Shown here: piece by piece, positions 1 through 64,000 of the stretch
How the letters are laid out: each line of letters opens with the position of its first letter
Position numbering within the stretch: position 1 is the first letter of the stretch
Assembly (NCBI RefSeq): GCF_024437735.1
Contig: NZ_JANFQO010000018.1
Span: 42,825 to 106,824, forward strand
DNA length: 64,000 bases
Reading direction: 5' to 3'
Origin: Tahibacter harae
GTDB taxonomy: Bacteria > Pseudomonadota > Gammaproteobacteria > Xanthomonadales > Rhodanobacteraceae
Translations under genes and position numbers: made by a program
Notes under the pieces: model-generated
The model's input: only the letters and a program-made list of their open reading frames with translations
What the model was told of the DNA's origin: nothing
Databases searched by the model: none

Positions 1-976
1 CGAGGAAGGCGACGCGCGCGCCCATGTCGGGCACGATGCGGCCGTCCTTGATATCCAGGCCTATGCGCACTTTCACCGTGGCCTTGCTGCGGTCGGCGGT
101 GGGAATGATGGCAATGACCTTGCCGGGGATCTTCCAGTCCGGATAGGCGTTGAGCGTGCTTTCCACCGGCTGGCCGGGCTGCACGCGGCCGATGTAGGAC
201 TCGTTCACGTCGACTTCGATCTCCAGCGAGTTCATGTCGACGATGGTGCCTATGCCGGTGCGGGTGAAGCCGCCGCCGGCGGACATCGGCGAGACGATCT
301 CGCCGGGCTGGGCTGCCTTGACCGTGACCACGCCGGAGAACGGCGCCTTGACCACCGTGTTGTCCAGCTGCACCTGGGCCATGTCCAGGCCGCTCTGGGC
401 GACGGCGACCTGGCGCTCCTGCGCGGCGATGCGCGCACGCAGCGCGGCCACTTCGGTGACGGCGTCCTCGCTGGCCTGCTGGCTGGTCAGCTTGCGTGCG
501 ACCAGGTCCTGCTGGCGCTTCTGATCGCGCTCGGCCCGGGCCAGCTGCACGCGCTGCTCGACCAGCAGGGCGCGCGCGGCGTCAAGCTGGGTACGCGCCT
601 GTTCGAGCGCGGCCTGCGCATCGACCGGATCCAGCCGCGCCAGCACTTCGCCTTCCTCGACGCGCTGACCTTCCTCGATACGCACTTCGGCGACGCGGCC
701 GGTGACCTTGGCCGATACCGTGGCCTGGCGCCGCGCGGTGACATAGCCGCTGGCATCCAGCACCGAGGAGCTGGCGGCCGCGGCCGGCGTGATCGGCTGC
801 GCCACCGCGGTGGCGACGACCCAGGTGGTGCCGCGGCCGAAGGCCAGCCAGCCGCCGATGCCGGCCACGGCCAGCACGGCCAGGCCCAGGCCTATCCAGC
901 GTCCCTTGTGCGCAGCCGGTTCCGGCGGCGCGCTGCGGTCGATGCGCAGCTGTTTGAGCATTTCCGTGTTGTCCAC
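1..976 (-). CDS. Periplasmic adaptor (HlyD/MacA-type membrane-fusion protein), 3' end cut by window edge
   Basis: This is the adaptor of an inner-membrane exporter, which links the pump to an outer-membrane channel. I read it by hand on the minus strand; about 325 residues are present and the C-terminus lies outside the window. A short cytoplasmic N-terminus is followed by one membrane anchor (WIGLGLAVLAVAGIGGWLAF). Then come a barrel-sandwich half-motif (VSAKVTGRVAEVRIEEGQRV), an Ala/Gln-rich coiled-coil hairpin, the second half-motif (VVKAPFSGVVTV) and a beta-barrel. The start is GTG at 976; ATG at 961 is the alternative. MacA-like adaptors usually precede an ABC permease and ATPase, which would lie beyond position 1. 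That partner is inferred, not seen. Confidence 0.85.
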   Translation of the reverse strand, partial: MDNTEMLKQLRIDRSAPPEPAAHKGRWIGLGLAVLAVAGIGGWLAFGRGTTWVVATAVAQPITPAAAASSSVLDASGYVTARRQATVSAKVTGRVAEVRIEEGQRVEEGEVLARLDPVDAQAALEQARTQLDAARALLVEQRVQLARAERDQKRQQDLVARKLTSQQASEDAVTEVAALRARIAAQERQVAVAQSGLDMAQVQLDNTVVKAPFSGVVTVKAAQPGEIVSPMSAGGGFTRTGIGTIVDMNSLEIEVDVNESYIGRVQPGQPVESTLNAYPDWKIPGKVIAIIPTADRSKATVKVRIGLDIKDGRIVPDMGARVAFL

Positions 977-1111
977 GATTCCACCATGTCCTGCGGGAGG
1001 TTTGCGCGGCGGTGTGCGGGCTGCGGGTCGCCGCAATCGCCAAGTGTGCCATAGACTGCCGGCGCGGCCGGGCGGCCGGAAGAGCCGTCGATCAGCATTT
1101 GGAGATGACAG

Positions 1112-1537
1112 GTGTCAGACGTCACGCCGGCCGGCTATTCCGGCAAACCGCTGTCGCAAAAATTGGGATTGAAACCCGGCCAGCGCATCGTGCTGCGCAA
1201 CGCGCCGGCGGACTATGCCGCGTTGACCGGTTTCGATCTCGCCCAGGCGCAGCTGCTCAGGCGCGCCGGCGCCTTCGATTTCGGCCACGCATTCGCCGCT
1301 TCGCGCGCGCAGTTGCAGCAGGCGCTGGATGCGCTGGAACCTCACTTGGCCGACAGCGGCATGCTGTGGATTTCCTGGCCCAAGAAAGCCGCAAAGAGGG
1401 CAACCGATCTGAACGAGGACGGCGTGCGCGAACTCGCCCTGCCGCGCGGGCTGGTGGATGTGAAGGTCTGTGCGGTCGATGCGACCTGGAGCGGGCTGAA
1501 GCTGGTGCGGCGGGTGAGCGAGCGCAAGCCGCGCTAG
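1112..1537 (+). CDS. DUF3052 family protein
   Basis: A 141-residue cytoplasmic protein of the DUF3052 family. The N-terminal YSGKPLSQKLGLKPGQ and the central LWISWPKKAAK segment are the features by which I recognise the family. Its function is unknown. It starts with GTG at 1112, seven bases after a GGAG at 1101-1104. It is divergent from the adaptor gene on its left and convergent with rsgA on its right, so it is probably transcribed alone. There is no signal peptide or membrane segment. Confidence 0.8.
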   Translation: MSDVTPAGYSGKPLSQKLGLKPGQRIVLRNAPADYAALTGFDLAQAQLLRRAGAFDFGHAFAASRAQLQQALDALEPHLADSGMLWISWPKKAAKRATDLNEDGVRELALPRGLVDVKVCAVDATWSGLKLVRRVSERKPR

Positions 1538-1725
1538 CCGCAGATTTTGCGTGGTGCCGATGCGGGATGCGGACGCAAGAATGACGCCCATCCAGGCAGT
1601 GACGGCCATACGCGCGGCCGCCCGTGCACGGCGACTGTCCGCTGTTTCCCGGCCGGGTACCGGCCTTGCACCCTTTCGGCGACTTTGGCTTCGCGCCTGC
1701 GCTTCGGATCTATGACAGATCGATT

Positions 1726-2808
1726 TCAGCGCTGACCGTACTTCTCGTTCAGCCGCTTGCCCAGCGCCTTGTTGGCGACCTTGGCCTCGCCCTTGCGCTT
1801 GAGCTGCGCTTCCAGGCTGCTGGCCTGGGCTTGCAGTTCATCGCGCAGTTTCTGGTAGCTGGCCCAGCGCTCCGGATCAAGCTCGCCGCTTTCCAGCGCC
1901 GCGCGCACGGCGCAGCCGGGTTCGGTCTGGTGGGCGCAGTCGCCGAAGCGGCATTGCATGGCCAGGGCGTCGATATCGGCGAACTGGCCGGCTTCGAGGT
2001 CTTCCTCGCCGGTGAGCTTGAGTTCGCGCATGCCGGGCGTGTCGATCAGGCAGCCGCCCTGGGGCAGCGCGATCAGCGCGCGGAAAGTGGTGGTATGGCG
2101 GCCGCGGCTGTCGTGCTCGCGCACGGCCTTGGTGGCCTGGCGTTCCACCCCGAGCAGGGTATTGGTCAAGGTCGACTTGCCTACGCCGGAGGAACCGACC
2201 ACCACCGCGGTGCGGCCCGGCCCCAGATAGGGATGCAGCACGGCGACGCTGGCCGGATCCTTGGCATTGACCGCATGCACGACGATGTCCGGCGGCAGCA
2301 CGTCGAGCACGTCTTCGAGCAGGGCGTCCAGATCTTCGTGCTGGTCGGCCTTGGTCAGCACCACCACGCACTGCGCGCCGGAGGACTGGATCAGGGCAAG
2401 GTAGCGTTCCAGCCGGCGCGGATTGAAGTCGCCGTCCAGGCCCATCAGCACCAGCACGCTGTCCACGTTGGTCGCGATCAGCTGACGCTGGTAGCGCTCG
2501 CCCGCGGCGGCGCGCGAGAGCGTGGCATGGCGCGGCAGCACGATCTCGATGGTGGCGGGCTTGCCCGGCTTGAGCAGGACGAAATCGCCGACGGCGGGGC
2601 GTTCCACCGGGTCCAGGCTGCGGCGCAGGAAGCGCGCGGCCGGCTGCACGGTGAATTCCTGGGCGCCGTCGTGCACCACGTAGCCGTTGCGGTGCTGGAT
2701 GATGACCCGCGCCGGCACATGCTCGGCGCGGGCGTCCTCGGGCAGGGTGATCGCGTCGCTCCAGCCTACGGTGGCCAGGCGCGCGAGGGTCTCGGGAGGC
2801 AGTTGCAT
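1726..2808 (-). CDS. rsgA: Ribosome small-subunit biogenesis GTPase RsgA
   Basis: RsgA (YjeQ) is a circularly permuted GTPase that checks late 30S subunit maturation. The 360-residue protein has an N-terminal OB-fold region. The G motifs then follow in permuted order: TKAD (G4, about 152-155), GSSGVGKST (P-loop, 205-213) and DTPG (G3, 256-259). The C-terminal zinc site is Cys286, Cys291, His293 and Cys299. I chose ATG 2808 (MQLPPETLARL) because the open frame further upstream is low-complexity and overlaps the preceding gene. It lies 55 bases downstream of the RND adaptor gene on the same strand. The two have no obvious functional link. Confidence 0.95.
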   Translation of the reverse strand: MQLPPETLARLATVGWSDAITLPEDARAEHVPARVIIQHRNGYVVHDGAQEFTVQPAARFLRRSLDPVERPAVGDFVLLKPGKPATIEIVLPRHATLSRAAAGERYQRQLIATNVDSVLVLMGLDGDFNPRRLERYLALIQSSGAQCVVVLTKADQHEDLDALLEDVLDVLPPDIVVHAVNAKDPASVAVLHPYLGPGRTAVVVGSSGVGKSTLTNTLLGVERQATKAVREHDSRGRHTTTFRALIALPQGGCLIDTPGMRELKLTGEEDLEAGQFADIDALAMQCRFGDCAHQTEPGCAVRAALESGELDPERWASYQKLRDELQAQASSLEAQLKRKGEAKVANKALGKRLNEKYGQR

Positions 2809-2863
2809 GGCGCGGATTGTAGCTGCGCCGGTGCCGGGCCCGGCAGACGGTGCGGGCGGGTTT

Positions 2864-3955
2864 TCAGCGCTTGGCCAGGGTATCCGCGGCCGGCTTGTCG
2901 GCGGCGCGCAGGGCCTGCACTTCGCTGCCCTCGTGCAGGGCGCTGTGGCCGGCGACGACGACATCCGCGCCCGGGCTCAGGCCCTGCAGCACCTGCACAT
3001 TGTTGCCGGACTCGTAGCCGAGCTTGACCGCCACGCGCTGGGCCTTGCCGTCGCGCACCACGAACACGCTGCTGTCGCGATCGCCGCTGAGCAGGGCGGA
3101 CTTGGGCACCAGTATGGCCGCGGCGACATTGTCATAGGCCACATCCAGGCGCGAGAACAGACCAGGGCGCAGCTTGCCGTCGGTATTGTCCACCGCGACC
3201 GTGATTTCCACCGTGCCGCTGGCCGCGTCCACCACCGGGCTGACCCGCTCCACTTCGGCACGGAAGGCCTGCTGCGGCAGCGCATCGGCGCGGTAGTCGA
3301 CCAGCTGGCCGGGCTTGAGCGCGGTGCTGGCACGTTCCGGTACGCGCAGGCGGGCCTTGAGTTCGCGGAAATCGGCCATCTCGAAGGCGACTTCATTCAT
3401 CTTCAGCAGCTGGCCCTGCTTGATCCAGCGCCGCGTGACCACGCCGTCGAACGGGGCGATCACGGCGCACTTGGACAGGCTCAGGCGGGCCAGGTCGACC
3501 TCCGCCTTGCGCGTGGCCAGATCGGACTTGTTCTGTTCATAGGCGTTGCGCGCAATCAGCTGGCGCCGGAACAGGTTCTCGTTGCGCACGTCCTGGTGCT
3601 TGAGGCGTTCCAGCTCGGCCTCGGCCTGGCGCAGCAGCACGCTGTGGCGCTCGGCGTCCAGCTTGGCCAGCACCTGCCCCTTGCGCACGAACTGGCCTTC
3701 CTCGGCGTTGAGCGCCAGCACGATGCCGCCGATCTCGCTGACCACCTTGGCCTCACGCTCGGCTTCCAGAGTGGCGGTACCGGCATAGGTGGCCGTGATG
3801 TCGCCCTGGGACACGGCGGCGACCTCGACAGGAATGACCTCGGCCTTGGGCTTCTCCGCGGTGGCGGCGGACTTGGCATCGCCGGCACATCCCGTCAGCA
3901 GCGGCGCACCGGTCACCGCAAGCAGGATCAGGGAGGCAAACAGGGAGGTCTTCAT
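2864..3955 (-). CDS. RND efflux periplasmic adaptor lipoprotein
   Basis: A 363-residue membrane-fusion protein of the AcrA/MexA class. The signal peptide ends in a lipobox (LLTGC, Cys about 22), so it should be lipid-anchored in the periplasm. Lipoyl half-motifs flank a coiled-coil hairpin (EIGGIVLALNAEEGQFVRKG and VIAPFDGVVTRRWIKQGQ) and beta-barrel domains follow. Such adaptors normally sit next to an RND pump gene. Here the next gene downstream is rsgA and the upstream neighbour is divergent alaA, so the pump must lie elsewhere or be absent. The upstream palindrome at 3975-3996 suggests control by a TetR-like repressor. Confidence 0.9.
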   Translation of the reverse strand: MKTSLFASLILLAVTGAPLLTGCAGDAKSAATAEKPKAEVIPVEVAAVSQGDITATYAGTATLEAEREAKVVSEIGGIVLALNAEEGQFVRKGQVLAKLDAERHSVLLRQAEAELERLKHQDVRNENLFRRQLIARNAYEQNKSDLATRKAEVDLARLSLSKCAVIAPFDGVVTRRWIKQGQLLKMNEVAFEMADFRELKARLRVPERASTALKPGQLVDYRADALPQQAFRAEVERVSPVVDAASGTVEITVAVDNTDGKLRPGLFSRLDVAYDNVAAAILVPKSALLSGDRDSSVFVVRDGKAQRVAVKLGYESGNNVQVLQGLSPGADVVVAGHSALHEGSEVQALRAADKPAADTLAKR

Positions 3956-3974
3956 GGCGATCTCTATTGAGATA

Positions 3975-3996
3975 GTGTTGTAGCGAACTATAACAC
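3975..3996. promoter_or_regulatory. Inverted repeat upstream of the RND adaptor gene (candidate operator)
   Basis: GTGTTGTAG and CTATAACAC flank a CGAA centre; the arms are complementary at eight of nine positions. The site begins 20 bases upstream of the adaptor start codon, inside an AT-rich patch that is unusual for this genome. Efflux operons are commonly repressed by TetR-family proteins at such sites. The regulator is not encoded in this window. The rest of the 303-base gap to alaA contains a GACCGGTC palindrome near 4005 and the alaA promoter. Confidence 0.5.
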
Positions 3997-4201
3997 CAGT
4001 ACTGGACCGGTCAAGCGGAATCTTACGCAGCCCCTGTTACCGCCCACATCTGCCGGTGGAGACAGTGACTTTCGACTAGACACGGCGCTTTCTGATGCAG
4101 CAGAGGCGGCAAAGGTTGCGCAGGAGCCGGCGATCCGGGCCGCTGTCCGGCACAACGCAGCAAAATGCCCGCGATTTGCCACAAATCCGGCCAAGGGTTG
4201 G

Positions 4202-4230
4202 TTGGACATTCGCCCGTCTGCCGCTAGGAT
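4202..4230 (+). promoter_or_regulatory. Sigma-70-type promoter for alaA
   Basis: TTGGAC at 4202-4207 and TAGGAT at 4225-4230 are separated by 17 bases and lie 29 bases before the alaA ATG. Both hexamers are close to the TTGACA/TATAAT consensus. The leader would be about 20 bases long. Confidence 0.55.
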
Positions 4231-4258
4231 TCGGCGGACCCGACCAGGACTCACCGCA

Positions 4259-5503
4259 ATGCCGCAGCGCACAGTACCCGTCAGTTCCCGTCTCGGTGAT
4301 GTTCGTTACGAGATCCGCGGGGCCCTGTCGCGCCGAGCCCGCGAGCTGGAAGCCGAAGGCCGCGACATCGTCCGCCTCAATATCGGCAACCCGGGCCTGT
4401 TCGGCTTCAGCGTGCCGGAGCACCTGCGCCGCACGGTCGAGACCCAGCTGCCGCGCAGCGAGGCCTACTGCCACCAGCAGGGCCTGCAGGGCGCGCGCGA
4501 AGCCATCGCGGCGCGCGAAGCGGCCCGCGGCGCGGTCGGCGCGCATGCGGACAATGTATTCATCGGCAACGGCGTGTCGGAACTGATTGATCTGACCCTT
4601 CGCGCCCTGCTCAACAGCGGCGAGGAAGTGCTGCTGCCCAGCCCGGACTACCCGCTGTGGAGCGCCGCCACCGTACTCAACGGCGGCCGGGCGCGCTACT
4701 ACCCCTGTCCGGCCGGCCGCGGCCATCTGCCCGACCCGGACGAGATCGAAGCCCTGATCACCCCGCGCACCCGCGCCCTGGTGCTCATCAACCCGAACAA
4801 CCCCACCGGCGCGGTCTATCCGCGCGAACTGCTGCAGGCGCTGGTGCGCGTGGCCGAGCGCCACCGCCTGCTGCTGCTGTCCGACGAGATCTACGACGGC
4901 ATCCTCTACGACGGCGCCGAATTTCATCCGCTGGCGCCGCTGGCCGGCGAAACGCCGTGCATCACTTACAGCGGCCTGTCCAAGATGCACCGCGCCTGCG
5001 GCTACCGCGTGGGCTGGATCAGCCTTTCCGGCACGCCGGCGCGCTTCGGCGAATTCCGCGCCGCGCTGGATCTGCTCTCGGCCCTGCGCCTGTGCGCCAA
5101 CGTGCCCACGCAGTGGGCGGTGGAACCGGCCCTGACCGGCCCGGACACCATGGCCGAACTGGTCGGCAGCGGCGGCCGCCTGCACGCCGCGCGGCGCGCG
5201 GTGCTCGACGGCGTGGCGCGCAGCGAGTTCCTCGACGTGGTCGCGCCGCAGGGCGCGCTGTACGCCTTCCCCAGCGTGCGCACCCAGCAGTTCGGCAGCT
5301 TCGACGACGAGGATTTCGCCCTCAACCTGCTCGAAACCGAAAACGTGCTGGTCGTGCCCGGCACCGGCTTCAATATCCGCGAGCGCAACCATTTCCGCCT
5401 GACCCTGCTGCCGCAGCCGGAAGAGATCGGCGACGTATTCAGCCGCATCGAGCGTTGCCTGGGCCGCCTGGCCCGCTCGGCGCCGGCGCGCCATGTGGCC
5501 TGA
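4259..5503 (+). CDS. alaA: Alanine-type aminotransferase AlaA (PLP fold type I)
   Basis: A PLP-dependent class I/II aminotransferase, by similarity the glutamate-pyruvate aminotransferase AlaA (YfbQ). The 414 residues follow E. coli AlaA closely: DVRYEIRGALS at the N-terminus, LNIGNPGLFGF near 40-50, GNGVSELI near 103-110, INPNNPTGAVYP near 177-188 and SDEIYDGILYD near 208. The PLP lysine is Lys242 in YSGLSKMHRACGYRVGW. ATG 4259 is preferred over 4202 because 4202 overlaps the promoter and the family begins near here. The 3' end overlaps the GDSL esterase gene by 11 bases, so the two are translationally coupled. Confidence 0.9.
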   Translation: MPQRTVPVSSRLGDVRYEIRGALSRRARELEAEGRDIVRLNIGNPGLFGFSVPEHLRRTVETQLPRSEAYCHQQGLQGAREAIAAREAARGAVGAHADNVFIGNGVSELIDLTLRALLNSGEEVLLPSPDYPLWSAATVLNGGRARYYPCPAGRGHLPDPDEIEALITPRTRALVLINPNNPTGAVYPRELLQALVRVAERHRLLLLSDEIYDGILYDGAEFHPLAPLAGETPCITYSGLSKMHRACGYRVGWISLSGTPARFGEFRAALDLLSALRLCANVPTQWAVEPALTGPDTMAELVGSGGRLHAARRAVLDGVARSEFLDVVAPQGALYAFPSVRTQQFGSFDDEDFALNLLETENVLVVPGTGFNIRERNHFRLTLLPQPEEIGDVFSRIERCLGRLARSAPARHVA

Positions 5504-6164
5504 GCTGCTGCTGACCGGCGTGCTGGCCGGCCAGACCGTGGCGCAGGCCGGCAGCCTGCGCTTCCTGGCCCTGGGCGATTCCTACACCATCGGCGAAGGC
5601 GTGGCGGAAGCCCAGCGCTGGCCGCGCCAGCTGGCCCAGCGCCTGCGCGCCGACGGCGTGGACCTGGCCGATCCGCAGATCATCGCCACCACCGGCTGGA
5701 CCACCGACGAACTCTCCGCCGGCATGGATGCAGCCACCCTGGTGCCGCCGTATGACTTCGTCACCTTGTCGATCGGCGTGAACAACCAGTACCGCGGCCG
5801 CGATCTCGACAATTACCGGCGCGAATTCGCCGCCCTGCTGCAGCGGGCCATCGCCCTGGCCGGGCTGCGGCCGCAGCGCGTGCTGGTGGTGTCGATACCG
5901 GACTGGGGCGTGACTGCCTTCGGCCAGGGCAGCGGCCGCGATCCGGCCGTGATCGCGCGCGAGCTGGATCAGTTCAACGCCATCAACCGCGAAGAAGCAC
6001 GGCGTGCCAACGTGGCCTGGGCCGATGTCTGCGCCATCTCGCGCCGCGCCGGCGCCACGCCGGCACAGCTGGCCGAGGACGGCCTGCACCCCTCCGGCGC
6101 CCAGTACACGGCTTGGCTGAGCCAGATACTGCCGCCCGCGCGCATCGCCCTGTCATCGCCCTGA
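5493..6164 (+). CDS. SGNH/GDSL-family hydrolase
   Basis: A 223-residue esterase/lipase-type hydrolase. Block I is FLALGDSYTIGEG (nucleophile Ser about 31), block III contains GVNNQY, and block V is DGLHPSGAQY with the Asp/His pair. The N-terminal LLLTGVLAGQTVAQA could be a weak signal peptide or anchor, so periplasmic location is possible but uncertain. The substrate cannot be read from sequence. The start lies inside the last codons of alaA. An operon is likely, although a functional link to alanine metabolism is not evident. Confidence 0.85.
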   Translation: MWPELLLTGVLAGQTVAQAGSLRFLALGDSYTIGEGVAEAQRWPRQLAQRLRADGVDLADPQIIATTGWTTDELSAGMDAATLVPPYDFVTLSIGVNNQYRGRDLDNYRREFAALLQRAIALAGLRPQRVLVVSIPDWGVTAFGQGSGRDPAVIARELDQFNAINREEARRANVAWADVCAISRRAGATPAQLAEDGLHPSGAQYTAWLSQILPPARIALSSP

Positions 6165-6233
6165 CCCCGGCCGGCAACGCAACGGATACCTTGCGCGGCT
6201 AGCCTTTTCCCGGCTTGGCTACCGGGGCGTCCC

Positions 6234-7064
6234 ATGGACCGCCTGCGTTTCCGCAGCATCTTCATTTCCGACGTACACCTGGGCACCCGCGACTGCCGCG
6301 CGGACTTTCTGCTGGATTTCCTGCGCGCGACCCGCTGCGAACGGCTGTACCTGGTCGGCGACATCATCGACATCGAAGCCATGGAGCGCTCGCCCTACTG
6401 GCCGGCGCGGCATGGCGAGGTGCTGGCGGAATTTCTCCACATCGCCGCCAACGGCACCGCGGTCATTTACCTCCCGGGCAATCACGACGCGCCGCTGCGC
6501 GGCCTGGCCGGGCAGCGCGTAGGCCAGATCGAGGTGGCGCTGGACGCGATCCACACCACTGCCGACGGCCGCCGCTTCCGCGTCAGCCACGGCGACGAGT
6601 TCGACCCGGAACACCAGGGCAAGACCTGGCTGACCTGGTTTGGCGATTACGCCTACCGCCTGATCTGCTGGGCCAACCGCAGCGTCAACACCTTGCGCCG
6701 GCGCCTGCGCCTGCCCTACTTCGCCCTGTCCATCCTGGCCAAGTCGCGCATCGGCAAGGCGCTGGCCTATATCCGCCGCTACGAGGGCCTGGCCACGCAG
6801 CGCGCACGCGAACTGGGCCTGGACGGGCAGATCTGCGGCCATATCCATTTCGGCGCCATGCGCGCGCACGACGGCGTGCTGTACCTCAACGACGGCGACT
6901 GGGTGGAACACTGCACGGCGCTGGTCGAGCACGCCGACGGCACGCTGGAACTGCTGCACTGGAGCGAACGCCGCGCCGCGCTGATGCGCGCGGCCGCGGG
7001 CGAACGCGCGCCGCAGCCGCAGCCCGTGCCGGCCTGGGCGCAGGTGCTGAACGCGCGCGCCTGA
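6234..7064 (+). CDS. Calcineurin-like phosphoesterase, UDP-2,3-diacylglucosamine pyrophosphatase (LpxH) family
   Basis: A 276-residue dinuclear metallophosphoesterase. All five motifs are visible: SDVHLG (about 10-15), LVGDIID, LPGNHD, VSHGDEFD and CGHIHFG. This arrangement is that of the UDP-2,3-diacylglucosamine pyrophosphatase family, which makes lipid X for lipid A. The protein is longer than the roughly 240-residue E. coli LpxH. A second paralogous phosphoesterase cannot be excluded, so no symbol is given. It sits 69 bases after the GDSL gene on the same strand. Confidence 0.8.
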   Translation: MDRLRFRSIFISDVHLGTRDCRADFLLDFLRATRCERLYLVGDIIDIEAMERSPYWPARHGEVLAEFLHIAANGTAVIYLPGNHDAPLRGLAGQRVGQIEVALDAIHTTADGRRFRVSHGDEFDPEHQGKTWLTWFGDYAYRLICWANRSVNTLRRRLRLPYFALSILAKSRIGKALAYIRRYEGLATQRARELGLDGQICGHIHFGAMRAHDGVLYLNDGDWVEHCTALVEHADGTLELLHWSERRAALMRAAAGERAPQPQPVPAWAQVLNARA

Positions 7065-7110
7065 GCGGGCCTGCCGATGCGGCGCGGCGCGGCGTCGCTG
7101 TGGCAGGCCG

Positions 7111-7147
7111 AAAAAGAAAAAAGCCGCAGGAATCGCTTCCCGCGGCT
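7111..7147 (-). terminator. Rho-independent terminator of the subtilase gene
   Basis: On the minus strand an 11-bp stem (AGCCGCGGGAA / TTCCTGCGGCT, one G-U pair) with a 4-base loop is followed by a T tract interrupted by one C. It begins about 29 bases past the subtilase stop codon. It is one of only two clear T-tract terminators in the window. Confidence 0.9.
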
Positions 7148-7175
7148 GTTCCTTGCGCCGACCGCAATGCCCGCG

Positions 7176-10100
7176 CTACGGCGCCGGCTCGAAACCGCTG
7201 GCGAAGATCGAATCCGGCGACTGCGCCGCGCAGCTCTGCACGCGGATGTTGTCGACGTACCAGCCGTGCGGCAGGCGGCCCTGGGTGGTGTCGCTGGTCA
7301 TGCGGAAGCGGATCTTCACCGCCTGGCCGGCGTAGGCGCTCAGATCGACCACCGACTTCATGTACGGCTGCGGATCGCCGCACCAGGCCGGCTTGTTGAT
7401 CGCGGGGCCGGCCTCCAGCGGGCCGTCGAAGGGATCGGTCAGCATGGCCGTACCCGGCAGCGCGGTAAACGTGGTGCCGCCGTCGCTGGAAACCTCGATA
7501 AAGCCGCCGTCCCAGCAACCGGTGGAGCCGCGCGGCTCCAGGGTCTGGTCGTTCTGGAACTGCAGGGTCAGCGGGTTCTCGCCGCCGGGCAGCGTGATGC
7601 TCGGCGAAGTCAGGCGCTGGTCGCTGCTGCTATCGATGTCCTGGGCCAGCCAGGAGCTGCCGCTGCCGCCGTAGGGCCGCGCGGTGCTGATCGCCCAGGT
7701 GGTGCTGCCGCTGCCGGCCGAGGCGACCCAGCCGTTTGCGCCGTTTTCCACGTTTTCACTCAGCAGCACACGCGCCGCCGAACCCACGCCGCAATCGCCG
7801 GGCAGGGCCACGGTGCTGAACGGCCGGCCGGCCGAGGCCGCGCCGGTGCCGCAGATATTGTCCGAGCGCACGCGCCAGTACAGCGGGGTGTTGCTGGGCA
7901 GGTCGATATCCGGCGTGGCGCTGGTCAGCCGGGTGGTGGCGCTGAACAGGATGCTGCCGAAGGCCGCGTCGCTGGCCACTTCGAGTACGTAATCGCGGCC
8001 CTGCGCCGCGGCGGCCCAGCTGAAGGTCGGCCGCAGCGGGACATTGGTGGCGCCGGCCGCCGGCGCGGCCAGGACCGGCGCCGCCGGCGCGGCATTGGCC
8101 ACGGCCAGTTCCAGCGCGCGGCTGCGGTTGGCCGAGGTCGAGGCGGCCTGCAGCTGGAAGCTGTAGTTGCCCGGCGCGACCGCGTCCAGGGTGCTGAGGT
8201 CCACGCTGGCGCTGTTGCCCGGCGCCAGGCTGGGCGGCGTGACCACGCCGGTAGCGCCGGCCGGCAGGCCGGCCAGGCTCAGGTTCACCGGCGTGACATA
8301 GCTCATCACCGAACCGACCGCGACCGCGTAGCTGGTCGTGCTGGCCGAGGTGGTGCACACCTCCTGCGAGGTATCGGGGATGCTCAGCGTGTAATCGGGC
8401 TGGGAGACGCAATTGACGCAGACCAGGGCGAAATCCTGGTCGGTGGTGTCGCCGCTGTTGGGCAGCGCGTCGGAGCTGATGTTGGCCGCCGCCACGCGCA
8501 CTTCCAGCGCGCCGCCGGCCAGTGCGGCCGGCGTGAGCACCACCGATTCCACATTGTTGCGGTTGTCCGCGCTGCCGCCGGTGGCGCTGTTGCCGTCGGC
8601 GCCGAACACATTGCCAAGGTAGACGCTGGCACCGACGCCGACGCTGAGATCCAGGTCGTTGTTCCAGGCCGGCGTGGTGCCGCCCAGGCCATGGCCCGGC
8701 GCATCGGTATAGGCCAGCACGATCTGCACCGGCTTGGCCGGATCGGGCGGGGCGACATTGAGGGTCCAGCTCTCGCCGGTGTTGTCGAATACGCGGGTGT
8801 CCTGGTCGTAGTACAGCACCGGCGTGGCCGGGCCGATCAGCCAGTCGGCGCGCACGCGGCCCCAGCCCTGCCGGGAATCCGGGCGGTGGCCCATAGCCAC
8901 GCCGTCGGCGTCGAAATGGCCGTTGAGATCCATGGCCGCGGCGATCAGCGCGGCCTTGATCAGCGCCGTGCTGGGCGAGGCGCCGGCGTGGGCCGTGCGG
9001 TATTTCTCGATGAACAGCGCGGACAGGCCGCTGACCTGGGGCGAGGCCATGCTGGTGCCGCATTTGTAGCCGTAGCCGGTGGCGCTGACCGGCGAATCCA
9101 CCGAGCAACCTGGCGCGACCAGGTGGGGGATGCGGCGGCCGTCCAGGGCCGGGCCATGGCCGCTGTTGTCGGAAAGATCGTTGAACTGGGGAATGGCGGC
9201 GCCGGTGTTGGTCTGCGCCTTGGTCGAGCCGACGGTGATGACGTTCTTGGCCTCGTCGGGCGAGCCCTGCGAGCTGGTGCCGCCGTAGCCGTTCATGATC
9301 GACAGCACATAGGTCAGCGGCTGGTCGCCGGCGATGTCAGGCTTGGTGTCGCGGGTGCCCACGTCGACCTGGCGCGTGTCCGCGTCGTAGCCGCGCGGCG
9401 AGCCTGCCGGCCCCCAGCTGTTGCCGGAAATGTCGGCACCGTTGTCCTGCGACTGGCGCATCAGCTTGAGCATGCCGCCGGCCTGGGTGAACGTCGGGTC
9501 GTAGACCTGTTCGATCAGCTTGGCGCCCGGCGCCATGCCCAGACCGCGGCGGAAACCGTTGGCATCGTTGCTGCCTGAGCTGCCGTCGCCGGCCATGATG
9601 CCGGCGGTGTGGGTGCCGTGATCGTCGGTGGCCGTGCCGCCGCAGGTGTCGCCGGTACACGGCAGCATGCGGCCGACCAGGTCGGGATGGGTGTCGAAGA
9701 TGCCGCCGTCCACGTTGGCGATCTTCACGCCGTTGCCGGTGACGCCGGCCGTGCCCAGCCAGGCCAGGTAGCCCGGCACCGGCAGATTGGTGGCGCCGAG
9801 GTTGTTGGCGGTGATCTGGTTGGCCAGCTCGGCGCGCTTGCCGCCATCGCGCGGCACCGGATCCAGTGCGTATACGCCGGGCATCTGCGCCAGCTGTTGC
9901 AGCGCCTGGGCGTTGGCGCCTTCGAGTTCGACGATCTCGAATTCGCGGTCGATCACGCTGCGCTTGCCCACGCTGACGCCGCTGGCGCGCAGCGCCGCGT
10001 CGGCGATGCCGGCGCCGCGATACAGCATGGCGCGCCATTGCTGCTCGCCGCGCAGCAGGCCGTCGTTGACATTGGCAGTCTTGTACTTTGCAAGAAAGTC

Positions 10101-10553
10101 GCCACTCCAGCGCAACGCGCCGCTGCGCTGGCGCGCCTGCGCCAGGGCCGCGCTGTCGGCCCAGACCACGTAGCTGAACGGCGCGATGTACTGCAGCGGC
10201 CGCACGCCGGCGGCGGTGAGGGAATCCAGCCACTCCTGCTTGACCGGGCCGTCGAACTGGACCAGGCGCAGCGCCTTGCCGTCGCCATATTCCTTGGTGT
10301 TGGCCGCGCTGTCCTGGCGCGGATCGAAGCTGCGGTAGCCCAGGTCCAGGCTGAAGGTTTCCGCCTCGCCGGCACCGCTGCCGCTGCCGCGCACCCAGGC
10401 GAAGCTGCCGTAATCGTGCACCACGCTGGCGCCGCGGGCGACGGCGCGCGGCACCTGGTCGCGGGGAATGCGGGCGTAGTCCGCGGCCAGGGCGGATCCG
10501 GAAACCAGCGCGGCAATGGCCAGCGCCAGCGCTGAACGATGCGGTAGTGACAT
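7176..10553 (-). CDS. Secreted S8 (subtilisin-like) serine protease with a C-terminal FASGFE tail
   Basis: A 1125-residue exported protease. The signal peptide ends near residue 23 (GSALA/ADY) and a prosegment of about 240 residues follows. The S8 catalytic triad is Asp282 (IANVDGGIFDTHPD), His312 (DDHGTHTAGIMAG) and Ser501 (CGTSMASPQVSG). About 600 further residues carry beta-rich domains: a P/CUB-like region with aspartates, an Ig-like segment (APAAGATNVPLRPTFSW) and a jellyroll-like module with WDGGFIEVSSDGG. It ends in SIFASGFEPAP, a short tail I associate with secreted proteins of this bacterial group. ATG 10553 is chosen because it directly precedes the signal peptide. The protein is probably secreted or surface-retained, but its substrate is unknown. 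Confidence 0.92.
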   Translation of the reverse strand: MSLPHRSALALAIAALVSGSALAADYARIPRDQVPRAVARGASVVHDYGSFAWVRGSGSGAGEAETFSLDLGYRSFDPRQDSAANTKEYGDGKALRLVQFDGPVKQEWLDSLTAAGVRPLQYIAPFSYVVWADSAALAQARQRSGALRWSGDFLAKYKTANVNDGLLRGEQQWRAMLYRGAGIADAALRASGVSVGKRSVIDREFEIVELEGANAQALQQLAQMPGVYALDPVPRDGGKRAELANQITANNLGATNLPVPGYLAWLGTAGVTGNGVKIANVDGGIFDTHPDLVGRMLPCTGDTCGGTATDDHGTHTAGIMAGDGSSGSNDANGFRRGLGMAPGAKLIEQVYDPTFTQAGGMLKLMRQSQDNGADISGNSWGPAGSPRGYDADTRQVDVGTRDTKPDIAGDQPLTYVLSIMNGYGGTSSQGSPDEAKNVITVGSTKAQTNTGAAIPQFNDLSDNSGHGPALDGRRIPHLVAPGCSVDSPVSATGYGYKCGTSMASPQVSGLSALFIEKYRTAHAGASPSTALIKAALIAAAMDLNGHFDADGVAMGHRPDSRQGWGRVRADWLIGPATPVLYYDQDTRVFDNTGESWTLNVAPPDPAKPVQIVLAYTDAPGHGLGGTTPAWNNDLDLSVGVGASVYLGNVFGADGNSATGGSADNRNNVESVVLTPAALAGGALEVRVAAANISSDALPNSGDTTDQDFALVCVNCVSQPDYTLSIPDTSQEVCTTSASTTSYAVAVGSVMSYVTPVNLSLAGLPAGATGVVTPPSLAPGNSASVDLSTLDAVAPGNYSFQLQAASTSANRSRALELAVANAAPAAPVLAAPAAGATNVPLRPTFSWAAAAQGRDYVLEVASDAAFGSILFSATTRLTSATPDIDLPSNTPLYWRVRSDNICGTGAASAGRPFSTVALPGDCGVGSAARVLLSENVENGANGWVASAGSGSTTWAISTARPYGGSGSSWLAQDIDSSSDQRLTSPSITLPGGENPLTLQFQNDQTLEPRGSTGCWDGGFIEVSSDGGTTFTALPGTAMLTDPFDGPLEAGPAINKPAWCGDPQPYMKSVVDLSAYAGQAVKIRFRMTSDTTQGRLPHGWYVDNIRVQSCAAQSPDSIFASGFEPAP

Positions 10554-10895
10554 GTCTTGACCTCGATTCGGGAAAAGCGCGGCTTGCCCCTGGTTCGCGC
10601 CGTGTTCTGTTGCGGTCGTCAGCACCGCGCGGCGGTGCTGAATTGTCGATATTGCAAGATTTCAGGGCCGGCCGACTGCACGGAGCCTGCAATCCGTACA
10701 GGTCTGAACGAAGCGTGGCTGCGCTCCGCTCCGGCGCGCGCCGGAGGCGGATCGCGCCCTGCAGAAATGGCCATGCGCCGCCGGCAGGCGCCGGACCTGA
10801 AGACCCAGAAAAGATGCATCCCGCGAATGAGTTTTTGCCGGCAACACCTGGGCCGGCGGACCCATGTCTGGTTTTTCCGCCCGCAGAAACGCAAA

Positions 10896-10918
10896 CACCG
10901 GATGACGGGCATCCGGTG
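10896..10918. terminator. Perfect 9-bp hairpin, second of two behind the OmpA-like gene
   Basis: CACCGGATG and CATCCGGTG flank a 5-base loop. On the minus strand the stem is followed by TTTGCGTTT, a weak T-rich tail. It lies about 65 bases downstream of the OmpA-like stop codon, after the longer hairpin at 10931-10980. It may be a backup terminator. Confidence 0.4.
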
Positions 10919-10930
10919 CGGCGGGGTCAG

Positions 10931-10980
10931 GCGCGGGAAGGCAGAAGGCCGCACCGGTGGCCGGTGCGGCCTTCCCGCGC
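10931..10980. terminator. Long GC hairpin just after the OmpA-like gene
   Basis: AAGGCCGCACCGG (10945-10957) and its exact complement CCGGTGCGGCCTT (10961-10973) flank a 3-base loop. Outer arms GCGCGGG/CCCGCGC extend the structure. It begins four bases after the OmpA-like stop codon on the minus strand. No T tract follows, so it may act as an mRNA-stabilising or U-less terminator hairpin. The rest of the 430-base gap 10554-10983 shows no gene. Confidence 0.5.
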
Positions 10981-10983
10981 GGA

Positions 10984-13311
10984 TCAGAACGGGATTTCGG
11001 TAATCCGGATCACCACTTCGGCCGAGGCTTCGTGGCCGTGGTCGTCGGTGATGGTGTAGCGCAGCTTGCCGCGGCCGTTGGTGCCGTGCTGGTGCTCGAA
11101 GCGGATGGTGCCGTCCGGGTTGATGCTCACGGTGCCGCGGTGCGGGCCGAGGTTTTCCACCGCGATCACGCGCAGGGTGTCGCCGTCGGGATCCGAGTCG
11201 TTGGCCAGCACGGCGAGGTTGGCCCCGACGCCCTTGAGCATGCCGAACTCGTCCGGCATAGCGACCGGGGGCCGGTTGCCGCCGCTGCCGCCCACGGTGA
11301 CGCTGACGCGCGCGGTCGCCGTCTGGCCGCGCGAATCGCCGGCCACGTAGGTGAAGCTGTCGGTGCCCTCGAAGCCGGCGGCCGGCGTATAGGTCACGCT
11401 GGCATCCCGGTTGATGACGACCTGGCCATGCGCCGGCGTGCCGACCGAGGCCACCGTGAGCGGATCGTTTTCCGGATCGCTGTCGTTGTCCAGCACGCGG
11501 ATATTCACCGGCGTGCCCACCGCGGTGCTGGCGCTGTCATCGGCGGCGACCGGCGGCCGGTTGACGCCGTCGCCGCCGACGGTGACGCCGACGAAGGCGG
11601 TGTCGGTGCCGCCGTGGCCGTCGCTGATGGTATAGGTGAACACCTGGATGCCGACATGGACCGGCGACGGCGTGAACGTGACGCCGGTGGCGGTGTAAGT
11701 GACCGAGCCGTGCGCCGGCTGGGTCACGCCGGTCACCGTCAGCGTATCGTTTTCAGGATCGGTGTCGTTGCCCAGCACGTCGATGGTTACGGCCGGCGAA
11801 CCGAACGGGATTGCGATGGCATCGTCGACCGCGTCCGGCGCGGTGTTGGCGTAGGTGCGCGGCCCCAGCGTGGTGGTGGTCGTGGCGCGCTCGAAGCGGT
11901 AGACGTCGACGGTGCGCTTGTGCTGGGCCGGATTGCGCAGCGCGCGCTCGATCCAGGCCGCCGGCGCGGCGACCGGCTCGCGCTTCCATTCCACCGAGTC
12001 CTTGCCCGGCTGGGCGGCCGGCGCCGGGGTCGAGGTTTCCTCGACACTGAGGAATTCGATATCGACGCGGCGGTTCTTCTGCCGGTTGGCTGCGGTGTCG
12101 TTGGGGAAGCTCGGATTCAGCTCGCCGGCGCCGCGGGTGTCGATCTGCTCCGCCGGCACGCCGCGCGAAACCAGGTAGGCCTTGGCGCTGGCGGCGCGGC
12201 GCTCGGACAGCGCCTGGTTGTAGGCCTCGCTGCCGACGCTGTCGGTATGGCCGGTGATGGTGATGCGGCTGACGCGGGTGTTGCCGTTGAGCTTGGCCAG
12301 CAGCGCATCCAGCGCCGCGATCGCGTCGGGGCGCAGGTCCGCATGGTCGAAATTGAAGAAGGCATCGCCGTCCAGGCGCACGTCGTTGCGCACCAGGGTG
12401 GGCTCGGCCGCCGCCTGCGCGACCTGCGGCGCCGGCGTGACCACCTCGACCATGCGGTAGGGCTCGCGCGGGCGGTAGCTCTGGCCGAATTCGTAGCGCA
12501 GGCTGAGCCAGCCGCGGGTGTCGTTCTCGTCAAACTCGAAATCGCCGGACTTCTTCAGCTGCTCGCCGTCCAGCGACAGGCTCCAGCCGGTGTTGCGGAT
12601 GTACTTGTCCACACCGAGCGAAAGCGTCAACTGGTCGGAATTGTACTTGCCGCGCTCGTAATCCAGGCCGCCGCGGATGCGCCACAGGGAATCGTCGAAA
12701 TAGCGGCCCAGGCGCAGGCCTATGCCATGGTCGTAGGGATGCTCGAACGCGTCGGTGATGAGCGTCGTGGTCTGCAGCTGGGTATAGGCGTGGCCGTTCT
12801 CCACGCCGCTCAGCGTCGCAGTGGTGACATCGGTGGTGCTGCCGATGAAACGCTTGCCGCTGATCGCGCCGGACAGATAGCCGTCGACGAAGAAATCGTT
12901 CTTCTGGTAGCCCACGCCGACCGTCGCCTTGCGGTCATTCCACACGTTCTGGTCCACCGCGACGAAGGCCTTGGCCACGCGCACGCTGTCGGGATTGTCG
13001 ATGGTGTCCTGGCGGGTCTTGCCGCCGAGTAGCCAGTGGTAGTCGAACTGTACGCCGCCGGCGCCGCCCTGGGCCAGCCAGAGCTGGCCTATCCAGGCGG
13101 AATCGCCGTCGAAGCCGAAGATGCCCAGGGCCTCGCCGTTGACGTCGCCGTCCTCGTTCACCCCCAGGCTGACGCGGGCGTTGGCGCCCACATAGGTCAG
13201 CGGAATGCTGGGATCGTTGGCCGCCGGCCTGTCCGGGGCGGCGGTGTTCTGCGCGGCGGCGGCGGAGCACAGGGCGAAGGAAATGCTCAGGGCGAGCAGC
13301 GAACGGCGCAT
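10984..13311 (-). CDS. OmpA-family outer-membrane protein with three C-terminal Ig/cadherin-like repeats
   Basis: A 775-residue envelope protein with a signal peptide (cleavage near AAAA/QNTAA). Residues about 30-300 alternate in beta-strand-like fashion and probably form a barrel. An OmpA peptidoglycan-binding domain follows (DGDAFFNFDHADLRPDA, TGHTDSVGSEAYNQALSERR, NRRVDIEF). After a linker come three repeats of about 95 residues. Each has the core VLGNDTDPENDTLTV or close variants (VLDNDSDPENDPLTV, VLANDSDPDGDTLRV) and a later FTYTISDGHGG-type strand, typical of tandem cadherin/VCBS-like domains. Repeats after, rather than before, an OmpA domain are unusual. RBS GGAGAA lies before ATG 13311. 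Confidence 0.88.
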   Translation of the reverse strand: MRRSLLALSISFALCSAAAAQNTAAPDRPAANDPSIPLTYVGANARVSLGVNEDGDVNGEALGIFGFDGDSAWIGQLWLAQGGAGGVQFDYHWLLGGKTRQDTIDNPDSVRVAKAFVAVDQNVWNDRKATVGVGYQKNDFFVDGYLSGAISGKRFIGSTTDVTTATLSGVENGHAYTQLQTTTLITDAFEHPYDHGIGLRLGRYFDDSLWRIRGGLDYERGKYNSDQLTLSLGVDKYIRNTGWSLSLDGEQLKKSGDFEFDENDTRGWLSLRYEFGQSYRPREPYRMVEVVTPAPQVAQAAAEPTLVRNDVRLDGDAFFNFDHADLRPDAIAALDALLAKLNGNTRVSRITITGHTDSVGSEAYNQALSERRAASAKAYLVSRGVPAEQIDTRGAGELNPSFPNDTAANRQKNRRVDIEFLSVEETSTPAPAAQPGKDSVEWKREPVAAPAAWIERALRNPAQHKRTVDVYRFERATTTTTLGPRTYANTAPDAVDDAIAIPFGSPAVTIDVLGNDTDPENDTLTVTGVTQPAHGSVTYTATGVTFTPSPVHVGIQVFTYTISDGHGGTDTAFVGVTVGGDGVNRPPVAADDSASTAVGTPVNIRVLDNDSDPENDPLTVASVGTPAHGQVVINRDASVTYTPAAGFEGTDSFTYVAGDSRGQTATARVSVTVGGSGGNRPPVAMPDEFGMLKGVGANLAVLANDSDPDGDTLRVIAVENLGPHRGTVSINPDGTIRFEHQHGTNGRGKLRYTITDDHGHEASAEVVIRITEIPF

Positions 13312-13598
13312 AGAAATTCTCCAGAATCCATGGAACAGGGGCCAGGCGCGGCGATTATTACCGAAGCGTTGCGGGGCCAGAATCCGGGAAGTTCACCGCT
13401 GAACGTGAAATTTCTCTGGATTGCGACGCGCTTCGCGCCACCTCTGCGGCCCGCGTGGCGTTTTCGCCCCGCGGCCGGCCCGGCGTGTAGACGCGCGAGC
13501 GGCGCCTTCCCCCCAAGCCGGCCTTGCGCCGGCGCCGGCCCGCCCGCATCTGGCCAGGCGTTATCATGCCCCTCTGTCCGCCAGGCCTAGCCAAACTC

Positions 13599-14519
13599 AT
13601 GAATCTCGATCCCGCCGTCCGTACCCGAATCGACCAGCTGCTGCAGGGCAATCGCATCGTCCTGTTCATGAAAGGCACGCGCCACGCGCCGCGCTGCGGC
13701 TTCTCCGCCGGCACGGCGGGCATTCTCAACGGCCTGCTGGACGACTATGTCAGCGTCGACGTGCTGGCCGACCCGGAGATCCGCGAGGGCATCAAGGTCT
13801 ACGGCAACTGGCCGACCATCCCGCAGCTGTACGTGGACGGCGAACTCGTCGGCGGCGCCGACATCGTCGCCGGCATGGCCAATTCCGGCGAGCTGCACGA
13901 ACTCCTGGGCCTGCCCAAGCCCGACCGCACGCCGCCAGACATCACCATCACCGACGCCGCCGCAGAAGCCATGCGCGCCGGCCTGGCCGAGGCAGAAGGC
14001 GCCCTGCATCTGTCCATGGATGCGCGTTTCCAGGCCAACTTCTTCCTGCGCGAAGCCGAGGGCAACGAGATCCGCGCCCAGTCCAACGGCATCGAAGTGC
14101 TGATGGACATAGCCACCGCCCAGCGCGCCCGCGGCATCGTGATCGACTGGGTGGACACCGTGCAGGGCAGCGGCCTGTCCATCACCAACCCGAACGCGCC
14201 GCCGGCGGTGCAGCCGCTGGACGTGCAGACGCTGAAGACGCGCCTGGAGCGCGGCGATATCCGCGTGATCGACGTGCGCCCGGCGCAGGACCGTGCGCTG
14301 GCGCCCTTCCCCGCCGCGCAGGTGCTCGACGAGGACAGCGTGGCCCAGCTCGCCGCCCTGCCCAAGGAGCAGCCGCTGGCCTTCCTTTGCCACCACGGCA
14401 ATTCCAGCCGCGGCGCCGCGGAGCATTTCCGCGGCCTGGGCTTCCGCCAGGTGTTCAATGTGGAGGGCGGCATCGATGCGTGGTCGCGGCTGGTCGACCC
14501 GTCGGTGCCGCGTTACTGA
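13599..14519 (+). CDS. Monothiol glutaredoxin - degenerate IscA-like - rhodanese fusion protein
   Basis: A 306-residue three-part protein. Residues 1-105 are a Grx4-type monothiol glutaredoxin with the CGFS site at 33-36 and the WPTIPQLYVDGELVGG GSH-binding region. Residues about 113-200 match the HesB/IscA fold (ITITDAAAEAM, then IDWVDTVQGSGLSITNPNAP) but contain none of the three cluster-ligand cysteines. Residues about 205-306 are a rhodanese domain with active-site Cys263 in LCHHGNSSRG. Grx4 proteins carry or transfer [2Fe-2S] clusters with BolA partners. The combination suggests a role in Fe-S assembly or sulfur trafficking (inference). ATG 13599 gives the usual Grx N-terminus. Confidence 0.88.
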   Translation: MNLDPAVRTRIDQLLQGNRIVLFMKGTRHAPRCGFSAGTAGILNGLLDDYVSVDVLADPEIREGIKVYGNWPTIPQLYVDGELVGGADIVAGMANSGELHELLGLPKPDRTPPDITITDAAAEAMRAGLAEAEGALHLSMDARFQANFFLREAEGNEIRAQSNGIEVLMDIATAQRARGIVIDWVDTVQGSGLSITNPNAPPAVQPLDVQTLKTRLERGDIRVIDVRPAQDRALAPFPAAQVLDEDSVAQLAALPKEQPLAFLCHHGNSSRGAAEHFRGLGFRQVFNVEGGIDAWSRLVDPSVPRY

Positions 14520-14522
14520 AGG

Positions 14523-14540
14523 CCGGGATTCGCTATTCGG
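14523..14540. repeat. GGGATTCG-type dispersed repeat, single short copy
   Basis: GGGATTCGCTATTCGGGG lies immediately after the glutaredoxin fusion stop codon. It is the shortest copy of the dispersed element also seen near 18457, 22075, 45350 and 46933. The rest of the gap 14541-14778 shows no gene. A TATACT near 14704 could be a -10 box for the next gene, but no good -35 was seen. Confidence 0.45.
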
Positions 14541-14778
14541 GGTGTGGGACTGGAGACGCTGGCGGGCGTGATGCGGCGCAACTCGGGGCGTCTTTCACAT
14601 CCGCTTAGCGTCTTGCACGCCAGGCGGCGCGGCATGTTGCAGGTGCACGCAATCTCTGCGCCGGACTTAATGAAAATGGCACAGCGGATGCAAAAGCCGC
14701 TGCTATACTTGGGCGAGAACTGACTATTCCAGGTAGCGCGCACGAACGCGCTGCGTACCGCAACAGGGGGGACAGTCG

Positions 14779-15114
14779 ATGCGCTCAGCCATGACAGCAA
14801 TCGCCATGGCGGTATTGCTCACAGCCTGCGGCGGCGGCCGCGAGCAGACCGCCGCCAGCGCCTGCGAGGCGGCGGTCAAGGCCAAGCTGGCCAACCGCAC
14901 CTTTGAACTCGATCTCAAGGACTTGGCCGCAAGGGCCAAGGCCGAGACGCCCGATACCTTGTACCTGACCTCGCAGATCGTGTTCGACAAGGGATTGACC
15001 AGCGAATACCGGCAGTCGGTCGAATGCAAGGTGCGTTTCGAGAACGGCAAGGAGCCGTCGGTGATCCTGCTCCAGTTCAACTGGAGCATGGATGACGCCA
15101 ACAAGGGCAAGTAG
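14779..15114 (+). CDS. Small putative lipoprotein
   Basis: A 111-residue protein with a lipoprotein signal peptide (MRSAMTAIAMAVLLTAC, Cys17 lipidated). The mature part has a cluster of charged residues (ELDLKDLAARAKAE) and a beta-rich C-terminus (VECKVRFENGKEPSVILLQF). I do not recognise the family. Cys29 (SACEAA) and the Cys in VECKV could form a disulfide. A GGGGGAC run precedes the ATG. It stands alone between a plus-strand gene and a convergent minus-strand gene. Confidence 0.7.
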   Translation: MRSAMTAIAMAVLLTACGGGREQTAASACEAAVKAKLANRTFELDLKDLAARAKAETPDTLYLTSQIVFDKGLTSEYRQSVECKVRFENGKEPSVILLQFNWSMDDANKGK

Positions 15115-15242
15115 CCCGTCCGACTGCACCGCGGCCTGCGGCGGAACGCCGGGGCCGTGACGGTGCTTGCGCCGCGCGAAGGTGTTGCGCCGGCTGCAAC
15201 GGCACTGCAACCGTGCCGCCGCAGCCGCCACGGGGCGGCGCC

Positions 15243-16013
15243 TCAGAAGCGCAGATGCTTGACCGACTGCCCTTCGTCGCGGATTTCCTTGAGCGCGTCG
15301 ATGCCGATGCGGATTTGCGCCTCGACGAATTCGCCAGTGACCTTGCGGTCGCTTTCCTCGGTCTTCACGCCTTCGGGAATCATGGGCTGGTCCGACACCA
15401 GCAACAGCGCGCCGGTGGGAATCTTGTTGGCGAAGCCGACACTGAAGACCGTTGCAGTTTCCATGTCGATGGCCATGCAGCGCGTGCGGCGCAGATAGGC
15501 CTTGAATGCGTCGTCGTGTTCCCACACGCGGCGGTTGGTGGTGTAGACCGTGCCGGTCCAGTAATCGCGGCCGTGGTCGCGCACCGTGGAGGACACCGCG
15601 CGCTGCAGCGTGAACGCCGGCAGGGCCGGCACTTCCGGCGGGAAATAGTCGTTGGAGGTGCCTTCGCCGCGCAGTGCAGCTATGGGCAGGATCAGGTCGC
15701 CGAGCTGGTTCTTTTTCTTCAGCCCGCCGCATTTGCCGAGAAACAGCACGGCCTTGGGCATAACCGCCGACAGCAGATCCATGATGGTCGCCGCGGTCGG
15801 GCTGCCCATGCCGAAATTGATGATGGAGAGCCCATCGGCATGGGCGCTGGGCATGGCCTTGTCGCGTCCGCGGACTTCAACACCATGCCACTTTGCAAAC
15901 AGTTCCACATAGTTGCTGAAATTGGTCAGCAGTACGTACTTGCCGAACTCTTCCAGCGGCACGCCGGTATAACGCGGCAGCCAGTTGCTGACGATCTCGT
16001 TCTTGTCTTTCAT
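15243..16013 (-). CDS. AMP nucleosidase-like protein (short form)
   Basis: A 256-residue nucleoside-phosphorylase-fold protein of the short AMP-nucleosidase-like family. AMP nucleosidase releases adenine and ribose 5-phosphate from AMP. Visible features are INFGMGSPTAATIMDLL (phosphate/ribose site), LFLGKCGGLKKKNQLGDLILP, the acidic MAIDMETATVFSVGF motif and LLVSDQPMIPEGVKTEESD. The protein corresponds to the C-terminal catalytic part of E. coli Amn and lacks its N-terminal regulatory domain. I chose ATG 16013 because the extra 18 residues from 16067 are not family-like. It is divergent from the AraC regulator with a 211-base gap. Confidence 0.8.
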   Translation of the reverse strand: MKDKNEIVSNWLPRYTGVPLEEFGKYVLLTNFSNYVELFAKWHGVEVRGRDKAMPSAHADGLSIINFGMGSPTAATIMDLLSAVMPKAVLFLGKCGGLKKKNQLGDLILPIAALRGEGTSNDYFPPEVPALPAFTLQRAVSSTVRDHGRDYWTGTVYTTNRRVWEHDDAFKAYLRRTRCMAIDMETATVFSVGFANKIPTGALLLVSDQPMIPEGVKTEESDRKVTGEFVEAQIRIGIDALKEIRDEGQSVKHLRF

Positions 16014-16224
16014 GGATTTCCCCGTGCATTCCCGCGCCGTGCGGGACAGGGTTACCGGCGACGCCACGCCGGCGATGTTCTGATTTTTGTGGCGCGGAGT
16101 CTAACAGGCCGCCCCTGCGCCGGGAATGAACGAAAACCCATGAAACCTGCACAGCACCGCTGCGCACGGCACAGCGGCCAGGCGGCATAATCGCCGCGCG
16201 CGGATACGCGAGCGGGGGACGGCT

Positions 16225-17085
16225 ATGGCATCGGGCGCGATCGACCTGCATCGGCACGACTCGGCCCTGGGCGTCTGGGACATCGCCCAGCGCCGGCCGC
16301 ATCCGGCCCTGCGCCGCCATGTGCTGCAGTTCTGGCATGGCGCCGGCCGGGTCACCTACCAGCGCGACCGTATCCTGCCCCAGGCGCGCAGCTATCTGCT
16401 GATCAACCTCGGTCCGCCGCAATACCTCTGCCTGCCCGGTCCGCCGGAAGTGCGCATCGTCTTCGACGACATCTGGTTCTCCGGCCTGTACGAAGGCCCC
16501 ATCGAATGCGCCGCGCCGTACGGATCGGTACTGCTGGGCGTCGCTTTCGGCGCCGCCGGCGCGGCCAGCCTGCTGCCCTGGTCCCAGGCCGAACTGGCCA
16601 ACCGCACCGGTCCGCTGCGCGAGCTGGCCGGCCCGGCGGCGACGCGGCTGCGCGAGCAGTTGCTGAATACCGCCTCGGTCGCGCAGCGCCTGGATCTGGT
16701 CGAGGACTGGCTGCTCGACACCTGCCTCAGCGGCCGCAGCGTGCATCCGCTGGTGCACTGGACGCTGGGACGCATCGCCGACAGCGGCGGCCGCGTGCGC
16801 ACCGAGGATCTGGCCCGCGACGCCGGCTGCAGCCGCAAGCACCTGAGCGCCCTGCTCAGCCGCGCCGTAGGCCTGCCGCCCAAGTCGCTGGCGCGCATCC
16901 ACCGCTTCCAGCACGCGCTGGGCTGCCTGGGCGGCGGCGCGCCGGACTGGGCCGCGCTGGCGGCCGACTGCGGCTATTACGACCAATCCCATCTGATCCG
17001 CGATTTCCAGCAGTTCAGCGGCCTGAGCCCGGCCGCCTTCCTGCGCAGCGCGCAGCCGGATCCGGGCAGCGTCGTGGTCCGGTGA
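16225..17085 (+). CDS. AraC-family transcriptional regulator
   Basis: A 286-residue regulator. The N-terminal ~150 residues form a ligand-sensing domain rich in aromatics and prolines (RRHVLQFWHGAGRVTYQRDR). The C-terminal ~100 residues carry two helix-turn-helix motifs (VRTEDLARDAGCSRKHLSALL and WAALAADCGYYDQSHLIRDF) and end in FSGLSPAAFLR, as in AraC proteins. The DUF1761 gene follows 66 bases downstream on the same strand with its own strong RBS and may be its target. The effector is unknown. Confidence 0.88.
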   Translation: MASGAIDLHRHDSALGVWDIAQRRPHPALRRHVLQFWHGAGRVTYQRDRILPQARSYLLINLGPPQYLCLPGPPEVRIVFDDIWFSGLYEGPIECAAPYGSVLLGVAFGAAGAASLLPWSQAELANRTGPLRELAGPAATRLREQLLNTASVAQRLDLVEDWLLDTCLSGRSVHPLVHWTLGRIADSGGRVRTEDLARDAGCSRKHLSALLSRAVGLPPKSLARIHRFQHALGCLGGGAPDWAALAADCGYYDQSHLIRDFQQFSGLSPAAFLRSAQPDPGSVVVR

Positions 17086-17151
17086 CATTTTTCCAATACC
17101 CGGCGCCGCCGGGGTGCCAGTCTGGTCGCACGTCAACACAGGAGGGGTGTC

Positions 17152-17550
17152 ATGCCGGCAATCAATTATTGGGCGGTAGTGGCGGCGGCAATCGCCGGTT
17201 TCGTCATCGGTGGCCTGTGGTATTCGCCGCTGCTGTTCGGCAAGGCCTGGCAGCGCGAGGTGGGCCTGAGCGACGCGGAGCTGGCGCGCGGCAACATGGC
17301 GCGCATCTTCGGCCTGTCCTTAGTCCTCAGCCTGCTCGCGGCCTGGATGTTCGCGATCTTCCTCGGGCCGCGGCCGCCGATGGCCTTCGGCCTGGGCGCG
17401 GGCTTCGCCGCCGGCCTGTTCTGGGTGGCCACCAGCTTCGGCACCAACTATCTGTTCGCGCGCCGCAGCCTGAAGCTGTTCCTGATCGACGGCGGCTATC
17501 ACACGCTGCAGTTCAGCGCGATCGGACTGATCCTGGGCCTGTGGCATTGA
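17152..17550 (+). CDS. DUF1761 family small membrane protein
   Basis: A 132-residue integral membrane protein with four predicted helices: about 6-24 (WAVVAAAIAGFVIGGLWYS), 52-72, 78-95 and 110-131. The N-terminal INYWAVVAAAIAGFVIGGLW and the WYSPLLFGKAW motif identify DUF1761. Its function is unknown. A strong AGGAGG ribosome-binding site lies before ATG 17152. Its position behind an AraC regulator suggests co-expression or regulation by it. The 270-base gap 17551-17820 that follows shows no gene or clear signal. Confidence 0.85.
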   Translation: MPAINYWAVVAAAIAGFVIGGLWYSPLLFGKAWQREVGLSDAELARGNMARIFGLSLVLSLLAAWMFAIFLGPRPPMAFGLGAGFAAGLFWVATSFGTNYLFARRSLKLFLIDGGYHTLQFSAIGLILGLWH

Positions 17551-17820
17551 ACGCAGGATTCCGGCCGTAGGAGATCATCCGGCGGCGGCGCCTGGAAAAG
17601 CGCACGCCGCCAGCCCGGTCCAGCTGCGACTGAACGCGGGATTCGTCGCGACTCCGCTGCCGTGCGCAAGGCACGCCACGAACCCGGGCGGCCGCTGGCA
17701 GCGCGATTGCGGCCCGCAAGAGCCGCGCGGCAGGCCGTCTCCGCCAGCCTGGCGCGCCCGCCCCTGTTCGTCGCGGCGGCAGGCAGCGTAGGGTGCGGCT
17801 TCCTCACCCGGGATTCCGCC

Positions 17821-18453
17821 ATGCAAGCCGACTGGTATTTCGATTTCATCTCGCCCTTCGCCTGGCTGCAGTTACGCAAGGTGCTGGCCCTGCGCGAGCG
17901 CATCGCCGTGCGTCCCGTGCCCATCCTGTTCGCCGCCGTGCTGGACCAGCACGGCCAGCTCGGACCGGCCGAGATCCCGGGCAAGCGCGGCTTCACCTAC
18001 CGCTTCGTGCAATGGCAGGCCGCGCGCCAGGGCGTGCCGCTGCGCTTTCCGCCGGCGCATCCGTTCAACCCGCTGCAGGCGCTGCGCCTGTGCATCGCCG
18101 CCGGCACGACCTGGCCGGCGGTGGAACGCATCTTCGAATACATCTGGCAGCACGGACAGCCCGCCGACAGCATCGCCAGCCTGGGCGAGGCCGCCGCCGC
18201 GCTGGGCATCGCCGATCCGGAAACCGCGCTGGGCGCCGAATCCGTCAAGCAGCAGCTGCGCGACAACACCGCCCAGGCCCTGGCGGCCGGCGTGTTCGGC
18301 GTGCCCACGCTGCGCCTGGACCAGGAACTGTTCTGGGGCGACGATGCCACCGGCATGGCGCTGGACTACCTCGCCGATCCGCATTGCTTTGAGCGCGGCG
18401 AATACGCGCGCATCGCGGCGCTGCCGCAGGCGGTGCAGCGCCGGCGGGGCTGA
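17821..18453 (+). CDS. 2-hydroxychromene-2-carboxylate isomerase / DsbA-like GST-kappa family
   Basis: A 210-residue thioredoxin-fold enzyme of the HCCA isomerase/kappa-GST family. The N-terminal YFDFISPFAWLQ supplies the family's Ser nucleophile/GSH-contacting residue (about Ser11). The late GVFGVPTLRLDQELFWGDD gives the cis-Pro loop and conserved WGxD. In naphthalene pathways the enzyme isomerises 2-hydroxychromene-2-carboxylate using glutathione. No other aromatic-degradation gene is nearby, so a general GSH-dependent role is as likely. ATG 17821 is used; the 53 upstream in-frame residues are low-complexity and overlap the non-coding gap. Confidence 0.85.
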   Translation: MQADWYFDFISPFAWLQLRKVLALRERIAVRPVPILFAAVLDQHGQLGPAEIPGKRGFTYRFVQWQAARQGVPLRFPPAHPFNPLQALRLCIAAGTTWPAVERIFEYIWQHGQPADSIASLGEAAAALGIADPETALGAESVKQQLRDNTAQALAAGVFGVPTLRLDQELFWGDDATGMALDYLADPHCFERGEYARIAALPQAVQRRRG

Positions 18454-18456
18454 GGC

Positions 18457-18471
18457 CGGGATTCGGGATTT
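18457..18471. repeat. GGGATTCGGGATT dispersed repeat
   Basis: GGGATTCGGGATT lies three bases after the HCCA isomerase stop codon, between it and the convergent threonine aldolase gene. It is a copy of the intergenic element listed at 22075 and 45350. Confidence 0.5.
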
Positions 18472-18493
18472 GCAGAGCGGTGTCGCGCCGTGG

Positions 18494-19564
18494 CTAGTGC
18501 TGTGCAAGGGTTTCGCGCAGCGCCTGCAGGGCCAGTTCGACGGCGGCGGCGTCCACGTCGAGATGGGTCACCGCGCGCAGGGTGCGCGGGCCCATCTCGC
18601 TGACGCGCACGCCGCGGTGCAGCAGTGCGGCGCTGAGGCGCGGCGCGTCCAGGTCCGGGCGCAGCACATCGAAATAGACCAGGTTGGTCTGCACCGCCGC
18701 CAGGTCTATGCCCAGGCCGTCGATGGCGGCGATGCCGCGGGCCAGGGCCTGGGCATTGGCGTGATCCTCGGCCAGGCGTTCCACGTGATGGTCCAGCGCG
18801 TAGTCGCAGGCCGCGGCGATGATGCCGCTCTGGCGCATGGCGCCGCCCCAGCGCAGCTTGAGGCGGGTGGCCTCATGGATGAAATCGGCCGGGCCGGCCA
18901 GCACCGCGCCGCCGGGCGCGCCCAGGCCCTTGGAGAAGTCGATCCAGACCGAGTCGTAGTGTTCCGCGTAGCGCGCGACGCTCACGCCCGAGGCCACTGC
19001 CGCATTGAACAGCCGCGCACCGTCCATGTGCGTGGCCAGGCCGTGGGCCCTGGCCGCCGCGGCGACCTCGTCCAGCTGCGCCAGCGGCCAGATCGTGCCG
19101 CCGCCGAGGTTCGCGGTCTGCTCCACTTCCAGCAGGCGCTGGCGCGGCGCGTAGGGGCGGTCCGGCCGCAGCACGGCCCGCAGCTGGGCCGCGTCGAAGC
19201 GGCCGCGGTCGCCGGCGATGGCAGTGAGCATGACGCCGGCCAGCGCGGCCGGGCCGCCGCCCTCGAAGCCGATCAGGTGCGAGGTCACATCGCAGATCAC
19301 CTCGTCGCCGGGACGGCAGTGCACGGCCAGGGCGATCTCGTTGCACATGGTGCCCGAAGGCAGGTACAGCGCCGCCGGCTTGCCCAGCAGCGCGGCGCAG
19401 CGTTCGACCAGGCGATTGACGCTGGGGTCCTCGCCGGCGCGCTCGTCGCCCACTTCGGCCGCAGCCATCACCGCGCGCATGGCCGCGCCGGGGCGGGTCT
19501 TGGTATCGCTGAAGAAGTCGACGAATCCAGCCACGGCGCTGCTCCCGGCAAAGAAGCCAAGCAT
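18494..19564 (-). CDS. Low-specificity L-threonine aldolase
   Basis: A PLP fold-type I enzyme that cleaves threonine or allo-threonine to glycine and acetaldehyde. In 356 residues the family hallmarks are FFSDTKTRPG at the N-terminus, AALYLPSGTMCNEIAL, HMDGARLFNAA (Asp contacting PLP) and the PLP lysine in WIDFSKGLGAPGGAVLAG. The start could be ATG 19564 or a GTG 33 bases further in. The 43 upstream in-frame residues would overlap the divergent DUF4124 promoter region and are rejected. Confidence 0.88.
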   Translation of the reverse strand: MLGFFAGSSAVAGFVDFFSDTKTRPGAAMRAVMAAAEVGDERAGEDPSVNRLVERCAALLGKPAALYLPSGTMCNEIALAVHCRPGDEVICDVTSHLIGFEGGGPAALAGVMLTAIAGDRGRFDAAQLRAVLRPDRPYAPRQRLLEVEQTANLGGGTIWPLAQLDEVAAAARAHGLATHMDGARLFNAAVASGVSVARYAEHYDSVWIDFSKGLGAPGGAVLAGPADFIHEATRLKLRWGGAMRQSGIIAAACDYALDHHVERLAEDHANAQALARGIAAIDGLGIDLAAVQTNLVYFDVLRPDLDAPRLSAALLHRGVRVSEMGPRTLRAVTHLDVDAAAVELALQALRETLAQH

Positions 19565-19619
19565 TGCGGTACTGGCCGCACTACCGCAAGCGGCGCCGGC
19601 GCGTAGAATCGGCGGCACC

Positions 19620-20267
19620 ATGAAAGCCCTGACCTGCCTGCTCGCCGTGCTGGGCGCCAGCGCCTGCACCGCCGCCATCGCGGCCTCCAACACCGCCTAC
19701 CGCTGCACCGATGCCAGCGGCGCGATCGCGTTCCAGGACAAGCCCTGCCGCAGCGGCCAGCAGAGCCAGTCCTTCGAATACCAGCGCGATCCGCCGCCCG
19801 CGCCGGCCGATCCCGCCGCCAGCCCGGACCCGGCAACCCTGACCGCCGAAGCCGAGCCCGAACCGCCCGCCTCCGTGCCCGCGCCGCCGCCGCCGCGGCC
19901 ACCCGTCCCGCCGGTGTTCAAGTGCGTGCGCGCCGACAACGACAAGGTCTACTACAGCGACACCGGCGAAACCCGGCCCTACCAGGTGCCCGCCGGCGTG
20001 CTGGGCGCGCCGGGCAGCTCGCTGGGTTCCAGCGCCGTGCCGTCGGCGCCGGAACTCAACCGTCCGGGCGTCGCCGCGCCCAGCATCGCCTCGGCCTATG
20101 TGGAAGTGCGCGACCGCTGCGAACAGCTCAGCCCCGCCGAAGCCTGCCGCGTACTGCGCGGCCAGCTGGACGAAAACCTGACCCGCCAGCGCAACGCCAG
20201 CCGGGAAGAGCGCGAAGGCCTCGCGCGCGAGGCCCATGCCCTGGCCGACAAGGTCGCCGGCTGCTGA
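19620..20267 (+). CDS. DUF4124 domain-containing exported protein
   Basis: A 215-residue protein with a signal peptide (cleavage near AIAA/SNTAY). A DUF4124 domain follows (YRCTDASGAIAFQDKPCRSGQQ), with the paired Cys and aromatic residues typical of this small beta domain. A Pro/Ala/Glu-rich linker (about 60-100) leads to a second Cys-containing segment (FKCVRADNDKVYYSDTGETRPY). The C-terminus is helical and charged, with CEQLSPAEACRVLRGQL. Function is unknown; DUF4124 proteins are common periplasmic proteins of Gammaproteobacteria. It is divergent from the aldolase by 55 bases. The repeat array starts eight bases after its stop codon. Confidence 0.82.
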   Translation: MKALTCLLAVLGASACTAAIAASNTAYRCTDASGAIAFQDKPCRSGQQSQSFEYQRDPPPAPADPAASPDPATLTAEAEPEPPASVPAPPPPRPPVPPVFKCVRADNDKVYYSDTGETRPYQVPAGVLGAPGSSLGSSAVPSAPELNRPGVAAPSIASAYVEVRDRCEQLSPAEACRVLRGQLDENLTRQRNASREEREGLAREAHALADKVAGC

Positions 20268-20274
20268 TGCGTTT

Positions 20275-20367
20275 TCGCCCAGACCGGGCGAGAGCCAGCA
20301 ACGGCGCGGCCTGCAGCGATTCATCCACAGGCTTTTCCGCGCGCTTGTCCACAGCGGCTGTGGACAA
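20275..20367 (+). repeat. Repeat unit 1 (most diverged)
   Basis: The 5' half is strongly diverged and lacks TTGCGCAA. The 3' half keeps CTGCAGCG, TCATCCACAGGC and an exact palindrome: TTGTCCACA (20345-20353), spacer, TGTGGACAA (20359-20367). Each of these boxes is one base from TTATCCACA. Confidence 0.65.
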
Positions 20368-20377
20368 CCCGCAGGGG

Positions 20378-20413
20378 ATTTTTACTCAAATAAACTTTGA
20401 GCAATTATCCACC
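20378..20413. other. AT-rich patch with a near-consensus DnaA box
   Basis: Between repeat units 1 and 2 the sequence ATTTTTACTCAAATAAAC, then TTTGAGCAATTATCC, is markedly AT-rich against a very GC-rich background. TTATCCACC at 20405-20413 matches TTATCCACA at eight of nine positions. AT-rich DNA beside clustered DnaA boxes resembles an unwinding element, but this is inference. Confidence 0.5.
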
Positions 20414-20438
20414 CAACACAGCGGAACCTGCTCAATCT

Positions 20439-20531
20439 TTGCGCAAAGCGGGCCGCACCCGCGCCAGCACTGGCACAGCGGCCACTGTGCACAGACTTGT
20501 CACCACGGTTGTCCACAGGTCCTGTGGATAG
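20439..20531 (+). repeat. Repeat unit 2 (diverged)
   Basis: Starts TTGCGCAAAGCG and ends TTGTCCACAGG TCCTGTGGATAG. The terminal boxes TTGTCCACA (20509-20517) and TGTGGATAG (20523-20531) are each one base from the DnaA consensus. The middle part is diverged from units 3-6. Confidence 0.7.
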
Positions 20532-20553
20532 CGCGCGCTGCACTGGCGAAGAA

Positions 20554-20646
20554 TTGCGCAAAGCGTGCGAAAGCGAGCTGCACCAACGCCTGCAGCGTTT
20601 CATCCACAGGCTTGTTCCGGGTAGTTTCCACAGCCGCTGTGGATTA
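20554..20646 (+). repeat. Repeat unit 3
   Basis: Starts TTGCGCAAAGCGTGCG, contains TCATCCACAGGCTTGTTCC and ends TTTCCACAGCCGCTGTGGATTA as two inverted boxes. A 213-base non-repeated spacer separates it from unit 4. Confidence 0.8.
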
Positions 20647-20859
20647 CGCGGCGCAGAGAAACCCACAGGGAAAAACCCTCAGGCGCCACGGGCCCGCGCA
20701 ACGCTGCGCGCAGGCGCGGAAGACGGCGAAAAACCGCTGCGGAACGCCTGTACGCCGTGCTGCACCGACGTGCGATCGGCAGCGAAGCTGCGCGCACACA
20801 CAAGACGGCGGCGCCGGCGAGGGCCGCAGGGACGCACGGCAGCAAGCGCTGGCGAAAGT

Positions 20860-20952
20860 TTGCGCAAAGCGTGCGAAAGCCAGCTGCACCAAGGCCTGCA
20901 GCAATCCATCCACAGGCTTGTTCCGGGTGGTTTCCACAGGCGCTGTGGATTA
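20860..20952 (+). repeat. Repeat unit 4
   Basis: Nearly identical to units 5 and 6. A full TTTGCGCAAA palindrome spans its 5' end (20859-20868). It ends with CTGTGGATTA at 20943-20952. The ~167-base spacer that follows is homologous to the one between units 5 and 6. Confidence 0.85.
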
Positions 20953-21119
20953 ACGGCGACACCGCGGCGTTCGATGCGCGCTCACGCTGATCGCGCCACC
21001 CTTGCTGCGGCGGCACGCCGATTGCCGTCACCGATCAGTGTCAGCGTCGCGCGCAGACGACGTCCGCCGATCACGCCGACAACGCCTCACCCAGCCCGCG
21101 AAAGCCCGCTGGCCAAAGA

Positions 21120-21212
21120 TTGCGCAAAGCGTGCGGAAGCCAGCTGCACCAAGGCCTGCAGCAATCCATCCACAGGCTTGTTCCGGGTGGTTTCCACAGG
21201 CGCTGTGGATTA
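21120..21212 (+). repeat. Repeat unit 5
   Basis: Begins 260 bases after unit 4. It differs from unit 4 by a single substitution in the part compared (GCGGAAGCC for GCGAAAGCC). Its terminal box TGTGGATTA is at 21204-21212. Confidence 0.85.
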
Positions 21213-21380
21213 ACGGTGACGCTGCCGCGCTCGATGCGCGCTCGCGCTGACCGGCATCGCCTTTGCTGCGTCCACCCGTCGACCACTGCCACCGATCCGT
21301 GTCAGCGTCGCGCGCAGGCAATGCCCGCCGGTCACGCCGACAACGCCTCACCCAGCCCGCGAAGGCCCGCTGGCCAAAGA

Positions 21381-21473
21381 TTGCGCAAAGCGTGCGGAAG
21401 CCAGCTGCACCAAAGCCTGCAGCAATCCATCCACAGGCTTGTTCCGTGTGGTTTCCACAGGCGCTGTGGATTA
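21381..21473 (+). repeat. Repeat unit 6
   Basis: Begins 261 bases after unit 5 and ends 58 bases before the ogt stop codon. It carries two small substitutions relative to unit 5 (CAAAGCC, TTCCGTGTGG). Its terminal box TGTGGATTA is at 21465-21473. Confidence 0.85.
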
Positions 21474-21531
21474 CCGCCCGGAAGCCGGCGATGCAGTGAT
21501 GGCAACAGCCGCCGGATTGCCGCGGCGACGC

Positions 21532-22050
21532 TCAGGGCACCAGTTGCAGCGGCGGCCGCGGCGCGTGGCGGCGTTCGTGGTCCAGCAGCCAGCGCTTGAT
21601 CGGCAGGCCGCCGCCGAAGCCGGTGAGGCTGCCGTTGGCGCCGATCACACGATGGCAGGGCACGATGATCGGAACCGGATTCGCACCGTTGGCCGCGCCG
21701 ACGGCGCGGCTGGCATTGGGCCGGCCCAGACGCTGGGCCAGTTCGCCGTAGCTGATGGTGCAGGCATGGGGAATCTGCAGCAGCGCCGTCCAGACCTCGA
21801 TCTGGAACGGCGTGCCCTGCAGATCCAGCGCCAGCCCGGACAGAGCGAACGCGCACCGCTCGCCGGCGAAGTATTCGCGCAGCTGCTGCGCCGCGGCAGC
21901 CAGCGGGCCGGCGTCGCGGGCAATGCCCACCGCCGGCATGGCCGGGCGGCCGTCGTGCGGAAAGTCGATCGCGCGCAGGCCGCGGCGGCCGCCGGTCAGC
22001 AGCAGCGGGCCTATGGGCGTATCAAGAATGTCGTAGACCAGTCCGTCCAT
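21532..22050 (-). CDS. ogt: Methylated-DNA--protein-cysteine methyltransferase
   Basis: A suicide repair protein that takes methyl groups from O6-methylguanine. Its 172 residues contain the acceptor Cys132 in the [10 protein letters not shown] motif, the Asn hinge and helix-turn-helix ([26 protein letters not shown]), and the [14 protein letters not shown]-terminal loop. It has only the basic N-terminal domain and no AraC/Ada regulatory part, so it is Ogt-like. ATG 22050 is chosen because the 37 further residues fall inside a dispersed repeat. It lies downstream of alkA on the same strand, and together they form an alkylation-damage repair pair. Confidence 0.93.
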
Positions 22051-22074
22051 GGCTTCGTCCGGCGCAGGGGTTGG

Positions 22075-22217
22075 GAGCGGGGATTGGGGATGACGGGATT
22101 CGGGATTCGCAAGAGCAATCCGCAGCCTGGGCATTCTCGCATCGGCGCACTCATGCGCCATCGGTCCTCGCCGCGAATCCCGCTTTCACGATTCCGAATC
22201 CCGACTCTCCAATCCCG
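22075..22217. repeat. Facing GGGATTCGGGATTC / GAATCCC repeat clusters
   Basis: Fills most of the alkA-ogt gap. The left part reads GGGGATTGGGGATGACGGGA, then TTCGGGATTCGC. The right part reads GCGAATCCC, ATTCCGAATCCCGACT and CCAATCCCG. The two parts are in opposite orientation, so transcripts could fold into a long imperfect stem. The same element recurs at 14523, 18457, 45350 and 46933. Confidence 0.7.
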
Positions 22218-22219
22218 CC

Positions 22220-23116
22220 TCAAGCCGCCCGCCACAGCAACAGCACCGCATACGCCCGGAACGGCCGCCAGGCCTGGCTGGCTTCCTCCAGCGCGCGCGG
22301 GCTGAGCGTGGTGCCGGGCTGCAGCACCTTGCGCAGCACGATGTCGGCGGCGGGGAAGGCGTCGGCGTCGCGCAGCGCGCGCATGGCCATGTAGTGCGCG
22401 GTCCAGGCGCCTATGCCGCGCACCGCGGTGCAGCGGGCGACGAATTCGGCCGGAATCTGTCCGGGTTGGAATGACAGCTCGCCGGCGGCCACCGCCGAGG
22501 CCAGCGCGTGCAGGGTGGCCACGCGCGCGCCGGGCAGGCCCAGCGCGTCGAGATTGGCCGTGGCCAGCGCGGCTGCGCCGGGAAACAGGCTGTGGCAGGG
22601 TTCGCCGGCCGCTGCCGCGGCGATGCGCTGCGCATGCCGCGCAACCAGGCGCCCGGCAATGGTGCGCGCCGCGGCCACAGTGATCTGCTGCCCCAGCACC
22701 GCGCGCACGCCCAGCTCGAAGCCGTCCCAGCAGCCCGGCACACGGATATCGCCATGTACCCGCAGCAGCGCCGCCAGGCGCGGATCGCGCCCCAGCGCAC
22801 GGCGTATGCGCGCCTGCGGCGCATCCACATCGAACAGCAGGCGCAGGCGCGCCAGCACCAGCGGCAGTGCGGCGGGGTCAGCGTGTTCAACCGTGACCGC
22901 GCCCGTGCCCAGGTCGAACTGCAGCCAGCCGGGCTCGCCAGCGTGGAGGAAACTGCGCCGGTAGCGCCCGGCCTCGACCAGCTCCACGCCGGGAATCGCG
23001 CGCCGCGCGTAGAAGGCCAGCACCTGTTCCGCCGGATAGCCGCGCGGCAATTCCAGCCGGGCGTGCTGCACGGCCGGCGCAGGCTGCACGCCGGCCTCCG
23101 CCGTCTTGCGCCGCAT
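22220..23116 (-). CDS. alkA: DNA-3-methyladenine glycosylase AlkA-type
   Basis: A base-excision glycosylase that removes alkylated purines. In 298 residues, an AlkA N-terminal domain (about 15-110) precedes the helix-hairpin-helix/GPD domain. LGLPGARVATLHALA and CTAVRGIGAWTAHYMAMRAL form the HhH region, and the catalytic aspartate is Asp258 in FPAADIVLRKV. ATG 23116 lies two bases past the SDR stop codon, indicating coupling. The longer open frame to 24202 crosses the SDR gene in another frame and is not real. The order SDR-alkA-ogt suggests one transcription unit. Confidence 0.92.
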   Translation of the reverse strand: MRRKTAEAGVQPAPAVQHARLELPRGYPAEQVLAFYARRAIPGVELVEAGRYRRSFLHAGEPGWLQFDLGTGAVTVEHADPAALPLVLARLRLLFDVDAPQARIRRALGRDPRLAALLRVHGDIRVPGCWDGFELGVRAVLGQQITVAAARTIAGRLVARHAQRIAAAAAGEPCHSLFPGAAALATANLDALGLPGARVATLHALASAVAAGELSFQPGQIPAEFVARCTAVRGIGAWTAHYMAMRALRDADAFPAADIVLRKVLQPGTTLSPRALEEASQAWRPFRAYAVLLLWRAA

Positions 23117-23118
23117 GT

Positions 23119-23898
23119 TCAGAAGCCGTAGCGCAGGAAGCCGCCGTCGACGGCGATGCATTCGCCGCTGACATAGCTTGCCGCCGGCAAACACAGGAAG
23201 GCCACCGCGGCGGCGACTTCCTCGGGCTCGCCTATGCGCTGCAGCGGCGTGCGGTCGAGTACTTCCTCCAGATAGTCCGCATCGGCCAGGGCCGGCTCGG
23301 AACGCTGCGTGCGGATGTACCAGGGCGCCACTGCGTTGACGCGGATGCCGTCGCCGGCCCATTCGCAGGCCAGGTTGCGCGTGAGCTGGTGCAGCGCGGC
23401 CTTGGTCATGCCGTAGGGCGAGCCGGTGCGCACATGGGTCAGGCCGGATACCGAACCCACGTTGACGATGGCCGCGGCGCCGTGCTCGGCCAGCTGCGCG
23501 TGGGCCAGGCGGCACAGCTCGAAGGCGCTGAAGACGTTGGTATCGAACAGGGCGCGGTACTCGGCCTCGGCATAGTCCAGGGTCGGCTTGCGCACATTGG
23601 TGCCGACGTTGTTGACCAGCACCGAGAGCGAACTGCCGCGGTCGGCGATCCAGTCGAACAGCTCCAGGCGCTGCTCGCGCTCGGCCATGTCGGCGGCGAA
23701 CGCGGCAATGTCGCGGCCGGGGAATTCCTCGGCCAGATCGGCACAAACCTGCTCCAGGTGCACGCCGTCGCGCGCCACCAGCAGCACATCGGCGCCCAGC
23801 GCGGCCAGCTCGCGCGCGCAGGCCAGGCCTATGCCCTTGCTCGCGCCGGTTACCAGCGCCGTCCGTCCGTCCAGTCGCCAGCGTGATGCGATAGTCAT
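23119..23898 (-). CDS. SDR-family oxidoreductase
   Basis: A 259-residue classical short-chain dehydrogenase. It has the cofactor motif TGASKGIG (about 18-25), NNVG, a Ser in VNVGSVSG and the catalytic YGMTK. It ends in a typical VSGECIAVDGGFLRYGF. The overall pattern resembles tropinone-reductase-like and glucose-dehydrogenase-like SDRs. An Arg in LVARD after beta-2 hints at NADP(H) preference. The substrate is unknown. It is first in a likely operon with alkA and is divergent from a small lipoprotein gene, with a 73-base gap. Confidence 0.88.
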   Translation of the reverse strand: MTIASRWRLDGRTALVTGASKGIGLACARELAALGADVLLVARDGVHLEQVCADLAEEFPGRDIAAFAADMAEREQRLELFDWIADRGSSLSVLVNNVGTNVRKPTLDYAEAEYRALFDTNVFSAFELCRLAHAQLAEHGAAAIVNVGSVSGLTHVRTGSPYGMTKAALHQLTRNLACEWAGDGIRVNAVAPWYIRTQRSEPALADADYLEEVLDRTPLQRIGEPEEVAAAVAFLCLPAASYVSGECIAVDGGFLRYGF

Positions 23899-23971
23899 TG
23901 CGGCAGCTTCCACCTTGTTGCCCGGCCCCCGGGGGCGCAGACTTTAGCGCAGCCCGGCTCCGGAGAAGGTC

Positions 23972-24184
23972 GTGACGCGCGTGCTTGTGTTCTGTCTTGC
24001 CCTGTCCGCCCTCGCCGGCTGCTCCGGCGCCGACAAGGCCGCGCCACCACCGGCGCCTCCGGCCGTCCTGTCCGACCAGCAGCAGCAAGCCCTGCAGAAA
24101 GCCCAGGCCCTGCGCGACCAGCACGCCGAGCAGCGCAAGGCCGAGCTGGACGCACGCATGGACCAGGCCGAGAACGGCCAGTAG
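23972..24184 (+). CDS. Small lipoprotein with coiled-coil tail
   Basis: A 70-residue protein with a lipoprotein signal (VFCLALSALAGCSGADK, Cys about 17). A Pro/Ala stretch and a Gln/Lys/Glu-rich helix (DQQQQALQKAQALRDQHAEQ) follow. It starts with GTG at 23972, preceded by GGAGAAGG. I do not recognise a family. It may be a small envelope-associated or Lpp-like structural protein, but this is a guess from composition. Confidence 0.6.
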   Translation: MTRVLVFCLALSALAGCSGADKAAPPPAPPAVLSDQQQQALQKAQALRDQHAEQRKAELDARMDQAENGQ

Positions 24185-24194
24185 GCCCGGATCT

Positions 24195-24240
24195 GTAACC
24201 ATCCGATACAGCCGGGTCCGCAGCAGACCCGTTCGGTTAC
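24195..24240. terminator. Double-stem inverted repeat between lipoprotein gene and ypfJ
   Basis: Outer arms GTAACC (24195-24200) and GGTTAC (24235-24240) enclose inner arms CGGGTC (24213-24218) and GACCCG (24226-24231). No T tract follows. It begins 10 bases after the lipoprotein stop codon and could end that transcript or attenuate ypfJ. Confidence 0.35.
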
Positions 24241-24276
24241 CATCGCGCCGCCCCGCTAACGCAAGGAGACAGCACT

Positions 24277-25140
24277 ATGCTCTGGCAAAAAAGTCGTCGC
24301 AGCGACAATGTCGTTTCTTCCAGTGGCGGCGGCGGCCGGCGCATGGGCGGCGGCCCGGGCCTGGGCATAGGCGGCATCGTCCTGGTATTCCTGATCAGCT
24401 GGGCCCTGGGCAAGAACCCGCTGGAAATGCTCTCGCTGCTGATGCAGGACGGCGGCAGCCCGTCCCAGCCGCAGACCCAGCAGGCGCCGCCGTCGACCCA
24501 GACCACCGATTTCGTGCGCGCCATCCTCGGCAGCACCGAGGATGTCTGGGGCCAGATCTACGCCTCCGCCGGCCAGCGCTACCAGGCGCCGCGCCTGGTG
24601 CTGTTCCAGCAGGGCGTGAATTCCGCCTGCGGCATGGCCACTTCGGCGGTGGGCCCGTTCTACTGCCCCGGCGACCACCAGGTCTATCTCGACACCAGCT
24701 TCTTCGACGAACTCTCCGGCCGCTTCAAGGCCGCCGGCGATTTCGCCCGCGCCTACGTGATCGCGCACGAGGTCGGCCACCACGTGCAGAACCTCATGGG
24801 CGTGATGGACAAGAGCGAACAGCTGCGCCGCCAGGGCGCATCCATGGAAGGCGCCGAAGGCCTTTCCGTGCGCCAGGAACTGCAGGCCGACTGCTTTGCC
24901 GGCGTGTGGGCCAACCATGCCCAGCGCCAGCTGCAATGGCTGGAAAACGGCGATGTCGAATCCGCCCTGGCCGCGGCCACCGCCATCGGCGACGACAAGC
25001 TGCAGAAGCAGTCGCGCGGCTACGTGGTCCCCGATTCCTTCACCCACGGCAGCTCGGCCCAGCGCGTGCGCTGGTTCCGCCTGGGCCTGGAGCGCGGCGA
25101 CCTGGCGCTCTGCGACACCTTCCGCGCGCAGCAGCTCTGA
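24277..25140 (+). CDS. ypfJ: YpfJ-family neutral zinc metallopeptidase
   Basis: A 287-residue membrane-anchored protein. A Gly/Arg-rich N-terminus (SSSGGGGRRMGGGPG) precedes one transmembrane helix (about 31-44). The zinc-peptidase motif is HEVGHH near residue 165, and the downstream acidic ligand is probably in RQELQADCFAGVWAN. The C-terminal DSFTHGSSAQRVRWFRLGL is the most conserved stretch of the family. The physiological substrate is unknown. RBS AAGGAGA precedes ATG 24277. The 271-base gap after it shows only a short GGCCGG inverted repeat. Confidence 0.9.
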   Translation: MLWQKSRRSDNVVSSSGGGGRRMGGGPGLGIGGIVLVFLISWALGKNPLEMLSLLMQDGGSPSQPQTQQAPPSTQTTDFVRAILGSTEDVWGQIYASAGQRYQAPRLVLFQQGVNSACGMATSAVGPFYCPGDHQVYLDTSFFDELSGRFKAAGDFARAYVIAHEVGHHVQNLMGVMDKSEQLRRQGASMEGAEGLSVRQELQADCFAGVWANHAQRQLQWLENGDVESALAAATAIGDDKLQKQSRGYVVPDSFTHGSSAQRVRWFRLGLERGDLALCDTFRAQQL

Positions 25141-25411
25141 TCGGCGGCCGGCCCTGAACCGGCCGGACAATCCGCAGGAAAGCACCGGAGCGCGGCCCGA
25201 CCGCCGCGCTTCGCCGGCAAATCCACGCAGGGCATGGACGGTGGACCCGCGACGCCCACGCAGCCGAAGCAGGTGGCAGCAGGGTGACTGCCCTCACGCG
25301 CTGCCACGCCGGTAGGGACGGTTCCGGCGCCCAGCACGACCGGGGGGGCGACAACGCTGCGCGGCCGCCGCGGGTCCGATCCAGAAGAACGGAACGCGGC
25401 GGCAAATCACC

Positions 25412-26092
25412 TCAGCGCCGGCTGTGCCAGACCGAAGCGCCGATCAGGAACTGCGCCAGCCAGTAGCTCGCCAGCACATAGATGCGGCCGTGCTGCACCG
25501 GCGTATGAAAGCGGTCGAAGGCCAGCAGCGCATCGGACACGACGAAACTCAGCCCGCCGAACGCCGCGTACACGCTGCCCGCATGCGCCCGCGCCAGCGC
25601 GACCGCCGCGGCCTGCGCGGCCATCGCCGCGAGCGCAATCACATACACCAGCACCGGCGCGCGCAGCGCCTCGGGCAATTTCGGCCACAGGACCGCCAGC
25701 ACGCCGCCGGCCAGCAGCGCATAGGCCAGGAACGGCCAGCGCCAGGGACTGAAGCCGCGGTGCCGGGTGAACGCGAACAGGTAGGCCAGGTGCGCCAGCA
25801 GGAAGCTGCCCAGGCCGAACACGAACCGGTCCTGCGGCAGCATCAGAAACACATCGCCCAAGGTCGACAGCAGCAGGCCGGCCAGCACGGCGGTGCGGTA
25901 AGGCGCCTGCGCCTGCGGCGCGCGCAGCACCAGCGCGGCGACCAGCAAGGTGGTCAGCGGCTTGAACACGTAGTGCAGCCATTCGCCGCCGGCGATCACG
26001 GCCGAGGCCGTACCCACCAGCGCGCTCAACGCAATCAGCACGGCCCAGCCGCGCAGGCCCGGCATGGCGCCGGCGCTTTCCGTCTGCATCAC
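25412..26092 (-). CDS. Lysoplasmalogenase-like YhhN family membrane protein
   Basis: A 226-residue inner-membrane protein with about seven or eight helices. YhhN/TMEM86 signatures are YVFKPLTTLLVAALVL near the N-terminus, LLLSTLGDVFLML with the conserved GD, and FVVSDALLAFDRF with the second acidic motif. Eukaryotic TMEM86B cleaves the vinyl-ether bond of lysoplasmalogens. The bacterial members are assigned only by similarity. Two adjacent ATGs (26092, 26089) could serve as start. It is divergent from the GH18 gene, and the 160-base gap between them holds no recognised signal. Confidence 0.85.
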   Translation of the reverse strand: MMQTESAGAMPGLRGWAVLIALSALVGTASAVIAGGEWLHYVFKPLTTLLVAALVLRAPQAQAPYRTAVLAGLLLSTLGDVFLMLPQDRFVFGLGSFLLAHLAYLFAFTRHRGFSPWRWPFLAYALLAGGVLAVLWPKLPEALRAPVLVYVIALAAMAAQAAAVALARAHAGSVYAAFGGLSFVVSDALLAFDRFHTPVQHGRIYVLASYWLAQFLIGASVWHSRR

Positions 26093-26252
26093 GATTCCCC
26101 GCTCCGCCGCAAGACTCTCAGCCTAGCCAAGCCGCGGCCCGCCGCCTAGCCGGTTGCGCAATCTGCCAACACGCACACGGCCGCGACAGCTTTGCGCGCC
26201 ATCATCCGTCCTTGGCCAGGCGCGGCGCCGCGCGCCGCAAAAGGGGAAAACC

Positions 26253-27377
26253 ATGCATACGCGCATTCTTGCCGGCATCGCCCTGCTCGCCGCCGCTGCA
26301 GTCCGGGCCGACGACACCGTGTTCGCCACCAGCTTCGAGCGGCCCTGGGTTTCCGGCTACCACGTCGGTTACCAGCGCGACCTGTATCCGACCGCGGAAA
26401 TCGACTTCAGCGCCGTCACCCACATCGTCGTCGGCCGCATCACGCCCAATGCCAACGGTACGGTCAACACGCATTTCGACATCGACAACGTCAACGGCCC
26501 GGTCTGGGCCCGCGGCGTCGCGGCCGCGGCGCATGCGGCCGGCGCCAAGGCGATACTCATGGTCGGCGGCGCCGGCGAATATGCCGGCTGGGTCGGGGCG
26601 GCCGCGCCGGCCAACCGCGCCGCCTTTGTCGCCAATCTGCTCGCGACCATGGACAACCTGGGCTTTGACGGCCTGGACCTGGACTGGGAACCCATCCAGT
26701 CCCAGGACGAACCCAATTTCCTCGCGCTGGCCCAGGCCCTGCGCGCCCAGCGCCCCAATGTGCTGCTGACCGTGCCGGTGGGCTGGATCAACGCCAACTT
26801 CGCGTCCACGCCCAGCGCGTTCTTCGCCAGCATCGCCCCGCTGTTCGACCAGATCAACGTGATGAGCTACGACATGGCCGGCGCCTGGGACGGCTGGCAG
26901 AGCTGGCACAGTTCGGCCCTGGCCGATGCCGCCGGCAACCGGCCCAGCTCGATCGAAACCAGTGTGGATTTCTATAAACGTTCCGGCGTGCGCCGGCAGC
27001 AGCTGGGCATGGGCCTGCCCTTCTACGGCACCTGCTGGCGCGGCGTGAACGGCCCGCGCCTGTTCGGCGGCACGGTGGTGGCCAGCGACAACGACCTGAG
27101 CTACCGCAACATTATGCAGAGCTACTACAGCGCACCGCTGCGCCAGTGGGATGCGGCCGCGTCCATGGGCTACCTCGGCTCCAGCAATCCCATAGGTCCG
27201 CTGCAATGCAATTTCCTCTCCTACGACGATGAACAGTCCATCGCCGCCAAGGGCGCCTGGGCGCGGCGCATGGGCCTGGGCGGCACCATCATCTGGACTA
27301 TAGGCCAGGGCCATATCCCGGAACGCCCGGCCGGCCAGCGCGATCCGCTGCTGCAGGCGGTGAAGGCGGCGTTCTGA
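26253..27377 (+). CDS. Secreted glycoside hydrolase family 18 (chitinase-like)
   Basis: A 374-residue exported enzyme. The signal peptide ends near AVRA/DDTV. Directly after it comes FATSFE (about 24-29), resembling the C-terminal tail of the subtilase. The TIM-barrel then starts at VSGYHVGY. The family 18 catalytic motif is FDGLDLDWEP with the acid/base Glu146. The INVMSYDMAGAWDG and IIWTIGQGH strands support a complete barrel. There is no chitin-binding module, so the substrate could be chitin or another GlcNAc polymer. RBS AAGGGG precedes ATG 26253. A likely operon continues into the DJ-1 gene 76 bases later. Confidence 0.9.
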   Translation: MHTRILAGIALLAAAAVRADDTVFATSFERPWVSGYHVGYQRDLYPTAEIDFSAVTHIVVGRITPNANGTVNTHFDIDNVNGPVWARGVAAAAHAAGAKAILMVGGAGEYAGWVGAAAPANRAAFVANLLATMDNLGFDGLDLDWEPIQSQDEPNFLALAQALRAQRPNVLLTVPVGWINANFASTPSAFFASIAPLFDQINVMSYDMAGAWDGWQSWHSSALADAAGNRPSSIETSVDFYKRSGVRRQQLGMGLPFYGTCWRGVNGPRLFGGTVVASDNDLSYRNIMQSYYSAPLRQWDAAASMGYLGSSNPIGPLQCNFLSYDDEQSIAAKGAWARRMGLGGTIIWTIGQGHIPERPAGQRDPLLQAVKAAF

Positions 27378-27453
27378 ACGTGCGCCGCCGCATTTGAACT
27401 TCGTTTGATGCGGCGGCAGGCAGGCTGGACTTCCCCACTGCGAGGTCCAGCCC

Positions 27454-28578
27454 ATGTCCCGTTTCATCCGCCATTGCCGCGGCGCACTGCGCGCGCTGCT
27501 GATTTCCACCCTGCTCGCCGGCAGCGCCGCGGCCGCCGACAAGGTGCTGCTGGTCGTCAGCAGCGAAGGCCGCGACCAGGGCAAGACCCGGCCCGGCTTC
27601 GAGATGGACGAATTCGCCCAGGCCTACCTGATCTTCCGCGACAACGGCTGGCAGATCGACGTCGCCAGCCCGGCCGGCGGCGCGGTGCAGGCGGACAAGT
27701 ACGATCCCAAGGAAACCTTCAACGCACGCCTGCTCGAAGACGCCCAGGCCCAGCGCCTGCTGCAGCAGACCCTGGCCACGGCCCAGGCGCGCGCGGCCGA
27801 CTACGCCGCGGTCTACGTGATCGGCGGCAAGGGGGCGATGTTCGACCTGGCCCAGGACAAGGCGCTGGCCACGCTGATCGCCGCTGTCTACCAGCACGGC
27901 GGCGTGGTCGCCGCGGTCTGCCACGGGCCGGCGGCACTGGTCGATGTACGCCTGGCCGACGGCAGCGCGCTGGTCGCCGGCCGGCGGCTCACCGGCTTCA
28001 GCAACGAGGAAGAGGCGCTGTTCGGCAAGCGCTGGTCGGGAAGCTACCGCTTCCAGCTCGAAGACGCCCTGCGCGAACGCGGCGCGCGCTGGTCCGAAGC
28101 CGCGCTGATGCTGCCGCACGTCGTCGCCGACGGCCGCCTGCTCACCGGACAGAACCCGTATTCCACCGCCGCGCTGACCGAAGCCGTGATTACGGTACGC
28201 GGCCGCAAGCCCGCCGCGCGCGAATCCTGGCGCGACGAGGCGACCATGGCGCTGGTGCAGCGCCTGCTCGCCGGCGAGGACGCCGCCGCCCGCAGTGAAC
28301 TCGCCGCCAACCTGGCGCGCTATCACGTCGAACTGATCGGCATGCTGGGCTACTACCAGCTCAAGGCCGCCACCGACGACGCGGCCGTGCGCAACGCGCT
28401 CGCCATCATGCAGCTGGCCCTGCCGCATATGCCGCAGCCGCAGCTCACGCTGGGCCTGGCCGAGGCGGAACTGCGCCTGGGCCGCAAGCAGCGGGCGCGC
28501 GAACTCATCGACAGTGTGCTGGCAAGCCATCCCGACATGGCTGAAGCTAAGCAGCTCCTGGCCCGCATCGACGGCTGA
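27454..28578 (+). CDS. Exported DJ-1/PfpI-family protein with C-terminal helical repeats
   Basis: A 374-residue protein with a signal peptide (cleavage near AAAA/DKVL). A DJ-1/Hsp31-like domain spans about 30-255, with the conserved Glu50 (GFEMDEF) and the nucleophile elbow Cys156-His157 (AVCHGPAAL). The last ~110 residues are helical and TPR-like (LGLAEAELRLGRKQRARELI). Cytosolic relatives act as chaperones, glyoxalases or deglycases. An exported version with an added repeat domain is uncommon. It ends two bases before a response-regulator gene, so it probably belongs to the same operon as the two-component system. Confidence 0.85.
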   Translation: MSRFIRHCRGALRALLISTLLAGSAAAADKVLLVVSSEGRDQGKTRPGFEMDEFAQAYLIFRDNGWQIDVASPAGGAVQADKYDPKETFNARLLEDAQAQRLLQQTLATAQARAADYAAVYVIGGKGAMFDLAQDKALATLIAAVYQHGGVVAAVCHGPAALVDVRLADGSALVAGRRLTGFSNEEEALFGKRWSGSYRFQLEDALRERGARWSEAALMLPHVVADGRLLTGQNPYSTAALTEAVITVRGRKPAARESWRDEATMALVQRLLAGEDAAARSELAANLARYHVELIGMLGYYQLKAATDDAAVRNALAIMQLALPHMPQPQLTLGLAEAELRLGRKQRARELIDSVLASHPDMAEAKQLLARIDG

Positions 28579-28580
28579 GC

Positions 28581-29267
28581 ATGCCGCAGCGCCTGCACAT
28601 ACTGGTGATCGAAGACAATCCCGCCCTGCGTGCCAGCCTGGCGGCGGTGCTGGAAGCCCACGGCCATCGCGCGGATTTCGCCGTCGATGGCCGCCGCGGC
28701 CTGCAACTGGCCCTGGCCGAGCCGCCGGATGTGGTGGTGCTGGACCTGAACCTGCCCGGCCTGGACGGCATCGAACTCTGCCGCCGCCTGCGCGACCGCG
28801 CCGACCGTCACGTGCCCGTACTGATGCTGACCGCGCGCGACAGCCTGCAGGACAAGCTGGCGGGCTTCGAGGCCGGCGCCGACGACTACCTGGTCAAGCC
28901 CTTCGCCGGTGCGGAATTGCTGGCGCGCTGCCAGGCGCTGTCGCAACGCCACCGCGTCGGTGCGCGTCACGAGCTGCGCATAGGCTCGCTGTGCCTGGAC
29001 CGGCGCAGCGGCAAGGCGCAGCGCCACGGCCAGCCGCTGGAGCTGCAGCAGACGCCGTACCGCATCCTGCTCGCACTGGCCGAAGCCTGGCCGCGCACGC
29101 TCACGCGCAGCGAGCTGGTGCAGCAGCTCTGGGGCGACGAGGCACCGTCGTCGGATCCGCTGCGCACGCACCTGTACCTGCTGCGCCAGGTGCTGGACCG
29201 GCCCTATGCCACGGCGCTGCTCAAGACCGTGCACGGCGTGGGCTTCCGCCTGGAAAGCGACGAATGA
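28581..29267 (+). CDS. OmpR-family response regulator
   Basis: A 228-residue two-component regulator. The receiver has Glu11/Asp12, the phosphoacceptor Asp55 (VVVLDLNLPG), Thr84 and Lys106 (DDYLVKPF). A winged-helix DNA-binding domain spans about 130-225 (LELQQTPYRILLALAEAW and TVHGVGFRLES). The stop codon overlaps the kinase start (ATGA). Its target genes are unknown; the upstream DJ-1 and GH18 genes are in the same orientation and are candidates. Confidence 0.94.
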   Translation: MPQRLHILVIEDNPALRASLAAVLEAHGHRADFAVDGRRGLQLALAEPPDVVVLDLNLPGLDGIELCRRLRDRADRHVPVLMLTARDSLQDKLAGFEAGADDYLVKPFAGAELLARCQALSQRHRVGARHELRIGSLCLDRRSGKAQRHGQPLELQQTPYRILLALAEAWPRTLTRSELVQQLWGDEAPSSDPLRTHLYLLRQVLDRPYATALLKTVHGVGFRLESDE

Positions 29268-30580
29268 GCACGCGCCCGCGCCGGCTGCAGCGGCGCCTGA
29301 TGGGGGTGCTGGCCCTGTTCACCCTGGCCGTCGCCGGCCTGTTCGGCCTGTATGCGATGGCTTTCATGTACGCGACCGAGGACGCCTTCTTCAGTGCCAT
29401 GCTGCAGCAGGAGGCCGCCGCGCAATACGCCGCGCGCGAGCGCAGCGGCCGGTGGAGCACACCGGCCCAGGGCTTCATGCACGTCTACGAGAACACCGGC
29501 GAACTGCCCGACGGCCTGGACCAGTTGCTCGCCGCCGAACCGCAGCGGCATGAACTGCCCGGCCGCGACGGCCGCCACTATCACCTGCTGGCCCTGCATG
29601 CACGCGACGGCGCCCGCGCCTGGCTCGCGGCCGAAGTCAGCAGCCAGCTGGTGGTGCGCCCGCGGCGCCAGCAGGTGCTGGGCATACTGGCCTGGTCGGC
29701 GCTGGGGCTGATCGTGCTGGCGCTGCTGCTGGGCTATCTGCTGGCCCGCCGCACCACCGCGCCGCTGGCGCGCCTGGTCGGCCGCGTCGACGGCATTTCC
29801 GCGCAGCACTGGCCGCAGGACCTGGCCCAGGGTTTCCGCGATGACGAAGTCGGCGCGCTGGCCCGCGCGCTGCAGGCGCTGCTGCGCCGCCTGCACGCCT
29901 TCGTCGAGCGCGAACGCGAATTCACCCGCGACGCCAGCCACGAGTTGCGCACGCCGCTGAGCGTGATCCGCACAGCTGCTGAAAGCCTGCAGAATGAAGC
30001 TTTATCCGCGGTTGGACGACAGCAGCTGCAGCACCTGCACCAGTCCGCGCTGCAACTGCAGCAGACCGTTACCACCCTGCTCACCCTCGCGCGGGAAGAA
30101 GAAACCTCCGCGGCAACTGCCGCACCGGCGCCGCTACTGCCGCTGCTGGAGCGCGTCATCGTGGAACAGGCGCCGCTGCTGGACGGCAAGCCGGTCGAAG
30201 TGCACCTCGACATTGCGCCCGCGCTGGCCAGCACGGTTCCCGCCAGCGTGCTGCATATCCTGCTGTCCAACCTGATCGGCAATGCCTTCGCCCATGCCGA
30301 GGATGGCGCCGTCGAAATCGGCAGCAGCGACGGCCGCCTGCATATCGCCAATCGCGCGGCCGTCCTGGACAGCGCCGCGGCGCAGCGCCTGGTCGATGAA
30401 CCCTATGCCCGGCGCGAAGGCAGCGCCGGCTTCGGCCTGGGCCTGGTCATCGTACGCCGGCTGGGCGAGCGGTTCGGGCTGGATCTGCGCATCAGCCTGG
30501 ACGAGGGCGCCGCGCGGGCGAGCTTCCGCCTGACACCCGGCACCGGCGGGACCGGCGCACCGCCGCCTGCGGCGGAGTAG
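29264..30580 (+). CDS. Sensor histidine kinase
   Basis: A 438-residue membrane kinase paired with the preceding regulator. TM1 spans about 12-34 and TM2 about 138-161, with a short periplasmic sensor between. A HAMP-like segment begins ARRTTAPLARLVGRVDG. The H-box is DASHELRTPLSVIR with phosphoaccepting His226. The ATPase domain has the N-box LLSNLIGNAFAHAE and the G2-box GFGLGLVIVRRL. The usual DxGxG (G1) box is replaced by IANRAAVLD, so the lid region is shortened. Such shortened domains occur in active kinases, but activity is not assured. Confidence 0.9.
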   Translation: MSTRPRRLQRRLMGVLALFTLAVAGLFGLYAMAFMYATEDAFFSAMLQQEAAAQYAARERSGRWSTPAQGFMHVYENTGELPDGLDQLLAAEPQRHELPGRDGRHYHLLALHARDGARAWLAAEVSSQLVVRPRRQQVLGILAWSALGLIVLALLLGYLLARRTTAPLARLVGRVDGISAQHWPQDLAQGFRDDEVGALARALQALLRRLHAFVEREREFTRDASHELRTPLSVIRTAAESLQNEALSAVGRQQLQHLHQSALQLQQTVTTLLTLAREEETSAATAAPAPLLPLLERVIVEQAPLLDGKPVEVHLDIAPALASTVPASVLHILLSNLIGNAFAHAEDGAVEIGSSDGRLHIANRAAVLDSAAAQRLVDEPYARREGSAGFGLGLVIVRRLGERFGLDLRISLDEGAARASFRLTPGTGGTGAPPPAAE

Positions 30581-30754
30581 CGGTCTGCGGCGCGCTCGCC
30601 GCGACCAGCGTGCGCAAGCGCGCAACCCGGCGCAGCGCACGGTCGTGATGGCGCACGCGCCGGAACGCTGCGACGCTGTGCACGGTCCACCCCGCGCCAG
30701 ACCGCTGCGCCGCCGCCGCGGCGTCCGCCCATCGTCCCAGGAGCACGCCACACA

Positions 30755-31297
30755 ATGCCAATTTCCACTTCGCTGCTGCTGGCAGCACCTCTGTTCGCCC
30801 AGCTCGCAACCGCGCCCGACTGCAGCGCGCTGCTGCAGCAGCATCTGAAAACCGACCTGGAGCTGCCCTGGCAGACCTTCGACCAGACCGAAGGCCAGGG
30901 CTTCCGCGTACTGGCCGCCGCCGGCTGCTCGCGCGAGGCCGGCGACCTGCTCGAAGCCTGGCTGGCCGCGCGCCAGCGCGAACAGCGCAGCGTGCACTGG
31001 CACCTGGCGCAGCAGCGCGCGGAACAGGACGACAGGCCGGCCGCGATCCAGGCCGCGCGCAAGGCGCTCAATACTGAAGAAACCGCCGACATGCCGCTGC
31101 GCTGGAACGACTACGTGCTGGCGACCATCGCCTTCCTCGAACGCGACCGCAGCGCCTTCGACCGGCACCGCGCCGCCGTCGCCGCGGCGCGGGAGCGGTA
31201 TGCCGGCAACGCCCTGAACCTCAAGCTGCTCGATCGCCTGGGCCGGCATTTCGAGCTGAGCTATCTGGGCGCGCAGAAAGCCGCGCCGCAGCCCTGA
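30755..31297 (+). CDS. Exported hypothetical protein
   Basis: A 180-residue protein with a signal peptide (about 1-19, SLLLAAPLFAQLATA). The mature part begins PDCSALLQQ and has two Cys (about 23 and 58). It is mostly helical with TPR-like periodicity (LLEAWLAARQREQ, PAAIQAARKALN, WNDYVLATIAFLE). No family is recognised. An AGGAG lies before ATG 30755. A long hairpin follows directly after its stop codon. Confidence 0.7.
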   Translation: MPISTSLLLAAPLFAQLATAPDCSALLQQHLKTDLELPWQTFDQTEGQGFRVLAAAGCSREAGDLLEAWLAARQREQRSVHWHLAQQRAEQDDRPAAIQAARKALNTEETADMPLRWNDYVLATIAFLERDRSAFDRHRAAVAAARERYAGNALNLKLLDRLGRHFELSYLGAQKAAPQP

Positions 31298-31298
31298 A

Positions 31299-31343
31299 GC
31301 CGGGACGGCCCGGCCGATTCGCCGCCGGCGCGGCCGTCCCGGC
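31299..31343. terminator. Perfect 12-bp GC hairpin after the hypothetical gene
   Basis: GCCGGGACGGCC (31299-31310) and GGCCGTCCCGGC (31332-31343) are exact complements with a 21-base loop. It starts one base past the stop codon and has no T tract. The remaining sequence to 31505 holds nothing recognised. Confidence 0.45.
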
Positions 31344-31505
31344 GGCGGCGATCGCTGCGGCCGCCGTCGACTCCAGCCGGCGCGGACTACTTGTGCGGGC
31401 ACGCCCGCCAGTGCGAACCCGTCCGAAAACACGACATCTCCCGGCGTCGCGCGGGTCGGCAGCAACAGGCTGCTCGGCTCCGGCCACTGCTGCCTGCCGG
31501 CTTTT

Positions 31506-32492
31506 TCAGTCCACCGGATACGGCCCGTGCGCAAACACCGTGTCGTGATAGCCCTTGCTGCCGATCTGCAAGGCCAGCTCGCTGCGGAAATCCCGCTGCT
31601 GTTCCAGGGCGCGCAGCACCTGGGCGAAATCGTGGCGCGGCTGCCAGCCCAGCGCCTCGCGCGCGCGGCGATTGTCGTAGACGCGGTCCAGGCCGCCGAA
31701 CATGCGCCAGCCGCGCGCAGCGTACAGGGCTTCGTAATGGGGATACAGGCGGCGCAGCACAGCGGGCGCATCGTGGCGCAGCATGGCGAGGTCCGCCGGC
31801 GTGAACGGCGTGGTCGCCGACACGATATAGCGGCCGAAGCCGATCGCAGCGGCGCGCTGCAGCGCGAGCAGGTGCGCATCCACCGCATCGGCAATATCGA
31901 GACGGCGGTACAGCAGTTCGTTGGCCTGCACATTGGCCGTTTCATAGCGGCTGCGCACGGCGGCATCGTCGTCATCTTCCGGAAAGAAGCGAGAAGTGCG
32001 CAGCACGATCACGGCCAGGCCGCGCCGGCGCGCGAACAGTTCGCAGAGGTTCTCCGCCGCCCCTTTGCTGACGCCGTAGATATTGCGCGGTACGGGCAGC
32101 ACGTCTTCGTCTATCCAGGCCGCAGGCGCGTCCGCGGCCGGCGTCAGCGCCGCGCCGAAGGCGCTGGTGGTGCTGGTGTACACAAAGGAACCCACTCCGG
32201 CGGCGACGGATTCCTCCAGCAGGTTGAGCGTGCCGCTGATATTGACGGCGATGAATTCCTGCTGCGTGTGCGTGGCCACATGCGGCTTGTGCAAGGTGGC
32301 CGCATGGATCACGCCGCCGACGCCGCGCAGACAGTCGGCGACGAAGCCGCGATCGACGATGCTGCCGACATGATCGGTATATGGCGAAGCCTTGATATCC
32401 AGCCCGCGCGCCGGCCGGCCGTCGGCGCGCAGGGTACGCATCAGGGCTTCGCCCAGGTGACCGGCGCTGCCGGTGACGAGTATCGGCTGCAT
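31506..32492 (-). CDS. NAD-dependent epimerase/dehydratase-family protein
   Basis: A 328-residue extended SDR. It has the Rossmann motif TGSAGHLG near the N-terminus, LDIKASPYTDHVGSIVD with the NAD-selecting Asp after beta-2, and HAATLHKPHV. The catalytic Ser/Thr is in YTSTTSAFG and the Tyr/Lys pair in IYGVSKGAAENLC. The C-terminal part (ALGWQPRHDFAQVLRAL) is typical of nucleotide-sugar epimerases, but no sugar-nucleotide gene is near. The substrate is unknown. ATG 32492 directly precedes the Rossmann strand. Confidence 0.85.
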   Translation of the reverse strand: MQPILVTGSAGHLGEALMRTLRADGRPARGLDIKASPYTDHVGSIVDRGFVADCLRGVGGVIHAATLHKPHVATHTQQEFIAVNISGTLNLLEESVAAGVGSFVYTSTTSAFGAALTPAADAPAAWIDEDVLPVPRNIYGVSKGAAENLCELFARRRGLAVIVLRTSRFFPEDDDDAAVRSRYETANVQANELLYRRLDIADAVDAHLLALQRAAAIGFGRYIVSATTPFTPADLAMLRHDAPAVLRRLYPHYEALYAARGWRMFGGLDRVYDNRRAREALGWQPRHDFAQVLRALEQQRDFRSELALQIGSKGYHDTVFAHGPYPVD

Positions 32493-32746
32493 GGGAATTC
32501 CTGGTTGCTTCGCAACGCGGGACGCCGCGGCGACGGCGGAGGATGATGGCACAGGACGGTTGCGCGGTTTTCGCTGCTGTCTTGCTTATTTGGACTCCGC
32601 CGGGAACCGAGTTCTGGAGGCGTATCGCCGCCCTTCGTTCGCGCTCGAATTCCGGGCCCCGGCGCCGAACCGCAGAACCGGCTTTCACACCAGCCCGCTC
32701 CTGCGCGTAGCAAACTCCGCGTACGCACCGCATCAGGAGCCGCCGC

Positions 32747-33649
32747 ATGGAGCCTGCAAGCCGCCATCGCCTGCCTCTGTCCGGCGGTAGCGAACTCGTG
32801 TTCTGGTTGGCCGGCGATCCCGCGGCGCCCGCCCTGCTGTTGCTGCATGGATTTCCGAGTTCGGCGCCCAGCTTCCGCGGCGTGATCGCGCAGCTGGCAC
32901 AGGTCTGCCAAGTGATCGCGCCGGACCTGCCGGGCTATGGCGAGTCCGCACCGCTGGCGCAGCCGTCATTCGACGCCCTTGGCCGGGCCGTGCATGAATT
33001 GCTCGCCCATCTGGCCGTGGGGCCGCGCTATATCTACCTGCACGATTACGGCGCGCCGGTCGGCCTGCAGATTGCGATGCAGCAGCCGGATGCGGTGCTG
33101 GGGCTGCTTATCCAGAACGCGAACGCACACCGCTCCGGCTTCGGTCCGCAGTGGAAGGACACGCTGGCCTACTGGGAGCACCCCGACGCGCAGAACGAAG
33201 CGGCCGCAACCGCGCATCTGAATCTGGCCGGCGTGCGCGACCAGTACATCGCCGGATTGCCGGCGGAAGTGGCGGCGCGCATACCGCCGGCCGTATGGCA
33301 GGAGGATTGGCGCATCATGGGCTTGCCCGGCCGGCTGGAAACCCAGCGCGCGCTGATCGCCGACTACGGCAACTACGTCGCACGCTTCGACGCTATCGCG
33401 CGCTATCTCGCCGAACACCAGCCGCGCGCGGTCCTGGTCTGGGGACGCCATGACGCCTTCTTCGACATCGCCGAAACGCTATCGTGGATGCGCGCGCTGC
33501 CGCGCATGGAAGCGCATGTGCTCGACGGCGGCCATTTTCTGCTGGAGACGCACGCGCCGGAAGCGGGCAGGATTTTCCGCCGCTTCATTGCCGGCGCGGC
33601 GCCGCGGACGCGCCTGGGCGCCCGCGGCAGCTCCGGCGGCTACAGATAG
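32747..33649 (+). CDS. Alpha/beta hydrolase, haloalkane dehalogenase/epoxide hydrolase-like
   Basis: A 300-residue alpha/beta hydrolase. The oxyanion region is LLLHGFPSSAPSFR. The nucleophile is an Asp, not a Ser, in the elbow YLHDYGAPVGL, which places it with haloalkane dehalogenases and epoxide hydrolases. The later acid is in VWGRHDAFF and the catalytic His in DGGHFLLETHAP. The cap region (about 140-220) carries several Trp and Tyr. AGGAG precedes ATG 32747. Its last ten bases overlap the end of the convergent GFA gene. The 254-base gap before it shows no other gene. Confidence 0.85.
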   Translation: MEPASRHRLPLSGGSELVFWLAGDPAAPALLLLHGFPSSAPSFRGVIAQLAQVCQVIAPDLPGYGESAPLAQPSFDALGRAVHELLAHLAVGPRYIYLHDYGAPVGLQIAMQQPDAVLGLLIQNANAHRSGFGPQWKDTLAYWEHPDAQNEAAATAHLNLAGVRDQYIAGLPAEVAARIPPAVWQEDWRIMGLPGRLETQRALIADYGNYVARFDAIARYLAEHQPRAVLVWGRHDAFFDIAETLSWMRALPRMEAHVLDGGHFLLETHAPEAGRIFRRFIAGAAPRTRLGARGSSGGYR

Positions 33650-34089
33650 CTGGTCACGCGCGGCGCGTGACCCCAGTCGTCGTTGGCGCCGTCCTCGTAG
33701 CGGATCGGCGCGGCGGCGTACTCGTCGTCGCTGACATCGTCCAGGCAGGCGATATTGATGCAGTAGAAGTCGCCGCCCATCACCGGCTCGCTCGCGCTGA
33801 CGAAGGGGTAGACGCCGCAGATCCTGCAGAAGGTGTGGTCTATGCCGCCCTCGCCGAAACGGTAGTGGGTCAGTTCGCCGGCGCCCTGCAGCAGGCGGAA
33901 GGATTCGGCGGGAACGTGGTTCTTCCACATGCGCGTCTTGCGGCAGAACGAGCAGTTGCAGCGCATCGTCGAGGCGAACCATTCGGCGGTGCGCAGCGGC
34001 GGGGAACGCTGGCCCGGCGGGGCGAGGTCGATATCGACGGCGAATTTGACGGCGCCGCAATGGCAACTGCCGTGGCGGGTCTGGATCAT
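33640..34089 (-). CDS. GFA (glutathione-dependent formaldehyde-activating-like) family protein
   Basis: A 149-residue zinc protein. The structural/catalytic zinc cysteines are visible: SCHCGAV near the N-terminus, RCNCSFCRK and TFCRICGV. These are the Cys sets of the Gfa/CENP-V fold. Gfa accelerates the adduct of glutathione and formaldehyde in Paracoccus. Most homologues are unassigned. ATG 34089 immediately precedes the first strand. It is divergent from the methyltransferase gene by 241 bases without an evident operator. Confidence 0.88.
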   Translation of the reverse strand: MIQTRHGSCHCGAVKFAVDIDLAPPGQRSPPLRTAEWFASTMRCNCSFCRKTRMWKNHVPAESFRLLQGAGELTHYRFGEGGIDHTFCRICGVYPFVSASEPVMGGDFYCINIACLDDVSDDEYAAAPIRYEDGANDDWGHAPRVTSYL

Positions 34090-34330
34090 GCAAAGCGCTC
34101 CTGTGTGGCGGGTTGCTGGCGGTCGCGGCTGGACGGACCTGCGCATAGCGGTTGCACGTCGCTGCCGGCACCGCACTCCGGATGGCGCAGCATGGCGCGG
34201 GCCGCAGTCGTCTGCCTAGTCCGTCCAGGGCTGCGCGCAGCATAAGCAACAAAGCGGCTTCGCTTGCGTATGCTCGCGTTCGTCGGTACGCAGGGCCTGC
34301 CGGCGCGCCACCGCCACGGGAAATCCACGC

Positions 34331-35122
34331 ATGAAGCCGACCAGTCCGTCCCTGCACCCATCCGCCGCCATCGGCTTCGTCCAGGGCGCCGGCAGCTATG
34401 TGCGGGGCCGCCCCGGCTATCCCGCGGAACTCAGCGGCTGGCTGCGCGCAGCATTGCAGCTCCAGGCTGGCAAGACCGCGCTGGACCTCGGCGCCGGCAC
34501 CGGCAAGTTCCTGCCGGTGCTGCTGGCAACCGGCGCCGCGGCGATCGCGGTGGAGCCGGTCGCGGCGATGCGCGAGCGGCTCGCGGCGGAGTATCCGCAG
34601 GTGCGCGCCGTGGACGGTTCCGCCGAGACGACCGGGCTGGCCGATGCGGCGGTCGACGCCGTCGTCTGCGCCACCGCCTTCCACTGGTTCGCCACGCGCG
34701 CGGCGCTGGACGAGATCCACCGCGTGCTCAGACCCGGCGGCTGGCTGGGCCTGGTCTGGAATGTGCGCGACGAGCGCGTGCCCTGGGTCGCGCGGCTGGG
34801 CGCGCTGGTCAATGCCTTCCAGCGCGACACACCGCGCCAGGCCAGCGGCGACTGGCGCCGGGTGTTTCCGCATGCGGGCTTCGCACCGCTGCAGCAGAGC
34901 GAATTCGTGCATGAGCACCGCGGCCCGGCGGACATCGTCGTGCTGGAGCGTGTGCTGTCGACCAGCTTCATCGCTGCGCTGCCGCAGGGCCAACGTGCGC
35001 AGGTCCAGCAGGCCGTGGCGCAGTTCATCGCCAGCGAAGCGGAACTCGCCGGCAAGGCGGAGGTGGCGGTGCCGTACCGCTGCATGGCGTATGCGGCGCA
35101 GAGGATAGGCGGTGCGGGCTGA
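34331..35122 (+). CDS. Class I SAM-dependent methyltransferase
   Basis: A 263-residue methyltransferase of the UbiE/type-11 group. Motif I is LDLGAGTGKFLPVL, followed by an acidic residue at the end of beta-2 (AVEPVAAMRERL). Motif IV is AVDAVVCATAFHWF, and the next segment is IHRVLRPGGWLGLVWNVRDE. The N-terminal SAAIGFVQGAGSYVRGRPGYP matches small-molecule methyltransferases. The substrate is not predictable. Confidence 0.85.
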   Translation: MKPTSPSLHPSAAIGFVQGAGSYVRGRPGYPAELSGWLRAALQLQAGKTALDLGAGTGKFLPVLLATGAAAIAVEPVAAMRERLAAEYPQVRAVDGSAETTGLADAAVDAVVCATAFHWFATRAALDEIHRVLRPGGWLGLVWNVRDERVPWVARLGALVNAFQRDTPRQASGDWRRVFPHAGFAPLQQSEFVHEHRGPADIVVLERVLSTSFIAALPQGQRAQVQQAVAQFIASEAELAGKAEVAVPYRCMAYAAQRIGGAG

Positions 35123-35260
35123 GCTTTGTTCCATGCCGCCGCACGGTGCAGCCCGCGTGGCAAAACAGCGGTAAGAAGCGTGCCCGCCTGGGCAAAGCTC
35201 AGCCGCTTTGACCGGGCGACGAGGCGGGACGGACAAGCAGCCTCACCGCCGCTGAACCGC

Positions 35261-35650
35261 TCAGCCCACCCCAGTTCTTGATTTCGCCGCGGCCGGCTTG
35301 CGCCGCGCCGCCTTGGCGCGCTCGGCCGCCTGCACGCTGTGCGCCGACAGGATCGCGGCGATCAGGCCGGGGAAACGCTGCTGGATTTCCGCGCAGCGCG
35401 TGGTGTTGCGCATTTCCACGCCGTGGCGTTCGCTGCGGATCAGGCCGGCTTCGCGCAGCGCGCGGAAATGCTGCGACAGGGTGGATTTGGGAATGGCGCG
35501 GTCGCAGACCTGGAGAAAACTGGAACAGCTCAGCGCGCCGTCCGCGGCGGCTATGCCGGCGTAGATCGCGGCGCGCACCGGATCCGACAGCGCGTGGAGC
35601 AGGCCCTCCACGGTGACATCCTCGATGGAAGGGTGGGTCAGGGGTTTCAT
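35261..35650 (-). CDS. ArsR-family transcriptional regulator
   Basis: A 129-residue winged-helix repressor. The HTH is in KSTLSQHFRALREAGLIRSERHGVEM, preceded by LLHALSDPVRAAIYAGI, the classical ArsR opening. Cysteines are present (LSCSSFLQVCD and TTRCAEI) but not in the CxC metal-binding arrangement, so it may respond to a small molecule or redox state. The C-terminus is basic (KAARRKPAAAK). It is divergent from the SDR gene with a perfect palindrome between them, which suggests that it represses both genes. Confidence 0.88.
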   Translation of the reverse strand: MKPLTHPSIEDVTVEGLLHALSDPVRAAIYAGIAAADGALSCSSFLQVCDRAIPKSTLSQHFRALREAGLIRSERHGVEMRNTTRCAEIQQRFPGLIAAILSAHSVQAAERAKAARRKPAAAKSRTGVG

Positions 35651-35685
35651 GCGGACATCTTATCGGCCCTTGAAAACCGCTTCTA

Positions 35686-35706
35686 TAGTTCGTAAGTTAC
35701 GAACTA
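35686..35706. promoter_or_regulatory. Perfect 10-1-10 palindrome, candidate ArsR operator
   Basis: TAGTTCGTAA and TTACGAACTA flank a single G. The site lies 36 bases upstream of the ArsR start and 48 bases upstream of the SDR start, in an AT-rich gap. Its symmetry and place between divergent genes fit an autoregulatory operator of the ArsR protein. Confidence 0.75.
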
Positions 35707-35753
35707 CCGAATTTAAGAACCTTAATCTGCCACCTGCAAAGGACGTTACGCAC

Positions 35754-36500
35754 ATGAGCAAGCTCGATTCCAAGGTCGCCCTGGTCACCGGCGCCTCCAA
35801 AGGCATAGGCGCGGCCATCGCCAAGGCCCTGGCCGCGGCCGGCGCCGCCGTCGTGGTCAATTACGCCTCGGACAAGGCCGGCGCCGAGGCCGTAGTCGCC
35901 GCCATCGCCGCCGCCGGCGGCAAGGCCGTCGCGGTGCAGGGCGATGTATCCCGCGCCGACCAGGCGCAGGGCCTGGTCGATGCGGCGATACAGCAGTTCG
36001 GCCGCCTCGACGTGCTGGTCAACAACTCCGGCGTCTACAAGATGGCCGCGCTGGAGGACTTCACCGAAGAGGAATTCCACCAGCAGTTCAACGTCAACGT
36101 ACTGGGCCTGCTGCTCACCACCCAGGCCGCGCTCAAGCACCTGGGCGAGGGCGCCAGCATCATCAACATCGGCTCGGTGGTCAGCCGCATCACGCCGCCG
36201 GGCAGCGCCGTCTACACCGGCACCAAGGGCGCGGTGGATGCGATCACCGGCGTGCTGTCGCGCGAACTCGGCCCGCGCAAGATCCGCGTCAACGCGCTCA
36301 ACCCGGGCATGATCGAAACCGAAGGCGCCCACAGCGCCGGCTTCATCGGTTCGGATTTCCAGGACTGGGCCGTCAGCCAGACGCCGCTGGGCCGCATAGG
36401 CCAGCCGCAGGACATCGCCTCCATCGCCGTGTTCCTGGCTTCCAGCGATTCCTACTGGCTGACCGGCGAACAGCTGCTGGCGGGCGGCGGTACGCGCTGA
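35754..36500 (+). CDS. SDR-family oxidoreductase (FabG-like)
   Basis: A 248-residue classical SDR. It has TGASKGIG near residue 12-19, NYASDKAGAE after beta-2, and NNSG in place of NNAG. The Ser is in INIGSVVS and the catalytic pair in YTGTKGAVDA. It ends with LTGEQLLAGGGTR. The short acidic beta-2 end suggests NADP(H) use, but this is uncertain. It is probably controlled by the divergent ArsR regulator and may remove a reactive carbonyl (inference). ATG 35754 follows AAAGGA. Confidence 0.88.
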   Translation: MSKLDSKVALVTGASKGIGAAIAKALAAAGAAVVVNYASDKAGAEAVVAAIAAAGGKAVAVQGDVSRADQAQGLVDAAIQQFGRLDVLVNNSGVYKMAALEDFTEEEFHQQFNVNVLGLLLTTQAALKHLGEGASIINIGSVVSRITPPGSAVYTGTKGAVDAITGVLSRELGPRKIRVNALNPGMIETEGAHSAGFIGSDFQDWAVSQTPLGRIGQPQDIASIAVFLASSDSYWLTGEQLLAGGGTR

Positions 36501-36509
36501 ACCGGTGGG

Positions 36510-36536
36510 CGCCCGGCGCTGCGCAGGCGCCGGGCG
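36510..36536. terminator. Perfect 10-bp GC hairpin after the SDR gene
   Basis: CGCCCGGCGC (36510-36519) and GCGCCGGGCG (36527-36536) with a 7-base loop begin nine bases past the SDR stop codon. TCTTCC follows. It is a candidate terminator for the SDR transcript. Confidence 0.5.
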
Positions 36537-36583
36537 TCTTCCGCCGGCTGCTGCAACCGCTTATTGCATAGCGGCGAAGCGCC

Positions 36584-37480
36584 TCAGCCGGCGCTGGCAT
36601 AGCGGCTCGGCGGCACTCCCACATGCCGCGAGAAGGCGACGCTGAACGTGCTGCTGGAGCCGTAGCCGACACGTTCGGCCACTTCGGCCACGCTCAGCTG
36701 CTCGCGCCGCAGCAGGTTCCTGGCGACCGTCATGCGCCAGGAAAGCAGGTATTCCATGGGTGCCGCGCCCACCTGCTGCGTGAAGCGTTCGAAGAAGCTG
36801 GAGCGCGACAGCGCGGCCGCGCCGGCCAGCTGGCTGATGGTCCAGGGGTGATCGATGCGCGCATGCATCTGCGTCAGCGCAGCGGCGAGCCGTTCGTCGC
36901 CCAGGCCGCGCAGCAGTCCCGGCGGCGCGCGGGTGCCGGTGTTCGCGCGCAGGGCTTCGATCAGCAGCAGATCGACCAGCCTGGACAGCATGACTGCGCT
37001 GCCCGGCTTTTCCTGCGCGGATTCTTCGCCGACCAGTTTCACCAGCTGTGCCAGCCGCTCGGCGCCTGGCACATGCACCAGGCCTGGCAGCAGCGATACC
37101 AGCAGCGCCGGATCCGATGCCTCGAACAGGAAGGAGCCGCCGAGCGAGCGCATCTCCGGCGCGCCGCCCTGCTCGCCGTAGCGGACTTCGCCGCGCGTCG
37201 CGGCCAGCCTGGCCGGATCGAGATGGACCGGCGGCGCCGGCGCTTCGCTGGCGATGGTGAAGGCCGGGGTGGTGGGCAGCAGCACGAAATCGCCGGCGTC
37301 GAGCCTGACGGGCGCATGGCCGTCCACGCTCAGACGGCAGCTCCCTTGCAACATGATGCAGAAGCTGGGCTGGCCGAATTCGGAAAAACGCACGGCCCAG
37401 GCGCCCTTGCCGCTGATGGGATTGGCAAACACCGCGCGCGGATGCAGCAGCCGGATCAGGTCGGACAGGGGATCGCTCAT
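36584..37480 (-). CDS. AraC-family regulator with cupin-like sensor
   Basis: A 298-residue regulator. The N-terminal part is a cupin-like sensor (AWAVRFSEFGQPSFCIMLQG, then RLDAGDFVLLPTTPAFTIAS). The C-terminal two-HTH domain includes WTISQLAGAAALSRSSFFERF and VAEVAERVGYGSSSTFSVAF, ending HVGVPPSRY. Such regulators are often encoded divergently from the oxidoreductase they control. Here an SDR starts 103 bases away in the opposite direction. Confidence 0.9.
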   Translation of the reverse strand: MSDPLSDLIRLLHPRAVFANPISGKGAWAVRFSEFGQPSFCIMLQGSCRLSVDGHAPVRLDAGDFVLLPTTPAFTIASEAPAPPVHLDPARLAATRGEVRYGEQGGAPEMRSLGGSFLFEASDPALLVSLLPGLVHVPGAERLAQLVKLVGEESAQEKPGSAVMLSRLVDLLLIEALRANTGTRAPPGLLRGLGDERLAAALTQMHARIDHPWTISQLAGAAALSRSSFFERFTQQVGAAPMEYLLSWRMTVARNLLRREQLSVAEVAERVGYGSSSTFSVAFSRHVGVPPSRYASAG

Positions 37481-37583
37481 TTCGGACTTACGCTAAAGAA
37501 ATGCGGATTCTGGATCATCGCAGATCCGGACCGCGCCTCGTATCGTTCTCTCCGAGTCAAACAACCACCCGGAGAAGACCCTC

Positions 37584-38327
37584 ATGAAGACCGTACTCAT
37601 CACCGGCTGCTCTTCCGGCTACGGCCTGGAAACCGCGCGCCATTTCCTTGCCCACGGCTGGAACGTGATCGCGACCATGCGCAAGCCCCGGCACGACCTG
37701 TTCCCGGCCACCGCCAACCTGCGCGTGCTGCCGCTGGATGTCACCTCGCAGGAGAGCATAGACCAGCTGTTCCAGGCCGCCGGCCCCATCGACGTGCTGG
37801 TGAACAACGCGGGCATAGGCCTGTTCGGCGCGTTCGAGGCCACGCCCATGCACACCGTGCGCGAGGTGTTCGAGACCAATACCTTCGGCACCATGGCCGT
37901 GTGCCGCGCGGCCATTCCCGCGTTCCGCGAGCGCCGCGCGGGCACCATCGTCAATGTCACTTCCAGCGTCACGCTCGCCACCTTTCCGCTGGTTGCCGCC
38001 TATGCGGCCAGCAAGGCGGCGGTGGCGGGCTTCACTGCCTCGCTGCAGCTCGAACTCAAGGACTTCGCCGTGCGCGTGAAGCTGGTGGAACCCGGCTACG
38101 GCCCGTCCACCCGCTTCGCCGCCAACGGCCAGCAGCGCATGCAGGGACTGATTCCGCCGGCCTACGAGCCTTTCGCGCACCGTGTGTTCGCCGGCTTCAA
38201 CCACCTCAGCGCGGTGACCAGCGCCGCCGATGTGGCGGAGGGCGTGTGGCAGGCGGCGAACGACGCGACGGATCAGCTGCATTTCCCCGCCGGTGCGGAT
38301 GCCGTGGCGCTGGCGCAGGCGCGCTGA
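37584..38327 (+). CDS. SDR-family oxidoreductase, divergent from AraC regulator
   Basis: A 247-residue SDR with the variant cofactor motif TGCSSGYG, then NNAGIGLFGAFE, VNVTSSVT and the catalytic YAASKAAVAGF. The ATMRKP after beta-2 suggests NADP(H). The C-terminus lacks the VDGG ending of classical FabG-like enzymes and is instead like retinol-dehydrogenase-type SDRs. GGAGAAG precedes ATG 37584. It is likely regulated by the divergent AraC protein. Confidence 0.88.
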   Translation: MKTVLITGCSSGYGLETARHFLAHGWNVIATMRKPRHDLFPATANLRVLPLDVTSQESIDQLFQAAGPIDVLVNNAGIGLFGAFEATPMHTVREVFETNTFGTMAVCRAAIPAFRERRAGTIVNVTSSVTLATFPLVAAYAASKAAVAGFTASLQLELKDFAVRVKLVEPGYGPSTRFAANGQQRMQGLIPPAYEPFAHRVFAGFNHLSAVTSAADVAEGVWQAANDATDQLHFPAGADAVALAQAR

Positions 38328-38356
38328 TCCGGCAGGCACTTTCCATCTTGCGGCAC

Positions 38357-38390
38357 GCGATGCCGGCGCAGGCGGCGGCGCCGGCATCGC
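38357..38390. terminator. Perfect 13-bp GC hairpin after the SDR gene
   Basis: GCGATGCCGGCGC (38357-38369) and GCGCCGGCATCGC (38378-38390) with an 8-base loop lie 30 bases past the SDR stop codon. GAATGCATTTCTG follows, a weak T-rich tail. Confidence 0.5.
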
Positions 38391-38910
38391 GAATGCATTT
38401 CTGTAAAAAGCGCAAATGCAGGAACCGTTCCGCCGGACGTTCCTGCCCGCCGCCTCGCTACCTGGCCGTCTCGGCTCATCGGCGGGAAACCGGCTCGCCG
38501 CCGGGCACAAGGTCCAGACCGCACAGAGGCCGCCGGCCGCGCAATGACCGGCCCGGAAACTCCTGCACCGGCCCCTTACCTGGCCAGCGGCCGCCTGTCC
38601 GGCCTGCCCGCCGCGGCATCGTCCTATGCGCAGAACTGTCAGTCCACATCGCGCCGGCTACCGGCTGCGGGACGGCGGGAATACCGTGCACGCCATCGGG
38701 AAGCGCGACACGGCGCTGCCGGCGCGGCGCTGCGTGAAGCCATTCCTCCGCGACTGCAACACTGCCGGCCGCACTGGCCGGGCCAGGGCTTTCCGAGGCG
38801 CTCGCTGATTGCGCGTCCCAGCGGCGCCGGAGACTGAGTCAGTCCGCCGCCCGCCGGCGCCGGTCCGCTCAGTTCGCGCACCACGAATCCAGCCGCCCAG
38901 GAGCCCGACC
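38391..38910. other. Intergenic region without a recognised gene
   Basis: I see only small inverted repeats here (GCATTT...AAATGC near 38396, GCAGGAAC...GTTCCTGC near 38420) and the RBS CAGGAG of the next gene. Short open frames on the plus strand have no start signal or recognisable sequence. Confidence 0.5.
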
Positions 38911-39591
38911 ATGTCCGCCCCCGCCAACTTCGGCAACGCCCGCCCGATCATCGACCCGGACAACGCGGCGATGCTGCTGATCGACCACCAGAGCGGCCTG
39001 TTCCAGACCATCCACGATATGCCCTTCAGCGCCGTGCGCGCCCACGCCGTGGCGCTGGCGCGGATGGCCACGCTGGCCGGGATGCCGGTCATCACCACTG
39101 CCTCGGTGCCGCAGGGCCCGAACGGGCCGCTGATTCCGGAGATCCACGCCAGCGCGCCGCATGCCCACTACGTCGCCCGCCGCGGCGAGATCAACGCCTG
39201 GGACAACCCCGATTTCGTCGCGGCGGTGAAGGCCACCGGCCGCCGCCAGCTCATCATCGCCGGCACTATCACCAGCGTCTGCATGGCTTTCCCCAGCATT
39301 GCCGCCGCGCACGACGGCTACCAGGTGTTCGCCGTGATCGACGCCTCCGGCACCTATTCCAAGATGGCCGAGGAAATCACCCTGGCGCGGGTGGTCCAGG
39401 CCGGCGTGGTGCCCATGGACACGGCGGCCGTCGCCTCGGAGATCCAGCGCACCTGGCACCGCGACGATGCGGCGCAATGGGCCGAGATCTACACGCAGAT
39501 CTTCCCCGACTACCGCCTGCTGATCGAAAGCTACGCCAGGGCGCAGGAGGTACAGAAGAACCAGGAACAGCTGGATTCGCAGCGCGGCTGA
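38911..39591 (+). CDS. Isochorismatase-family cysteine hydrolase
   Basis: A 226-residue member of the YcaC/isochorismatase fold. The catalytic triad is visible as Asp in MLLIDHQSGLF, Lys near VKATGRRQLIIAG and Cys in TITSVCMAFPSIAA. YcaC-like enzymes have no firmly known substrate; other members act on amides or nicotinamide. The C-terminus is extended and charged (AQEVQKNQEQLDSQ). ATG 38911 follows CAGGAG. A second family member follows 45 bases later, so the two form an operon. Confidence 0.87.
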   Translation: MSAPANFGNARPIIDPDNAAMLLIDHQSGLFQTIHDMPFSAVRAHAVALARMATLAGMPVITTASVPQGPNGPLIPEIHASAPHAHYVARRGEINAWDNPDFVAAVKATGRRQLIIAGTITSVCMAFPSIAAAHDGYQVFAVIDASGTYSKMAEEITLARVVQAGVVPMDTAAVASEIQRTWHRDDAAQWAEIYTQIFPDYRLLIESYARAQEVQKNQEQLDSQRG

Positions 39592-39636
39592 CCCCGCCGC
39601 CTTTCTTCCCGACACAGCACGAAGGAGTGCTCCATC

Positions 39637-40278
39637 ATGGCCAGTGAACCCATCCGCGATCCCGCCAGCGATCATCTGCTCACGCCGCAGAACTCGGCGT
39701 TCGTCATCATCGACTACCAGCCCGTCCAGGTGAACTCCATCGCCTCGATGGACCGGCAGCTGCTCATCAACAACATCGTCGGCGTGTCCAAGGCTGCCGT
39801 GGCCTACGGCCTGCCCATCATCCACTCGACCGTCAACGTGAAGACCGGGCTGAACAAGCCGCCTATCCCGCAGCTGCGCAAGGTGCTGGGCGCATACCCG
39901 ACCTACGACCGCACCACGATCAATTCCTGGGAAGATGTGGAATTCCGCCAGGCCGTCGAAGCCACCGGGCGCAGGAAGCTGATCATGACCGCCCTGTGGA
40001 CCGAGGCCTGCCTGACCTTCCCAGCGCTGGACGCGCTGAAGGCGGGCTACGAGGTCTACGTCGTGGCCGATGCCGTGGGCGGAACCTCGGCGGCGGCCCA
40101 TGACGCGGCCCTGCGCCGCATCGAACAGGCCGGCGGCAGGATGATCAGCGTGCCGCAGCTGTTCTGCGAACTGCAGCGCGACTGGCAGCGCAAGGAGACC
40201 GTGCCGGCCTTCATGAACCTGTTCATCGAGACCGGCGGTACGGCGGGGATCCAGTTCTCCTACGATCGCACCGAGTAA
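39637..40278 (+). CDS. Isochorismatase-family cysteine hydrolase (second copy)
   Basis: A 213-residue YcaC-like hydrolase. Asp lies in FVIIDYQPVQV, Lys in EATGRRKLIMT and the nucleophilic Cys in LWTEACLTFPALDAL. The sequence differs clearly from its upstream neighbour and is not a recent duplicate. NSWEDVEFRQAVEATGR aligns with the neighbour's NAWDNPDFVAAVKATGR, showing common descent. GAAGGAG precedes ATG 39637. Confidence 0.88.
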   Translation: MASEPIRDPASDHLLTPQNSAFVIIDYQPVQVNSIASMDRQLLINNIVGVSKAAVAYGLPIIHSTVNVKTGLNKPPIPQLRKVLGAYPTYDRTTINSWEDVEFRQAVEATGRRKLIMTALWTEACLTFPALDALKAGYEVYVVADAVGGTSAAAHDAALRRIEQAGGRMISVPQLFCELQRDWQRKETVPAFMNLFIETGGTAGIQFSYDRTE

Positions 40279-40293
40279 CATCCGCGCTGCCCG

Positions 40294-40335
40294 CGCGCCG
40301 GGCGCCTTCCGCCGCAAACGCCGGCGCCCGGCGCG
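40294..40335. terminator. Perfect 13-bp GC hairpin after the isochorismatase operon
   Basis: CGCGCCGGGCGCC (40294-40306) and GGCGCCCGGCGCG (40323-40335) with a 16-base loop begin 16 bases past the stop codon. No T tract follows. The OsmC gene starts 41 bases later with its own RBS. Confidence 0.5.
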
Positions 40336-40375
40336 TGTAGTACGGTCCGCCGTTCCATCCGGGGAGAAGCTCGCC

Positions 40376-40777
40376 ATGACCTCAAGCAAGACCGCCGTGA
40401 TCGTGTCCACGGACACCAATTACTTGCACCACATCGAGACCGGGCGTTTCACCCTGAGCACCGACGAGCCGGCCGCCCTGGGCGGCCAGGGCGCGGCGCC
40501 GGCGCCGTTCCAGTACTACCTGGCCGCACTCTCCGCCTGTACCGCCATCACCTTGCGCATGTACGCGCAGCGCAAGGGCTGGAACCTCGGCCAGTTCCGC
40601 GCCGAACTCACACTGGGCTTCGACGACGCCGGCAAGCCGCAGATACACCGCCTGCTCCATTCCGACCAGGCGCTGAGCGACGAACAATGGACACGCCTGC
40701 TCGAAATCGTCGCCAACACGCCGGTAACCAAGGCGCTGCGCGACGGCGCGGTAATCACGTCGGCGCGCGCGAGCTGA
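40376..40777 (+). CDS. OsmC-family protein
   Basis: A 133-residue OsmC/YhfA-like protein. The N-terminal beta-strands include FTLSTDEPAALGGQGAAPAP. The conserved YYLAALSACTAITLRMYAQRKG contains the peroxidatic Cys, and VANTPVTKAL replaces the usual second-Cys region. With one of the two Cys missing, it is closer to the one-Cys OsmC relatives than to the two-Cys organic-hydroperoxide reductases. GGGGAGA precedes ATG 40376. Confidence 0.85.
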   Translation: MTSSKTAVIVSTDTNYLHHIETGRFTLSTDEPAALGGQGAAPAPFQYYLAALSACTAITLRMYAQRKGWNLGQFRAELTLGFDDAGKPQIHRLLHSDQALSDEQWTRLLEIVANTPVTKALRDGAVITSARAS

Positions 40778-40900
40778 GCGCGCGGCGGCTCGCCGCACCT
40801 TCTCCCTGACAGCGGCGGCGGCGGCGCGCTCTGGACAATTCTGGTTGCGGTCGATCAGATCCGTCGGCGTCCCGGCGGCCGCGCCGGCAGCGGCTTCAGC

Positions 40901-41671
40901 CTAGCCGCACTTGGAATAGCCGCAGTTCAGGCAGGTCGAACAGCCGTCCATAAGTACCATCGCCGCGGTATTGCACTTGTGGCACAAGGTCGCGCCGGGC
41001 GGGAAGGCGGCGGCGGACGTTTCCGCGGCGGATTCGGCCGGGGCGGCGCTGCGTTCCGGCGCCGCGGCTACTTCAGGCTTTTTTTTTGCGCCCTGCTCGT
41101 AGGCAGCGCGCTTTTCCGCGATCAGGGCACGCTGCTCGGGGCTGAGTTCCGGATCGTGCAGCAGGCCGATCAGCTTGAGGTGCTGTTCGATCACCGCGCC
41201 GAGTTCGGCCACGATGGACGGCATATAGACGCCGCCGGCCTTGAAATAGCCGCCGCGCGGGTCGAACACGGCCTTGAGTTCCTCGACCAGGAACGTGACG
41301 TCGCCGCCCTTGCGGAACACCGCCGACATGATGCGGGTCAGCGCCACGATCCACTGGAAGTGGTCCATGTTCTTGGAGTTGATGAAGATCTCGAACGGCC
41401 GGCGCGACTCGTGCGGCGTGCCCTGGTTGAGCACGATGTCGTTGATGGTCACGTACAGGGCGTGCTCGAACAGCGGCGACTTGATCTTGTAGGTGGCGCC
41501 GATCAGGGTGTCGGGACGCTCCACCTTCTCGTGCATCTGGATGACTTCGGCCAGCGGCGGCTCGGGCGGCGCGGCGGCGACCGGGGCCAGGCTGGTACTG
41601 ACCTGGGCTGCCTTCTCGTTGGGCTTCTCCACGCTGTAGCCCTTGATCTTCCCGCCAATCTTGATCGCCAT
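40901..41671 (-). CDS. nrdJb: C-terminal subunit of split class II (B12-dependent) ribonucleotide reductase, NrdJb-like
   Basis: A 256-residue protein matching the C-terminal part of long adenosylcobalamin-dependent ribonucleotide reductases, encoded separately as in Pseudomonas. It begins AIKIGGKIKGYSVEKP and includes FEHALYVTINDIVLN, then RRPFEIFINSKNMDHFQW. A low-complexity Ala/Glu stretch leads to a C-terminal zinc-ribbon-like Cys array (CHKCN ... CSTCLNCGYSKCG). That tail probably relays reducing equivalents to the active site. ATG 41671 is used; upstream in-frame sequence is low-complexity. Its partner nrdJa starts 3.3 kb upstream with a histone-like gene between. Confidence 0.87.
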   Translation of the reverse strand: MAIKIGGKIKGYSVEKPNEKAAQVSTSLAPVAAAPPEPPLAEVIQMHEKVERPDTLIGATYKIKSPLFEHALYVTINDIVLNQGTPHESRRPFEIFINSKNMDHFQWIVALTRIMSAVFRKGGDVTFLVEELKAVFDPRGGYFKAGGVYMPSIVAELGAVIEQHLKLIGLLHDPELSPEQRALIAEKRAAYEQGAKKKPEVAAAPERSAAPAESAAETSAAAFPPGATLCHKCNTAAMVLMDGCSTCLNCGYSKCG

Positions 41672-42220
41672 GATGCCGTTCCGCTGCAGGGCGCAGCAGG
41701 CTGCGCCGGGATGAACCAGAGGCGCAGCAGGCTGCGCCGCGACGTAGCGCGCCGCCGGGGCGGCGCCTTGCCGGTTGCCGTGTCCTGCCTGGCGCGGCGC
41801 CGTCCGCCGCAGCGGCTGACGGCCCGGCCGCGACGCGGACAAGGCGGCAAATCCGTGGCGACGCGGCCTGCAAGCGGGCGGCGGCGCCGTGTTCCGTCGC
41901 GGCCGTCACGCCGGCCGGGCGGAAAGGGTCTCCGCGCCGGCGTACCGACGCGGAGGGGAAACAAGGCTGTGGCGCGTTGCCGCGCGTGCTTGGCAGTGGG
42001 TCTTGCGTGATGTGAAGTCGCGGCCGCGGCGGCTTGCGCCGCGACAGGAACCGGTTCCGGCCGCCGCAGCTGCAGCCACCGGAAGCTTCCCGGCCGGAGA
42101 CTCGCTCCCGGCCGCACTTCGACACCGCCAGTCAACGCCGCGACGCAGCCTCGCCATCGCGACATCACTTCCGCCGGACTCCCCCTTTCCAGGGTTGGCC
42201 CCGGCGGAAGCCTGGGTCAC
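41672..42220 (-). other. 549-base gap between nrdJb and the histone-like gene
   Basis: Extremely GC-rich, with a direct repeat of GGCGCAGCAGGCTGCGCCG-type sequence near 41691 and 41712. No gene, no T-tract terminator and no B12-box arrangement was recognised. A long leader for nrdJb is possible. Confidence 0.4.
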
Positions 42221-42769
42221 TCAGCGCTTCTTGGCGCCTTTCTTCGCTGCGGCTTTCCTGGCCGGAGCTTTCTTCGCAGCCGCCTTCCTGGCCGGGGCCT
42301 TCTTGGCCGGCGCCTTCTTCACGGCAGCTTTCTTCGCCGCGGCCTTCTTCACCGCCGCCTTCTTGGCCGGCGCTTTCTTGGCAACGGCCTTCTTGCCAGC
42401 GGCCTTCTTGGCCGGCGCCTTCTTCGCCGCGGCCTTCCTGGCGACCTTGGCCACCGCCTTCTTCACCGCCGTCTTGGCACCGGCGGCCTTCTTGGCGGCT
42501 TTCTTCGCCGCCGGCTTGGCCTTGGTCACCGCCTTCCTGGCCTTGGCCACGACGCTCTTGACCTTCTTCTGCGCCGCGTCCTTGACGTCCTTGGCCTTCT
42601 TCACCACGGCCTTGGCGCGCTTGGTCACGGCTTCCTTGGCATCGGTCGCGGCCGCGCTGACGGTGGCGACGGCGGCTTCGGTCTTCTCGGCCACGGCTTC
42701 GCTCACGTTCTGCGCGGTTTCCTTGACCGTCTCCAGCGCATTGCTCAGTGTCTCACCTACGGTGTGCAT
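42221..42769 (-). CDS. Histone H1-like Ala/Lys/Pro-rich DNA-binding protein
   Basis: A 182-residue protein of the bacterial H1-like (Hc1/AlgP-type) class. Residues 1-60 form an acidic/basic amphipathic helix ([20 protein letters not shown]). The rest is a tail of [17 protein letters not shown] pentad-type repeats, nearly free of other residues. Such tails bind DNA non-specifically and vary in repeat number between strains. It lies between the two halves of the split ribonucleotide reductase on the same strand, 77 bases after nrdJa. GAGGGTTC lies upstream of ATG 42769. Confidence 0.88.
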
Positions 42770-42846
42770 AGAACCCTCCAGCTCCTCGTTCGGGTTGGTC
42801 AGTTGGTTGGTGTTGCGGAGTGGACATTACTCCATTCCGGCGCCAC

Positions 42847-44994
42847 TCAAAACTTGCCGTAGTAACCCTCTTTGAGCGCATCGAAAAGATTGGCGGCCGT
42901 GTGGGTCTCGCCGTCGTATTCGATCTCCTCGTTTCCCTTCACCTCGACCACGCTGCCGTCTTCCAGCTCGAAGCGGTAGATGGTGTTTTCCAGGTCGGCC
43001 TCCTTGACCAGGACCCCCTGGAACGCGGCCGGGTTGAAGCGGAAGGTGGTGCAGCCCTTGAGCCCCTGGGCATGCGCGTAGGTGTAGATGTTCTTGAAGT
43101 CTTCGTAGGGGTAATCGGTGGGCACGTTGGCGGTCTTGGAGATCGACGAGTCGATCCACTTCTGCGCCGCGGCCTGGATATCGACGTGTTCGGTCGGGCG
43201 TATGTCGTCGGCCGCGACGAAGTAGTCGGGCAGCTTTTCCTCGGCCTTGTCCGAGAACGGCATGGCCCTGGCGTTGATCAGCTCGCGATAAGCCAGCAGC
43301 TCGTAGCTGAACACCTCGACCTTTTCCTTGGTCTTCTTGCCCTCGCGGATCACATTGCGCGAATAGTGGTGGGCGAAGGACGGCTCGATGCCGTTGGAGG
43401 CGTTGTTGGCCAGCGACAGCGAGATCGTGCCGGTGGGCGCGATCGAAGTATGGTGGGTAAAGCGCGAACCGTGCTCGGCCAGGGCATTGACCAGCTCCGG
43501 CGCGGCCTCGGCCACGCGCTGCATATAGCGGCTGTAGCGGGCGTGCAGCACGCGGCCGGGAATGCGGTCGCCCGCCTTCCAGCCGTCGCGCTCCATCTCC
43601 GGACGCCGCCGCAGCATGGCCGCGGTGACCTCGAACTCCTGCGCCAGCAGCGGCGCCGGGCCTTTCTCCTGCGCCAGCGCCAGGCCGACTTCCCAGCCGG
43701 CCAGGGCCATCTCGCGGCTGACCTGCTCGGTGAAGGCGCAGGCCTCCTTGGAGCCGTAGCGCAGCTTGAGCAGGGTCAGGGTCGAACCCAGGCCCAGATA
43801 GCCCATGCCGTGGCGGCGCTTGGACAGGATCTCCTCGCGCTGCTGTTCCAGCGGCAGGCCGTTGATCTCGACCACGTTGTCGAGCATGCGCGTGAACACG
43901 CGCACGACTTCGCGGTATTCCTCCCAGTCGAAACGCGCCTTGGGTCCGAACGGATCGCGCACGAACATGGTCAAGTTGACCGAGCCGAGCAGGCAGCTGC
44001 CGTAGGGAGGGAGTGGCTGTTCGCCGCAAGGATTGGTCGCGCGGATGTTCTCGCACCACCAGTTGTTGTTCATCTCGTTGACGCGGTCGATCAGGATGAA
44101 GCCCGGCTCGGCGTAGTCGTACGTCGAGACCATGATCATGTCCCACAGATGGCGCGCCTTGATCTGGCCATAGATCTTGCAGGCGACCAGGCCGTCGTCG
44201 CGCACCACGTAGTTCGTCGCCAGCGGCCAGTCGCGCCAGACCACCTTGGCCGGGTCGGCCAGGTCGATCTCGTCGGCTTCCTTGAGGCTGATGGGGAATA
44301 CCAGCGGCCAGTCGCCGTCGCCGTGCACAGCCTTCATGAAATCGTCGGTGATGAGCAGGCTCAGGTTGAACTGGCGAAGACGGCCGTCTTCGCGCTTGGC
44401 GCGGATGAAGTCCTTCACGTCGGGGTGGCTGACGTCGAAGGTGCCCATCTGCGCGCCGCGGCGGCCGCCGGCCGACGACACCGTGAAACACATCTTGTCG
44501 TAGATGTCCATGAAGGACATCGGGCCCGAGGTATACGCACCGGCGCCCGAGACATACGCGCCGCGCGGCCGCAGGGTGGAGAATTCGTAGCCGATGCCGC
44601 AGCCGGCCTTCAGCGTGAGGCCGGCCTCGTGCACTTTCTGCAGAATGCCGTCCATCGAATCCTCGATGGTGCCCGACACGGTGCAGTTGATGGTCGAGGT
44701 CGCCGGCTTGTGTTCCAGCGCACCGGCATTGGAGGTGATGCGGCCGGCCGGGATCGCGCCGCGGCGCAGCGCCCAGAGAAAGCGTTCGTTCCAGTAGTGC
44801 TGCTTTTCCGGCGTGGTCTCGACTTCGGCCAGGGCCTTGGCGATGCGCTGGTAGCTGTGGTCTATGGACAGATCCACCGGCTCGCCCTGCTTGGTCCGGA
44901 GGCGGTATTTCTTGTCCCAGATATCCTGCGATGCCGGTTGCAGGGGGATGCTCACCGCGCCGCGCGCGAGGTCTTCAAGGCGCACCGTACTCAT
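42847..44994 (-). CDS. nrdJa: Catalytic subunit of split class II (adenosylcobalamin-dependent) ribonucleotide reductase, NrdJa-like
   Basis: A 715-residue enzyme that reduces ribonucleotides to deoxyribonucleotides with a B12-derived radical, independent of oxygen. The substrate-reducing Cys104 is in TINCTVSGT. The active-site Asn-Cys-Glu set is in [15 protein letters not shown] near 345. [23 protein letters not shown] and [10 protein letters not shown] are family blocks. It ends in [15 protein letters not shown] sequence without the reducing Cys tail, which is on NrdJb. No B12 riboswitch was recognised upstream. A palindrome at 45229-45244 resembles an NrdR box. Confidence 0.92.
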
Positions 44995-45196
44995 CAGCTC
45001 TCGTCCTCTCCCGAGTCCTTTTTGCCGGTCCGAATCATGGGTTCGGTCTGGACGCCCGCCAGCGCCGGCCAGCGGGCCGCCGCCAGACGGACCACTGCGC
45101 GCGGTCGCGACGGCATTTGCCGTGCGCCGCTGCCTGACGCGGTATCACGCTGCTGCCGCGCGGCATGCCCACCGCTACGGCCCGTGCCTGGCTGAC

Positions 45197-45244
45197 CCCA
45201 ATTACTGGGGCTACCCCCCGGTGACCAGGCACAACATGTTGTGA
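45197..45244. promoter_or_regulatory. Candidate NrdR-type operator upstream of nrdJa
   Basis: GCACAACATGTTGTGA (45229-45244, a perfect 14-bp core palindrome) matches the NrdR consensus ACACWATATATWGTGT at 12 of 16 positions. Exactly 32 bases away, a weaker palindrome CCCCAATTACTGGGG sits at 45197-45211. NrdR typically binds two boxes about three helical turns apart. The site is about 235 bases upstream of nrdJa and 293 bases upstream of degQ. The gap 44995-45536 otherwise holds repeat DNA. Confidence 0.4.
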
Positions 45245-45349
45245 TTGCGAGCGGCGGCAACCCTACGCCCCGCATTCCATGGTGTCAATGCGGCAAATCA
45301 CGGATTGCGCGTTCGGCGACAAGATGTTTGCAGTTGATTGCACGTGGCG

Positions 45350-45480
45350 ATTCGGGATTGGAGATCCGGGATTCGCAAAGGCGAAGCGGATACTCGGCAG
45401 GCTGGCAAGCCGCAGCCAGTCATTGCCCTACGAATCCCGAATCCCGAATTACCGAATGAATCACCAATCCCGGCAAAGCC
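45350..45480. repeat. Facing GGGATTCG / CGAATCCC repeat clusters upstream of degQ
   Basis: GATTCGGGATTGG and ATCCGGGATTCGCAAAG on the left face CGAATCCCGAATCCCGAA and CCAATCCCGG on the right. This mirrors the arrangement between alkA and ogt. The in-frame extension of degQ through it is an artefact. Confidence 0.7.
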
Positions 45481-45536
45481 GGAAACCTGCAGCCTCAACC
45501 GGTGTCCATGTCGCGAATCTTTATACGGGAGTCCTC

Positions 45537-46925
45537 ATGTCATCGTTCACCCGCACCTTGCTCGCCACCGCATTCGCCCTCGGCCTGGGCGCTGCCGCCG
45601 GCGTTTCGCTGACCCAGCACGCGGCCAATGCCGCGCTGCCGCCGGTGGTGGACGGCCAGGCCCTGCCCTCGCTGGCGCCGATGATCGAACGCATTACGCC
45701 GGCGGTGGTGAATATCTCGTCCAGGACCCATACGCGGGTGCGCGATCCTTTCCTCGACGATCCCGTCTTCCGCCGCTTCTTCGGCGTGCCCAACATGCCG
45801 CGCGAACGGGTGGAGCAGTCGCTGGGCTCGGGCGTGATCGTCGATGCGGGCAAGGGCTATGTCCTGACGAATAACCACGTCGTACAGGGCGCCGACGACA
45901 TCAGCGTCACGCTCGCAGACGGCCGCACGCTCAAGGCCAAGCTGGTCGGCACCGATCCCGACACCGACGTGGCGGTGATCCAGATACCAGCCGAGAACCT
46001 CAAGGCCGTGACCCTGGCCGATTCCACCCGCCTGCGCGTGGGCGACTTCGTCGTCGCCATAGGCAATCCCTTCGGCCTGAACCAGACCGTGACCTCGGGC
46101 ATCGTCTCGGCGCTGGGCCGCTCCGGCCTGCGCGGGCTGGGCTACCAGAACTTCATCCAGACCGATGCTTCGATCAACCCGGGCAATTCCGGCGGCGCAC
46201 TGGTCAATCTCAACGGCGAGCTGGTCGGCATCAACACCGCCATCTTCTCACCTTCCGGCGGCAACGTCGGCATCGGCTTCGCCATTCCCTCGACCCTGGC
46301 CGGCGACGTGATGCAGCAGCTGATCAAGACCGGCACGGTCAAGCGCGGCTCGCTGGGCATAGAGGCGCAGAGCATCACCCCCGACATCGCCCAGATGCTG
46401 GGCGTGCCCGCCGGCAGGGGCACGGTGATCACGCATGTACAGGCTGATTCGGTGGCCGAGAACGCCGGCCTGCATACCGGTGATGTGATCGTCAGCCTCA
46501 ACGGCAAGCCGGTGAACAGCGAACAGGAACTGCACAACGCCGAGGGCCTGCTGCCCATCGGCAGCGAAGTCGAACTCAAACTGCTGCGCGACGGCCGCGA
46601 GATCACCACCAAGGCCCAGCTGACCGTGCGCGAATCCGCCACCGCCGTAGGCCAGAACCTGGACCCGCGCCTGGGCGGCGCGCAGTTCGCCGAACTGGGC
46701 GAACGCCAGCGCCAGCGCGGCCTGCGCGGCGTGCTGATCAGCCAGGTCGGCGAAGGCAGCCGCGCCGAGAGCAACGGCCTGCGCAATGGCGACGTAGTGG
46801 TCGCGGTGAACCAGGTCGATATCCGCAACGTGGAAGACCTGAAAGCCGTCGCCAAGCGCCAGTCGCGCCAGTTGCTGCTGACCGTGGTGCGCGGACAGAG
46901 TGCGTTTTTTGTACTTTGCGAGTGA
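45537..46925 (+). CDS. degQ: Periplasmic serine endoprotease DegQ/DegP family
   Basis: A 462-residue HtrA protease/chaperone for envelope protein quality control. The signal peptide ends near HAANA/ALPP. The trypsin-like triad is His114 (LTNNHVVQGAD), Asp144 (DPDTDVAVIQI) and Ser218 (NPGNSGGALVN). Two PDZ domains follow (about 275-365 and 375-460), with ITPDIAQMLGVPAGRGTVI and RGVLISQVGEGSRAESNGL. The LA loop is short (PFLDDPVFRRFFG), favouring DegQ over DegP. ATG 45537 follows GGGAG; upstream in-frame residues lie in repeat DNA. Confidence 0.92.
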   Translation: MSSFTRTLLATAFALGLGAAAGVSLTQHAANAALPPVVDGQALPSLAPMIERITPAVVNISSRTHTRVRDPFLDDPVFRRFFGVPNMPRERVEQSLGSGVIVDAGKGYVLTNNHVVQGADDISVTLADGRTLKAKLVGTDPDTDVAVIQIPAENLKAVTLADSTRLRVGDFVVAIGNPFGLNQTVTSGIVSALGRSGLRGLGYQNFIQTDASINPGNSGGALVNLNGELVGINTAIFSPSGGNVGIGFAIPSTLAGDVMQQLIKTGTVKRGSLGIEAQSITPDIAQMLGVPAGRGTVITHVQADSVAENAGLHTGDVIVSLNGKPVNSEQELHNAEGLLPIGSEVELKLLRDGREITTKAQLTVRESATAVGQNLDPRLGGAQFAELGERQRQRGLRGVLISQVGEGSRAESNGLRNGDVVVAVNQVDIRNVEDLKAVAKRQSRQLLLTVVRGQSAFFVLCE

Positions 46926-46932
46926 GTCTGCG

Positions 46933-46972
46933 GTTCGGAATTCGGAATTCGGAATTCGGGATTCGGGATTCG
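46933..46972. repeat. GGAATTC/GGGATTC tandem repeat after degQ
   Basis: Three GGAATTC heptamers pass into two GGGATTC heptamers, starting eight bases past the degQ stop codon. It is the most regular copy of the dispersed repeat and shows its 7-base period. Confidence 0.75.
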
Positions 46973-47048
46973 CAGGGAGTGCGCGGCGGAAGCCGAGGTC
47001 TTCGGCAAGTGAAATTTGCCGGATTTCTTCGAGAAAAAGCGGGAAGCT

Positions 47049-47080
47049 CCCTCTCCCCCAAGCTCGCTTGGGGGAGAGGG
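47049..47080. repeat. CCCTCTCCC...GGGAGAGGG inverted repeat (REP-like)
   Basis: CCCTCTCCCCCAAGC (47049-47063) and GCTTGGGGGAGAGGG (47066-47080) are exact complements around a 2-base loop. I recall this palindrome type as common in intergenic DNA of Xanthomonadales and Pseudomonas. It could form a very stable hairpin downstream of degQ. Confidence 0.7.
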
Positions 47081-47582
47081 CTCAGCGGTGAGGATTCGCG
47101 AGCGCAGCGGCAATCGCGGCCGGAACAAGATGGGGTGGTCTATTGGACCGTTTCAGTTTGCTTCGCCAACCTGGGCTGCGAACTCGGTACTGGAACCTCG
47201 CCCAGCACAACCTTGGAGCGCACGCGAGCAGACTGGAACGCCCCAAGCCTCACGCTGGACGAACGTCTCGCGGCCAAGTACGCCAAGGTAGCCAGGCCGG
47301 GAAGCGCAAGGCAATGAGCGAGTGCGCGGCGCGCTGTCTTCGTGTCCGGCGCCGTTGCGGCGCGTCCGCCGCGGGCGGCGCCCTGACCGGGCAACCTGGC
47401 CTCCAATTGTCCGCCCTTCCAATCCCACTCATCCCACTCGCTCATCCCATCGCGTTCGTCCCCTCCCGTTCATCCCGGCGCCAATTCCGTGACCCTGGTC
47501 AAGCCGCCGGGACCCGGTCATCCAACGTCCGCAACCCCCGTGGTATCGTGGCGCGGTTCAGCAACTTGTCAGGCTTTCTCCC
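47081..47582. other. Intergenic region without a recognised gene
   Basis: Contains a C-rich stretch with repeated CATCCCAT/TCATCCC near 47427-47476. Several short open frames are present with no start signals or recognisable domains. The next gene starts at a GTG without a strong RBS. Confidence 0.45.
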
Positions 47583-48881
47583 GTGATCAATCCGCGCCTA
47601 GTCCGCCGCGCCCTGCCGCGCGCCCTGTTCCTGCTTTCCTCCGTTGCCGCCGTCTGCGCACTCGCGCCGCTGCAGGCCGCCGAGCCGACCGCCGCGGCCA
47701 AGCCGGCGGCAGCGGCGACGGCAAAACCGGCGGAAGCCAAGCCGGCGGCAACCGCCGCGGCAAAGCCGGCCGAAGCCAAGCCGGCGGCCGCCAAACCCGC
47801 CGCGGCCAAGCCCGCAACCGCTGCAGCCAAGCCCGCCGCCGGCGCGACCGCCAAGCCTGGCCCGGTCAGCGCCACCCTGATCTGGCGCGGCGACATCGCC
47901 AGCGCCCGCGGTCTGATGAACGACCTTTCCAAGCAGTACGAGAAGGAAAAGAAGGTCCGCATCCAGCTCAACCCCTTCAGTACCATCTCCGGCATCGACG
48001 CGGTGATCCAGGGCACGGCGGATTTCGCCGGCAGCCTGCGCCCCGGCCACGGCAAGCGCGCCGAGGAAGCCGGCCTGGTCTTCGTGCCGGTGGCCTGGGA
48101 CGGCCTGGTCATGATCACCTCGCGCGCCAACGCGGTCTCCAACATCAGCATCAAGGACATCTGGCGCGTCTATTACGGCCGCGCCGATAACTGGAAGCTG
48201 CTGGGCGGCGCCGACAAGGCCATCAACATGTACGCCGTGGCCGGCCCGCTGGACGGCGTCGAATACGCGCTGCGCGCGATGATCTTCAAGAACGGCGACC
48301 AGCGCGTGGCCGTGCCGCGCCTGTACCTCAATACCGCCAAGCTGGAGGAAGGCGTCACCCTGGACCCGGCCGCGCTCGCGGTCAGCACCCTGTCCAACGC
48401 CGCCGGCAATCCCAAGCTGAAATTGCTCAATGTGGAAGGTGTGATTCCTTCCACCGCCAGCGTGCGCGACGGCAGCTATCCGCTGTACACGCCGGTCTAC
48501 GTGGCCCTGCGCGAGGACGGCAAGAATGCCGCCGCGGTGAAGGACTTCATCGCCTGGCTGGATACGCCCTCGGCCAAGGCCGCCCTGCTCAAGCGCCAGC
48601 TGCTGCCGTATTCCGACGGCCTGACCTTGAAGGACAACGATGCCACCCGCCTGGCCATGATCGAGTCCAAGGTCAACGAAACGCCGCTGGCCGCGCCGGC
48701 CGCCACCGCCGCCGCGCTGGGCCGCGTCGCGCCGACCTCGACCCTGACCCAGGCCGCCAAGGAAGAAGCCGTCGAATCGCGCAGCAAGAAGGCCGCGTCG
48801 AAGAAGGCGGAAAAGGCCGAGAAGGCCGAAAAAGCCAAGGCCGCCGCCGACAGCAGCGCCAAGGAAACCGGCGGCAGCTGA
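47583..48881 (+). CDS. PstS-like substrate-binding protein with Ala/Lys/Pro-rich flanks
   Basis: A 432-residue exported protein. A signal peptide (cleavage near LQAA/EPTA) is followed by a 60-residue AKPAA-type repeat. A type-2 periplasmic-binding fold spans about 98-350 (TISGIDAVIQGTADFAGS, then GLVMITSRANAVSNISIKD with the IKDIWRVYYG motif of PstS-like proteins). The C-terminus is a charged KKAEKAEKAEKAKAA tail. No phosphate-transport genes are adjacent, so phosphate is only one possible ligand. Its flanks resemble histone-H1-like repeats. It starts with GTG at 47583. Confidence 0.78.
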   Translation: MINPRLVRRALPRALFLLSSVAAVCALAPLQAAEPTAAAKPAAAATAKPAEAKPAATAAAKPAEAKPAAAKPAAAKPATAAAKPAAGATAKPGPVSATLIWRGDIASARGLMNDLSKQYEKEKKVRIQLNPFSTISGIDAVIQGTADFAGSLRPGHGKRAEEAGLVFVPVAWDGLVMITSRANAVSNISIKDIWRVYYGRADNWKLLGGADKAINMYAVAGPLDGVEYALRAMIFKNGDQRVAVPRLYLNTAKLEEGVTLDPAALAVSTLSNAAGNPKLKLLNVEGVIPSTASVRDGSYPLYTPVYVALREDGKNAAAVKDFIAWLDTPSAKAALLKRQLLPYSDGLTLKDNDATRLAMIESKVNETPLAAPAATAAALGRVAPTSTLTQAAKEEAVESRSKKAASKKAEKAEKAEKAKAAADSSAKETGGS

Positions 48882-48888
48882 GTCGCGC

Positions 48889-49581
48889 ATGCAGATCAAG
48901 GCGATCAGCCTGGACCTGGACGACACGCTGTGGCCGATCGCGCCCATCGTGCTGCGCGCCGAACAGCGCCTGCACGATTGGCTGGAGCAGCACTGTCCGG
49001 CCGTGGCCCAGGCCTATCCGGTCGCGCAGATGCGCCTGCTGCGCGACCGCATCGCGCTGGAAAACCCGCACCTGGCGCATGATTTCACCGCCCAGCGCAA
49101 GCTTTGCCTGGGCGCGGCACTGAACCCGCACGGCTACGGCGAGGACATGGTCGAGGCCGCATTCGACGCCTTCTACGCCGCACGCAACGAAGTCGAACTC
49201 TACGCCGACGCCCTGCCCGCGCTGCAGCGCCTGTCCGCGCGCGTACCGCTGATCAGCCTGTCCAACGGCAATGCCGACCTCGGCCGCATAGGCCTGCGCC
49301 ACCTGTTCGCCGACTGCGTCACCGCGCGCGAGTTCGGCCAGGCCAAGCCGGCGCCGGAAATCTTCCTCGAAGCCTGCCGCCGGCTGGATCTGGCCCCCGC
49401 CAGCGTGCTTCACGTCGGCGACGATCCGCTGCTGGATGTACACGGCGCCCGCACTGCCGGCCTGCCCTGCGCCTGGCTCAACCGCCACGGCACGGCCTGG
49501 CAGCAGGCCCAGCGGCCCGATCTCGAATTCGTCGACCTGACCGAACTGGCCGACTGGCTGGACTACAAGCTCGCCGCCTGA
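48889..49581 (+). CDS. HAD-superfamily phosphatase (YigB-like)
   Basis: A 230-residue HAD hydrolase. Motif I is SLDLDDTLW, motif II is in PLISLSNGNADLG, motif III is the Lys in FGQAKPAPEIFLEA and motif IV is HVGDDPLLDVHGARTAG. The helical cap between motifs I and II fits class I. The closest match I recognise is YigB, an FMN/5-amino-6-ribitylaminouracil phosphatase of riboflavin synthesis. The assignment is by general pattern only. It lies seven bases after the PstS-like gene. Confidence 0.82.
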   Translation: MQIKAISLDLDDTLWPIAPIVLRAEQRLHDWLEQHCPAVAQAYPVAQMRLLRDRIALENPHLAHDFTAQRKLCLGAALNPHGYGEDMVEAAFDAFYAARNEVELYADALPALQRLSARVPLISLSNGNADLGRIGLRHLFADCVTAREFGQAKPAPEIFLEACRRLDLAPASVLHVGDDPLLDVHGARTAGLPCAWLNRHGTAWQQAQRPDLEFVDLTELADWLDYKLAA

Positions 49582-49631
49582 ACTGCCGCGCATGAGCTGA
49601 CCGGCCGCCCCTGACACCTGATCAGCCAGGC

Positions 49632-51059
49632 ATGCAACTTGCCTTGCAGCTGTGGTCTGATCACGCCGCAGCACCAACACCCGGGACACGTATGCAAGGA
49701 CTGACCGAACTACGCCGCAACAGCCGCGCGATCGAGCTGATCGCCCTGACGCAGGACCAGCTGGAAGCGAATCTCAAAGCATTGGGCGCCAAGGCCAGGC
49801 GCTGGGCCGAAGCGCAGGGCTTCAAGGCCGAACCCACCAGCCTGCTCAACGTGCCCGGCGACGACGGCGGCCTGCGCTGCATCCTGGTCGGCGTATCCCG
49901 CCCCGACGACATCTACGCCCTGGCCAGCCTGCCCCAGCGCCTGCCGCCGGGCGAATACCGCCTCGCCAATACGCTGCTGGATCCGCTGCGCTCGGCCCTG
50001 GGCTGGGGCCTGGGCGCCTACCAGTTCAGCCGCTACAAGAAGCCGCGCCGCGCACCGGCCCAGCTCGCCGTCGACGCCGCCGTGCTGGCCAACGTGGAGC
50101 CGCTGCTTGCCGCCGCGACCCGCGTGCGCGACCTCATCAACACGCCGACCGAAGACCTGGGTCCGGCCGAACTCTGCGCCAGCGTGCGCGAACTGGCCAA
50201 GGCCCAGGGCGCGAAGTACCGCGAATGGGTAGGCGACGCCCTGCTCAAGCACAACTTCCCCACCATCCACGCCGTAGGCCGCGCCAGCCACCGCGAGCCG
50301 CGCCTGGCCGAACTGAACTGGGGCCGCAAAGGCCCGCACCTCGTCATCGTCGGCAAGGGCGTCTGCTTCGACACCGGCGGCCTGGACATCAAGCCCGGCG
50401 ACGGCATGCGCTGGATGAAGAAGGACATGGGCGGCGCCGCCCACGCCATCGCCCTGGCGGCCCTGGTGATGCAGGCCAAGCTGCCGGTACGCCTGACCCT
50501 GCTGATCCCCGCCGTCGAGAACGCCATCGCCGGCAACGCCTACCGTCCCGGCGAAGTCATCACCACGCGCAACGGCCTCACCGTGGAGATCGACAACACC
50601 GACGCCGAAGGCCGCCTGATCCTGTGCGACGCCTTGGCCTACGCCGCCGAACAGAAGCCCGACCTGATCCTGGACTTCGCCACCCTTACCGGCGCCGCCC
50701 GCATCGCCCTGGGCCCCGATCTACCCGCCCTGTTCAGCAACCGCGACGACATCGCCCAGCAACTGCTGGACGCCGGCATCGCCCAGCAGGATCCGCTCTG
50801 GCGCATGCCCCTGTGGCGCCCGTACCTGGCCATGCTCGACTCCTACGTCGCCGACCTGGCCAACGCCGGCCCCTCCCGCCACGCCGGCGCCGTCACCGCC
50901 GCCCTCTACCTGGAACGCTTCATCCCCGAAGGCACACCCTGGGCCCACCTCGACGTCTACTCCTGGAACGACGGCGAACGCCCCGGCAAACCCAAGGGCG
51001 GCGAGGCGCAGGGCCTGCGCGCGTACCTGGAGTTCCTGCGCAAGCGGTATGGCGCCTGA
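49632..51059 (+). CDS. M17 leucyl aminopeptidase family protein
   Basis: A 475-residue cytosolic metallo-aminopeptidase. The catalytic domain has GKGVCFDTGGLDIKPGDGM with the metal-binding Asp and active Lys, MKKDMGGAAHAIAL, and the signature NTDAEGRLIL with metal-ligand Asp/Glu. YSWNDGERPGKPKGGEAQGL near the end matches the PepB-like branch. It removes N-terminal residues from peptides, and members also help glutathione turnover. ATG 49632 is used; ATG 49692 is equally possible, since neither has a strong RBS. Confidence 0.88.
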   Translation: MQLALQLWSDHAAAPTPGTRMQGLTELRRNSRAIELIALTQDQLEANLKALGAKARRWAEAQGFKAEPTSLLNVPGDDGGLRCILVGVSRPDDIYALASLPQRLPPGEYRLANTLLDPLRSALGWGLGAYQFSRYKKPRRAPAQLAVDAAVLANVEPLLAAATRVRDLINTPTEDLGPAELCASVRELAKAQGAKYREWVGDALLKHNFPTIHAVGRASHREPRLAELNWGRKGPHLVIVGKGVCFDTGGLDIKPGDGMRWMKKDMGGAAHAIALAALVMQAKLPVRLTLLIPAVENAIAGNAYRPGEVITTRNGLTVEIDNTDAEGRLILCDALAYAAEQKPDLILDFATLTGAARIALGPDLPALFSNRDDIAQQLLDAGIAQQDPLWRMPLWRPYLAMLDSYVADLANAGPSRHAGAVTAALYLERFIPEGTPWAHLDVYSWNDGERPGKPKGGEAQGLRAYLEFLRKRYGA

Positions 51060-51092
51060 GTAAGGGAAGCGCGAGACGGAAGCAGGCAGCCG

Positions 51093-51125
51093 CAGTGAAC
51101 GGAGCGCGGGACGCTCCGTTCACTG
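51093..51125. terminator. Perfect 14-bp hairpin after the aminopeptidase gene
   Basis: CAGTGAACGGAGCG (51093-51106) and CGCTCCGTTCACTG (51112-51125) flank a 5-base loop, 33 bases past the stop codon. No T tract follows. Confidence 0.5.
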
Positions 51126-51520
51126 ACACTCGCGCCCCGCACGGCACGCGCTGGACCACGGCAACCAACCATGAAGATCGAAGCGAGCAGCGTCGAAAAG
51201 CGGCGGCTTTCTTTGAATTCTCAATAGTTATTCGACGCATTCCAGGCTGCGATTTGTTCCGCGCAACCGCAAACTGCATGCGCTCGCTGCCGCAGGCCGT
51301 TCCGCCAGGCGCGCCTCCTGGGCGCGGAAGGCCGCCGGCGCCCGCTGCGCCATAGTGCGGACGCCGCCGTGGTCCGCTCACGCAAGCGGCCCACGAGACA
51401 CGCAGGGGGAGGCCGCCTCAGTAACGTCGCTACCACGGTGTCAGGTCGCCAGCTGGACGCTCCGCGCGCAATCGGCTAAGACTCCGCTCCCCTCATTTTC
51501 CCAGCCCGCCGAACCTGCGC
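51126..51520. other. Intergenic region upstream of the kinase gene
   Basis: An AT-rich patch at about 51207-51244 (TTTCTTTGAATTCTCAA, TAGTTATTCGA) could contain a promoter. No ECF sigma factor or other gene was recognised here. The kinase start has no clear Shine-Dalgarno sequence. Confidence 0.4.
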
Positions 51521-54241
51521 ATGAACGTTCGCCCGTCATCGGCCGACATCGATTTCTGGCGCCGTACGCGCCAGCTCTACCTGGACGTCTGCACACTGCC
51601 CGCTGACGAGCGCGCCGCGTTCCTGAGCGCCGTTGAGGCCGACGAAGTGGTGATCTCTGCGGTGCAGCGCCTGCTGCAGGATGAGGCCACCGGGCCCGTG
51701 GTCACGATCCAACCCAGCGCGCTGGCCGAAGCCTTTGTCAGCGCGCTCGAACACCTCGAACAAAAATCCGCATCGACACAGGGCGAGCTCCGCATCGAGC
51801 GCGTACTCGGCGAAGGCGGCATGGGGCGCGTCTACCTGGCCGCGCGCACAACCGGGGACGTGGTGCAGCGCGTCGCCCTGAAGGTGGTGCCGGTGGCGAT
51901 CAGCGGCCCGCGACTGACCGAGCAGCTGCGGCGGGAACGCGCGATTCTCGCCGGTCTTGAGCATCCGCATATCGCACGCCTGGTCGACACCGGCGAACTT
52001 CCCGACGGGCGTCCGTTCTTCGCCATGGAATACGTCGACGGCGTGCCACTGCTGCAGTACTGCAACGCCGCGCGCCTGGATCTGCGAGCACGCCTGGCCC
52101 TGTTCCTGCGCATCTGCGAAGCGGTCTCCTATGCGCATGGGCAACTCGTCCTGCACCGTGACCTCAAGGACAGCAATATCCTCGTCGATGCAGCCGGCCA
52201 TCCGCGTCTGCTCGATTTCGGCATCGCCAAATCGCTTGCCGAAGCCGGCGCGCGCGATACCACGCAGGGCCAGAACCATTTTTCATTGCGCGCGGCAGCG
52301 CCGGAGCAGATACGCGGCGGCGCGACAACCGTGGCCACAGACGTGTACGGCCTGGGCTGCGTGCTCTACGAACTGCTCTGCGGGCAGTTGCCGTTCGATA
52401 CTGCCGACACGGACAGAAGCCAGCTTCTGCACCGGATTCTTGAACAACCGCCGCCGCTGGCCAGCACGGCCGCGGCTTCCGCCACCGACCACAGCGCTGC
52501 CCAGCAGCGCAATCTGGCCGATGCGCGTGCGCTCGCCGCCGCGCTGCGCGGCGACCTGGATGCCGTCATCGCGCGCGCGCTGCGCAAAGATCCGGCGGAA
52601 CGCTACCCGTCCGCCGATCACCTGGCCGCCGACGTGCGCAATGTGCTCGCCCAGCGTCCCATTGCAGAACGGGCTTCGGAACGCTGGTACCGCGCGCGCA
52701 TGGCGCTGCGGCGCAATCGCCTCACGGCGACGGTCGCCGGCGTGCTCGGCCTGGCCGTGATCGCAACCACCGCGCTGTCGGTGGCGCAGTCACAGCGCGC
52801 CGCGCAGGAACGCGACCGCGCCCTTGCCGCGCTGGAGGCCGCACGTCTGCAGCGCGACCACGCGCAACACGTGACCGACTTCCTTGTCGGCGCGTTCCAG
52901 TCTGCGGACCGGGAACGGCTAACACGCAATCTCAGCGCGGTGAAGCTGCTCGGCAACGCGGCGGCCACGCTGGAACGCGACAGCAGCCGTCTCGCACCAC
53001 CACTGCGCGCCACGCTCGCGCAGACGCTTTCCCACCTGTTTTTCCTGTTGCAGAACAAGCCCGAATCGCTCCGCCTCGGCGAACTGGCGCGGCACGAGAT
53101 GGCAGCCGCGCCAGACATGCCGCAGGAAGTGCGCGTGCGCCAGTTTCTGATTGATGCGGAATCGGCGTTTTCGGAGAACCGCTTCGCCGATGCGATCAAG
53201 GCGGCGCAGGACGGCCTGCAGCTGGCCGGCGACAGCGCCGGCTACAGCGACGGCGAGGTCCTGCCCATGCTGTGGGAAATCAAGCTGCGCGCGCTGCTCG
53301 GCGTCGGCCGCAACGCAGAGACCATCCAGACCGCCGATACGGCGCTGGCCGAACTTTCCCGCCGTACCGATCTGCATCCCGAACGCCTTGACTGGATCCG
53401 GCTGCAACGCAGCCGGGCGCACTACGCGGCAGGCCAATCCATCGCCTATCAGGAGCAATTGCTGCAATTGCTTGGCGAGCAGCGTCAGCAGGGGCGGAGC
53501 GGCGCATCACATATTCGCGCCCTGGCGGATCTCGCGCATGCCTACAAGATCAACGGCGAATACGAAAAATCCGTGGCCGTCTACGAAGAGACCCTGGCCA
53601 AGCAGCGCGCCAACTACGGGGAAGACCACCCATTGACGCCGCGCCTGCTCTACGCCATGGCCGGCTCGTACATCGGCGCAGGACGTCGGTTCGAAGGGAT
53701 GCAGCTGCAGCATCGCCTGATTGCAGTCAGCGGGCGCTACTTCGACCCGCAGGAGCCGTTTACCGTCAATGTGCATTTCTATCTGGGCGAGAACTACATC
53801 ATCGACCTGAATGATGCGAAGAGCGCCGAGTATTTTGTCCGCAAAGCGATCGCGATGTCCCCGCCCGAGGCGGACGGCAACCTGATGATCTACGAACGCC
53901 GGCTGGCGCTGATCCTGACGCTGCAGGGACGCTGGTTCGAGGCGGCCTACCATGCCGATCATGCCGCCGATGCCCTGCGGGCAAAGTACGGCCAGATCGG
54001 CGACGCGGTAGAGGGCGCCGCAATCAATGCCGCCTACGTCGCCCTGCGCCGCTTCGACACGGCCGCCGCGCGCGCGCGCCTGAGCGGATGGCTGCTCCTG
54101 CGCGCGCGCAACCGCGCTGCGGAAAATGCGTCCACAGCCAAATACTACGGCGAAGAGGCGCGGGAAGCCGAAGTTCTGGGCAACGCATTTGGCTGGACGC
54201 GCGCCGATGGTTCGGTCATCGCATCGCCGCTGCGTTGGTGA
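51521..54241 (+). CDS. Transmembrane Ser/Thr protein kinase with TPR-like C-terminal half
   Basis: A 906-residue PknB-type kinase. Residues 1-85 resemble the helical leader of xanthomonad kinases encoded next to ECF sigma factors. The kinase domain (about 90-375) has GEGGMGRVY, Lys121 (VALKVV), HRDLKDSNIL with catalytic Asp214, DFGIAK and APEQIRGG. One transmembrane helix (about 403-423) follows. The last ~480 residues, presumably outside the membrane, contain TPR-like helices (YEKSVAVYEETLAKQRANYG). No ECF sigma-factor gene precedes it, unlike many relatives. The signal it senses is unknown. Confidence 0.9.
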   Translation: MNVRPSSADIDFWRRTRQLYLDVCTLPADERAAFLSAVEADEVVISAVQRLLQDEATGPVVTIQPSALAEAFVSALEHLEQKSASTQGELRIERVLGEGGMGRVYLAARTTGDVVQRVALKVVPVAISGPRLTEQLRRERAILAGLEHPHIARLVDTGELPDGRPFFAMEYVDGVPLLQYCNAARLDLRARLALFLRICEAVSYAHGQLVLHRDLKDSNILVDAAGHPRLLDFGIAKSLAEAGARDTTQGQNHFSLRAAAPEQIRGGATTVATDVYGLGCVLYELLCGQLPFDTADTDRSQLLHRILEQPPPLASTAAASATDHSAAQQRNLADARALAAALRGDLDAVIARALRKDPAERYPSADHLAADVRNVLAQRPIAERASERWYRARMALRRNRLTATVAGVLGLAVIATTALSVAQSQRAAQERDRALAALEAARLQRDHAQHVTDFLVGAFQSADRERLTRNLSAVKLLGNAAATLERDSSRLAPPLRATLAQTLSHLFFLLQNKPESLRLGELARHEMAAAPDMPQEVRVRQFLIDAESAFSENRFADAIKAAQDGLQLAGDSAGYSDGEVLPMLWEIKLRALLGVGRNAETIQTADTALAELSRRTDLHPERLDWIRLQRSRAHYAAGQSIAYQEQLLQLLGEQRQQGRSGASHIRALADLAHAYKINGEYEKSVAVYEETLAKQRANYGEDHPLTPRLLYAMAGSYIGAGRRFEGMQLQHRLIAVSGRYFDPQEPFTVNVHFYLGENYIIDLNDAKSAEYFVRKAIAMSPPEADGNLMIYERRLALILTLQGRWFEAAYHADHAADALRAKYGQIGDAVEGAAINAAYVALRRFDTAAARARLSGWLLLRARNRAAENASTAKYYGEEAREAEVLGNAFGWTRADGSVIASPLRW

Positions 54242-54452
54242 ACCCGCAGCAAGCGGGCACAAACCTGGACTGCGGCCCGCGCGCGCCCGGCCGCGATTCC
54301 ACGCCGGCCCTCCTCGCTGCACCGCACATGCCGGCCCGAACCGTCGCCGAACCCTCGCAGTGAATTGCGGCGAGCGTTCTGCGCTGGCGGGACGGCAGGC
54401 CGTTCCAGCCAACGACAGGTTCCGCACGACTATGGCGCCCGGTCCCGCAAAC

Positions 54453-54480
54453 AAAAATCCCGGCCAAAGCCGGGATTTTT
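54453..54480. terminator. Bidirectional intrinsic terminator
   Basis: AAAAATCCCGGC and GCCGGGATTTTT flank CAAA. It lies between the converging kinase and prc genes and gives a T tract on either strand. It is about 25 bases past the prc stop codon and 212 bases past the kinase stop codon. Confidence 0.92.
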
Positions 54481-54504
54481 GTCCACAAACCAACACCGAA
54501 AGCC

Positions 54505-56727
54505 TCAGTCGATACTGATCCGCGCCCCTTGCGGCAAAACCTGCTGTGCCAGCTTGGTATCCGCGTGAATCAGGTCAATCTCATCGGCCAGGATGCGCGC
54601 GGCCTCCTGCAGCGCCACGTCGCGGCGCTCCTTGGCCTGTTTCTCGCGCTCGACCTGGCTCTTTATGCTGCGCTCGTCGGCCTGCAGGCCGTCGTCGCTG
54701 GCGTGGGCGACGGTGTCGTTGCCGGCGTCCTCGGCGGTGCTGCCTTCGGCGATGGCGGTAGTGGTCGCGCTGGCGACGGAGACGTCGGATTTCTCGCTCT
54801 TTTCCAGCGCGCTGCGCTCGGCGTCGCGGGCTTTCTTGCGCGCTTCCTGGTCGTCGCGTTCCTTGCGCCGCTCGGCCTCGTTCAGCGAGACGGTCTTCTC
54901 GGCGCGCAGGCGCTTGATCTCGTTCTGGTCCTCGGCGTAGTACTGCCACTCCTTGGACTTGGCCGTGCGCGCCTCGTGGCGCGAGGCCAGCATGGGCAGG
55001 ATGGGCTTGAGATCGGCCACGGCCTCGTACGAAGCCGGCGTGATCGAACTCCAGGGCAGCGCGTTCGGATAGCTGGATTCGCCGAATTCCTTGGCTTCGC
55101 CGCCGTCCGGGAAGGCGATGTCGGGCACCACGCCGCGCAGCTGGGTGGTGCCGCCGTTGATGCGGAAGAACTGCGCGCTGGTCATCTTCAGCTCGCCGTA
55201 CTTGGGCTTCTCGTTCTGCGCCGCATTGTCCAGGTCCACCAGCATCTGCACCGTGCCCTTGCCGAAGGTGGGCTCGCCGATGATGACGCCGCGGCCGTAG
55301 TCCTGGATCGCCGCGGCGAAGATCTCCGAGGCCGAGGCCGAGCCGCGGTTCACCATCACCGCCAGCGGGCCGTCCCAGGTCATGCCGGATTGGCTGTCAT
55401 CCTCGGACTCGACCCGTCCCTGGGCGCTGCGCACCTGCACCACCGGGCCCTTGTCGATGAACAGGCCGGTGAGTTCGGTGGCCTCGCTGAGCGAGCCGCC
55501 GCCGTTGTTGCGCAGGTCGATCACCACGCCGTCGACCTTTTCCTGCTTGAGTTCGGCCAGCAGCTTGGCGGTGTCGCGGGTGGCGCTCTTGTAATCCTTG
55601 TCGCCGCGGCGGCGGGCGTCGAAGTCGAGGTAGAAGGTAGGCAGCTGGATCACGCCGACGCGGCGCGGCACCGGGCCGTCCTTCACTTCGATGATCTGCT
55701 TCTTGGCCGCCTGTTCCTCGATGCTGACCTTCTTGCGCACCAGGGAAAGCATCTGGTGCTTGGCGTCGGGGCCGCCGTCGGCCGGCAGCACTTCCAGGCG
55801 CACCACGGTGTCCTTCTGGCCGCGGATCTGCTCGACCACGTCGTCCAGGCGCCAGCCGATCACATCGGTGAGCGGGCCGTGTTCGCCCTGGCCCACGCTG
55901 AGGATGCGGTCGCCGACCTTGAGCTTGCCCGACAGCGCCGCCGGGCCGCCCGGCACGATCTCGCGAATGGCGGTGTATTCGTCCTCGCGCTGCAGCACCG
56001 CGCCTATGCCCTCCAGCGACAGCTTCATGGAGATGTCGAAGTTCTCGCTGGCGCGCGGGCCGAGGTAGTTGGTATGCGGCTCGATCGAGGTCGCGTACGC
56101 ATTCATGAAGGTCTGGAACACGTCTTCGCTGTTGATCTGGGCGACGCGGTCGCCGAAGCCGACGTAGCGCTTGTCCAGGGTCTTCCTGATCTCGTCATCC
56201 TTCTTGCCGGCCAGGCGCAGGCGCAGCACATCGTTCTTGACCCGCTTGCGCCAGAGGTCGTCCAGCTCGTCGCTGCTGGCCGCCCAGGCGGCCTTCTCGC
56301 GGTCGTAGGCGTAGCTTTCCGCAGTGCTGAAGTCGAACGGCTTTTCCAGCTGCTTGCGCGAGAACGCGGTGCGTTCGGCGACACGCTGCAGGTAGAGGTT
56401 GAACACCGCGAACGGCATGGACAGATCTTTGTTGAAGATCGCGTCGTCGAGCTGCTCGCGCGCGGCGCTGAAGCGCTCGACGTCGGACTTCAGGAAGAAC
56501 AGCTTCTCGCCGTCGAGCGAATCGAAGTAGGCGTCGAACATCTTGGCCGACATCGCATCGTCCAGCGGCACGGCCTTGTAGTGGAAGCGGGTGAGGAAGC
56601 GCGAGGCCCAGATCGCCGCGTCGGCCTGGTCCTCGGCCGGCTTGAGCAGCGGGCCGGCCTGGCTGGCAGGCTTGGCCACGGCCAGGCCGGAGGCCAACAG
56701 GGCGAGGACGAGCAGGGTCTTGCGCAT
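54505..56727 (-). CDS. prc: Tail-specific (C-terminal processing) periplasmic protease
   Basis: A 740-residue S41 protease that degrades tagged proteins and trims envelope enzymes, including penicillin-binding proteins and murein hydrolases in relatives. A signal peptide (cleavage near AVA/KPA) is followed by the Prc N-terminal domain. The PDZ domain (EYTAIREIVPGGPAALSG) comes next. The catalytic Ser is in VNRGSASASEIF and the Lys in GEPTFGKGTVQ. The C-terminal DUF3340 region ends in charged helices. ATG 56727 starts the signal peptide. It is the last gene of the cell-wall/lipoate block. Confidence 0.94.
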   Translation of the reverse strand: MRKTLLVLALLASGLAVAKPASQAGPLLKPAEDQADAAIWASRFLTRFHYKAVPLDDAMSAKMFDAYFDSLDGEKLFFLKSDVERFSAAREQLDDAIFNKDLSMPFAVFNLYLQRVAERTAFSRKQLEKPFDFSTAESYAYDREKAAWAASSDELDDLWRKRVKNDVLRLRLAGKKDDEIRKTLDKRYVGFGDRVAQINSEDVFQTFMNAYATSIEPHTNYLGPRASENFDISMKLSLEGIGAVLQREDEYTAIREIVPGGPAALSGKLKVGDRILSVGQGEHGPLTDVIGWRLDDVVEQIRGQKDTVVRLEVLPADGGPDAKHQMLSLVRKKVSIEEQAAKKQIIEVKDGPVPRRVGVIQLPTFYLDFDARRRGDKDYKSATRDTAKLLAELKQEKVDGVVIDLRNNGGGSLSEATELTGLFIDKGPVVQVRSAQGRVESEDDSQSGMTWDGPLAVMVNRGSASASEIFAAAIQDYGRGVIIGEPTFGKGTVQMLVDLDNAAQNEKPKYGELKMTSAQFFRINGGTTQLRGVVPDIAFPDGGEAKEFGESSYPNALPWSSITPASYEAVADLKPILPMLASRHEARTAKSKEWQYYAEDQNEIKRLRAEKTVSLNEAERRKERDDQEARKKARDAERSALEKSEKSDVSVASATTTAIAEGSTAEDAGNDTVAHASDDGLQADERSIKSQVEREKQAKERRDVALQEAARILADEIDLIHADTKLAQQVLPQGARISID

Positions 56728-56758
56728 GATTCTCTCCAGCAGGAACAGCAAATACGGC

Positions 56759-57742
56759 CTAAGCGGATTGAGCGATACCGGCGGCGTGGGCCATCTCGTC
56801 CGCATGATAGGACGAGCGCACCATGGGCCCGGAGGCGACGTGCTGGAAGCCCAGGCGGTAGCCCAGTTCCTCCAGCGCCTTGAACTCGTCCGGCGTCCAG
56901 TAACGGATTACCGGATGGTGGTGCGGCGTGGGTTGCAGGTATTGACCGATCGTGACCATGTCGACATCGTGCGCCCGCAGATCGTTCAACGCGCCTTCCA
57001 CCTGTTCGAAGGTTTCGCCCAGGCCCAGCATGATGCCGGACTTGGTCGGTACCGACGGGTGCTGCGCCTTGAAGCGTCGCAGCAGGTCCAGCGACCAATC
57101 GTAATCGGCGCCGGGCCTTACCTCGCGGTATAGCTCGCGCACCGTCTCCAGGTTGTGATTGAACACATCCGGCGGCGCCGTGGCGAGGATTTCCAACGCC
57201 CGCTCCATGCGGCCCTTGCCGCGGAAATCCGGGGTCAGAATTTCAATCTGGATGGACGGGCTCTGCTCGCGCACCAGGCGGATGCAGTCGGCGAAATGCT
57301 GGGCGCCGCCGTCGCGCAGGTCGTCGCGGTCCACCGAGGTGATTACGACATAGCGCAGGGCCATGTCGCGGATGGTCTCGGCGAGGTGGCGCGGCTCGTG
57401 CGGATCCGGCGGCTTGGGCCGGCCGTGGGCCACGTCGCAGAAGGAGCAGCGCCGGGTGCAGACCTCGCCCAGGATCATGAACGTGGCCGTGCCCTTGCCG
57501 AAGCATTCGTGGATATTCGGGCAGGAGGCTTCCTCGCACACCGTGACCAGGCGGTTCTCGCGCAGCTTGGCCTTGAGCTTGGCCACGGCGTTGCCGGGCG
57601 GGATGCGCACGCGGATCCAGTCGGGCTTGCGCAGGCGCGGCGCCTGGTCGAACACGGCGCGGTTGCGCGCGATCTTGTCTTCGCCCAGCTGTTTTTCGCC
57701 GACGACGACGATGGGTATGGCCTTGGAGGGTGCAGTGTCCAT
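56759..57742 (-). CDS. lipA: Lipoyl synthase
   Basis: A 327-residue radical-SAM enzyme that inserts two sulfurs into protein-bound octanoyl groups. The auxiliary [4Fe-4S] cluster ligands are Cys69, Cys74 and Cys80 ([12 protein letters not shown]). The radical-SAM cluster ligands are Cys95, Cys99 and Cys102 (CTRRCSFC). The C-terminal [10 protein letters not shown] supplies the conserved RSSY serine ligand. It begins five bases after lipB, and together they complete the endogenous lipoate pathway. Confidence 0.97.
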
Positions 57743-57747
57743 GGGAA

Positions 57748-58431
57748 TCAGGCGGAGGCGGCGAGCGCGACGGTCGCCGCGGGGATGAGGGGATCGGCCG
57801 CCTGCGGCTGCAGGCCCAGCTGCCGGGCGAGTTCCTCGACCAGGCTGGATTGCAGCACGGCCAGGCTGGCCGGACCGCCCAAGTCTAGCACCTGGGTCAC
57901 GGCCAAGCCCTTATAACCACAGGGATTGATGCGATGGAACGGCTCCAGGTCCATGGCCGCGTTGAAGGCCAGGCCGTGGAAGGAACAGCCGCGCCGCACG
58001 CGCAGGCCCAGGGCCGCGACCTTGGCGTCGTTGACGTAGACGCCCGGCGCGCCCTCGCGCCGTTCGGCGGCGATGTTCCAGTTGGCCAGCGTGTCGATGA
58101 CGGCCTGTTCTATGCGCAGCACCAGCTCGCGCACGCCGATGCCGAGCCGGCGCAGATCGACCAGGGTATAGGCCATGATCTGGCCCGGGCCGTGGTAGGT
58201 GACCTGGCCGCCGCGGTCGACCGGGATGACGGGAATGTCGCCCGGCGCCAGTACGTGCTCGCGCTTGCCGGCCTGGCCCAGGGTGAATACGGGTTCGTGC
58301 TGCAGCAGCCAGAATTCATCGACCGTGCTGGCGTCGCGGCTGTCGGTGAAGGCCTGCATGGCGCGCCAGACCGGTTCGTAGGGCCACAGCCCCGGCAGTT
58401 CACGCACACGTACCGGCAGGCGCTGGCTCAT
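57748..58431 (-). CDS. lipB: Octanoyl-ACP:protein octanoyltransferase
   Basis: A 227-residue acyltransferase that moves octanoate from ACP to lipoyl domains. [20 protein letters not shown], then [20 protein letters not shown] with the catalytic Lys, and [10 protein letters not shown] with the catalytic Cys are all present. The ATG at 58431 overlaps the ybeD stop codon (TGATG). A GTG one codon earlier is possible. Confidence 0.96.
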
Positions 58432-58721
58432 CACAAGGTCCAGCGAATGTCCGGATCGGCGCGCAGCGTCTCGTGCACGGCATCGTATTTCTCCCGGTTC
58501 GGGCAGGTGAAGCTCAGCGTCACCGAGAGATAGTTGCCTTCGCGCGAGGGCCGCGAGCGCACGCTGCCGTCGAGCACGCTCAGGCCCAGGGTGTTGATCA
58601 GCGCGGGCACGCGCATGGCCAGGTCGGCCGCGGCATTGCCCACGGCGGTGATCTCGAACACGCCGGGAAACTGGAAGCCCTGGTTGGGCGATTCGGGCTG
58701 GATGTCATCCAGATTGCGCAT
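58431..58721 (-). CDS. ybeD: YbeD/DUF493 family protein
   Basis: A 96-residue small ferredoxin-like-fold protein found between dacA and lipB in many Gammaproteobacteria. Its function is not established; the fold resembles ACT regulatory domains. [14 protein letters not shown] and [18 protein letters not shown] are the typical segments. It overlaps dacC (TAATG) and lipB (TGATG), so all three are translationally coupled. ATG 58721 is chosen for that reason. Confidence 0.92.
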
Positions 58722-59992
58722 TAACGGGTATCCGGTTGCTTGGACGGCTGTACCGCCTCGTCGCTCTTGAACCACAGCATGATGCCGTCGCCGAGCCGAC
58801 GCATGAAACCGCCTTCAGGGTACTCCTGCAAGGCCACGATGGGACGTTCGACCAAAGGCTTGCCGTCCAGGGTGATGCGCAGCGTGCCCACGTTCTGCCC
58901 CTTGGTATACGGGGCGACGAAGCGGCCCGGCACGTCCATCGCCGCCTTGAGATCGGCGTAGCGGCCGCGCGGCAGGGTGACCAGCACATCCTCGCTCACG
59001 CCCAGCGCAATGGTGTCGGCCTGGCCTTTCCACAAGGTGGGCTCGGCCACCGGCTTGTCGGCGCTGTACAGCTTGTGGGTTTCGTAGAAGCGGAAGCCGT
59101 AGTTGAGCAGTTCCTGGGTCATGTCGGCGCGGACTTTCTCGCCCTTGGTGCCCATGACCACGGTGATAAGGCGCTCGTTGTCGCGCTTGGCCGAGGCCGC
59201 CAGGCAAAAGCCGGCGCCGGAGTGGTGGCCGGTCTTGATGCCGTCGACCGCGGCGTCGCGCCAGAGCAGCGCGTTGCGGTTGTGCTGCTTGATGCCGTTC
59301 CACTCGAACTCCTTGATCGCGTAGATCTTGTAGTCCTCGGGAAAGTCGCGGATCAGGGCCCGCGACAGGGTCGCGATATCGTGCGCCGTGGTGTAGTGCT
59401 CCGGCGCGGACAGGCCGCTGGCGTTGACGAAGTGGGTGTTGCTCAGGCCCAGGCGCTTGGCGTACTCGTTCATGAGGTCGGCGAACACCGCCTCGGAGCC
59501 GGCCAGGTGCTCGGCCAGGGCGATGGCCGAGTCGTTGCCCGACTGCACGATCATGCCCATCAGCAGGTCGTGCAGCTTCACCTTGGAATTCAGCGCCAGG
59601 AAGCTGGTGGAGCCGTCGGTGCCGGCACCGCCGCCGCGCCAGGCGTTCTCGCTGATGAAGACCTCGTCGTCGGGCTTGACCTTGCCTGCGGCAAGCTCGG
59701 CCGAGACCACGTAGGAAGTCATGATCTTGGTGATGGAGGCCGGTTCCACGCGCTCGTCGGGATTGCTGGAGGCGAGGATCTGGCCGGTGTTGTAGTCCAT
59801 CAGCACCCAGCTCTTCGCGTCCAGGGTCGGCGGCGGCGGCATGGGCGCATTGATCGCCGCGGGCGTGGGCGCGGCCGGCTTGGGCGTGGCGGGCGTGGGT
59901 GTGGGCGTCTGCGCCGCGGCGAGGCCGGCGCAGGCGGTGAGCAGGACGGTGGCAAGCAGATTCAAGCGATACGACATGGTTTTTCCGTACAT
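58721..59992 (-). CDS. dacC: D-alanyl-D-alanine carboxypeptidase (PBP5/6 family)
   Basis: A 423-residue penicillin-binding protein that removes the terminal D-Ala from peptidoglycan stem peptides. A signal peptide (near LAAA/QTP) precedes a Pro/Thr/Ala linker. The active-site motifs are SITK (Ser86-Lys89), SGND and KTG (GIKTGHHSG). A beta-sandwich PBP5 C-terminal domain ends in an amphipathic segment (RLGDGIMLWFK) that likely anchors it to the membrane. Starts at 59992 or 59977 are possible. It sits 28 bases after rlpA. Confidence 0.94.
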   Translation of the reverse strand: MYGKTMSYRLNLLATVLLTACAGLAAAQTPTPTPATPKPAAPTPAAINAPMPPPPTLDAKSWVLMDYNTGQILASSNPDERVEPASITKIMTSYVVSAELAAGKVKPDDEVFISENAWRGGGAGTDGSTSFLALNSKVKLHDLLMGMIVQSGNDSAIALAEHLAGSEAVFADLMNEYAKRLGLSNTHFVNASGLSAPEHYTTAHDIATLSRALIRDFPEDYKIYAIKEFEWNGIKQHNRNALLWRDAAVDGIKTGHHSGAGFCLAASAKRDNERLITVVMGTKGEKVRADMTQELLNYGFRFYETHKLYSADKPVAEPTLWKGQADTIALGVSEDVLVTLPRGRYADLKAAMDVPGRFVAPYTKGQNVGTLRITLDGKPLVERPIVALQEYPEGGFMRRLGDGIMLWFKSDEAVQPSKQPDTR

Positions 59993-60020
59993 GGGGCCTG
60001 CGCAGCGGCAGGCGTCAGGA

Positions 60021-61022
60021 TCAATCGATGGCGACCCGGGCTTCGCCCAGGCCCAAACGGCGCAGTTCTTCGGTCAGGCGGTCGGCCTCGTCCACGTCGC
60101 GCAGCGGGCCCAGGCGTACCCGGCGCACGCTGCGGCCGTTGACCGACGCCTCCACCACACGCACTTCGCCCAGCTTGGCCGCCGCCACGCGCTGGGCGGC
60201 GCGGTCGGCATTGGCCTGTTCGCCGAACGCGCCGATCTGCAGGTAGATGCGTGGCTGCTCGGCGGAATCCGGCGCGCCGTCGCCGGACGCCGCGGTGCCG
60301 GCCACGGCCGGTGCGGGATTCTGCAGCGGCGCGGCCGGCCTGGGTGCCGGCCGCGGCGGCGTGCGCGCGGGGCTGGCGGCGGCGGTGCGGACTTCCGGCT
60401 CGGCCTCGCCCGGCATCAGCGCGCGCACTTCGACCAGGCCGGTGCCCTTGGGCCACACGCCGATCTTCACCGCCGCGGCGTAGGACAGGTCGATCAGGCG
60501 GTTGTCGTGGAACGGGCCGCGGTCGTTCACGCGCACGATGACACTTTTTCCGTTTTCGAGATTGGTCACGCGCGCCCAGCTGGGCAGCGGCAGCGACTTG
60601 TGCGCGGCGCTGAACTGGTACATGTCGTACGGCTCGAAGCTGGACGTCATGTAGCCGTGGAACTTGTTGCCGTACCAGGAGGAAATGCCGCGCTCGACAT
60701 AGCCGCGCGCGCTGGGCAGCACGGTGTAGTTGCGGCCGAGCACGTTGTAGGGCGAGCGGTTGCCGTAGCGCGACAGCGGCTCGGGCCGCGGCACGGGTTC
60801 GGGTATGCGGCTGACATCGATGGTTTCGGCGGGGCCGTCGTCGTGGGTCTGGCGATAGCGTTCGGCCTGGCTGAGGCTGGTTTCCGGCACGGATGTAGCG
60901 GTTTGCGGCGCCGGGCGGGCGGCGGGCGGGCGCGAAGCCGCCGGACGCTGTCCCGGCCTGGGCTTGTTGCCGGCGCAGCCGGCCAGCGCCACCACCGCCA
61001 GCAGCAGGACGGCGCGCTTCAT
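60021..61022 (-). CDS. rlpA: Septal/periplasmic lytic transglycosylase-family lipoprotein RlpA
   Basis: A 333-residue outer-membrane lipoprotein (lipobox ALAGC). A Pro/Ala-rich linker leads to the double-psi beta-barrel RlpA domain: GISSWYGNKFHGYMTSS, then NGKSVIVRVNDRGPFHDNRLIDLS, with the conserved Asp/His region. After a second Pro-rich linker a SPOR domain (about 255-333, IYLQIGAFGEQANADRAAQR) should bind denuded glycan at septa. Some RlpA proteins cleave naked glycan strands. The start codon overlaps the mltB stop (ATGA). Confidence 0.94.
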   Translation of the reverse strand: MKRAVLLLAVVALAGCAGNKPRPGQRPAASRPPAARPAPQTATSVPETSLSQAERYRQTHDDGPAETIDVSRIPEPVPRPEPLSRYGNRSPYNVLGRNYTVLPSARGYVERGISSWYGNKFHGYMTSSFEPYDMYQFSAAHKSLPLPSWARVTNLENGKSVIVRVNDRGPFHDNRLIDLSYAAAVKIGVWPKGTGLVEVRALMPGEAEPEVRTAAASPARTPPRPAPRPAAPLQNPAPAVAGTAASGDGAPDSAEQPRIYLQIGAFGEQANADRAAQRVAAAKLGEVRVVEASVNGRSVRRVRLGPLRDVDEADRLTEELRRLGLGEARVAID

Positions 61023-62026
61023 GGGCCTGCCGCCGCATCGCCGGCGGCGATGGCCTCGGCCAGCTGCTTGACCGCCATGGCGTACATGGGACTGCGGTTG
61101 TAGCGCGTGATGACGTAGAAATTCTGGAAGGTGATCCAGTATTCCGGGCCGCTGTCGCCTTCCAGCTTCAGCAGGGTGGCCGGACGCTGCGGATCCAGCG
61201 CGGCGTCCACGCTGTAGCCCCAGGCGGTGAGCTGTTCCAGCGGATACACCGGCTCGCTGTTGGCCGGCGTGATGGTGCGGGCATCCGGCGCCAGCTGGGC
61301 GCGCAGCGCGACCGGGCCTTCCGGTTCCCAGCCATGGCCCTGGAAATAGCTGGCCACGCTGGCGACGATGTCGGGCTTGGAATTCCACAGGTCGATGCGC
61401 TCGTCGCCGTCGTAGTCGCGGGCGAAGCGCGCGATCGAGGTCGGCATGAACTGGCCCCAGCCCATGGCGCCGGCATAGGAGCCGCGCAGTTCCTCGATGG
61501 GATAGGCCAGGTGGCCGTCGTTGAGGCGCAGCAGCTGGGACAGCTGTTCGCGGAAGAATTTTTCCCGCGGCGGGTAGTGGAAGGCCAGGGTGGTCAGGGC
61601 GTCGAGCACCTTGTACTTGCCGGTGATGCGGCCGTAGCTGGTTTCCACGCCGATGATGGCGACGATGATGCTGGGGGAAACCTGGTATTCGGCGGCGACG
61701 CGGTCGATCAGGTCGCGATTGTCGCGGTAGAAGGCGATGCCGGATTCGCGCCGCGCATCGGTGAGGAAGATGGGCCGGTATTCCTTCCACGGCTTGACCT
61801 TTTCGGCCGGCCGGGAAATCGCGTCGATGATGCTCTGCTGGTATTCGGCCTTGGCCAGTATGGCCAGTACCGCGTCGGCGGCGAGGCCGTGATCGCGGGC
61901 CAGTTCCGCGGCGAAATCCTGCTGCGCCTGGCGGGAGTCGGCGGCGGACGGCGAAACCGGGGCGGCGGCGGAAATGGCGGGCAGCGCACTCGCCAGAGCG
62001 AAAAGAACTCGAAAAAACACGGGCAT
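61019..62026 (-). CDS. mltB: Membrane-bound lytic murein transglycosylase B
   Basis: A 335-residue glycosidase that cleaves peptidoglycan between MurNAc and GlcNAc. The signal peptide ends near ISAA/APV and has no lipobox, so this version is soluble or membrane-associated. The catalytic Glu lies in IIGVETSYGRITGKYK. SYAGAMGWGQFMPTS and the IDLWNSKPDIVASVASYF segment are family signatures. ATG 62026 is preferred to 62053 because it starts the signal peptide. rlpA overlaps its end. Confidence 0.94.
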   Translation of the reverse strand: MPVFFRVLFALASALPAISAAAPVSPSAADSRQAQQDFAAELARDHGLAADAVLAILAKAEYQQSIIDAISRPAEKVKPWKEYRPIFLTDARRESGIAFYRDNRDLIDRVAAEYQVSPSIIVAIIGVETSYGRITGKYKVLDALTTLAFHYPPREKFFREQLSQLLRLNDGHLAYPIEELRGSYAGAMGWGQFMPTSIARFARDYDGDERIDLWNSKPDIVASVASYFQGHGWEPEGPVALRAQLAPDARTITPANSEPVYPLEQLTAWGYSVDAALDPQRPATLLKLEGDSGPEYWITFQNFYVITRYNRSPMYAMAVKQLAEAIAAGDAAAGP

Positions 62027-62193
62027 CGATAGCGCCTGGCCAGCGTGGGGCAAACGGGTGCTAGGTTAGCACGCACATGGCAGGGCGTATCCCGCGGCTG
62101 GGTCGCGGTTCAGCTTGCGGCGCGGCCCGTTTTGCTAGCCGGCGGCGGGAATTGCGGCGGCGGAAAACGCCGCGGCGCAGGTTGAAAAACGTG

Positions 62194-62637
62194 CTAGCGC
62201 GTCAAGCGGAAACTGGCGGCCTTTTCCCACAGCGATTTGATGTTGTCGCGCCAGCGCTGACCCGCCGGCGGCGGTTCCGGCGGCCCCTGGGTCGGCTCGG
62301 CCTTGGGCGTGCTGGCGAGATTGCCTTCCTGGGCGTAGCGCAGGGCTTCGATCGCCAGCCGGTCCCAGCGCAGGAAGCTCGCCACCGGCACCAGCACCCA
62401 GGGACTGCGTTCGGTGGGCTGGCCCAGCGGCGCCCAGGCGCTGGCGCCGGGCAGGGCCAGGGCCTGTTCGCGCGCGCGGCCCTGCAGGCGGAAGGCCATG
62501 CCGGGCAGCATGTAGAACAGGAACGGCGTGCCGTTGATCTGTACTGCGGGCTTGCCGTACTGGGTGGTGGAGGTGGCGTCGTGCTGCCGGGTCATGAACT
62601 CGGCGATGGTGTCGTAGCGCGTGCGGGCATTGGCCAT
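62194..62637 (-). CDS. Hypothetical protein between rodA and mltB
   Basis: A 147-residue protein beginning ANARTRYDTIAEFM. It has a compact beta-rich middle (YGKPAVQINGTPFLFYMLPG), a conserved-looking WAPLGQPTERSPWVLVP and a Pro-rich segment before a basic helical tail. There is no signal peptide. The N-terminal half vaguely resembles the TfoX/MmcQ fold, but I cannot confirm this. Its place inside the elongation block suggests co-expression with rodA. ATG 62637 avoids 11 unlikely upstream residues. Confidence 0.7.
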   Translation of the reverse strand: MANARTRYDTIAEFMTRQHDATSTTQYGKPAVQINGTPFLFYMLPGMAFRLQGRAREQALALPGASAWAPLGQPTERSPWVLVPVASFLRWDRLAIEALRYAQEGNLASTPKAEPTQGPPEPPPAGQRWRDNIKSLWEKAASFRLTR

Positions 62638-62755
62638 GGCCGGTGCAGCTCCCTGTTGGCGTGGCCTCATGCTACGCCGATTCGGCGGCAGCGGCCTGTA
62701 ACGGATGGGCTGGATCGGCCAGCAGCTTCAGGGTGCGGCGCCGCAGGCTGTCCGC

Positions 62756-63871
62756 TCAGCGCACCAGCTTGCGGTGCGCATGAATGGACATCAGCACGCC
62801 GAAGCCGGTGAGCAGGCTCACCACCGACGTGCCGCCGTAGCTGACCAGGGGCAGCGGCACGCCGACCACGGGCAGCAGCCCCGTGATCATGCCGCCGTTG
62901 ACCATGACGTAGACGAAGAACGACATGCCGATGGCGCCGGCCAGCAGGCGCGAATAGGTGTCCTTGGCATTGGCCGCGATCCACAGGCTGCGGCCGATGA
63001 TGAAGATGTACAGCGAGATCAGCAGCAGCACGCCGATCAGGCCGAATTCCTCGCTGAACACGGAAAAGACGAAGTCGGTAGTGTGCTCGGGCAGGAATTC
63101 CAGGCGCGACTGGCTGCCCTCGTGCCAGCCCTTGCCGAAGATGCCGCCGGCGCCGACGGCGATCTCCGACTGGATGATGTGCCAGCCGTTGCCCAGCGGG
63201 TCGGATTCCGGGTCCATGAACATGCGCACGCGATTGCGCTGGTATTCGTGCAGGAAATGCCAGGCCACCGGCGCGGCCGCCGCGGCGACGCCGATCAGCC
63301 CGCCGATGCGCCACCAGGACAGGCCGGAAAGAAACAGCGCAAACGCGCCGCTGGCGGCGACCAGCAGCGAGGTGCCCAGGTCCGGCTGTTCGGCGATCAG
63401 GCCGGCGGGTATGCCGATGATGACCGCGACCATGAACAGGTCGCGCCAGTCCGGCGGCAGGGTGCGCGCGTGCAGGTACCAGGCCACCATCATGGGCGTG
63501 GCCAGCTTGAGCAGTTCCGAGGGCTGGAAGCGCACGAATTTCAGGTCCAGCCAGCGGTTGGAGCCGCGCCCTTCGCCGAACAGTTCCACCAGCACCAGCA
63601 GCACCACGCCGACGGCGTAGAACCACGGCGTCCAGTTGCGCAGGGTGGCCGGCGGTATGCGCGACATCGCCACCAGGGCCATGCCGCCCATCAGGAAGCG
63701 CGCGCCCTGGTTGAGCACGATGCCGGCATCCTTGTCGCCGGCGCTGTACAGCGTGATAAGGCCTATGCAGGCGACCAGCACCAGGGCCAGCAGCAGCGGC
63801 AGGTCCACCCGCGGCCGGCGCAGCTGGCGCAGGGCGGCGGCGGCGAGCCGGTCGAGACGGGTGTCGATCAT
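62756..63871 (-). CDS. rodA: Rod-shape SEDS peptidoglycan glycosyltransferase RodA
   Basis: A 371-residue polytopic membrane protein with about ten helices. It polymerises lipid II during cell elongation with PBP2. Signature segments are the LKFVRFQPSELLKLATP loop, AEQPDLGTSLLVAASG with the conserved Asp, and HIIQSEIAVGAGGIFGKGW. LPEHTTDFVFSVFSEEFGL and the C-terminal GVPLPLVSYGGTSVVSLL are also typical. The start overlaps the upstream mrdA stop codon (ATGA). Confidence 0.96.
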   Translation of the reverse strand: MIDTRLDRLAAAALRQLRRPRVDLPLLLALVLVACIGLITLYSAGDKDAGIVLNQGARFLMGGMALVAMSRIPPATLRNWTPWFYAVGVVLLVLVELFGEGRGSNRWLDLKFVRFQPSELLKLATPMMVAWYLHARTLPPDWRDLFMVAVIIGIPAGLIAEQPDLGTSLLVAASGAFALFLSGLSWWRIGGLIGVAAAAAPVAWHFLHEYQRNRVRMFMDPESDPLGNGWHIIQSEIAVGAGGIFGKGWHEGSQSRLEFLPEHTTDFVFSVFSEEFGLIGVLLLISLYIFIIGRSLWIAANAKDTYSRLLAGAIGMSFFVYVMVNGGMITGLLPVVGVPLPLVSYGGTSVVSLLTGFGVLMSIHAHRKLVR

Positions 63872-64000
63872 CGGTTCGTCTCCGTGGCGGGCGCGGCGGA
63901 CGGCGGGGCTGCCGCAGGCGCGGCGGGCGGCGTCAGGCGCACCGCGCCCGGCAGCGCCGCCGGCGCAACCACCGGCCGCGCGGCCGGCTGGGTGGCCGAC
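63868..64000 (-). CDS. mrdA: C-terminal end of the gene upstream of rodA, probably PBP2 (mrdA); cut by window edge
   Basis: Only the last 43 codons are visible. They encode an Ala/Pro-rich tail (ending AAPATETNR) whose stop codon overlaps the rodA start. The identity is inferred from position. In this group mrdA directly precedes rodA, and PBP2 often has a low-complexity C-terminal extension. No catalytic motif is inside the window. Confidence 0.65.
   Translation of the reverse strand, partial: SATQPAARPVVAPAALPGAVRLTPPAAPAAAPPSAAPATETNR

What the first reader, a model, noticed from the sequence alone, without database searches (positions are those of the whole stretch)
20275..21473. Six-copy 93-bp repeat array carrying paired DnaA-box-like sites: candidate DnaA-titration or origin-like locus
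Seen: six 93-bp units, each ending in inverted 9-mers around a 3-5 base centre. The boxes (TTGTCCACA, CTATCCACA, TAATCCACA, GTTTCCACA) are one or two mismatches from TTATCCACA. An AT-rich patch with TTATCCACC lies at 20378-20413. The last three units, with spacer, are recent 260/261-bp tandem duplications, so copy number may still be changing. Known: E. coli datA and DARS are non-coding DnaA-box clusters that control initiation, and oriC pairs boxes with an AT-rich unwinding element. Inference: this locus binds DnaA. The canonical oriC neighbours (dnaA, dnaN, rpmH) are not here, so a titration site or secondary element is more likely than oriC.
Basis: partly seen in the sequence, partly recalled or inferred. 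Interest (0 to 1): 0.8.

Follow-up and report, generated by a model that had tools for sequence, protein, structure and literature searches.

The report
Tandem DARS-like DnaA-box array
A bacterium that groups with the genus Tahibacter carries six side-by-side copies of a short non-coding element whose DnaA boxes are laid out much like the sites E. coli uses to recharge its replication starter DnaA, so the array likely helps to set when its chromosome begins to copy.

Summary
The array is real and far beyond chance. Six cores lie in a 1264-bp gap between two convergent genes. The inverted pair with its 5-bp gap is the box I/II pair of E. coli DARS1 and DARS2. A Fis-type consensus sits 82 bp upstream of the pair in cores 2-6. 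Related genera have the same layout: exact cores of this type occur in 120 of 299 sampled genomes of the order, all in two families. A single core with exactly the E. coli DARS spacing (third box at 12 bp) occurs in 250 of 299 genomes, and with priA in 28 of 32 loci examined; this genome has one too. The window array is best read as an amplified DARS variant with the strong third box moved one turn out. It likely binds DnaA with Fis, and most likely helps to regenerate ATP-DnaA while also storing DnaA. Binding and activity are untested, no IHF site was found, and a fis gene was not located. It is not oriC and not a scattered repeat. New variant of a known kind.

The parts
20321..20367 (+). Core 1: box A TCATCCACA 20321-20329, half box TTTTCC 20333-20338, box B TTGTCCACA 20345-20353, 5 bp, box C (minus strand TTGTCCACA) 20359-20367
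   Evidence: no Fis-type match (<=1 mismatch) at -82
20430..20531 (+). Core 2: Fis-type site GCTCAATCTTTGCGC 20430-20444 (exact), box A CTGTGCACA 20485-20493, box B TTGTCCACA 20509-20517, 5 bp, box C (minus strand CTATCCACA) 20523-20531
20545..20646 (+). Core 3: Fis-type site 20545-20559 (1 mismatch), box A TCATCCACA 20600-20608, box B GTTTCCACA 20624-20632, 5 bp, box C (minus strand TAATCCACA) 20638-20646
20851..20952 (+). Core 4: Fis-type site 20851-20865 (1 mismatch), box A CCATCCACA 20906-20914, box B 20930-20938, box C 20944-20952
21111..21212 (+). Core 5: Fis-type site GGCCAAAGATTGCGC 21111-21125 (exact), box A 21166-21174, box B 21190-21198, box C 21204-21212; tandem duplicate of core 4
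21372..21473 (+). Core 6: Fis-type site 21372-21386 (exact), box A 21427-21435, box B 21451-21459, box C 21465-21473; tandem duplicate
20377..20413 (.). AT-rich patch with lone box TTATCCACC (20405-20413), between cores 1 and 2; role unknown
19620..20267 (+). Left neighbour: DUF4124 protein gene, ends toward the array (exact start not settled)
   Evidence: PF13511
21532..22161 (-). Right neighbour: O6-methylguanine-DNA methyltransferase gene, ends toward the array
   Evidence: PF01035, PF02870

Best explanation
The stretch is a non-coding tandem array of six DnaA-box cores that share the inverted, 5-bp-gap box pair of the E. coli DARS sites, and it likely works as a DARS-like site at which DnaA is predicted to be recharged with ATP and also held in store. 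Shown by sequence: each core has box B and box C facing each other across 5 bp, a same-strand box A 24 bp upstream of box B with a half box (TTTTCC, TTGTCA or TTGTTC) between them, and in cores 2-6 a Fis-type consensus at a fixed -82. Inferred: DnaA molecules on boxes B and C would meet head to head as on DARS boxes I and II, molecules on box A and the half box would extend the oligomer, and Fis would act from upstream; this would loosen ADP and let apo-DnaA pick up ATP. Six cores would raise both the reactivation and the storage capacity, and the tandem duplications suggest that copy number changes. The place between two convergent gene ends speaks against a promoter role.
For: E. coli DARS1 and DARS2 cores read from MG1655: box I(+), 5 bp, box II(-), 3 bp, box III(-). 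All six window cores have the 5-bp inverted pair with a third box 24 bp from one arm, 5 or 6 of 6 hexamer letters. In 66 related loci, 161 of 163 palindromes have a further TCCACA-like hexamer (>=5/6) at 11/12 or 23/24 bp; 3.0% expected at random places; only 1 of 163 has it on both sides. Bases outside the search pattern match the DnaA box: TT at -3/-2 in 47% of 330 half sites against 2.6% of 117 control hexamers; box A reads T.60 T.87 A.62 before TCCACA in 112 cores. Gap not chosen beforehand: 43 of the 75 listed inverted TCCACA pairs with gap 0-14 have gap 5. Fis consensus (<=1 mismatch) at -82 or -81 in 86 of 134 23/24-type cores (24 exact) and in 21 of 21 isolated 12-type cores (16 exact); 52 of 65 loci against 5.2% at other offsets. 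Exact DARS spacing (12-type, <=1 mismatch) in 250 of 299 genomes of the order, reversed control 0, in this genome at G000:C23:330744, with priA in the same ~3-kb locus in 28 of 32. The genome's DnaA keeps R399, R407, Q408, D433-T436 and D269, R281, R285, L290 of E. coli (D269 and L290 are named for DARS1 and DARS2 in PMC5742627 passages; the other roles are recalled).
Against: No binding or nucleotide-exchange data. In the window cores the strong third box is at 24 bp, not 12 as in E. coli DARS; only a half box stands at 12. No IHF consensus (<=1 mismatch) between cores in 7 Tahibacter-genus loci; in 159 related cores no place has one in more than 16, and the two commonest places fall on box A of the same or the next core; E. 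coli DARS2 needs IHF. The Fis-type site is at -82 here, whereas the only exact consensus at DARS2 is at about -140 in the same frame; 48 of 134 23/24-type cores and window core 1 lack it. A fis gene was not found in the window plus 400 kb of this genome; a Fis homologue is reported for Xanthomonas campestris (PMC8578834 passages). Window boxes differ from TTATCCACA at 1-3 places. DnaA differs from E. coli at E21 (D), F46 (Y) and H136 (Y). Spacing between cores is not a simple helical multiple over the wider sample (R=0.11). The gene neighbourhood differs from both E. coli DARS sites.
Confidence: 0.55

Rival explanations
1. Passive DnaA store or datA-like sink: the array holds or inactivates DnaA and delays initiation, without recharging it.
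For: 18 box-like sites in 1.2 kb and tandem duplication; DnaA-box clusters of this use are described in B. subtilis and Streptomyces (PMC5742627 passages). In a one-contig congener the array lies about 0.9 Mb from dnaA, 28% of half the chromosome.
Against: A store needs no strict geometry, yet the 5-bp inverted pair, the one-sided third box and, less strictly, the Fis-type site are kept while spacers drift. The E. coli datA stretch has no 5-bp inverted pair and datA uses IHF, for which no site was found here.
Confidence: 0.27
2. Operator array: the palindromes are read by another dimeric regulator, not DnaA, and control nearby genes.
For: Perfect palindromes suit a dimeric regulator; isolated 12-type cores lie near priA.
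Against: The window array sits between convergent gene ends; gene neighbours differ between lineages in the representatives scanned; half sites extend to the DnaA box; the pair geometry equals that of the E. coli DARS cores.
Confidence: 0.1
3. Origin-like element: the AT-rich patch and boxes form a second or cryptic replication origin.
For: The AT-rich patch is the most AT-rich 30-mer of the window, and AT-rich stretches lie before the matching core in the other Tahibacter-genus loci, clear in four of six.
Against: dnaA, dnaN, rpmH are not among the neighbours; dnaA-dnaN with two consensus boxes lies on contig C17. The patch is not general: in 8 of 56 other loci the stretch upstream of the first core ranks in the top 5% of its locus.
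Confidence: 0.04
4. Selfish or structural repeat (REP-like element) or small-RNA array without a DnaA role.
For: Tandem duplications.
Against: No scattered copies of the unit at E<=0.001; the only Rfam match was mir-139 at E 0.93, far below its cut-off; conserved box geometry across genera.
Confidence: 0.04

Closest known systems
E. coli DARS1 and DARS2 (DnaA-reactivating sequences)
   Same: Inverted DnaA-box pair with a 5-bp gap, further box on one side, non-coding; Fis site in the locus as at DARS2 (PMC8682772 and PMC4245941 passages)
   Different: Strong third box at 24 bp with only a half box at 12; six tandem cores; no IHF site found; Fis-type site closer; other gene neighbours
12-type single core near priA in the order (found here; also in this genome at contig C23)
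   Same: Same inverted pair and nearly the same Fis-type position (-81)
   Different: Third box at 12 bp exactly as in E. coli DARS; one per genome in most rows; not an array
E. coli datA
   Same: Non-coding DnaA-box cluster outside oriC
   Different: The datA stretch read here has an inverted pair with a 3-bp gap but none with 5 bp; datA works with IHF (PMC5742627 passages)
DnaA-box clusters of Bacillus subtilis and Streptomyces
   Same: Clusters of DnaA boxes away from oriC (named in PMC5742627 passages)
   Different: Layout not compared here; the original papers were not read (PMC3245932 is not held)

Membership tests
DARS | Boxes I and II in opposing orientation with a 5-bp gap | tested here: met
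   6 of 6 window cores; same gap in E. coli DARS1 and DARS2
DARS | Box III 3 bp beyond box II (12 bp start to start) | tested here: not met
   In the window the third box is at 24 bp in 6 of 6 cores; a half box lies at 12. The C23 core of the same genome does meet it
DARS | Fis site near the core (DARS2) | tested here: met
   By consensus only: at -82 in 5 of 6 window cores, in 86 of 134 related cores; binding not tested, position differs from DARS2
DARS | IHF sites near the core (DARS2) | tested here: not met
   None with <=1 mismatch between cores of 7 loci; no common place off the boxes in 159 related cores
DARS | Promotes ADP release from DnaA | not testable with these tools
   Needs purified protein
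DARS | Same gene neighbourhood as E. coli DARS1 or DARS2 | tested here: not met
   DUF4124 and methyltransferase here; bioD-uvrB and rppH-mutH in E. coli
datA | DnaA-box cluster with an IHF site | tested here: not met
   Cluster present, IHF consensus not found
oriC | dnaA, dnaN or rpmH neighbours | tested here: not met
   Neighbours scanned; dnaA-dnaN on contig C17
REP-like repeat | Many scattered copies | tested here: not met
   Of 40 matches of the 120-bp unit, the 5 at E<=0.001 lie in this array; the other 35 are short pieces (14-34 bp) at E 0.03-7.6

The most novel reading that the evidence does not exclude
Two families of Lysobacterales run a two-tier DnaA recharge system: one fixed DARS beside priA and one amplifiable DARS array with a 24-bp box register and built-in Fis site, whose copy number evolves fast and tunes initiation; DARS control is thus order-wide and not limited to relatives of E. 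coli.
Probability: 0.35. Interest if true: 0.85.

Novelty: new variant of a known kind. Interest (0 to 1): 0.68.

Why it matters
How bacteria outside the enterics reset DnaA is an open question; the passages seen describe the DARS2 core as conserved in species related to E. coli (PMC4245941, PMC8682772, PMC5742627). A sequence signature that finds a DARS-type core in 250 of 299 genomes of another order, plus a tandem variant with differing copy number (1 to 10 palindromes in the loci held), makes that question directly testable. No paper on DARS in this group came up in searches for Xanthomonas+DARS2 (one unrelated paper), Xanthomonas+DnaA box+oriC, Stenotrophomonas+DnaA boxes, Lysobacter+DnaA box or DnaA-reactivating sequence+conserved+genomes; these cover open-licence full text only and were judged from listings.

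Tried and rejected
Considered and rejected: oriC (another contig holds dnaA-dnaN), REP-like repeat (no scattered copies), RNA element (one Rfam match, mir-139 at E 0.93, below its cut-off), promoter operator (convergent gene ends). Helical phasing of cores: in the first sample spacings of 100-130 bp fell at 113-117 (52) and 124-129 (20) and none at 118-123, but that sample was picked in this range; 70 spacings from the list gave no 10.5-bp period over all (R=0.11), so the claim was dropped. IHF site: none found. Fis gene in this genome: not found in window plus 400 kb, the rest not looked at. The search for relatives of E. coli Fis showed the best 120 of 1154, close relatives of E. coli Fis, and did not settle it. 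AT-rich patch as a general feature: not seen outside the Tahibacter-genus loci as a rule.

Rows dropped or not seen: one search found 119 stretches, 80 shown with titles; I used 66 of these 80, dropping 14 (other phyla, one betaproteobacterial bin, oriC-type clusters), and left out the 39 without titles; two kept loci (L123, L132) bear titles of other groups but share gene clusters with kept Lysobacterales loci. Searches list only part of their matches; tallies rest on all genomes searched, counts of places on the listed rows. The gap test used 75 of about 160 forward matches, from 16 of 31 genomes, array members among them; the reversed control pattern gave 61. One congener, G006 (680 contigs), showed no match. 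The half box, the AT-rich patch in relatives and the two-family limit were read by eye from the outputs.

Full report
Place. The window is contig C10:42825-106824 of a 5.99-Mb genome in 79 contigs. A congener by the tool's kinship (G004) has a contig of the same length, 739,434 bases, as a record of Tahibacter aquaticus DSM 21667 with the same gene order at the array, so the genome is taken as Tahibacter kin; that is an inference.

Observation. Six palindromes TCCACA-N5-TGTGGA lie at 20348-21470, in a 1264-bp gap between the ends of two convergent genes, DUF4124 (plus) and O6-methylguanine-DNA methyltransferase (minus). The gap holds 6 palindromes and 17 TCCACA hexamers; 1000 dinucleotide shuffles gave no palindrome and a mean of 0.41 hexamers. 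Units 3-6 are 83-96% alike over 115 bp; units 1 and 2 are diverged. The last three units are 260/261-bp tandem duplications. Of 40 matches of the 120-bp unit in the genome, the 5 at E<=0.001 lie in this array and the rest are short pieces. Outside the array one further exact palindrome exists in the genome, at C23:330756, and two with one mismatch.

Layout of a core. Each window core has box A, 24 bp on box B in the same strand, then a 5-bp gap and box C on the other strand. Between A and B stands a half box in register (12 bp), read by eye. The E. coli cores, read from MG1655, are box I(+), 5 bp, box II(-), 3 bp, box III(-), both at DARS1 (bioD-uvrB) and DARS2 (rppH-mutH). The window cores thus share the inverted pair and the one-sided extension, but the strong third box is 24 bp out instead of 12. 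The E. coli datA stretch shows an inverted pair with a 3-bp gap and none with 5 bp.

Is it DnaA? The search patterns used only TCCACA. In 66 related loci the two bases at -3/-2 are TT in 47% of 330 half sites against 2.6% of 117 TCCACA hexamers more than 1 kb away, and box A reads T.60 T.87 A.62 before TCCACA in 112 cores: the DnaA box. Without choosing the gap, 43 of the 75 listed inverted TCCACA pairs with gaps 0-14 have gap 5; the list covers 16 of 31 genomes and includes array members, and the reversed pattern gave 61 matches against about 160. The genome's DnaA is identical to that of E. coli at 262 of 452 aligned positions and keeps R399, R407, Q408, D433, H434, T435, T436 and D269, R281, R285, L290; E21, F46 and H136 differ. 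PMC5742627 passages name L290 for DARS2 and D269 for DARS1; the roles of the other residues are recalled.

Third box. Of 163 palindromes in the 66 loci, 161 have a TCCACA-like hexamer (at least 5 of 6) at 11/12 or 23/24 bp; random places give 3.0%; 1 of 163 has it on both sides. Offsets were 23 (108), 24 (34) and 12 (21); 95 of 96 neighbouring cores point the same way. Two types result. The 12-type has exactly the E. coli DARS spacing; with up to one mismatch it is in 250 of 299 genomes of the order and 75 of 85 genera, with no hit of the reversed control, and priA lies in the same ~3-kb locus in 28 of 32 12-type loci. This genome has one, TGTTCCACA-3-TTATCCACA-5-TTATCCACA(minus), at C23 before priA. 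The 23/24-type is exact in 120 of 299 genomes of the order, all in two of its families (f1 and f2, by my reading of the rows), and in 5 of 369 genomes of the class, all five from the order. Some arrays mix both spacings; in G004 the first core also fits the 12-type with one mismatch.

Fis-type site. The Fis consensus GNNYANNNNNTRNNC (from PMC8682772, passages) lies, with up to one mismatch, at -82 or -81 from the pair in 86 of 134 23/24-type cores (24 exact) and in 21 of 21 isolated 12-type cores (16 exact); the mean at a position is about 2 of 134. 52 of 65 loci have it against 5.2% at other offsets, with an A/T-rich centre. In the window, cores 2-6 have it (exact in 2, 5, 6), core 1 does not. 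E. coli DARS2 needs Fis and IHF (PMC4245941 passages); an IHF consensus was not found here. Xanthomonas campestris has a Fis homologue (PMC8578834 passages); in this genome fis was looked for only in the window and 400 kb and not found.

Relatives. The array, with 2 to 5 palindromes, lies beside the DUF4124 gene in 6 of 7 congeners; the methyltransferase gene is its other neighbour in 5 of these 6; G006, a draft in 680 contigs, had none. Elsewhere, in the representatives scanned, paired cores lie beside other genes: miaB- and phoH-type genes in a Xanthomonas locus, whose gene clusters recur in further Xanthomonas and Stenotrophomonas loci; miaA- and Band-7-type genes in Lysobacter loci; accD-, trpA- and PAP2-type genes in Rhodanobacter and Dyella loci; a LuxR-type response regulator or a Nudix gene in Pseudoxanthomonas. 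Similar cores at different addresses, with drifting spacers, argue for function in the cores rather than in the neighbours. In the one-contig congener G005 the array is about 0.9 Mb from dnaA, 28% of half the chromosome.

Reading. The most likely mechanism is a DARS-like site: head-to-head DnaA on boxes B and C, extended by DnaA on box A, with Fis upstream, releasing ADP and yielding ATP-DnaA; PMC8682772 passages give this mechanism for DARS boxes I and II. All steps after the sequence match are inferred. A passive store or datA-like sink is the main rival. Because the third-box spacing is not met, the array is not filed as a DARS member but as a variant that works like one; the C23 core does meet the spacing.

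Limits. Match lists were cut in several calls, MAG titles can be wrong, related loci are not independent, and the pattern searches miss diverged boxes. The literature was searched in open-licence texts only, and papers were seen as listings or passages, none as a whole.

Noticed in passing
window 20377-20413: The most AT-rich 30-mer of the 64-kb window lies between cores 1 and 2 with a lone TTATCCACC. AT-rich stretches lie at a like place before the matching core in the other six Tahibacter-genus loci, clear in L044-L047 (97% AT in L045), weak in L048 and L049 (57-63%), judged by eye. Role unknown.
   Followed up: partly
G000:C23:330741-330775 (L212): A core with exact E. coli DARS spacing and two perfect TTATCCACA boxes stands before priA in this genome; the same pairing with priA recurs in 28 of 32 12-type loci.
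   Followed up: yes
L107 and G153:C1:4725977-4726618: Larger arrays in relatives: 10 palindromes in Lysobacter antibioticus HS124; six identical palindromes at 113-128-bp steps in an unnamed same-family genome, which look freshly amplified.
   Followed up: no
L121, L136, L148, L099: Loci titled Ktedonobacter, Dictyobacter and Thermosporothrix with 8-13 TCCACA-N5-TGTGGA palindromes and 50-65 TCCACA hexamers in 8 kb; perhaps their origins; a third box (>=5/6) in 0 of 30 palindromes of the first three and 2 of 9 in L099.
   Followed up: no
window 42235-42442: 45-bp repeats with a 15-bp subunit, 4.6 copies; probably the coding repeat of a basic Lys/Ala-rich tail, not checked.
   Followed up: no
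window 46934-46972: Short 7-bp tandem repeat TTCGGAA, 5.6 copies, 96% matches.
   Followed up: no
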